Positions 1 to 28,445 of a stretch of 28,445 nt of DNA are shown here, piece after piece. Positions within the stretch are counted from its first letter, which is position 1. Every line of letters begins with the position of its first letter. This DNA comes from a virus: the IMG/VR virus record IMGVR_UViG_3300021961_000465, positions 1-28,445 of that record, one strand, 5' to 3'. The notes under the pieces were generated by a model. The model was not told where the DNA came from. It ran no database searches and saw nothing but the letters and a program-made list of their open reading frames with translations. Both the position numbers and the translations under genes were made by a program.

Positions 1-8
1 AGAAAGTA

Positions 9-503
9 TTGTCAGAAATAGCACTGTATCACGGCACTATTGATATGCCAAAGTATTGGGATATTGATAGAGAAAAATTAGCGCAAGATATTTTAACATC
101 AAATTTATTTAATAAAGAATTTCCATTCTCTAGAACTTGGGACATGTTGAATACCTACATGAGAGATCATGTTAATTTAGAATATGGTTTTTCATTAATT
201 AATAAAAAGACATGGGGAAATTTTTATAAACCAAGAGAAGCATCGCTTCCTTTATTACAAGTAGATAAAGTTGATTTAAGAAATTCACCTGACTTTGTAT
301 TTTTATATGGAGTTAAACTTGCTAAAGATTCTTGTTTTGTCAGAATACATTTTGATGATAATAGAAGAGCAGGAAGAAGTTGGGATATACCTTTAAACAA
401 TAATCAGTTTATTATGTTTCCAGCAACTCAAATGTATTACATATCTTCCAATACCAGCGATCAATTAAACTTTATACAAACCATTACTTATGAATTTATC
501 TAA
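9..503 (+). CDS. Small phage protein of unknown function, probably beta-rich; start uncertain
   Basis: About 164 residues if read from a TTG at position 9. The frame is open to the left edge of the window, so the true start may lie outside it; the first in-window ATG is at 45. I do not recognise a family. The C-terminal third alternates short hydrophobic strands (residues about 93-164), which would fit a jelly-roll fold like that of its neighbours, but there is no clear HxD...H iron triad. The stop overlaps the next gene, a 2OG oxygenase, by 14 bases, so the two are probably translated together. A diverged oxygenase-like fold is possible but only inferred. Confidence 0.6.
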   Translation: MSEIALYHGTIDMPKYWDIDREKLAQDILTSNLFNKEFPFSRTWDMLNTYMRDHVNLEYGFSLINKKTWGNFYKPREASLPLLQVDKVDLRNSPDFVFLYGVKLAKDSCFVRIHFDDNRRAGRSWDIPLNNNQFIMFPATQMYYISSNTSDQLNFIQTITYEFI

Positions 504-1122
504 TTATTATTGGGCTTTTAAATCAGCTTTACCACCAAGATTATGTGATGACATTATTAAATATGCTTTAGCTAAACCAGAAGCTATGGCCAGAACAGGT
601 GGATATGGGGATAGAGAATTAAAACAAGATGAAGTATTGAATATGCAACGAAAAAGAAAATCAGATTTAGTATGGTTAAATGATACTTGGATATATAAAG
701 AAATACATCCTTATGTTCATCAAGCCAATAAAAATGCAGGGTGGAATTTTGATTGGATACGATCTGAATCCTGTCAATTTACTAAATATAAATTAAATCA
801 ATATTATGATTGGCACTGTGATAGTTGGGATAAACCTTATGACAAACCAGGTAGTCCTGAACACGGTATGATTAGAAAGCTTTCTGTGACCTGTCAATTA
901 ACAGACGGTTCAGAATATACAGGTGGTGAGTTACAATTTGATACTAGATCTTATGATCCTCATATGAGGGACGAAGATAAACATGTTATCACTTCCAAAG
1001 AAATATTACCTAAAGGCTCGATAGTAGTATTTCCTTCTTTTGTGTGGCATCGGGTTCAACCAGTAACGAGAGGAACTAGATATTCATTGGTGATATGGAA
1101 CCTTGGATATCCATTTAAATAA
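490..1122 (+). CDS. 2OG-Fe(II) dioxygenase, prolyl-4-hydroxylase type
   Basis: A 210-residue protein with the metal and cosubstrate signature of Fe(II)/2-oxoglutarate dioxygenases. The HxD motif is H109-C-D111 (in YYDWHCDSW), the distal histidine is H187 (in FVWHRVQP), and the 2OG-binding arginine is R197, ten residues later. The segment GGELQF (145-150) and the strand GSIVVFPS before H187 also match the PKHD/P4H pattern. Such enzymes hydroxylate proteins, nucleobases or small molecules; the substrate here cannot be read from sequence. It starts inside the end of the previous gene and is followed two bases later by a second oxygenase. Confidence 0.9.
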   Translation: MNLSNYYWAFKSALPPRLCDDIIKYALAKPEAMARTGGYGDRELKQDEVLNMQRKRKSDLVWLNDTWIYKEIHPYVHQANKNAGWNFDWIRSESCQFTKYKLNQYYDWHCDSWDKPYDKPGSPEHGMIRKLSVTCQLTDGSEYTGGELQFDTRSYDPHMRDEDKHVITSKEILPKGSIVVFPSFVWHRVQPVTRGTRYSLVIWNLGYPFK

Positions 1123-1124
1123 AT

Positions 1125-1754
1125 ATGCAAATATTAGAATATTTTAAAACTCCAATATGGTTAGAAGAGAAACCAGAGTTTATAAAATCATTAAACAAAG
1201 CAAGTGATCCTTATATTAAGGAAGCAAGAAAAAGAAATAAAGATCATATTAAAAAACATGGTGACTTTGGAATCGCACATCATTCTACACCATTAACCGT
1301 AGATACAAAATTTAAAGACTTTCATAATTATGTAGGTCAAAAGTGTTGGGAATTTTTAGATTGGCAAGGATTTGATATGCAACAATATCAAACTTTCTAT
1401 GAACAAAGTTGGGTACAAGAATTTGCATCCAAAGGTGGTGGACATCATTCCGCGCACATTCATTGGAATACTCATGTCAATGCATTTTATTTTTTAAAAT
1501 GTGGTGAAGAGACTTCTTATCCTATTTTTCATGAACCGCGAACAGGTGCTAGAACAACAAAATTAAAAATGAAACCTGGTAATGGTGTCTTTCATGGGAC
1601 AGAATTGATTCACTTCAAACCAAAACCAGGGACACTCATTATATTTCCAGGGTACATGGAACATGAATATGCAGTCGATTATGGAAAAAAACCATTTAGG
1701 TTTATTCATATCTGTATATCTGCAGTATTAAAGGAGATGGCTAAAAATGTCTAA
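1125..1754 (+). CDS. Putative 2OG-Fe(II) oxygenase, phage TIGR02466-like type
   Basis: A 209-residue protein resembling the phage family of putative 2OG-Fe(II) oxygenases annotated as TIGR02466. Landmarks are the His-rich stretch HSAHIHWNTHVNAFYF (H111, H113, N115, H117), a product-side strand GTLIIFPGYMEH with distal H180, and R192 in RFIHICISA. The usual HxD aspartate is replaced by Asn or His in this motif, as I recall for the family, so iron binding is likely but less certain than for the flanking genes. It sits in a run of oxygenase genes and overlaps the next start by eight bases. Confidence 0.75.
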   Translation: MQILEYFKTPIWLEEKPEFIKSLNKASDPYIKEARKRNKDHIKKHGDFGIAHHSTPLTVDTKFKDFHNYVGQKCWEFLDWQGFDMQQYQTFYEQSWVQEFASKGGGHHSAHIHWNTHVNAFYFLKCGEETSYPIFHEPRTGARTTKLKMKPGNGVFHGTELIHFKPKPGTLIIFPGYMEHEYAVDYGKKPFRFIHICISAVLKEMAKNV

Positions 1755-2382
1755 AAAGTACAATTTTAAAAAAGACAACTTTTGTGTCATTGAATCAGCT
1801 ATTTCTAATGACTTAGCTACTTTCTTATATAATTATTTTTCTATGCAAAAACAGGTATATGATACTTGTATTAAAGAAAGATACATTTCCCCTTTTGAAA
1901 CTATGATTGGTTATTATGAAGGTCAAGATGAACAGATTCCTCATACCTATTCTCAATATGCTAATATGGCTTTTGAGACTTTGTTATTAAAACTTCAACC
2001 TGTTATGGAAAAAACAACAGGATTAAAGTTAACCCCTAATTATACCTATGCAAGAATTTATAAACCAGGTGATATATTAAAACGTCACAAGGATAGATTC
2101 TCTTGTGAGATATCTACTACATTAAATCTTGGTGGAGATAAATGGCCTATCTTTATAGAACCTTCTGGAAAAGAAGGAATGAAAGGTGTGTCTGTAAATT
2201 TAAAACCAGGAGATATGTTAGTGTATAGAGGTAATATACTAGAGCATTGGAGAGAACCGTTTAAAGGTAAAGACTGTGCTCAAGTATTTCTGCATTATAA
2301 CAACACTAAAACCAAAGGTTCTAAAGAAAACCTATTTGATAGAAGACCTCATTTAGGACTTCCATCTTGGTTTAAACGTTGA
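1747..2382 (+). CDS. 2OG-Fe(II) oxygenase superfamily protein
   Basis: A 211-residue protein. HxD is H114-K-D116 (YKPGDILKRHKDRFSC), preceded by the conserved strand YARIYKPGD. The distal histidine is H167 (LEHWREPF) after the strand KPGDMLVYRG. The usual arginine about ten residues after the distal His is not obvious; K174 lies in about the right place. An AAGGAGATGG ribosome-binding site lies at about 1731-1740. It is the last gene of the oxygenase cluster and is followed by the palindrome and hairpin at 2383-2434, which probably separate this module from the structural genes. Family assignment is firm; the substrate is unknown. Confidence 0.85.
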   Translation: MSKKYNFKKDNFCVIESAISNDLATFLYNYFSMQKQVYDTCIKERYISPFETMIGYYEGQDEQIPHTYSQYANMAFETLLLKLQPVMEKTTGLKLTPNYTYARIYKPGDILKRHKDRFSCEISTTLNLGGDKWPIFIEPSGKEGMKGVSVNLKPGDMLVYRGNILEHWREPFKGKDCAQVFLHYNNTKTKGSKENLFDRRPHLGLPSWFKR

Positions 2383-2434
2383 TATAGTACTATAAACGAG
2401 CCAGAACACCACCCATACCACCGTTCTGGCTCGT
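2383..2434 (+). promoter_or_regulatory. 12-bp palindrome plus perfect 12-bp hairpin between modules
   Basis: Directly after the oxygenase stop codon lies the perfect palindrome TATAGTACTATA (2383-2394). It is followed by a perfect inverted repeat, ACGAGCCAGAAC (2396-2407) and GTTCTGGCTCGT (2423-2434), around a 15-base loop rich in ACC. The RNA stem would be very stable for this AT-rich genome. No T-run follows, so it is not a standard intrinsic terminator; an mRNA 3'-end stabiliser, processing site or protein-binding site is equally possible. The ribosome-binding site of the next gene begins four bases after the stem. Confidence 0.75.
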
Positions 2435-2449
2435 GTATAGGAGATATTA

Positions 2450-3280
2450 ATGTTTTTTGGCGGCACATCATTTGCAGCAGCACCTTTTGCAGATCCAGGA
2501 TTTAATCCTAATGCATTAGCTATTTTAACTGGTTCTAGAATTAATGAATCAACAGGAACAGTTACTACTGTTGGTAAAGCATTAATATTGCCTACTGGAA
2601 ACAGATTAAATTTCACGATCGGTAATGTAGTCATCGCGGTCAACAAAACAGTAGAAGTTACTGGTACTGCCTTTGATATTGGATCGGGGACCGTGGCTAT
2701 TACAGCAGGAGCTACTACTGCATTAACAGGAAACTTATTTAACTTTACTACAGGAACTGTTAACGTAGCAGATGTTGTAGGAGTTAGTGGTAATAGAATT
2801 GATGTAGATACAGGAACGGTATCTATTGTTGCTGATGCAATTATTGCATTAACAGGAAACAGAATTGATCTATCTACAGGAATCGTTAAAGTAGCAGATG
2901 TTGTAGGAGTTACTGGTAATAGAATTAATCAAAGCAATGGAACTGTTGCAGTAACAGCTGGTGCTGTAGTATTACCAAATGGAACTAGAGTAGAATTAGA
3001 TACAGGAACTGTTACGATTACAGGAACTGCAAATGTTTCTGTCACTGGTAATAAAGTAGATTTAACAATTGGTAATGTAACTGCTAAAGCTAATGCTACA
3101 GTTATTGTTACTACTAATAGACAAAACTTATCTATAGGAACAGTTACTATTTTAGCTAATGCAACTGTATTACCTACAGGAAATGAATTTGAAGTAGGAA
3201 CTTCAAGAGTAAATATAAAACAATGGAATGGTATTGTACCTGGTGTAGATCAGATATGGACCAGAATCCATACACCATAG
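2450..3280 (+). CDS. Repeat-rich virion protein, beta-solenoid-like, long paralog
   Basis: A 276-residue protein made almost entirely of about eleven repeats of 20-23 residues. The repeat theme is LTGNRIDLSTGTVxVxAxA, with conserved G-N, T-G-T/N-V and alternating hydrophobics, which suggests one beta-coil per repeat. The ends differ from the repeats: an N-terminal FFGGTSFAAAPFADPG cap and a C-terminal W-N-x-I-x-P-x-V-D-Q-I-W cap. Both caps recur in the next gene, so the two are paralogs with different repeat numbers. Position at the head of the tail-gene block suggests a virion or fibre component; this is inference. An AGGAGA ribosome-binding site lies seven to twelve bases upstream. Confidence 0.75.
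   Translation: MFFGGTSFAAAPFADPGFNPNALAILTGSRINESTGTVTTVGKALILPTGNRLNFTIGNVVIAVNKTVEVTGTAFDIGSGTVAITAGATTALTGNLFNFTTGTVNVADVVGVSGNRIDVDTGTVSIVADAIIALTGNRIDLSTGIVKVADVVGVTGNRINQSNGTVAVTAGAVVLPNGTRVELDTGTVTITGTANVSVTGNKVDLTIGNVTAKANATVIVTTNRQNLSIGTVTILANATVLPTGNEFEVGTSRVNIKQWNGIVPGVDQIWTRIHTP
2720..2971 (+). repeat. 126-bp tandem duplication inside the solenoid gene
   Basis: Two adjacent 126-bp units (about 2720-2845 and 2846-2971) are nearly alike over long stretches. GCATTAACAGGAAAC occurs at 2720-2734 and 2846-2860. A 36-base stretch at 2765-2800 recurs at 2891-2926 with a single mismatch. The unit corresponds to 42 residues, that is two protein repeats, so the gene has apparently grown by in-frame duplication of a two-coil unit. 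Confidence 0.85.
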
Positions 3281-3288
3281 GATATTAA

Positions 3289-3606
3289 ATGTTATTTGGC
3301 GCAACTACTTTTGCTCAGTCACCTTTTGCTTCACCAGGCGGTGTAAGTGTTCAAGTTGTATTAAATGGCGTACAAATGAACTTTGCCATTGGCAATGTTA
3401 CTATACAAGGTAAATCTCTTGTATTACCTACAGGCCAAAGAGTTGATTTAGCAACAGGAAATGTACAAGTAGTTCTAGGGCAAACAGTATTAGTAACTGG
3501 TAAGGAATTAGCTCTTGCAACTAACCCTGTTTATGTGGTAAACTGGAACCCGATTCCGCCAAACGTGAATCAAATATGGATCCCGATAGATCCAGAAAAT
3601 CCGTAG
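3289..3606 (+). CDS. Repeat-rich virion protein, short paralog
   Basis: A 105-residue short version of the preceding protein. The N-terminal cap LFGATTFAQSPFASPG matches FFGGTSFAAAPFADPG, and the C-terminal cap WNPIPPNVNQIWIPI matches WNGIVPGVDQIWTRI. Only about three solenoid-type repeats lie between them (theme LPTGQRVDLATGNVQV). The upstream stop codon and Shine-Dalgarno are fused (TAGGAT), which suggests coupled translation with the long paralog. A role as an alternative or companion structural subunit is inferred from synteny; no enzymatic motif is visible. Confidence 0.75.
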   Translation: MLFGATTFAQSPFASPGGVSVQVVLNGVQMNFAIGNVTIQGKSLVLPTGQRVDLATGNVQVVLGQTVLVTGKELALATNPVYVVNWNPIPPNVNQIWIPIDPENP

Positions 3607-3613
3607 GAGAAAT

Positions 3614-4333
3614 ATGGCATCGACTTATTCGAATGATTTAAAATTAGAACTTATAACTACTGGTGAAAAATCAGGAACATGGGGAACTATTACTAACACC
3701 AATTTACAACAATTAGAACAAGCGGTATCAGGATATATAGCAGTAGATGTAGCATCTTCTGATGTTGCATTAGCTTTATCGAATGGAGCTGTATCTAATG
3801 GTAAGAATTTTTACTTTAAACTAACAGGAACATTAACTGGAAATAGAAATGTGACTATGCCTGATTCTGCAGAACGAGTATTTGTCGTAGAAGACGCAAC
3901 TTCTAGATCTGCTTCTAATTATACTTTAACTATTAAAACTGTATCAGGAACAGGAATTACATTACCTATTGCTTCTACTAACTTAGTATATTCTGATGGA
4001 ACTAACATCAGTTTAGGTTTAAGAAAAAAAGGTTACTTTACTCCTTCTGCAACTTATACAGCAGTCAATGGAGATCAAATTTTAGTAGATACTTCAGGAG
4101 GAGGAATTGGAGCTCCTGTAACTATTAATTTACCTGCATCACCATCGGTTGGTGATGAAGTTCATTTTATTGATAGTGGATCCAATTTAGCTTCTAACAA
4201 TTTAACGATTGGTAGAAATAGTTCTAATATTTTAGGATCAGCTTCTGATCTAGTAGTTTCAACAAACGCAGTTGCGTTTACACTAGTATATGTCAATGCG
4301 ACCAGAGGCTGGGCATATAAAGATAATGTATAG
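3614..4333 (+). CDS. Virion structural protein, tail-fibre-like
   Basis: A 239-residue protein with an N-terminal segment containing LITTGEKSGTWGTITNTN (residues about 13-30), a motif I associate with tail or fibre proteins of marine podoviruses and myoviruses. The rest is Ser/Thr/Gly/Asn-rich, with short alternating beta strands and no cysteines, typical of fibrous phage proteins. The start follows a fused stop/ribosome-binding site (TAGGAG), and the gene ends in another one (TAGGAGG) that serves the next gene. Exact position in the virion is not determinable from sequence. Confidence 0.75.
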   Translation: MASTYSNDLKLELITTGEKSGTWGTITNTNLQQLEQAVSGYIAVDVASSDVALALSNGAVSNGKNFYFKLTGTLTGNRNVTMPDSAERVFVVEDATSRSASNYTLTIKTVSGTGITLPIASTNLVYSDGTNISLGLRKKGYFTPSATYTAVNGDQILVDTSGGGIGAPVTINLPASPSVGDEVHFIDSGSNLASNNLTIGRNSSNILGSASDLVVSTNAVAFTLVYVNATRGWAYKDNV

Positions 4334-4341
4334 GAGGTTAC

Positions 4342-6267
4342 ATGCCTCTCCAACAAGTTAAGTTTGCACCAGGAATAGACAAACAAAATACAACCGTAGG
4401 TGCTCAAGGTCGTTGGGTAGATTCAGATAACGTACGATTTAGATATGGCTTACCTGAAAAAGTGTCAGGTTGGTCTTCTTTAATTACAGATACTTTAGTA
4501 GGAGTTGTTCGTAAACAACATGCATTCGTAGATATATCTGGAAATAGATATGTTGCTTTAGGTTCAGATAAATTTTTAATTATTTATTTTGAAGGACAAT
4601 TATACGACATCACACCTATTAGAACAACTTTATCTTCAGCAACCATTGCAACAACAAATACTTCCGCTGTTTGTGAAATTACCACAGGAACCTCTCATGG
4701 TTTAATTGCAGGGGATATTGTTTTACTAGAGAATGTAACTTTACCTGGTGGAACAGGTTATTCTGATTCTGATTTTGAAGGCAAGTTATTTCAAGTAACT
4801 GGTGTTTCATCTACTACTGTATTTACTATTACACAATCCACAGCGGCAACCGCAACTGTATCTACGGGTGGAAGTATTGATGTTAAACCTTATGAGAACG
4901 TAGGCCCTGCAGAACAATCGTATGGTTATGGTTGGGGAACCGATACATGGGGAGCAGGAGGATGGGGAGAAGCTTCTTCAGCACAAGATGTTATTCTAGA
5001 ACCAGGTCTTTGGTCATTAGATAATTTTGGACAAGTATTAGTAGCAACGATTGCTAATGGAAAAACATTTACTTGGAATGCTGGAGCAGTAAATCCACTT
5101 ACTGTTCGCGCTTCTACTTCCACTTCAGGTTTTTCTACATCAGCAAATCCAACAGCATCTAGACTTACTTTAGTATCTCCTACGACTCGTCACTTATGTC
5201 ATTTTGGAACTGAAACAGTTATTGGAGATAGTGATACTCAAGATGATATGTTTATTCGTTTTTCTGATATTGAAAATATTAACGACTACACACAAACAGC
5301 CATCAACGCTGCAGGAAGTTTTAGATTGCAAGACGGAACGCGGATCGTGGGTGCATTAAAAGCAAAAGAAACCATTCTAGTTTGGACCGATAATGCTTTA
5401 TACACTATGAAATATATTGGCGCTCCTTATACCTTTGGATTTGAACAAGTAGGAACCAACTGTGGTTTAATTGGTAAAAATGCAGTGATAGAAATAGACG
5501 GAGCTGCTTATTGGATGAGTAACAATGGATTCTTTCTATTTGATGGTACAGTTAAATCTATGCCATGTTCAGTAGAAGATTATGTATATGATCAATTAGA
5601 TACTACCAAAGGTCAACAAATTTATGCAGGGATTGATAACTTACATACAGAAGTAATTTGGTATTATACATCTACTTCTTCTGATTTTAATGACCAATAT
5701 GTAATTTATAATTATGGAGAAACTGCGATCGCAGGAGGGAATCCAGTTTGGTATACAGGGACCGAAGCTAGAACTTCATGGATTGATGCAGTAGTTTATC
5801 CTAATCCTTTTGCAACTAAATATAATAGTTCAGCAAATGGAACTTTTCCTGTGGTTGTAGGTCAAGATGGTTTAGGACAAACCACTTATTTTGAACATCA
5901 TGTAGGAACAGATCAAGTAAATCCAGATGGAACTACTACTGCTATTACTTCTACATTAACTTCTTTTGATTTTGATTTAAAAATAGATGGAACTGATGGT
6001 GAGATATTTTTAGCTATGAGACGATTTATTCCTGATTTTAAAAATTTACAAGGAAGTATACAAATGACATTAGCGGTAAAACGTTACCCATCGCAAACAA
6101 GTACGGATACTGCTTTAAGTCCTTTTACTATTACCACTTCTACTACAAAAGTAGATACTAGAGCAAGAGGTCGTTATGCAAATATAAATATTCAAAATAC
6201 AAATATAAGTGAGGACTGGAGATTTGGTACACTTAATTTAGATTTACAACCAGATGGTAGAAGATAA
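4342..6267 (+). CDS. Large virion structural protein, tail-associated
   Basis: A 641-residue protein beginning with a segment that includes FAPGIDKQNT and RWVDSDNVRFRYGLPEKVSGW (its core is DNVRFRYGLPEKVSGW). I recognise this opening as common in marine phage structural proteins and reminiscent of tail or DNA-stabilisation proteins. The body has repeated Gly/Thr/Ser-rich beta segments and aromatic patches such as YGYGWGTDTWGAGGWGEA (about 193-210), which fits a beta-propeller or other beta-rich tail component. It has a strong TAGGAGG ribosome-binding site, and its stop overlaps the next gene by TAATG. The precise homolog (tail tube, hub or P22 gp10-like stabiliser) is uncertain. Confidence 0.75.
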   Translation: MPLQQVKFAPGIDKQNTTVGAQGRWVDSDNVRFRYGLPEKVSGWSSLITDTLVGVVRKQHAFVDISGNRYVALGSDKFLIIYFEGQLYDITPIRTTLSSATIATTNTSAVCEITTGTSHGLIAGDIVLLENVTLPGGTGYSDSDFEGKLFQVTGVSSTTVFTITQSTAATATVSTGGSIDVKPYENVGPAEQSYGYGWGTDTWGAGGWGEASSAQDVILEPGLWSLDNFGQVLVATIANGKTFTWNAGAVNPLTVRASTSTSGFSTSANPTASRLTLVSPTTRHLCHFGTETVIGDSDTQDDMFIRFSDIENINDYTQTAINAAGSFRLQDGTRIVGALKAKETILVWTDNALYTMKYIGAPYTFGFEQVGTNCGLIGKNAVIEIDGAAYWMSNNGFFLFDGTVKSMPCSVEDYVYDQLDTTKGQQIYAGIDNLHTEVIWYYTSTSSDFNDQYVIYNYGETAIAGGNPVWYTGTEARTSWIDAVVYPNPFATKYNSSANGTFPVVVGQDGLGQTTYFEHHVGTDQVNPDGTTTAITSTLTSFDFDLKIDGTDGEIFLAMRRFIPDFKNLQGSIQMTLAVKRYPSQTSTDTALSPFTITTSTTKVDTRARGRYANINIQNTNISEDWRFGTLNLDLQPDGRR

Positions 6268-6446
6268 TGACAAAGATTAACGTAAGAATACCAGAACCAA
6301 AAGTAGAATATGATGTCTCTAACCAAAAACAAATTAACAGATCTATTTCTTCTGTTATTGAACAATTAAATTCTACTTATTTAAATGAACTTAAACAAGA
6401 AACAGAACGATTTACTTGGTTTAGTATGTCAGGAGGAAATTGTTAA
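6267..6446 (+). CDS. Small 59-residue protein in the tail operon
   Basis: A 59-residue protein that starts at an ATG overlapping the previous stop (TAATG) and ends at 6444-6446, where the next start again overlaps (TAATG). It is predicted mostly helical, with a charged middle (residues about 18-47) and a C-terminal ERFTWFSMSGGNC. The coupled overlaps at both ends and the lack of any alternative gene in this 180-base gap make it real. I do not recognise a function; small tail-assembly or connector proteins would fit the position, but this is only context. Confidence 0.75.
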   Translation: MTKINVRIPEPKVEYDVSNQKQINRSISSVIEQLNSTYLNELKQETERFTWFSMSGGNC

Positions 6447-7219
6447 TGTCTTGTAATAATGTCAATCCAATAACAGGTGGAAGTACAGTTGATGACATTC
6501 CATTTTATTTAGCTGTACAGCAAGGTAAAGTTCCTGGTTATTCTATGGTTAATAAGTTTGGATATAATAGTTCTATTGGTTCAGGTTCTTTTGAAACTAT
6601 TTGGGAAACAGGAGACGACTATCCTTGGCAATCTACAGCTGTTACTGTTGATGTAGTAAGCGATGATGTTAATGACGATGTAGCAGGAACTGGTGCTAGA
6701 ACTTTAAGAATACAAGGTCTAGATGGTTCTTATAATTTAGCTGAAGAAACTGTTGATATGGATGGAACAACTACAGTTACAACTACACAAACTTTTTTAA
6801 GAGTATTTAGAATGTCTGTTGAGACTGCGGGAACATCTGGAAATAATGTTGGAAATATATCTGTAACTTATACAGGTGGATCTGATGTTGCTGCAACTAT
6901 AACTGCTGGTAATGGACAAACTTTAATGTGTTTATATACCATACCTGCAGGTTATACTGGTTATTTATTATCAATAGATGTATCATCTGGTAAAGATCAA
7001 GAAATGGATTTTAAATTTATACAACGAGATAATAGTATTGCTAACGCAGCATTTCAAACAAAACAATTTTTAAATGTTAGAGGTGGACAGACAACTGTTA
7101 TCTTTAATGCAATCAATGTAATACCTCAAAAGGCAGATATATATGTTTCTGGAAAGGCAAGTTCTACCTCTTCTGCTTCTGCTTCATTTGATTTATTATT
7201 AGTACAGGATGGATATTAA
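6446..7219 (+). CDS. Virion structural protein, beta-rich
   Basis: A 257-residue protein. I place the start at ATG 6446 rather than the TTG at 6440. The AGGAGG at 6431-6436 is nine bases from the ATG but only three from the TTG, and the ATG overlaps the preceding stop. The sequence is Gly/Thr/Ser-rich with many short strands and a Ser/Ala-rich stretch near the end (GKASSTSSASASFDLLL). No enzymatic motif is seen. Position between tail genes and the TAATG coupling to the next gene indicate a virion component, possibly a fibre or head-tail decoration protein. Confidence 0.75.
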   Translation: MSCNNVNPITGGSTVDDIPFYLAVQQGKVPGYSMVNKFGYNSSIGSGSFETIWETGDDYPWQSTAVTVDVVSDDVNDDVAGTGARTLRIQGLDGSYNLAEETVDMDGTTTVTTTQTFLRVFRMSVETAGTSGNNVGNISVTYTGGSDVAATITAGNGQTLMCLYTIPAGYTGYLLSIDVSSGKDQEMDFKFIQRDNSIANAAFQTKQFLNVRGGQTTVIFNAINVIPQKADIYVSGKASSTSSASASFDLLLVQDGY

Positions 7220-7545
7220 TGGCAAATATATATAAAAATACATTCTATGATCCATCTGTTACCACAGCAGTGACTGTGTATACAGTGCCAAGTGACTCAC
7301 GTGCCATTGTTCAAAATATACAAATTACAAATGCGTCTGGTGGAAAAATAGTTAAAGTACATATAACTGATTCATCAGCAAGTACAGATTATCAAATAGC
7401 TTATGCAAGTATTACAGGCGCTACCATATGTAACTTGGCTAAAGGGCCTGTAGTATTAGAAGAAAACGATGTATTAAAGATTGAATCTTCTGATACAACT
7501 GGTATAAGTGGTATTGTATCAATATTAGAAATAAATAGAGATTAG
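7219..7545 (+). CDS. Small beta-rich virion protein
   Basis: A 108-residue protein, start overlapping the previous stop (TAATG). The pattern of strands (TAVTVYTVPSDSRAIVQNIQITN, then VVLEENDVLKIES) resembles small phage proteins that add a beta-sandwich to the virion surface; the pattern is clear, the identity is not. It ends with TAG inside TAGGAGG, which is also the ribosome-binding site of the next gene. No catalytic residues stand out. Confidence 0.7.
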   Translation: MANIYKNTFYDPSVTTAVTVYTVPSDSRAIVQNIQITNASGGKIVKVHITDSSASTDYQIAYASITGATICNLAKGPVVLEENDVLKIESSDTTGISGIVSILEINRD

Positions 7546-7552
7546 GAGGAAT

Positions 7553-7801
7553 ATGCCATTTATAGAAGAAGGTGATGTAGCTTATACCATGATCAACGGT
7601 AAAAAAGTACCAGTGGTTAAATGCGAAACAGAAGTAGTTTTAAGAAATACAGTTACCAATACAGAATATAATTCAGACGCGGAAGCCGAAGCGGACATCG
7701 CGGACCCAAATACAGCTACTCAAAAAGAACATGTAGTAAGGTCTGTCAAGATAAAAGTGGCTGCAATGCCACCTTTAGGGGCTTCTTCTAAAGAATTGTA
7801 A
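7553..7801 (+). CDS. Small acidic protein of unknown function, tail operon end
   Basis: An 82-residue protein rich in Asp, Glu and Val. It is preceded by a strong TAGGAGG ribosome-binding site. The middle (NSDAEAEADIADP) uses an unusual run of GC-rich codons (7678-7710) compared with the AT-rich surroundings. I do not recognise a family. It is the last gene before the 95-base gap at 7802-7896 and probably the last gene of the tail block. Confidence 0.65.
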   Translation: MPFIEEGDVAYTMINGKKVPVVKCETEVVLRNTVTNTEYNSDAEAEADIADPNTATQKEHVVRSVKIKVAAMPPLGASSKEL

Positions 7802-7802
7802 T

Positions 7803-7832
7803 GTTGACTGTTTGGTTAAAAACAAGTAAATT
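7803..7832 (+). promoter_or_regulatory. Possible sigma70-type promoter before the internal-protein genes
   Basis: In the only sizeable gap of the structural region, TTGACT (7804-7809) lies 17 bases before TAAATT (7827-7832), five and four of six matches to the bacterial consensus. A second AT-rich hexamer, TATGAT (7832-7837), is too far (22 bases) from the -35. The gap separates tail genes from internal virion protein genes, so a promoter would be sensible, but the match is modest. Confidence 0.4.
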
Positions 7833-7896
7833 ATGATATTCTGGCTTAAATCAAGAGTAGCCAACTTGCTTTTCATAATATAAAATAGGAAAACAC

Positions 7897-8964
7897 ATGG
7901 GATTTTTAAAAAAAGTATTCAAACCAGTACAAAAAATAGTTCAAAAAATAGTACCTAAAGAAATTAGGCCAGCTTTACCTTTTCTTGCTGCTGCAGTATT
8001 TGGACCAGCAACTGCAGGTCTTACTGGTACTTCTCTTGCAAAGGCTTTAGCTCAAAGAGGTTTAATTTCTGGATTAACAAGATATGCTACTGATCAAGAT
8101 GCTGATATAAAAGATGTATTAAGAACGGGTGCACTATCTGTAGCTCCACAAGCAATTGGAGCTGGTATTCAATCAGCAGTTCCAGTTGATATGTTTAAAG
8201 ATATAGAAAGTTATCAAAAATTTATGTCTGGTGTTAAAGATTATACCACAGCAGATATTGGAAAAGGAACTGATTTAACAGGAATTCTACAAGCAGGAAA
8301 AGCATTAGCTGTTCCTACAACTATAGAAAGCGCTGCACAAATGGCTGAATTAAATGAAAAAGCAATAAAAGATTATGAAGCTCAATTAGCTCAACAAGGA
8401 GTAATAGATAAATCAGATAGAAGAAACGCTATCTTTGGTTATTTCTCTAGAGCAGGTTATGGAGATGATGAAATTAATTCTATGTTAAGTAAATATGGAT
8501 ATGCTTCTGGTGGTAGAGTTGGTTATAAAGAAGCAGGTTTAGTTACTTTAAAAGTAGAAGATTTATTAGAAATGATGTCTAATAAAGATAAAGACAAAGA
8601 AAAATATGAAGAAGATAAATTTGATTCAAGAGGATTATCTTCTGGTATTGAAGGTTTAATGTCTGGATATAAAATAGGAACAGGTAGATCTTTATTAAGT
8701 GAACCAGAAGTTCCAAGATTTACACCAGGACAATTTTATAATCAAGGTGGAGCAGTAACTCCTCCAGGAATGGAAATGGATTTAAGAGGTGGTGGATTTA
8801 TTAGAATTGGATCAAAAGAAAAAGCAGATGATGTCAATGCAAGAGTATCTAAAAATGAATTTGTTATGACAGCAGATGCAGTTAGAGGTGCAGGTAGAGG
8901 AGATCCAAGATTAGGTGCAAAAAGAATGTATGAAATCATGAACAAATTTGAGGCAATGGCATAA
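7897..8964 (+). CDS. Internal/ejection-type virion protein with conserved C-terminal motif
   Basis: A 355-residue protein. The N-terminus is basic and amphipathic (KKVFKPVQKIVQKIVPK), followed by Ala/Gly-rich hydrophobic segments (about 27-70). The middle is helical and charged. The C-terminus carries Gly-rich segments (GGRVGY, GGAVTPPG) and KNEFVMTADAVR (319-330) followed by a Gly-rich turn, a motif I associate with structural proteins of SAR11-type and other marine podoviruses. A role in the internal head core or DNA ejection is inferred from order: it is first of four such genes ending with a giant protein. A TAATG overlap couples it to the next gene. Confidence 0.65.
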   Translation: MGFLKKVFKPVQKIVQKIVPKEIRPALPFLAAAVFGPATAGLTGTSLAKALAQRGLISGLTRYATDQDADIKDVLRTGALSVAPQAIGAGIQSAVPVDMFKDIESYQKFMSGVKDYTTADIGKGTDLTGILQAGKALAVPTTIESAAQMAELNEKAIKDYEAQLAQQGVIDKSDRRNAIFGYFSRAGYGDDEINSMLSKYGYASGGRVGYKEAGLVTLKVEDLLEMMSNKDKDKEKYEEDKFDSRGLSSGIEGLMSGYKIGTGRSLLSEPEVPRFTPGQFYNQGGAVTPPGMEMDLRGGGFIRIGSKEKADDVNARVSKNEFVMTADAVRGAGRGDPRLGAKRMYEIMNKFEAMA

Positions 8965-9707
8965 TGGCAGAAACAATTACAAGGCAACTTAGGGAACCTT
9001 TTGTTGAGACGGCTGGTATAGGTTTAACCGAAGCAGCTTTACCGTATCTTAAACAGGCAATACCAACAGCAAGTTATACAGGAGCACAATTTGTAGCAGG
9101 ACCTGGTGCATTAGAAACACAAGCTATGCAACAAGCTGCACAACTTTCAGCTGGACCACAAGCTTACCAAGCTTATATGTCTCCTTATCAACAAGAAGTT
9201 ATTGATACTTCTTTAGCTGCTCTACAAAGAGAACAAGCAAAAGGATTACAAGCTTTAAGACAAGGAGCAATTCAAGCAGGTGCTTTTGGTGGTGGTAGAG
9301 AAGGAGTTGCATTAGGTGAATATCAAGCAACAGCAGATATTCAAAGAGCATTAGCAGAAGCTCAATTAAGACAACAAGGATTTCAAAGTGCTCAACAAGC
9401 CGCGATCCAAGGTTTACAATCACAACAAGGTTTAGGAACTTACCAAGCACAACTTGGTGGATTGCAAAGACAATTACAACAAGCTGGATTAACAGCTCAA
9501 CAAGAAGCGGCAAGAGAAGCTGCATTCGAACCATTCACTAGATTAGGTTTAATTGGACCACAATTAGCTTCTGTAATCGGTGGATTCCCTGCAGCAACTC
9601 AAGTTCAAACTACGCCTCCTCCTAGTACTTCTCAACAATTATTGGGACTTGGTATTGGAGCTGCTGGTTTAGCTGGTGCTGCTAAATCATTAGGATTTTT
9701 TGGATAA
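8964..9707 (+). CDS. Ala/Gln-rich helical internal virion protein
   Basis: A 247-residue protein strongly biased to Gln, Ala, Leu and Gly, with long helical heptad-like stretches (residues about 70-185, such as QREQAKGLQALRQ and LGGLQRQLQQAGL). A hydrophobic Gly/Ala segment lies at the C-terminus (LLGLGIGAAGLAGAAKSLGFFG). This resembles the composition of phage internal-core/ejection proteins that form helical tubes and cross the envelope, but no specific homolog is recognised. Its start overlaps the previous stop, and it ends just before the next start. Confidence 0.65.
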   Translation: MAETITRQLREPFVETAGIGLTEAALPYLKQAIPTASYTGAQFVAGPGALETQAMQQAAQLSAGPQAYQAYMSPYQQEVIDTSLAALQREQAKGLQALRQGAIQAGAFGGGREGVALGEYQATADIQRALAEAQLRQQGFQSAQQAAIQGLQSQQGLGTYQAQLGGLQRQLQQAGLTAQQEAAREAAFEPFTRLGLIGPQLASVIGGFPAATQVQTTPPPSTSQQLLGLGIGAAGLAGAAKSLGFFG

Positions 9708-9711
9708 TAAT

Positions 9712-10692
9712 ATGAGTAGAATATTAAATAGACCAATGTTTAGATCAGGCGGTAAAGTAGACAGTAAAGGTACTGGTATTACATCTGGATTAGAACCTAA
9801 AAGAGGAATAGTAGATGGACCAGGAGGTTATGCTGGTGAAAAAACAAGTGACATTTATAAAAGAATTAGAACTGAACTTGCACCTGCACCAGGTTTAAGT
9901 TTAGGTGATTATTTACAAATAGCTGCAGCAGGAGCTGATATATTAGGAGCTCCTTCTGAAGGTGGAGGAATTAAAGGTACTTTAGCAACTGTTAGTAAAC
10001 CTTTAGCTACATTAGGTAGAGGTCTTGCAACTACTATGGGTAAAAGAGAATCTGATGTATCACAACTTGCAGGTGCTTTAACAGAAGCAGAACTTAAATC
10101 TCAAGGTGAATTTGGTAAACGAGAGGCAGCATTCAATGCTTTATATGATACCAAAAAACAAGCAATTCAAAGTGATACCTCTTTAAGCGCTGATGAAAAA
10201 AATAAAAAATTAAGAGATTTAGAAATAAGTAAATCTAGAGATTATGAATTTTATGTAATCAAAGGTGGTGATGTATCGGACTACTTTAAATTAGCTTCAC
10301 AAAAAGAAGCTATTGAAGCAGCAGATAAAGCAGCTAAAAATAGATTAAAAGCAGAAGGAATAGATAAAAATAATCCTAATTATTCTTCTAAACTTGCTGC
10401 ATATCAAGCTGAATTTTTATCACAATTTGCACAACAATTTGGTAAACAATTTGCTGAAGGTGGAGCGGTGACCGCGGATACTACAGACTCACAAACTCCA
10501 GGTCAATTACAAATGATTAGTTATGATGAGTTAAGAGCAAGATTACCACAACAAATTACAGATGACATTGTGACATTATTATCAACAAGTTATGAGGCAT
10601 TAGCTGATTTTGCAGAAATACAAACTCAAGCAGATGTCAATGCATTCAACGAAAAATATAACGTTCAATTAGTATTACCACAAGGAGAATAA
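9712..10692 (+). CDS. Internal virion protein, unknown function
   Basis: A 326-residue protein if started at ATG 9712. An in-frame TTG at 9700 would add four residues but lies inside the preceding gene. The N-terminus NRPMFRSGGKV and GTGITSGL is a motif I have seen in marine phage structural proteins; no catalytic motif is visible. Ala/Lys/Gln-rich helices follow (about 110-235), then an acidic C-terminus. It is the third of the four large-protein genes and is followed by AAGGAG and the start of the 1392-residue gene, so it is probably part of the same internal-core set. Confidence 0.65.
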   Translation: MSRILNRPMFRSGGKVDSKGTGITSGLEPKRGIVDGPGGYAGEKTSDIYKRIRTELAPAPGLSLGDYLQIAAAGADILGAPSEGGGIKGTLATVSKPLATLGRGLATTMGKRESDVSQLAGALTEAELKSQGEFGKREAAFNALYDTKKQAIQSDTSLSADEKNKKLRDLEISKSRDYEFYVIKGGDVSDYFKLASQKEAIEAADKAAKNRLKAEGIDKNNPNYSSKLAAYQAEFLSQFAQQFGKQFAEGGAVTADTTDSQTPGQLQMISYDELRARLPQQITDDIVTLLSTSYEALADFAEIQTQADVNAFNEKYNVQLVLPQGE

Positions 10693-10693
10693 C

Positions 10694-13600
10694 ATGCCAG
10701 TTATTCCTAAACTTGAGGATTTTAAACAAATAGTCAAAGAAGCTGAAGAATCAGGCTATATAGATCTTAGTGAAGATAAAAGAAAAGTAGTTGTTAATCC
10801 ATTATCTTTTTTAAGATTTTTACCTGGTGGAACAGGTCTTCAAAAATTAGAAGCTGAAGGTAAAATTAAATTTGAAAGTGATGAAGAAATTGACGCAGCA
10901 AAAGAAATAGAACGAGCAATTGTTGGTGGAGGAACTAAAGCGGTTTCTGCTATAGCCAGTTTAATTACATCAGGAATTGATTTATCTGGAAAAACTAATC
11001 TTACTAAAAAATTAGATGAAGCAACTAATAATTTTTTACAAAAACATGGTGATCCTAAAACACTAGCAGGAGAAGTAACAGAATTAGTAACTCAATTTGG
11101 TTTACCTGGTGGTATAGTTGCTAAAATAACAGGTAATGTAGGTAAGTTAGAAAAAATAAAAAAATTAAATACATTAATTGATAAAACAGTAGGAAAAATA
11201 TCTAACAAATATGTAAGAAGCACGGTAGCTGGAGCTACTAGTGTTGCAAGACGAGCTGGTCAAGGTGGATTAACTATTGGACTAACAGATTTAGCTTTTT
11301 CAGATCCTGGTAGAAAAACTTTTATAGGTGGTCAAGTTGATGAAACAGGTAAAACAGGAAGAGATTTAGCTGTAGCTAGATTAATTAATAAACTTAAATA
11401 TGCTCAAGAAGGAGCTTTAATTGGAGCTGGTTTTCCTGTAGTAGGAAAAGCATTAAGTTTAGGTGCAAAATTTGGTTTGTATGGTTATGGAAAAGTATTT
11501 GATATTGGAAGTAGAGTAGCCAATCCAGTAGTTGCTTTAACTTCTAAAGCATTGGCTTTAGATAAATATGTACTTCCAACATTATCTAATGCAATTAAGA
11601 CTAATGTAAATACAATTGGAGAAATAGGAACAAGGATTTTACTGCCTGTTGTATCAATAGGTAAAGTTTCACCTTTAACTAGAATTAGAGATGGTTTACC
11701 AGAATTTAAACAATGGAGATCTTTTAGTGTTAATAGCACCGATGATTTAAGAAAAACATTAAAACGAATTGATAATGGTTTATCTTATTTTAGATCAGTA
11801 GGAAGATTTTCTCCTGAACAAGCTGCAGTTAGGCAAGAAGCAGAAAAAAGAATTGTTAAAACAGCTAGAGTAGTAGAGAAACTTTTAGATTCTATTGAAA
11901 AGAAAAATTATGATTTAGTTAAAGCTTCTAAAAATTTATATGACACAAAAACTACTTCTCCAGCAAGTATGGATAAATATTTAGATGATATTTTAGAATA
12001 TATAAAAGGAGAAAGATCTTTAAAAACATTACAACCAGAACTACAACCTGCATCACAAAGATTAAAAAGTTTAATGGATAATGCTAAAAAAGAATTCTCT
12101 ATTTTGCTTCCAGACGACAGTGTAATTAAACCTATATTAACTAAAAATTTAAAAGGATACATGAGAAAATCATTCTCTGTATTTACTAATCCTAATTATG
12201 CAGTGGATGAAACTTCTTCTGTATTTAAAGATGCAGTTACTTTTATGAGAGGTATTATTAATAAGAATAAAGATTTAAGAGAATATGCACGTAATGTTCA
12301 GGAAGCAGAAAAAGTTAGTTATCAAGAAGCTAAAGACATTGTAGCAAAACTTCAAGTTAAAGATATGCTTCGATATGCAAAAACAGATAATAAAGATCCT
12401 ATACAAATTTTAACTCAAATTTCTAAAAATAAATTACGATCAGATCAAGTTCTTGCGACGGGAGAAGAATTACCAAAAGTAATTAAAAAATTATTAGGTG
12501 AAGAAAATAATTTAAGAAATACAGTATTACAAACTATTTCTAATATTACTACTTCTTCTACTAATAAACTAATGTTTGATCGATTAGGTGAAATGTTAGT
12601 AAAATCTGGTTATCTATTTAGAAGTCGTGAAGCTGCTGAAATGGCGTTAAAAATAGCTCCTGGTGGAGCTGGTATTAGAGCTGTTGGTAAATTAGATGGT
12701 TTAGGATTATTAAATTCTACTACATCTGAATTATATGGTTCTGTTGATATGATTAATCGTTTAACTAATTTAAAAGGGCCTTTAGATACTTTTGCACAAT
12801 TACCTATTATAAAAAATTTACTACAACTTAAAGCAGGTACTCAATTTGGTAAAACAGTTCTTTCGCCAGCAACTGTCACACGTAATTTTACTTCTGCAAG
12901 TATGTTTGTATTAAATAGAGGACTTATTGGTGGAAGGGCTTCTGTAACTGAATCCATGAAAATGGTTGTAGATGATATTTTTAATGCAGGTAAATTAGGA
13001 AAAGATGCAGAAAAAAGATTATTAGACAATATAGAAGAAGGCATTCAATATGGTGCTTTAGATGAAAACATAGTGGCATCAGAATTAGGTGCAGTATTAC
13101 GAGCTATAAGAAGTAGAAATATAAAAGATACAGATCAACTTACTGCTTTATTAGAGAAAAAAGGTTTACTAAATACATTAGGAAGAGTGTATGCAGGAGG
13201 CGATAATGTTTGGAAATGGTATGGTTATAATTGGTATAAATCTTATTTAGCAGATTATTCACAAAATAGTTTACCTAAAATGAAAGAATGGTTTAGAAAT
13301 ATAGCAGGTAGAGAATTTGTAGAAAAAACATTAACAGGAAAAACTAAAGATATTAATGATGCAATCAAAGAAGCAGCTTCTTGGTATGTAACAAATACAA
13401 TGCCTACTTACAGTAAAGTTCCTAGATTAATTCAAGGTATTCGATCTATACCTTTTTTTGGAAACTTTGTTGCTTTCCCTGCTGAAATGATCAGAACTTC
13501 TACAAATACAATTGCTGTTAATTTAAAAGAAATTGCATCTAATGATCGTGCTTTAAGAGAAATGGGATACAGAGGTTTGATGGGTCAATTTGTAACTATG

Positions 13601-14872
13601 GGTGGTGCTAGTTATGGAATTAAAAAACTATACTCAACTTTTACAGGTATTACTGAAGATATGATGGATGGATATAGAAGATATTTAGGACCAGAGTTTC
13701 AAAAAAATTCTGACTTAGTTGCAATTAGCAAAATGAATGATGAAGGAGAATTTAAAGTTGTAGACCTATCTACTTTCTTACCATATGACTTTGTAACTCG
13801 TGGAGTAAGAGGAGCTTTAGATTTAATTAAAGAACAAAAAAATACACCAAGAGAACGCAATAGATTTTTATTAGATTTTGTATTTAGTCCTGATGGTTTC
13901 TTTGGAGAACTGTTATCTCCATTTATAAGTAGGGCAATTTACTTTGAAACTTTTTCTGAAATTGCAAATAATAAGAAAAAAGAAGGTGGAGAAATTTATT
14001 CTGAACTAGCGGACTGGCCAGAAATATTTGAGAAAACATTTGTTCACATGGCTAAAACAATTGAACCAGGTATTATCACTACGGGAAGACAAGCATATTA
14101 TGCATTCAAAGAAGAACTTACTCCAGGTGGTCAACGATATGAACTAGAAGATATACTACTTGGATTAGGAACAGGGATAAAACCTCAAAGTATAGATTTA
14201 AAACAAAATACAAAATACTTATTATCTGATTATAAAAAAATTAGAACAGAAGCTCCTGTAGGAAGCGATATGTATAAATTTAATAGAACCACAAATGAAA
14301 TTACAAATGATTTTATTAAACAACAAAGATTTGCTTTTACAGAACAACAAAGATTATTCAAAGCATTTGAAGCTATGAAAAATTTAGGTTTTGATGAAGA
14401 TCTAATTTATGATGAAGCAAAAAGACAAAACCTTACAGGAAAAAATTTAAGTACATTATTAGATGGTGAATTTAAACCATTAAAATATTCTAAACCTAGA
14501 TTTGAACGTAAAATAGAAGACACGGAAAAACAAGCAGAAAGATCAAAACGATCTTTGCTTTCTGTTAATGAAGATGCATTATTTCCTCAAGATGAACTGG
14601 ATGATATTATGGATACACTAGAAAATTCTGACTTAAATCAAATATTCCCATTTGATGCACCAAAACCAGAAACAAAACCTAAAGTAGTTCCTGTAACACC
14701 TAAACCAGTGTCTCAGGCCCCTACTACACCACCATTACCAGAACAACCACAAGCGGTTGCTGTATCACCACAACCTTCCCCTACTTTAAATAATGGATTG
14801 ACACAAAGTGAAATGGCATTATTATCCCCAACTGAACAAGCCATTAGGCTTAAACAAAGAGGAATTACATAA
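10694..14872 (+). CDS. Giant internal virion / DNA-ejection protein (1392 aa)
   Basis: The largest gene in the window. Length and position (last of the structural genes, just before lysis) fit the largest internal ejection protein of podoviruses, such as T7 gp16 (about 1318 residues). The sequence is Lys-rich and mainly helical, with a few Gly-rich hydrophobic segments (about 237-262: LIGAGFPVVGKALSLGAKFG) that could insert in a membrane. The last about 70 residues are a Pro-rich linker (KPKVVPVTPKPVSQAP) ending in LLSPTEQAIRLKQRGIT. I see no lysozyme or transglycosylase catalytic signature. AAGGAG lies seven to twelve bases before the start, and the stop overlaps the next gene (TAATG). The function is inferred from size and synteny. 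Confidence 0.7.
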   Translation: MPVIPKLEDFKQIVKEAEESGYIDLSEDKRKVVVNPLSFLRFLPGGTGLQKLEAEGKIKFESDEEIDAAKEIERAIVGGGTKAVSAIASLITSGIDLSGKTNLTKKLDEATNNFLQKHGDPKTLAGEVTELVTQFGLPGGIVAKITGNVGKLEKIKKLNTLIDKTVGKISNKYVRSTVAGATSVARRAGQGGLTIGLTDLAFSDPGRKTFIGGQVDETGKTGRDLAVARLINKLKYAQEGALIGAGFPVVGKALSLGAKFGLYGYGKVFDIGSRVANPVVALTSKALALDKYVLPTLSNAIKTNVNTIGEIGTRILLPVVSIGKVSPLTRIRDGLPEFKQWRSFSVNSTDDLRKTLKRIDNGLSYFRSVGRFSPEQAAVRQEAEKRIVKTARVVEKLLDSIEKKNYDLVKASKNLYDTKTTSPASMDKYLDDILEYIKGERSLKTLQPELQPASQRLKSLMDNAKKEFSILLPDDSVIKPILTKNLKGYMRKSFSVFTNPNYAVDETSSVFKDAVTFMRGIINKNKDLREYARNVQEAEKVSYQEAKDIVAKLQVKDMLRYAKTDNKDPIQILTQISKNKLRSDQVLATGEELPKVIKKLLGEENNLRNTVLQTISNITTSSTNKLMFDRLGEMLVKSGYLFRSREAAEMALKIAPGGAGIRAVGKLDGLGLLNSTTSELYGSVDMINRLTNLKGPLDTFAQLPIIKNLLQLKAGTQFGKTVLSPATVTRNFTSASMFVLNRGLIGGRASVTESMKMVVDDIFNAGKLGKDAEKRLLDNIEEGIQYGALDENIVASELGAVLRAIRSRNIKDTDQLTALLEKKGLLNTLGRVYAGGDNVWKWYGYNWYKSYLADYSQNSLPKMKEWFRNIAGREFVEKTLTGKTKDINDAIKEAASWYVTNTMPTYSKVPRLIQGIRSIPFFGNFVAFPAEMIRTSTNTIAVNLKEIASNDRALREMGYRGLMGQFVTMGGASYGIKKLYSTFTGITEDMMDGYRRYLGPEFQKNSDLVAISKMNDEGEFKVVDLSTFLPYDFVTRGVRGALDLIKEQKNTPRERNRFLLDFVFSPDGFFGELLSPFISRAIYFETFSEIANNKKKEGGEIYSELADWPEIFEKTFVHMAKTIEPGIITTGRQAYYAFKEELTPGGQRYELEDILLGLGTGIKPQSIDLKQNTKYLLSDYKKIRTEAPVGSDMYKFNRTTNEITNDFIKQQRFAFTEQQRLFKAFEAMKNLGFDEDLIYDEAKRQNLTGKNLSTLLDGEFKPLKYSKPRFERKIEDTEKQAERSKRSLLSVNEDALFPQDELDDIMDTLENSDLNQIFPFDAPKPETKPKVVPVTPKPVSQAPTTPPLPEQPQAVAVSPQPSPTLNNGLTQSEMALLSPTEQAIRLKQRGIT

Positions 14873-15093
14873 TGGCAAACGGCAAAAAAGCTGAAACCAC
14901 TGGAGAACATATCATAGCTTTATACGGTCATGTGACTGGAGTAAAACGTGACGTTGATCAAATTCGATGTACTCAAAAACATATTCATGAAGACATTGAG
15001 AAATTGGGCGGTAAGGTAGACAAGATCTACTGGGTTCTCTTAGCGACGGTGGGAACAGTCGCGATGTTCTTCTTTGATAAAATCCTTAAATAA
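14872..15093 (+). CDS. Holin-like small membrane protein (XhlA-like architecture)
   Basis: A 73-residue protein with a charged, coiled-coil-prone N-terminal half (residues about 10-50, DVDQIRCTQKHIHEDIEKLGGKV). One transmembrane helix follows at about 53-68 (YWVLLATVGTVAMFFF), with a short basic tail. This matches the layout of the XhlA/hemolysin-type phage proteins. It lies directly before the endolysin gene and overlaps both neighbours by TAATG, so it is probably the holin or an accessory lysis protein; the assignment rests on topology and context rather than a specific motif. Confidence 0.65.
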   Translation: MANGKKAETTGEHIIALYGHVTGVKRDVDQIRCTQKHIHEDIEKLGGKVDKIYWVLLATVGTVAMFFFDKILK

Positions 15094-15551
15094 TGAAACT
15101 CTCAGCCAATTTTGAATTAGCAGAACTCATCAAAAGTCAAGTAGCGGAAAGGAAAGGGATACCCAATAATCCTTCTCCAGATCAGATTGACAATTTGAAA
15201 TCTTTATGTATTAACGTGCTTCAACCAATTCGTTCAGAGTTTGACAAACCAGTTATAATCTCTAGCGGATTCCGTAGCGCGGAACTTTGCATTGCGATTG
15301 GGTCTAAACCTACTTCGCAGCATGCTGAAGGGAAAGCCGCAGACATGGAAATACCAGGGGTTGATAATATGGAGTTAGCTATGTGGATTAAAAACAATTT
15401 AAATTTTGATCAACTCATTTTAGAGTTTTATAAAGATGGAGAACCAAACAGTGGTTGGATCCATGTATCGTGGAACGGTGATAATAACCGTAATCAAACT
15501 TTGCGTGCAATGCACGACGACAACAACAAAGTTGTCTATAAACCTTGGTAG
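15093..15551 (+). CDS. Endolysin, peptidase M15 family
   Basis: A 152-residue protein of the zinc D-Ala-D-Ala peptidase group (M15A-like, as in many phage endolysins), cutting peptidoglycan stem peptides. Visible landmarks are SSGFRS (57-62), SQHAEGKAADME with zinc ligands H77 and D84, and the third ligand H124 in GWIHVSW. The length equals the catalytic domain alone: there is no cell-wall-binding domain and no signal peptide, so it needs a holin to reach the wall. It follows the holin-like gene with a TAATG overlap. Codons are more GC-rich than in the flanking genes. Confidence 0.9.
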   Translation: MKLSANFELAELIKSQVAERKGIPNNPSPDQIDNLKSLCINVLQPIRSEFDKPVIISSGFRSAELCIAIGSKPTSQHAEGKAADMEIPGVDNMELAMWIKNNLNFDQLILEFYKDGEPNSGWIHVSWNGDNNRNQTLRAMHDDNNKVVYKPW

Positions 15552-15559
15552 CTTCGCTT

Positions 15560-16144
15560 ATGAACAATGAGGTATTAGTACATAAACATCTTATTGTTCG
15601 AGCAGATGTAAAGAAACCTCCTATTGAAGTAAATTATCTAACTCATTGGTTACATGATTTTATTAAATCTATTAATATGAAAGTATTAATGGGTCCTTAT
15701 GTTATATATCACAATGTACCTGGGAATAGAGGAATTACGGGTGCAGCTATTATTGAAACTTCACATATTGTAATGCATGTTTGGGATGAGCCAAATCCAG
15801 CATTAATGCAATTTGATGTTTATAGTTGTGGTGAATTTCATCCAGAAGAAATTTGTAAAAAAATTAAAAATGATTTTGATGTAGTTAAAATAGACTATAA
15901 ATTTTTAGATAGAGAAACAGAACTAAAAGATGTTTCTGGTGGACATCTTATTTATAAAGATAGATTAAAAGATTTAGTTATAAAAAATCATGATGCAAAA
16001 GAAAAAGAATCAAAAGAAAAATTACTATTAAAGAATAGAAAAGAAGTTGATATTAATAAAGATGGTCCTGGATACACTATTAAGAGTGGATCTAATAAAG
16101 GAAAAAAATTGGCCCATATTCAAATTCCAACTAAATCTTTGTAA
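15560..16144 (+). CDS. speD: S-adenosylmethionine decarboxylase-like proenzyme with Lys-rich tail
   Basis: A 194-residue protein from ATG 15560; a TTG at 15545 lies inside the lysin gene and is less likely. Residues 1-105 match the small bacterial AdoMet decarboxylase: GAAIIETSHIVMHVWDE holds S68, the likely self-cleavage serine that becomes pyruvoyl. H69 and H73, and C90 in DVYSCGEF, match the catalytic His and Cys of the family. The spacing S-H-x3-H is exact; the loop to Cys is two residues longer than in the Thermotoga enzyme as I remember it. The enzyme makes decarboxylated AdoMet for spermidine synthesis. The C-terminal about 60 residues (Lys/Glu-rich, residues 130-194) are not part of the known enzyme. 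Role in phage polyamine supply is inferred. Confidence 0.8.
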   Translation: MNNEVLVHKHLIVRADVKKPPIEVNYLTHWLHDFIKSINMKVLMGPYVIYHNVPGNRGITGAAIIETSHIVMHVWDEPNPALMQFDVYSCGEFHPEEICKKIKNDFDVVKIDYKFLDRETELKDVSGGHLIYKDRLKDLVIKNHDAKEKESKEKLLLKNRKEVDINKDGPGYTIKSGSNKGKKLAHIQIPTKSL

Positions 16145-16185
16145 AAAAGTCTTACATATCTCAACGTAGACGCACGAAATCACCC

Positions 16186-16216
16186 CTTGACAATACTCAG
16201 GTACCCCCTATATATA
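16186..16216 (+). promoter_or_regulatory. Promoter before hsp20, alphaproteobacterial type
   Basis: TTGACA (16187-16192) is a perfect -35. Its -10 candidates are TATATA at 16209-16214 (16-base spacer) or 16211-16216 (18-base spacer). The site also fits the alphaproteobacterial heat-shock consensus CTTG-N17-CYTATNT exactly (CTTG 16186-16189, CCTATAT 16207-16213). It likewise fits the CTTGAC-N17-CTATAT vegetative consensus, with a spacer of 16. It lies about 60 bases before hsp20, in a gap that has no coding sequence. Confidence 0.65.
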
Positions 16217-16277
16217 CCGCAGGTGCAGCAATTTGGCTGGCCACTAGACTTTGCTTAACATTAACAAGGAGGTTTAT

Positions 16278-16700
16278 ATGACAGGTTTAGAACTAATAAA
16301 TAAATTCCAAAAAGACATTTGGGATAAATCAAATACAATGTTTGGAGATACTTTTGATAGTATATTTGATAGTTTATCAAAAGCTCAATCATTCCCATTT
16401 TACAATGTGGTAAAATATGGAAAAGGTGAGTATGCTATTGAATTAGGCCTAGCTGGATTTAACAAAAAGAATGTTAAAGTTCAGTACAAAGACGGTGTAT
16501 TAACTGTTTCTGGTCAAGTAGATGACAAAGAAAAAGAATACATTGAAAAAGGACTAGCAGCTAGAAAATTCTTTAAACAATTTTCACTAAGAAACGATGT
16601 GGTAGTAAATGACGCTGAAATGAAAGATGGAGTATTGTCTGTAAAATTAGGTGTTCAAGAACCACAAGAAATTGAAATTAAAGATATTGAAGTAAAATAA
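16278..16700 (+). CDS. hsp20: Small heat-shock protein, Hsp20/IbpA type
   Basis: A 140-residue alpha-crystallin-domain chaperone; the start at ATG 16278 is set by AGGAGG (16267-16272) five bases upstream. Residues about 40-130 carry the IbpA-like pattern: FPFYNVVKYGKGEYAIELGLAGF, then DGVLTVSGQ, then IEKGLAARKFFKQFSL and DGVLSVKL. The A-x-x-x-F core, the G-V-L strand pair and the usual IXI-like tail region (EIEIKDIEV) are present. Such proteins bind unfolding proteins without ATP. Phage copies may protect replication or virion proteins under heat or light stress; that role is inferred. A strong promoter lies upstream and a tiny membrane peptide overlaps the stop. Confidence 0.9.
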   Translation: MTGLELINKFQKDIWDKSNTMFGDTFDSIFDSLSKAQSFPFYNVVKYGKGEYAIELGLAGFNKKNVKVQYKDGVLTVSGQVDDKEKEYIEKGLAARKFFKQFSLRNDVVVNDAEMKDGVLSVKLGVQEPQEIEIKDIEVK

Positions 16701-16771
16701 TGACCATACATATATTGGTCATATTATTTATATTCATAATGATCTTTGGACTTAGTAAGGAGATTAAATAA
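16700..16771 (+). CDS. 23-residue hydrophobic membrane peptide
   Basis: A very short ORF translationally coupled to hsp20 (TAATG at 16698-16702). The peptide is almost one transmembrane segment (IHILVILFIFIMIFGL), ending in charged SKEIK. Its stop again overlaps the start of another small ORF (TAATG). Coupling at both ends and the clear hydrophobic helix support translation, but there is no database-type evidence for such a short peptide. Function unknown; a membrane-acting or holin-like accessory role is only a guess. Confidence 0.5.
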   Translation: MTIHILVILFIFIMIFGLSKEIK

Positions 16772-16842
16772 TGTTTCCTTATACAGCGGAAGAGTGGGAA
16801 TTTATTTCCCGCTCTTTCCAGGATTACAAATATATCCCATAG
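16771..16842 (+). CDS. 23-residue peptide ORF, possibly translated
   Basis: A 23-residue ORF starting with a TAATG overlap and preceded by AAGGAG (16757-16762). The predicted peptide MFPYTAEEWEFISRSF is soluble and aromatic-rich. The weak point is that it overlaps the opposite-strand ORF at 16802-16993 by about 40 bases and runs through a strong hairpin. Either both are real in convergent overlap, or this one is only the unread tail of the hsp20 transcript. I rate it uncertain. Confidence 0.35.
   Translation: MFPYTAEEWEFISRSFQDYKYIP
16788..16819. terminator. Hairpin at the convergent junction (possible bidirectional 3' end)
   Basis: GGAAGAGTGGGAA (16788-16800) pairs with TTCCCGCTCTTTCC (16806-16819) around a five-base loop, with one G-U pair and one bulged base. 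It lies where the rightward hsp20 unit meets the leftward helicase unit, and the stop codon of the leftward small gene is in the loop. No T-run follows on either strand, so a classical intrinsic terminator is not shown; a processing or Rho-linked 3' end is possible. Confidence 0.45.
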
Positions 16843-16993
16843 TAATTTCACCATTAATATAATGGTTATTATGTTTGCTATCATGGTACATATTTTTTTC
16901 AAACCATGTTTGGCAAGGTTCATGAATAGGAATATCTCTTAAATAATATTCTGTTGGTGATACCAACATTATTAAAGTAATAATTAAATCCAT
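16802..16993 (-). CDS. Small putative exported protein after the helicase
   Basis: A 63-residue ORF whose ATG overlaps the last ten bases of the helicase gene. The first about 12 residues are hydrophobic (MDLIITLIMLVS), like a signal or anchor segment. The rest has a spaced Cys pair (C27 in HEPCQTW and C56 in MGYICNP) that could form a disulfide in the periplasm. The Shine-Dalgarno is weak (GGAG about 13 bases upstream). The pattern looks like a recurrent small phage protein, but I cannot name the family. Confidence 0.55.
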   Translation of the reverse strand: MDLIITLIMLVSPTEYYLRDIPIHEPCQTWFEKNMYHDSKHNNHYINGEITMGYICNPGKSGK

Positions 16994-18417
16994 TCCTTTA
17001 ATTCTTCTCCAAGAATTTCAGATGCAATATTTATTTTTTTACGAAGAGCTTTAACTATTTTTTCATCTATTGTTTCTTCAGCAATTAAATCAATATAGGT
17101 TACTGATTTTTTTTGCCCAATACGATGTGCTCTATCTTCTGACTGAAGTCTTTTTTCAAGGTCATACCCATTTGAATAATAGATAACAGTATTTGCTGCA
17201 GTGAGCGTAATACCATAGCCACCTGTTTGTGGATTGCCAACGAAAAATCTGACTGGGGAATTCGGGTCTTGAAACGTTTGTATATTTTTCTGTCTTTTCT
17301 CGGCTTCGATCGCTCCATAATATTGCACAACAGAATCTTGTCCATATTTTTTTTGTATTTCTTTAACAATGTGCTCAATGTCATAAATATAATTTGCCCA
17401 AATAATTGCTTTTCCCTCTACCTCTTCTAACACATCTAAGAGTTCATTTAAACGATTGTTTTTTAATTCAACAATTTCACCATCATCTAGCTTTAAATGT
17501 CCACAAGTTATTTGATGTAATCGCATTAGTTGTGTTAATACATGTGGTGCTGTCGTAATTTTGCCATCAAATTCTGCTAAAGCCGCAGCTTTCATAGTTT
17601 TATATTTCTTACTTTGTTCTTCTGTTAATTCTACTGTTCTTCTGATATAAATCTTTTCTGGAAGATCTAAACAATCTTCTTTTAATACACGATATGAAAA
17701 TGATTTTAGAGAATCAGATAGTTCATCGAGTCTCTTATAACTTCCTATTATCTGAACTTGTCGGCCACCAAAATTTCTTGTCACCATATGTGCATAACGG
17801 TTTCGAAAACTATAAAAAGATTGAAAGCCAAGTAGATCTTCGTGAAGAAATTTGCATTGGCTATATAGATCGAGCGGCGATTTAGTTACAGGAGATCCAG
17901 TTAAAATTCTTCTATATTTAGCCAAAGGAGCTAATCCTGTAATAGATTTAGTACGTTTTGCTGTAGGTGTTTTAATGGTTGTAGATTCGTCTATGGCCAT
18001 TAATGTTTTATGACACCTTAAAAATTTAGCAGCAAAATCCAACCCTTTTTTGGTTGAAAACGCCTCAACATTCATGACAAGGATGTGAAGGTCATAGTCT
18101 GATTCGAATAATGATTGATACTCTTTATCCTTTGCTTTTGATGTTGAAGCAGTCCATAGTATCGTTTTATGTTGGATGTGACTAGCTAAATGTGTAGGAA
18201 TTTCTCCAGAAAACCAGTTCCTATAAACACCTTTTGGTGCTATAATAAGTGCCGCATTTATTTTACCTGCGTCATAAAGTATACCAATATTATCTACTAA
18301 TACTTTAGATTTACCTGTTCCCATTTCCATGAAATAAGCATATTCTTCTTTATCCCATGACTTTTCCAATGCAGTTAATTGATGTGCATATGGTTTAGTT
18401 TTAAATTTATAGTTCAT
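16984..18417 (-). CDS. SNF2-family DEAD-like helicase/translocase
   Basis: A 477-residue SF2 protein of the SWI2/SNF2 type, the only large leftward gene. Walker A is EMGTGKSK (31-38), motif II is DEST (D143, E144), and motif III is ILTGSPVTKS. The C-terminal helicase half has IIWANY, the segment GGYGITLTAANTVIYYS, and motif VI in SEDRAHRIGQ (about 426-435). These proteins move along double-stranded DNA or remodel protein-DNA complexes. An upstream in-frame ATG (18444) has an AAGGA nearby but overlaps the -10 of the likely promoter, so transcripts would start after it; I therefore chose ATG 18417. The protein is probably part of phage replication or recombination. Confidence 0.85.
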   Translation of the reverse strand: MNYKFKTKPYAHQLTALEKSWDKEEYAYFMEMGTGKSKVLVDNIGILYDAGKINAALIIAPKGVYRNWFSGEIPTHLASHIQHKTILWTASTSKAKDKEYQSLFESDYDLHILVMNVEAFSTKKGLDFAAKFLRCHKTLMAIDESTTIKTPTAKRTKSITGLAPLAKYRRILTGSPVTKSPLDLYSQCKFLHEDLLGFQSFYSFRNRYAHMVTRNFGGRQVQIIGSYKRLDELSDSLKSFSYRVLKEDCLDLPEKIYIRRTVELTEEQSKKYKTMKAAALAEFDGKITTAPHVLTQLMRLHQITCGHLKLDDGEIVELKNNRLNELLDVLEEVEGKAIIWANYIYDIEHIVKEIQKKYGQDSVVQYYGAIEAEKRQKNIQTFQDPNSPVRFFVGNPQTGGYGITLTAANTVIYYSNGYDLEKRLQSEDRAHRIGQKKSVTYIDLIAEETIDEKIVKALRKKINIASEILGEELKEWI

Positions 18418-18436
18418 AATTTTTTTATTCTTTCTA

Positions 18437-18466
18437 CTTGACATTATATATAATTGTCCTTATATG
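18437..18466 (+). promoter_or_regulatory. Rightward promoter for the replication operon
   Basis: TTGACA (18438-18443), a 17-base spacer, then TATATG (18461-18466). The alphaproteobacterial pattern CTTGAC-N17-TTATAT is also met, and CTTG-N18-CTTATAT fits the RpoH-like CYTATNT box. The predicted start, at about 18473, is only about 14 bases before ATG 18487. The -35 overlaps the leftward helicase's promoter and first possible start codon (see the leftward entry). Confidence 0.6.
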
Positions 18467-18475
18467 GTTGTCAAG
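18445..18475 (-). promoter_or_regulatory. Leftward promoter for the SNF2 helicase, overlapping the rightward one
   Basis: On the minus strand TTGACA (18469-18474, read leftward) is followed by TATATA at an 18-base spacer (18445-18450). A perfect TATAAT (18443-18448) sits at 20 bases. The -35 elements of this and the rightward promoter form an inverted repeat CTTGACA...TGTCAAG (18437-18443 and 18469-18475). Polymerase bound at one promoter would cover the other. Transcripts would begin at about 18438, after the first possible ATG, which favours the start at 18417. Confidence 0.55.
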
Positions 18476-18486
18476 AGAATAAAAGA

Positions 18487-18894
18487 ATGAAGAATAAGAT
18501 TTTTGAATTATATAAAAAAGATTCGTTAGCAGAGTTCTTAAAGTTTTACAAAGAGAATCCTGAAGAGAATTTCGTATATGTACTACAGACTCCTCCTACT
18601 AATATAAATGTATTAGGTGCATCTGATTTTGGATATTTAGTTATTTGTTTACCAAATTATGGTCCTGATTCTCAGATTATTTTTTCACCTGCACCATTTG
18701 TATTTAAGATGAGAAAAAATTTAAGAGATTTCAGAAAACAAGATTATATATTGTTAACAGGAGATCCAGCTATTATAGGTATTTCTTGTGCAATTGTGAG
18801 TGACCAAACTAATGGTCAATTTAGACTCTTGAAATGGGATCGACGAGAGGCTAGATATTACCCAATAAATTTCGATCTATATCAGAAAGGATAA
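18487..18894 (+). CDS. Unknown protein at head of replication operon
   Basis: A 135-residue protein read from ATG 18487; the more upstream TTG at 18454 lies inside the promoter and is rejected. The N-terminal third is basic and helical (KNKIFELYKKDSLAEFLKFYKEN). The rest has alternating strands such as DFGYLVICL, KQDYILLTGDPAIIGIS, and a Trp/Arg-rich end (LLKWDRREARYYPINF). No catalytic motif is visible. It leads the operon and is separated from the next gene by three bases, so it is likely an early protein, possibly regulatory, but the function is unknown. Confidence 0.7.
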   Translation: MKNKIFELYKKDSLAEFLKFYKENPEENFVYVLQTPPTNINVLGASDFGYLVICLPNYGPDSQIIFSPAPFVFKMRKNLRDFRKQDYILLTGDPAIIGISCAIVSDQTNGQFRLLKWDRREARYYPINFDLYQKG

Positions 18895-18897
18895 TAC

Positions 18898-19449
18898 ATG
18901 AGTATAAACTTTGAAGACGACAAACAGGATCTGTTGCAAAATACAGATGTGGAATCATTATCAGTGAATGTAGATAAACTGGTAGATCTTGATGAACAAA
19001 TTAAAAGATCAGAAGAACACACTAAAAATCTACAAACCATGAGAGACAAAATTAGTTCAGAAGTAATTCCTAATATTTTAGCAGAACAAGGATTACAATC
19101 TCTGAAATTAGCTGATGGAACTGTACTAGAAGTAAGTAAAAAATACAGCTGTACACTTCCGAAAGACCCTGAGAAACGGGAAGCAGCTTATAAATGGCTT
19201 CGTGAACAAGGTCTAGGTGACATCATTAAAAATGAAGTTGCTGTGACATTTGGTCGTGGAGAAGACAACAAGGCGGAGCAATTGCTTAACCTTGCAGCTT
19301 CAAATGGATTCGAACCTCAACAAAGATCTAAGGTTGAGCCGATGACTTTGAAAGCTCTATACAGGGAGCGTGTCGAGGCTGGCCTCGACATGCCTTCCGA
19401 CGTTTTTCATTTATTTGTGAAAGACGAAACTAAACTTAGCCAGAAATAG
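18898..19449 (+). CDS. Coiled-coil early protein in replication operon
   Basis: A 183-residue protein with an acidic N-terminus and a predicted coiled coil at about 25-60 (VDKLVDLDEQIKRSEEHTKNLQ). A mixed alpha/beta part (LADGTVLEVSKKYSCTLP) and a charged C-terminal half follow. I do not recognise a family. An AAGGATA ribosome-binding site precedes the start, and the stop is fused to the next Shine-Dalgarno (TAGGAG). It lies directly before the SSB-like gene, so a role alongside DNA binding or replication is suggested by position only. The end of the gene (19361-19400) has unusually GC-rich codons for this phage. Confidence 0.7.
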   Translation: MSINFEDDKQDLLQNTDVESLSVNVDKLVDLDEQIKRSEEHTKNLQTMRDKISSEVIPNILAEQGLQSLKLADGTVLEVSKKYSCTLPKDPEKREAAYKWLREQGLGDIIKNEVAVTFGRGEDNKAEQLLNLAASNGFEPQQRSKVEPMTLKALYRERVEAGLDMPSDVFHLFVKDETKLSQK

Positions 19450-19460
19450 GAGAAACGTGA

Positions 19461-20240
19461 ATGACGGAACAAGAAACGCGAACCGTGACTAAAAAAGAAA
19501 CACACTTGCCTACCGCAAGTTTGTTTGAAGCTGATGCCCATTATGGTTTTCAGAATATGGATCAAAGCGATTTGGCTTTACCATTTTTGAGAATACTTGG
19601 GCAATTATCACCTCAAGTAAATGAGAGGGATTCAAAGTATGTAGCAGGTGCCAAAGCTGGTATGATCTATAATACTGTGACTTCTGAACTTTATGATGGG
19701 ATAAAAGGAATCAATGTAATCCCTTGTCATTATAAAAGGGAATATGTTGAATGGACGGACAGAGGAGAAGGAACTGGTGCTCCAGTTGCTGTGCACTCCG
19801 CAACCAGTCCAATTATTCATGAAGCCACTAGGGACAGCATGAATAAAGATAGACTCAAGAATGGAAACTATCTTGAGAATACTGCATCGTACTTTGTACT
19901 AGTTACTAAAGATAATAGTGCAGAGACTGCATTGATTACTATGAAATCTACTCAGTTAAAAATGAGTAAGACATGGAACTCAATGATGAATGGACTAAAA
20001 CTTCAAGGTAAGAATGGTCTATTTACACCACCGATGTTCAGTCATGTGTACAATTTAAAAACTGTACAACAATCAAATGATAAAGGTACGTGGTTTGGTT
20101 GGGCTGTATCAAAGGTAGGTCCTGTACAAAATAAGGGACTGTATGAGCAAGCAAAAGCTTTTGCTAATAGTGTTGGATCAGGAGAGATTCAAGCTAAACA
20201 TGCGAAAGATGAGAAGAGCGAAGAGAACGTACCATTTTAA
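19461..20240 (+). CDS. Probable single-stranded DNA-binding protein (SSB-like C-terminus)
   Basis: A 259-residue protein. The core (residues about 25-215) is beta-rich with many aromatic and basic residues (HYKREYVEWTDRG, KTWNSMMNGLKL). The key feature is the extreme C-terminus: after a Lys/Glu-rich linker it ends DEKSEENVPF, an acidic tail with a terminal Pro-Phe. That is the layout of SSB tails that recruit replication proteins. Size, position before primase and polymerase, and the tail together suggest a replicative ssDNA-binding protein. The fold itself is not recognised, so this is inference. A strong terminator follows. Confidence 0.6.
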   Translation: MTEQETRTVTKKETHLPTASLFEADAHYGFQNMDQSDLALPFLRILGQLSPQVNERDSKYVAGAKAGMIYNTVTSELYDGIKGINVIPCHYKREYVEWTDRGEGTGAPVAVHSATSPIIHEATRDSMNKDRLKNGNYLENTASYFVLVTKDNSAETALITMKSTQLKMSKTWNSMMNGLKLQGKNGLFTPPMFSHVYNLKTVQQSNDKGTWFGWAVSKVGPVQNKGLYEQAKAFANSVGSGEIQAKHAKDEKSEENVPF

Positions 20241-20245
20241 ATGGG

Positions 20246-20269
20246 AAGGGGCCTTCGGGCCCCTTTTTT
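20246..20269 (+). terminator. Intrinsic terminator with UUCG loop
   Basis: GGGGCC (20248-20253), loop TTCG, and GGCCCC (20258-20263), directly followed by six Ts (20264-20269). Two further A-T pairs extend the stem. This is a textbook rho-independent terminator, five bases after the SSB-like stop codon and before the primase ribosome-binding site (CAGGAG at 20274-20279). It probably gives more SSB-like and early mRNA than primase and polymerase mRNA. Confidence 0.9.
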
Positions 20270-20284
20270 ACAACAGGAGAATAA

Positions 20285-21802
20285 ATGAAAGAAAAATTTA
20301 AAAGTATATTTGAAGGACTAAGTATTGCTTATGGTCAGTACCAAAAAGGTGACCATGATGAAAATGGAAAGCAAAAAGGCAGAGCATTCATTGTTAGAAA
20401 AAATATAACTGATGAACTTTGGGAAAATCATATCAATGGAGTTGGTCCTGCTCTTGGTATTATACCTATTAATGAAAACAATTCTTGTAAATGGGGTTGT
20501 ATTGATATTGATGAATACAATTTTAATCATGCAGAATTAGTATCAGAAATACGATCTAAAGATTTACCATTAATAGTTTGTAGATCTAAATCAGGTGGTG
20601 CACATGTGTTTTTATTTACAAAAGATTTTATACCTGCATCTATTATGCAAAGCACACTTAAAAAGATGTCAGGAATTTTAGGATATGAAGGTGCTGAAAT
20701 ATTTCCGAAGCAAACAGAAATACTCGTGGAACGTGGAGATACAGGAAATTTTTTAAATTTACCTTACCACAACCAAATGAATGGATTGCGCTATGCATTT
20801 AAAGATGATGGTGAAGCGGCAACCATAGAAGAATTTTTTGGATTATATGACAAATATGTTCAATCAGAATTAAAAGAAGTTAAGTTAGAAAAGAAAAAAG
20901 AAATAGAAGCATTTCAAGATGGTCCGCCTTGTTTAAATAAATTAGCTAAAGATGGTTTTGGAGAAGGCGCAAGAAATAATGCATTATTTAATATTGCGGT
21001 TTATTATAAACAATCAAAACCAGATTCTTGGGAAGATGAATTAGTAAAAGCAAATCAAGAATACATGGTTCCTCCATTAAGTAATGGAGAAGTTCAGATG
21101 TTAATTAAATCTGTAAATAAGAAAGGATATGATAAATATAGATGTAAAGACGCACCAATTAATTCAGTGTGTAATCCAAGTTTATGTAGAATGAAAAGAT
21201 TTGGAGTAGGATATGATGAAGAACAAATACCAGTATTAGGAAATTTAACTAAGTATGCATCTAAACCACCTCAGTGGTTTTTAGATGTAGGGGAATCAAG
21301 AATAGAATTAAAAACAGAACAATTATATAACTCTGGCTTATTTGCTCTAGCTTGTTTAGATCAAGCAAATTTATTAGTTCCAGTACAAAAACCAAAAGAT
21401 TGGAAACAACATTATTTAAAACCTTTAATGGATAATCTACAAGAAATAAAAGCTTTAGAATCTTTAGATCCATTAAATCAACTATATTCTTTATTACAAG
21501 ATTGGACTACTAATAGACAGTCGGCAAGAACCATGGAAGATATATTTAATAAACTTCCACATACAGATGAGAAAAGAGAATTTACTTATTTTAGAATGGA
21601 AGACTTTTATAATTATTGTAAACGAAATAACTGGGAATTTAAAAAATCAGAAACAGGTAATTATTTAAAACAATTAGATTGTTTTGTAGAAGAAATAAGA
21701 AAAGATTTAAAAGGAGGAGCTCCTCGTCTTGTTAAAATTAAAGCATTGAAAAAACAAGATGTATCTACTTCTAAAATTGCATATCACGAAGATCATTTTT
21801 AA
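20285..21802 (+). CDS. DNA primase, AEP type (TOTE-like), with Cys-rich C-terminal part
   Basis: A 505-residue protein with archaeo-eukaryotic primase motifs. The metal-binding DxD pair is D74/D76 (CIDIDEY), followed by SKSGGAH (101-107) and the strand IFPKQTEI (139-146). This pattern fits the AEP primases I know from TOTE conflict systems and from phage primase genes. Residues about 211-310 form a C-terminal module with C216, C287, C296 and C301 and ARNNALFNIAVYYK, resembling a PriCT-type domain with a possible zinc site. There is no helicase motif in the same chain. The remaining about 190 residues are helical and not recognised. Probable role: primer synthesis, working with the UvrD-like helicase and PolA next door. 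Confidence 0.8.
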   Translation: MKEKFKSIFEGLSIAYGQYQKGDHDENGKQKGRAFIVRKNITDELWENHINGVGPALGIIPINENNSCKWGCIDIDEYNFNHAELVSEIRSKDLPLIVCRSKSGGAHVFLFTKDFIPASIMQSTLKKMSGILGYEGAEIFPKQTEILVERGDTGNFLNLPYHNQMNGLRYAFKDDGEAATIEEFFGLYDKYVQSELKEVKLEKKKEIEAFQDGPPCLNKLAKDGFGEGARNNALFNIAVYYKQSKPDSWEDELVKANQEYMVPPLSNGEVQMLIKSVNKKGYDKYRCKDAPINSVCNPSLCRMKRFGVGYDEEQIPVLGNLTKYASKPPQWFLDVGESRIELKTEQLYNSGLFALACLDQANLLVPVQKPKDWKQHYLKPLMDNLQEIKALESLDPLNQLYSLLQDWTTNRQSARTMEDIFNKLPHTDEKREFTYFRMEDFYNYCKRNNWEFKKSETGNYLKQLDCFVEEIRKDLKGGAPRLVKIKALKKQDVSTSKIAYHEDHF

Positions 21803-21804
21803 TT

Positions 21805-23313
21805 ATGAAAACTATTATATTAGGTCCACCTGGAACAGGAAAAACAACTACTTTATTAAACTTAGTAGATGAATTTATTCAACAAGGTATTAGACCAAGA
21901 CAAATAGGTTATTTTTCTTTTACTAGAAAAGCAGCAACAGAAGCTGCAACTAGAGCTGCAGAAAAATTTAATTTAAATATAGATTTAGATTTAGAAAATT
22001 TTAGAACTTTACATTCTTATGCATTTAGAAAATTAGCTATGTCTAAAGAAAAGATGATGAAGAAAGAGGACTATAAAGAATTTGGGCAGAAATGTGGCAT
22101 TCCTATTAAAGTAGCAAGTTATTCAGAAGATGATGGAACATTTAATTCAGACAATGAATATTTAACTATTATTAATACAGCAAGAGTTAAGAGAATGGAC
22201 CTATTAGAATATTATGACCAAAGACAAAATATATTAGATATTGAAAGGGGAACATTATATCTCATAGCAGAAGAATTAGAAAGATATAAAAAAGAAAAAG
22301 GGTTAAAAGATTTTACAGATTTATTAGAGGATTTTATAGAAAAAGATATTGAATCTAATTTTAAAGTTTTATTTATAGATGAAGCGCAAGATTTATCTCA
22401 TTTACAATGGGATATGGTCAGGCAAATATGGAAAAATGCTGAAAAAACCTATATTGCAGGTGATGATGACCAGGCTATTTTTAAATGGGCTGGAGCAGAT
22501 GTAAATCATTTTATTGCATTACAAGAAGAAGTAGACACTATCAAAACATTAGATCAATCTTATCGTATTCCTGGAGGACCAATTCATGAATTATCACAAA
22601 GAATTATAGGTAAAGTTCAAAATAGATTTAATAAACAATATAAACCAAGACAAGAACAAGGTCTTTTAAAACGATATTCTGATGTGACCCAAGTAGATAT
22701 GTCACAAGGAAACTGGTTAGTATTATCTTCAGCCAATCATTTCTTAGATGATGTAAAAGAATTATGTGAATTAAGGGGCTGGTATTATCAATATAAAGGT
22801 AAAAACTCTATTGGTCTTAAATTATTATTAGCATTAAATAATTGGGAACAATTTAGAAATGGTTCTTTATTATCTCATTTAGAGATCAAAAACATTTATG
22901 AATATTTAGGAACTAATGTGTCTGATGGTTTTAGAGAAGGAAAATTATTCCATTCAGAAGAAAAATATACCATTCAAGAATGCAAAGAAAAATTTGGATT
23001 GTTAACCGATAAAGTTTGGTATGAGTCCTTTGAAGGTCTGGATCACTTGACAGAAAACTATATTCGTAATATGAGAGCTAATGGTGAGAAGATCAATAAG
23101 AATCCTAGAATTATCATGTCAACCATTCATGGTGAAAAAGGTGGCGAGGCAGATAAGGTATTATTACTTCAAGATATTACTAATGCTGCTATGGAAACGT
23201 TTGCGCATGATCCAGATGAACTTCATAGATTATTTTATACGGGCGCAACAAGAGCTAAAAAAGAATTACATATTGTTGATCCAAAAAATTTTGAAAAAGC
23301 ATATTTAATATGA
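21805..23313 (+). CDS. UvrD/Rep-like SF1 helicase
   Basis: A 502-residue superfamily 1 helicase. Visible motifs are Walker A GPPGTGKT (7-14), motif Ia YFSFTRKAA, motif II DEAQD (192-196), motif III GDDDQAIFKWAGA (about 219-231), motif IV QSYR, motif V TIHGEKGGEADKV and motif VI YTGATRAKKELHIV. It lacks the long C-terminal extension of bacterial UvrD, as in short phage versions. It starts two bases after the primase stop and overlaps DUF3310 by ATGA. Likely the replicative or recombination helicase of this phage; no DnaB-type helicase is seen in the window. Confidence 0.9.
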   Translation: MKTIILGPPGTGKTTTLLNLVDEFIQQGIRPRQIGYFSFTRKAATEAATRAAEKFNLNIDLDLENFRTLHSYAFRKLAMSKEKMMKKEDYKEFGQKCGIPIKVASYSEDDGTFNSDNEYLTIINTARVKRMDLLEYYDQRQNILDIERGTLYLIAEELERYKKEKGLKDFTDLLEDFIEKDIESNFKVLFIDEAQDLSHLQWDMVRQIWKNAEKTYIAGDDDQAIFKWAGADVNHFIALQEEVDTIKTLDQSYRIPGGPIHELSQRIIGKVQNRFNKQYKPRQEQGLLKRYSDVTQVDMSQGNWLVLSSANHFLDDVKELCELRGWYYQYKGKNSIGLKLLLALNNWEQFRNGSLLSHLEIKNIYEYLGTNVSDGFREGKLFHSEEKYTIQECKEKFGLLTDKVWYESFEGLDHLTENYIRNMRANGEKINKNPRIIMSTIHGEKGGEADKVLLLQDITNAAMETFAHDPDELHRLFYTGATRAKKELHIVDPKNFEKAYLI

Positions 23314-23549
23314 CCAATAAATCTGATTTAGAAAGAATATTCCCATCTACTCGTCAAGAAGGAGGTGATCATTATCAAAAACATAAGATACAACCTTATG
23401 AATTTATTACAGCCAATAATTTATCTTATTTCCAGGGAAACGTAATTAAATATGTAGTGAGATATAAAGATAAAAATGGCATAGAAGATTTAAGAAAGAT
23501 TATACATTATTGTGAATTAGAAATTGAACAAATAAAAAATAACAAATGA
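23310..23549 (+). CDS. DUF3310 protein
   Basis: A 79-residue protein of the DUF3310 family, common in phages. The signature is GGDHYQKHKIQPYEFI (18-33), followed by QGNVIKYVVRYKDKNGIEDL, with the Gly-Asp-His-Tyr and Lys-Tyr-x-x-Arg-Tyr-Lys pattern intact. Its biochemical role is not established (a nucleotide-kinase-like annotation is often given). It is coupled to the helicase (ATGA) and to the polymerase (ATGA), which supports a link to nucleotide or DNA metabolism. Confidence 0.9.
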   Translation: MTNKSDLERIFPSTRQEGGDHYQKHKIQPYEFITANNLSYFQGNVIKYVVRYKDKNGIEDLRKIIHYCELEIEQIKNNK

Positions 23550-25411
23550 GAACGATACAACCACCTTTATTTACACCACAAACTGAATGGGTGATGCCCG
23601 AAGAATTAAAAGATCTACGTGGTCATAAAGAAATTGCGGTAGACTTAGAGACTTGTGATCCTATGTTAACGGAACTTGGAGCGGGGAACGTGACTGGCCG
23701 TGGACATATTGCAGGAATCTCGCTAGCAGTAGAAGGATGGGAAGGATACTTTCCTATTGGTCATGAGCAAGGTGGAAACTTAGATAAAAAATTAGTGAAA
23801 AAATGGTTACAAGATATTTTTAATCAAGAAGACACTACATTCATATTTCATAATGCCATGTATGACGTATGTTGGTTAAGAAGTTTTGGTATTCAGATTA
23901 AAGGTAAAATTGTAGATACCATGATTGCTGCATCTTTAATTGATGAAAATAGATTATCCTATCGTTTAGATGCATTAGCAAAATTTTATGTAGGAATAGG
24001 TAAAGATGAAAATGTTTTACAAGCAGCAGCAAAAGAATATGGATTAGATCCTAAAAAAGATATGTGGAGATTGCCAGCTATGTTTGTAGGGCAGTATGCT
24101 GAACAAGATGCAAAAGCAACTTTGAAGTTGTGGCAAAAATTACAAATGGAATTGTATGCGCAAGAGTTAACTTCTATTTTTGATTTAGAGATAAAACTGT
24201 TTCCATGTTTAGTAGATATGAGATTTAAAGGTGTTCCAGTAGATTTAGATAAAGCAGATAAAATAAAGAAAAAATTACAATCAGATGAAAAGAAATTACT
24301 TAATAAAATCAAAGACTTATCTGGCATCGACGTAGAATTATGGGCAGCTGCCTCTATTGCGAAAGCATTTGATGCTGTCAAGCTTCCTTACGATAGAACA
24401 GAAAAAACAGGAGCTCCTAGTTTTACTAGAAACTTTTTAGCTAACCATCCACATGAACTTGCTCAATGTATTTCTAATGCAAGAGAGTTAAGTAAAGCTC
24501 ATACTACATTTATTGATACTATAACTAAACACGCACATAAAGGAAGAATACATGCAGAGATTAATCAAATACGTTCTGATGATGGTGGAACTGTTACAGG
24601 AAGATTTTCTATGTCTAATCCAAACTTACAACAAATCCCTGCGCGTCATCCTGAATTAGGACCATTGATACGATCTATTTTTATTCCTGAACAAAATTGT
24701 GTATGGGGAAGTTTTGATTACTCACAACAAGAACCAAGAATATTAGTTCACTATGCTAAATTACAAAAGTTAGAGGGTGTCGATACGATTGTCGAGGCCT
24801 ACCGAGCGGGGAACGCGGACTTTCATCAGGTTGTAGCGGACATGGCTAACATTGAACGAAAACAAGCAAAGACTATTAATTTAGGTTTGATGTATGGAAT
24901 GGGTAAAAATAAATTGATGGCTGAATTAGGTTTGATGAAAGAATCAGCAGAAAAACTAATTCAACAATATCATCAAAAAGCTCCATTCGTAAAACAATTG
25001 ATGGAAACAGTATCAAGAGTTGCAAATGATAGAGGTAAGATTAGAACATTATTAGGTAGAGCATGTCATTTTGAACTATGGCAACCGACACAGTTTGGAG
25101 TTCATAAACCATTACCATTAGAACAAGCTAGAAAAGAATATGGTGAACCATTAAAAAGAGCATTTACTTACAAAGCATTAAATAAATTAATTCAAGGATC
25201 TGCTGCTGATATGACTAAAAAATCTATGGTAGCATTATATGAAAACGGTATAATACCACATATACAAATTCATGATGAGGTAGACATCTCAGTTCAAGAT
25301 GATAAGATGGCCTCTCAAATTATTGAAATTATGGAATCAGCCGTTCAATTAGAGGTTCCAAACAAAGTAGATTATGAAAAAGGTGCTAATTGGGGAGATA
25401 TTTATGGATAA
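23546..25411 (+). CDS. polA: DNA polymerase I (family A) with 3'-5' exonuclease
   Basis: A 621-residue replicative polymerase without a 5' nuclease. The exonuclease has D33/E35 (VDLETC), D107 (HNAMYDVCW), and Y184/D188 (YAEQDAKAT). The polymerase has motif A D391 in FDYSQQEPR, motif B R438, K442, L446 and Y450 in ERKQAKTINLGLMYG, and motif C H577-D578-E579 in QIHDEVD. The residue corresponding to E. coli Phe762 is Leu446. Known work on viral PolA links Leu at this site to slower, more accurate synthesis and to temperate or slow life styles; for this phage that is only suggestive. It starts overlapping DUF3310. Confidence 0.95.
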   Translation: MRTIQPPLFTPQTEWVMPEELKDLRGHKEIAVDLETCDPMLTELGAGNVTGRGHIAGISLAVEGWEGYFPIGHEQGGNLDKKLVKKWLQDIFNQEDTTFIFHNAMYDVCWLRSFGIQIKGKIVDTMIAASLIDENRLSYRLDALAKFYVGIGKDENVLQAAAKEYGLDPKKDMWRLPAMFVGQYAEQDAKATLKLWQKLQMELYAQELTSIFDLEIKLFPCLVDMRFKGVPVDLDKADKIKKKLQSDEKKLLNKIKDLSGIDVELWAAASIAKAFDAVKLPYDRTEKTGAPSFTRNFLANHPHELAQCISNARELSKAHTTFIDTITKHAHKGRIHAEINQIRSDDGGTVTGRFSMSNPNLQQIPARHPELGPLIRSIFIPEQNCVWGSFDYSQQEPRILVHYAKLQKLEGVDTIVEAYRAGNADFHQVVADMANIERKQAKTINLGLMYGMGKNKLMAELGLMKESAEKLIQQYHQKAPFVKQLMETVSRVANDRGKIRTLLGRACHFELWQPTQFGVHKPLPLEQARKEYGEPLKRAFTYKALNKLIQGSAADMTKKSMVALYENGIIPHIQIHDEVDISVQDDKMASQIIEIMESAVQLEVPNKVDYEKGANWGDIYG

Positions 25412-25416
25412 TATAT

Positions 25417-25536
25417 ATGACCTTTGGCGACGATCCTTTTGGACATAATGATAAAAATAAAAAAGGATTAAGTCCTTTACAATTCTTCATTTTGTATTTA
25501 GTGTTATGGTATATTTTTGCGCATCATTTTTATTAG
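25417..25536 (+). CDS. 39-residue membrane protein
   Basis: A 39-residue ORF that begins five bases after the polymerase stop codon. The N-terminal 19 residues are polar (TFGDDPFGHNDKNKKG), followed by one transmembrane helix (LQFFILYLVLWYIFAHHF). The Shine-Dalgarno is weak. The clear soluble-plus-TM layout and its place between coupled genes support it, though such short ORFs can be chance. The function is unknown. Confidence 0.5.
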   Translation: MTFGDDPFGHNDKNKKGLSPLQFFILYLVLWYIFAHHFY

Positions 25537-25549
25537 ATAGGAATTATTT

Positions 25550-25840
25550 ATGAAATTATTTTGTAAGGAATGTGGACATCGTTGTCATTGTGTAGGACAG
25601 GGTTATTATGTTAATGAACCTGTTTGTACTACTTGTAGTTGCACAGAATGTAAATGTGTAGATGTACCTTTGGTATTAAACAAAATGAAAAAATCTATTA
25701 AATTTGAGATGTATACTATTTGTGTTTTAATTATATTAATTTTATTAGTTAGTTTATTAGGTTGTGTTAAACAAGAAAAAGAGTATCCTAACAAAATGGA
25801 TACTATTGCTGATGGAGTATCAAAGGTTTTTATGAAATGA
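25550..25840 (+). CDS. Cys-rich N-terminus fused to a membrane/lipoprotein-like segment
   Basis: A 96-residue protein. Residues 1-37 contain a dense Cys/His cluster (CKECGHRCHC, CTTCSCTECKC) that looks like a zinc ribbon. Residues 46-73 form a signal-peptide-like stretch (MKKSIKFEMYTICVL, then ILLVSLLGC) with a lipobox-like L-L-G-C. An in-frame ATG at 25685 (M46) could give a lipoprotein alone, but it lacks a clear ribosome-binding site, whereas ATG 25550 has AGGA at seven bases. The gene may therefore make a membrane-anchored zinc protein, or two products. The stop overlaps the next gene by ATGA. Confidence 0.65.
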   Translation: MKLFCKECGHRCHCVGQGYYVNEPVCTTCSCTECKCVDVPLVLNKMKKSIKFEMYTICVLIILILLVSLLGCVKQEKEYPNKMDTIADGVSKVFMK

Positions 25841-26064
25841 TTAAATTTGATAAAAACTTTTTAAATATAGATACAGTACAAGGCGTATGTCCTGAATGCA
25901 GTGAACAAACCATTTTAATTGCAATTGTAGAAGATTACTATCGTTGCACCTCGTGTGGAGAAGATACCAAACAATATGTCAATGGACATATTAAATATCT
26001 AAAACTAACAGAGGAAGATCAACAATGGCTAAAAAAAAGGCGTTCGGCACCAACACGTTCGTAA
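25837..26064 (+). CDS. Small zinc-ribbon protein
   Basis: A 75-residue protein with two CxxC knuckles, VCPECSE (18-21 region) and CTSCGE, about 20 residues apart, as in zinc ribbons. The rest is charged and ends in a basic tail (WLKKRRSAPTRS). The start overlaps the previous stop (ATGA), and a further basic-peptide gene overlaps its last 40 bases in another frame. No specific family is recognised; nucleic-acid binding is a reasonable but unproven guess. Confidence 0.75.
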   Translation: MIKFDKNFLNIDTVQGVCPECSEQTILIAIVEDYYRCTSCGEDTKQYVNGHIKYLKLTEEDQQWLKKRRSAPTRS

Positions 26065-26153
26065 AACAGAAAAAAAGAAAACGTCCAGGTAGACATTCTA
26101 AGCAACACAAAGGTAAAAAATTCTCAGAACGAGGACAAGGTAAACCAATATGA
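26025..26153 (+). CDS. 42-residue very basic phage protein
   Basis: A 42-residue ORF overlapping the previous gene in another frame. About 38 percent of residues are Lys or Arg. The N-terminus MAKKKAFGTNTFVKQKKRKR and the following RPGRHSKQHKGKKFSERGQG pattern is one I recognise as a recurrent small protein in marine T4-like and pelagiphage genomes, of unknown function. The ribosome-binding site GAGGAAG lies about nine bases upstream, and the stop overlaps the next start (ATGA). Nucleic-acid binding is likely from charge alone. Confidence 0.7.
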   Translation: MAKKKAFGTNTFVKQKKRKRPGRHSKQHKGKKFSERGQGKPI

Positions 26154-26374
26154 AATTTATTATTTATGCTATGATTTGTATAGCTGACCTTAGTCCTTAT
26201 GGAATGAGTTGTATGAATTATACAGAACCAGGACAACCAAGTTATACTAAAGAAGAATGTGAAATGCGTTCTGTTGAATTAGGTAATACAGTAACCAAAG
26301 AATTAAATGCCAATGGTGTTAATGTATTAGAACATATTGTTTGGTGTGTAGAAGATAAAAAACAATCAGCTTAG
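26150..26374 (+). CDS. Small Cys-containing protein, possibly exported
   Basis: A 74-residue protein coupled to the previous gene (ATGA). The N-terminus (MKFIIYAMICIADLSPYGMSC) is hydrophobic but short for a standard signal peptide. C10, C21, C37 and C66 could form disulfides, which would suit an extracytoplasmic protein. The C-terminal WCVEDKK is charged. It resembles small phage proteins of unknown role. It ends before the 152-base gap with the possible promoter. Confidence 0.6.
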   Translation: MKFIIYAMICIADLSPYGMSCMNYTEPGQPSYTKEECEMRSVELGNTVTKELNANGVNVLEHIVWCVEDKKQSA

Positions 26375-26409
26375 TTTACTCGCCCCGAAAGAAATCAGGA
26401 CGAGCAAAC
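26374..26409 (+). terminator. Imperfect hairpin after the mini-gene operon
   Basis: GTTTACTCGCCC (26374-26385) pairs with GGACGAGCAAAC (26398-26409) with two mismatches in twelve pairs and a 12-base loop. No T-run follows. It could mark a transcript 3' end just before the promoter region; the assignment is weak. Confidence 0.35.
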
Positions 26410-26462
26410 AAAAGGTGTGAGAAGAGATCTATATTATAGCTTAAAAAAATATACTTGCAAGC

Positions 26463-26493
26463 CTTGAAATAATATTATAGTTTCCCATATAGT
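26463..26493 (+). promoter_or_regulatory. Possible promoter before the distal mini-gene block
   Basis: In the 152-base gap after the previous gene, TTGAAA (26464-26469) lies 18 bases before TATAGT (26488-26493). CTTG-N17-CCCATAT also matches the heat-shock-like CYTATNT box with one mismatch, the same spacing as at hsp20. TSS would fall at about 26500, about 27 bases before ATG 26527. The ATG at 26494 abuts the -10 and is rejected as the start. Confidence 0.5.
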
Positions 26494-26526
26494 ATGATAA
26501 ATAAAACAATAAGAAAGGATAAAAAC

Positions 26527-26757
26527 ATGAGTAAAAACCTAACAAAAGAAGCATTTGACCAATGGTTAATGTTATCTAAACCAGGAGAAAAAGTTGTATA
26601 CCATAAAGGCTTTTTCGTAAGAGAATCAGATAAAGACATCAAGATGCGACGTTTTAGCGCATACTTAAATAATTTAGCTGGTTCTTTAAAAACTGTATTT
26701 CTATATCAGAAAAAAATTAAAGATATGGAATACGAATACTATGCAGAAAAAAGATAA
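26527..26757 (+). CDS. Small conserved-type phage protein, unknown function
   Basis: A 76-residue protein. AAAGGA (26514-26519) seven bases upstream sets the start at ATG 26527; an in-frame ATG at 26494 adjoins the predicted -10. The sequence is basic, with KNLTKEAFDQWLMLSKPGE, a G-E-K-V-V-Y-H-K-G-F-F strand, and a C-terminal helix-rich end (KTVFLYQKKIKDMEYEYYAEKR). This layout recalls small phage proteins of unknown function that may bind DNA. I cannot assign it. Confidence 0.7.
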   Translation: MSKNLTKEAFDQWLMLSKPGEKVVYHKGFFVRESDKDIKMRRFSAYLNNLAGSLKTVFLYQKKIKDMEYEYYAEKR

Positions 26758-26768
26758 GGAGAGAAAAC

Positions 26769-26936
26769 ATGGCAGATCCTGCTAAACATAAATCAGTATC
26801 GATACCTATTAAGTATTATAACCTATTAGATTTTATCAATGGTAAATTAGACACACCATTGTCTAAATCTAAATTAGTGCAAATGTCGATAGTGAAGGAG
26901 GCAAAAAAACATGGATACAAAAATGGTAAAGCATAA
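26769..26936 (+). CDS. Small ribbon-helix-helix-like protein
   Basis: A 55-residue protein with AAGGAGA about seven bases before ATG 26769. The sequence KSVSIPIKYYNLLDFIN, then SKSKLVQMSIVKEAKKHGY, has the strand-helix-helix layout of Arc/CopG-type repressors, which dimerise through the strand and bind DNA with it. It could regulate a phage operon; the homology is structural pattern only. It overlaps the next zinc-finger gene by 26 bases. Confidence 0.55.
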   Translation: MADPAKHKSVSIPIKYYNLLDFINGKLDTPLSKSKLVQMSIVKEAKKHGYKNGKA

Positions 26937-27093
26937 GGCCATTTGTCCTGATTGTAAGGGGAACGGATTTATTTATACGAGCGTTCCCTCTTATAATGAA
27001 GTGAAACAATGTACTACTTGCAAATCACAAGGAGAAATATATGTCAAAGAACCAACCATTGAAGAACTTGCCAAAGCAGCGAGACTTCAATAA
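26911..27093 (+). CDS. Zinc-finger mini-protein, DnaJ-like CxxC repeats
   Basis: A 60-residue protein with CPDCKGNGF and CTTCKSQGE, a pair of CxxC knuckles 15 residues apart, as in the DnaJ cysteine-rich domain. A strong AAGGAGG (26894-26900) lies ten bases before ATG 26911. A 7-bp hairpin (26959-26965 with 26982-26988) lies in its coding sequence. It overlaps its neighbours in other frames at both ends. A chaperone-like or nucleic-acid-binding role is possible; not assigned. Confidence 0.7.
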   Translation: MDTKMVKHKAICPDCKGNGFIYTSVPSYNEVKQCTTCKSQGEIYVKEPTIEELAKAARLQ

Positions 27094-27184
27094 AAAAGAT
27101 ATAACAGGATATTATTATGATGGTAAAAAAAGTTATACGATTTATAGTAGAGAGAATCGATCATATATCATGCCGCGTAAGTAA
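27041..27184 (+). CDS. 47-residue basic, Tyr-rich protein
   Basis: A 47-residue ORF in another frame that overlaps the last 53 bases of the zinc-finger gene. AAGGAG lies about six bases upstream of ATG 27041. The protein is Lys/Arg- and Tyr-rich (FNKKDITGYYYDGKKSYTIY) and soluble. It has no recognised family. The good Shine-Dalgarno and its place in a run of overlapping mini-genes support it moderately. Confidence 0.5.
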   Translation: MSKNQPLKNLPKQRDFNKKDITGYYYDGKKSYTIYSRENRSYIMPRK

Positions 27185-27204
27185 TTGGTGTTGGAGATAT
27201 TTAT

Positions 27205-27783
27205 ATGCAGAAAGAAAAAATAGACACTACAAAAAAAAGTGATCAATTTTTATTATTTGATGATTTGCCTATGCAAACTAGAGCAAAGGCAATTATTAAA
27301 GATATAGAATGGGTTGATTTAAGTGATATTTGTAAACAATTAAATTACAAAGTACCTAAACCAGGAGTGTATCGTTTATACAAAACAGGTCATATGCATT
27401 TTTGGGGAAATATAGATCCAGATTTATTTGGTGGTTGTAATTATCCATTTATCCAAAATATGGAAACAGGTAAAATTTTAAGTTATCTTTTGTATGGAAA
27501 TTATCCTATTGCAAGATTTGTTATTGAAGAAACTGGTTTTACGGGAGTAGGTCTTTTACATAGAATAGTTGCTTGTGCTTTTATTGAAAATGATGATTAT
27601 CAAAATAAAGATCAAGTGAATCATATTAATCATAATCCTTGTGATTACCGAGTTCATAATTTAGAATGGATTAGTAGAAAAGATAACAATGTAGGTGCCA
27701 TAAAAAATAAATCAGTATCTTTAGAAGATAAATATTATGAATGTATTGGAAGAATAAAACAAAAAATGAGACATGCAAATTAA
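27205..27783 (+). CDS. HNH homing endonuclease (HNH_3 type)
   Basis: A 192-residue protein. The C-terminal part (about 117-160) has the HNH_3 pattern: LLHRIVACAF with the first His, QVNHINHNPCDYRVHNLEW with the central Asn/His core, then ISRKDNN. The N-terminal 115 residues carry aromatic segments but no second recognised domain. Such free-standing genes move between phage genomes and cut intron-less or rival alleles. It interrupts a run of mini-genes, and its stop overlaps the next gene by 11 bases. Confidence 0.85.
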   Translation: MQKEKIDTTKKSDQFLLFDDLPMQTRAKAIIKDIEWVDLSDICKQLNYKVPKPGVYRLYKTGHMHFWGNIDPDLFGGCNYPFIQNMETGKILSYLLYGNYPIARFVIEETGFTGVGLLHRIVACAFIENDDYQNKDQVNHINHNPCDYRVHNLEWISRKDNNVGAIKNKSVSLEDKYYECIGRIKQKMRHAN

Positions 27784-28042
27784 ACGACATAAAAACGAAT
27801 TGTTTTCTAGTAAATATTATCCTATAGAAAAATGTACCAGTAGTGAAGGTGAACAATTTTATGTTAGAAAATGTCCTGTGTGTGATGGGACTGGAATTAG
27901 ACCATATTTTGTTGGAATAAAACATAATGATACAGATTGTCATGCATGTGATCGAATGGGATTTATTGAAGCTGAATTATTTATTACTTATACTAAAGAA
28001 ATATTAAAAATTATTAATATTATGAAAGTAACTAAACATTAA
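27773..28042 (+). CDS. Small zinc-knuckle protein
   Basis: An 89-residue protein with CPVCDGTG and CHACDRMG, paired CxxC knuckles about 20 residues apart, similar to the DnaJ-like motifs in the mini-gene at 26911. The N-terminus is basic (QIKRHKNELFSS). The start lies within the end of the HNH gene. It may bind nucleic acid; nothing more specific can be read. Confidence 0.7.
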   Translation: MQIKRHKNELFSSKYYPIEKCTSSEGEQFYVRKCPVCDGTGIRPYFVGIKHNDTDCHACDRMGFIEAELFITYTKEILKIINIMKVTKH

Positions 28043-28047
28043 TAGGT

Positions 28048-28194
28048 ATGAAAAATCCTGTTGCCAAATACATGAATCGTTTTCATAAACCAAAACGAAT
28101 CAAAGATAAAAGGTACCAAGAACAATTAAAACAAATGGAAAAAGATGTGGAAGAAGTAAGAAGAATGCAAAGAGAAATTTATGAAACTAAATAA
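28048..28194 (+). CDS. 48-residue basic helical protein, NPVAK-type
   Basis: A 48-residue ORF. The N-terminus KNPVAKYMNRFHKPKRIKDKRY resembles a recurrent small phage motif (NPVAK..x..F.K). The rest is a charged helix (QLKQMEKDVEEVRRMQREI) that may form a coiled coil. It starts six bases after the previous stop (the RBS is weak) and overlaps the exonuclease start by 14 bases. Function unknown. Confidence 0.55.
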   Translation: MKNPVAKYMNRFHKPKRIKDKRYQEQLKQMEKDVEEVRRMQREIYETK

Positions 28195-28445
28195 ACTATA
28201 TGAATACCCAACTTCTTCTCGTTCGTTGATTAATAATGCCAGGCACTATGATGTAGGAGAAGAGAAGCTCCCATCAGTCACCACGATTCTTTCTGCGACT
28301 CAGTCTGAGGAGAAGAAAGCTTCGTTGGCCGCCTGGCGTGAACGTATGGGCACGGAGAATGCAACGCGGATCGTGGATCAGGCAGCTACTCGAGGTACAG
28401 CGATGCATACGATTATAGAAAAGTTCTTACTGGGACAGGGTTATT
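28181..28445 (+). CDS. PD-(D/E)XK exonuclease-like protein, 5' part only
   Basis: The gene starts at ATG 28181, inside the end of the previous ORF, and is cut by the window end after 88 codons. The visible part has PSVTTILSAT, AAWRERMG and AATRGTAMHTIIEKF. This is the N-terminal half of the Cas4/RecB-like exonuclease seen in many phages, with the His of the RGTxMH helix. Catalytic D/E and K would lie outside. G+C is about 50 percent from 28261 on, against about 30 percent upstream, which hints at a foreign or differently selected gene. Confidence 0.8.
   Translation, partial: MKLNKLYEYPTSSRSLINNARHYDVGEEKLPSVTTILSATQSEEKKASLAAWRERMGTENATRIVDQAATRGTAMHTIIEKFLLGQGY

Follow-up and report, generated by a model that had tools for sequence, protein, structure and literature searches.

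Overlapping, oppositely directed candidate promoters between an SNF2-type helicase gene and the replication operon of a virus related to HTVC023P-type pelagiphages

The window, meaning the whole stretch of DNA analysed here (28,445 nucleotides), is a 28.4-kb virus fragment. Among named phages its closest relatives are 023Pt_psg01 (MW574966) and Pelagibacter phage HTVC027P, both of the HTVC023P type; since these relatives are pelagiphages, the host of the window virus is presumably a member of SAR11. A gap of 69 bp, which contains the promoter pair, separates an SNF2-type helicase gene, read leftward from 18417, from a replication operon, read rightward from 18487. Both assignments had been made in the initial annotation and were borne out by the Pfam match and the gene order. 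The promoter elements listed below were read from the sequence.

16984-18417, minus strand: SNF2-type helicase gene, 477 amino acids (SNF2 domain, Pfam E 3.8e-21)
18438-18443, plus strand: rightward promoter (replication operon), -35 box TTGACA; the leftward transcript is predicted to start in this region
18445-18452, minus strand: leftward -10 region, with TATATA at a spacer of 16 bp (18452-18447) or 18 bp (18450-18445)
18448-18443, minus strand: alternative leftward -10, TATAAT, at a spacer of 20 bp
18461-18466, plus strand: rightward -10, TATATG, at a spacer of 17 bp and without T at its last position
18469-18474, minus strand: leftward promoter (SNF2), -35 box TTGACA; the rightward transcript is predicted to start in this region
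18487-18894, plus strand: Pam3 gp32-like gene of 135 amino acids that opens the replication operon (PF23992, E 4e-26)
18898-25411, plus strand: remainder of the operon (gp33-like, gp34-like, AEP primase, UvrD helicase, small ORF, PolA), in the same order as in MW574966

An orthologue of the SNF2 gene is annotated in MW574966 (79%), MN698241 (58%) and OR003939 (56%), and at the corresponding junction both 023Pt_psg01 and HTVC027P have the SNF2 unit opposite in direction to its listed neighbours. The ATG at 18417 is the most likely start codon; a ribosome-binding-like motif of this gene, AGAAAG, lies at about 18429-18434 and, given the predicted leftward start, falls within the leftward leader. 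The start of the longest open reading frame (18444) lies within the promoter box and upstream of that predicted transcript start. The SNF2 gene overlaps at its end with a leftward open reading frame of 63 amino acids (16802-16993); a small gene is annotated at the same place in 023Pt_psg01, so that the leftward unit may comprise two genes. The Pfam family matched by the primase (20285-21802) is PF22548 (E 1e-12), the archaeo-eukaryotic primase domain of TOTE conflict systems.

The 39 bases from 18437 to 18475 read CTTGACATTATATATAATTGTCCTTATATGGTTGTCAAG in the window. Both promoters are packed into 37 bp of these (18438-18474), with all -10 candidates situated between the two -35 boxes or at their inner edge. 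The rightward TTGACA-17-TATATG reported in the initial annotation was found at 18438-18443 and 18461-18466, as were its two leftward alternatives, TTGACA-18-TATATA and TTGACA-20-TATAAT; an additional TATATA at a spacer of 16 bp had not been listed there. The register of the leftward -10 is ambiguous because of these three candidates. A TTGACA followed after 20-30 bp by TGTCAA occurs once in the window, compared with a mean of 0.03 in shuffled sequences. A generic promoter scan of the window recovered neither promoter because it demands T as the last base of the -10. In both directions a -35 TTGAC is accompanied at 16-18 bp by a TA-rich -10, which lacks T at -7 in the window (TATATG, TATATA) as well as in relatives (TATATC, TATATA, TATAAG). 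The last T of the -10 is usually missing in alphaproteobacterial sigma70 promoters (PMC8407463), and the window -10s therefore fit this class. Such promoters share with the window the TTGAC -35 and a TA-rich -10 often without T at -7, but they are ordinarily single and directional (PMC8407463).

A nucleotide search of named phages with the window gave no match, and relatives were therefore sought by protein-anchored searches. Loci were gathered by similarity of the first protein of the replication operon, without use of the motif for selection. This yielded 202 intergenics with a divergent SNF2 gene, 114 of them distinct, namely 87 from the window/023Pt_psg01 clade (clade A) and 27 from the HTVC027P clade (clade B), the latter set apart by a well-supported branch of the gene tree. 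TTGAC and GTCAA were both present, and invariant, in 87/87 distinct clade-A intergenics, which are related sequences and not independent events. Mean pairwise identity within clade A was 1.0 for each box and 0.53 for the spacer between the boxes; it was 0.60 for the rightward leader and 0.65 for third codon positions of the next gene. The box occurs once per clade-A genome searched and is absent from clade B, and the distant relatives HTVC023P, DSL-LC04 and YuA have either no such box or no divergent arrangement. The intergenic gaps measure mostly 49-90 bp.

The initial annotation had suggested looking for related phages that lose one of the two -35/-10 pairs. No loss was seen in clade A, neither among the 87 distinct intergenics nor in two loci with an extra gene, on the replication side in L060 and on the SNF2 side in L154, both of which keep the box. 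Two candidates for box loss were rejected, L060 since its box is whole and lies upstream of the inserted small gene, and L052 since the locus, cut off by the contig start, is uninformative. Extra sequence, apparently small genes, was observed beside an intact box in L060 (3633-3853), L154 (2743-3001), L032, L044, L048 and L075.

The two hexamers are 24, 25 or 26 bp apart in 15, 58 and 3, respectively, of the 76 distinct clade-A cores, and this length shifts several times on the gene tree, most inner forks of which are poorly resolved. With the distance held to 24-26 bp, TATA-type -10s fall at spacers of 16-18 bp in both directions in most cores, as judged from a simple home-made scoring of the 76. 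The rightward -10 in most distinct cores is TATATC, TATATA, TATATG or TATAAG at a spacer of 16-18 bp, and TATAGT was also seen; one clade-A subgroup has a weak rightward -10 (TAAACC or TAAAGG) with TG upstream, TG-N-TAAA being an extended -10 in form. The leftward -10 of relatives is TATATA, TATATC or TATAAG at 16-18 bp, or TATAAT at 19 bp, a spacer longer than usual that is preferred in 23 of the 76 cores.

Beyond clade A, the more distant HTVC027P clade lacks the interlocked pair and has another tight bidirectional layout. In this clade TTTACT-16-TATATA-17-AGTCAA is found in 23 of the 27 distinct intergenics, and its self-complementary TATATA is a single candidate -10 usable by both directions, positioned between two weaker -35-like boxes. 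The latter overlap both start codons, and translation could therefore also explain their conservation. The clade-B junction (MN698241) resembles that of the window in the divergent gene pair and in compactness, but has one shared -10 with candidate -35s, whereas the window has two separate, nested -10s.

Published bidirectional promoters share a -10 and have divergent starts 7-25 bp apart, mostly 18 bp (PMC10268837, PMC12825309). With starts predicted as 7 bp past the -10, those of clade B are about 19 bp apart, and the layout would fit the classical bidirectional promoter with a shared -10. For the window, starts are predicted near 18473 in the rightward direction and near 18438-18440 in the leftward one. 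The distance between the predicted starts is 32-37 bp, and 7-12 bp separate the two -10s. Judged by predicted starts, clade B thus comes under the definition of Warman, Grainger and colleagues (starts 7-25 bp apart, -10 shared) and the window does not. The window would have in common with the promoters of these authors divergent mRNAs from a polymerase-sized site, steric exclusion and opposing -35s outside the -10 region, but differs in its separate -10s and in the distance between predicted starts; its arrangement is therefore termed interlocked, not shared.

It is probable, as judged from sequence and geometry, that the site consists of two overlapping sigma70-type promoters, served by the host polymerase and sterically exclusive, that partition initiation between two early units at a roughly fixed ratio. 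The 37 bp would represent two near-consensus promoters for a SAR11-type RNA polymerase, pointing apart, each -10 lying between the -35 and the -10 of the other promoter and each predicted start within the other's -35. Since the elements overlap within 37 bp, the polymerases should exclude one another; two could not be accommodated at once, and each initiation would proceed either leftward into the SNF2 helicase gene or rightward into the replication operon. Both units would be switched on together early in infection, the early timing being assumed, and promoters strong enough to compete would split initiation at a roughly fixed ratio set by the sequence. Since each -35 box matches or nearly matches the consensus, we infer competition and hence a coupled, roughly fixed ratio; the balance tips slightly towards such competition at the window site. 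A ratio-setting or coupling role for the pair is thus possible, and so is the fixed-ratio device suggested in the initial annotation.

The promoters may also be real and their interlock a mere economy of a compact genome, with exclusion a by-product of little effect on output, and this is quite possible. Little basal competition was seen at five wild-type bidirectional promoters of E. coli (PMC12825309), so exclusion may leave output unaffected; intergenic gaps are short, and the other geometry at the same junction in the HTVC027P clade indicates that the exact interlock is not essential. However, competition did appear at the E. coli promoters when a -35 was improved (PMC12825309), and the window, with both -35s at or near consensus, belongs to that regime; moreover, loci whose gap has been lengthened by inserted genes still have the interlock. 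Confidence in economy and in the preferred reading of partitioned initiation overlaps because both accept the promoter pair, differing only on whether exclusion changes output.

Regulation of the pair by a further factor appears less plausible. A mutual-exclusion switch, in which one direction fires early in infection and is later reversed by a phage regulator or by the SNF2 product, is unlikely: any one-sided activator would by geometry repress the other side, as at PsoxS/soxR, and the genes of HTVC027P fall into temporal classes during infection (PMC12753301), but no conserved regulator site was recognised outside the two promoters, and both sides, being near consensus, seem active by default. 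The strand-specific RNA-Seq of HTCC1062 infected with HTVC027P (PRJNA1253180) concerns the clade with the other geometry, and no values for the two genes of the gp87/gp01 junction appear in the main text of the expression paper on this phage. A bistable switch finds no support in the analysis, which turned up neither a feedback regulator or element nor a second state; in E. coli, competition at bidirectional promoters is limited to strong ones (PMC12825309). The opposing, overlapping promoters of the initial annotation stand, kept as they are in clade A, as does their mutual masking on grounds of geometry, while the term switch does not. It is very improbable that CTTGACA/TGTCAAG functions mainly as a palindromic operator to which a dimeric repressor or activator binds. 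The dyad has 7-bp arms and a single-stranded DNA fold z of -3.3, itself a consequence of the palindrome, but the arms are the exact -35 consensus, their distance from the TATA boxes is that of a promoter, and there is one copy per genome. The arm spacing of 24-26 bp, in both parities, departs from the fixed spacing of half-sites, and dyad covariation in the spacer was absent (P 0.73 and 1.0), although invariant symmetric bases could show none. The operator failed on both counts and is not supported.

A stronger version of partitioned initiation, at present tentative and rather doubtful, is that selection has made the interlocked pair, strong both ways, a device of competition by which initiation at the helicase gene and at the replication operon is held to a fixed ratio, and that sister clades keep exclusivity while changing geometry. 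If true, nested separate -10s versus one shared palindromic -10 in sister clades would amount to a natural experiment on promoter interference. The promoter pair would add a marine phage group, whose predicted geometry falls outside the 7-25 bp class described so far, to the cases of overlapping divergent promoters controlling two functional modules. About 90 natural variants from one clade and 27 from its sister would make up a library relating strength and spacing to the ratio of the two transcripts.

A second near-consensus promoter of the window, TTGACA-16-TATATA at 16187-16214, precedes an Hsp20 gene and has GGTACCCCCTATATATACC around its -10; a close match to these surroundings, GGTACCCCCTATAT, recurs in the L006 contig. 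GGGAT or ATCCC was sought in the window as a spacer motif and had no clear counterpart there. It was observed in the spacer of other TTGACA...TATA promoters in the contigs of L045, L078, L191 and L006, and in these relatives it possibly represents a common regulator site or an extended element.
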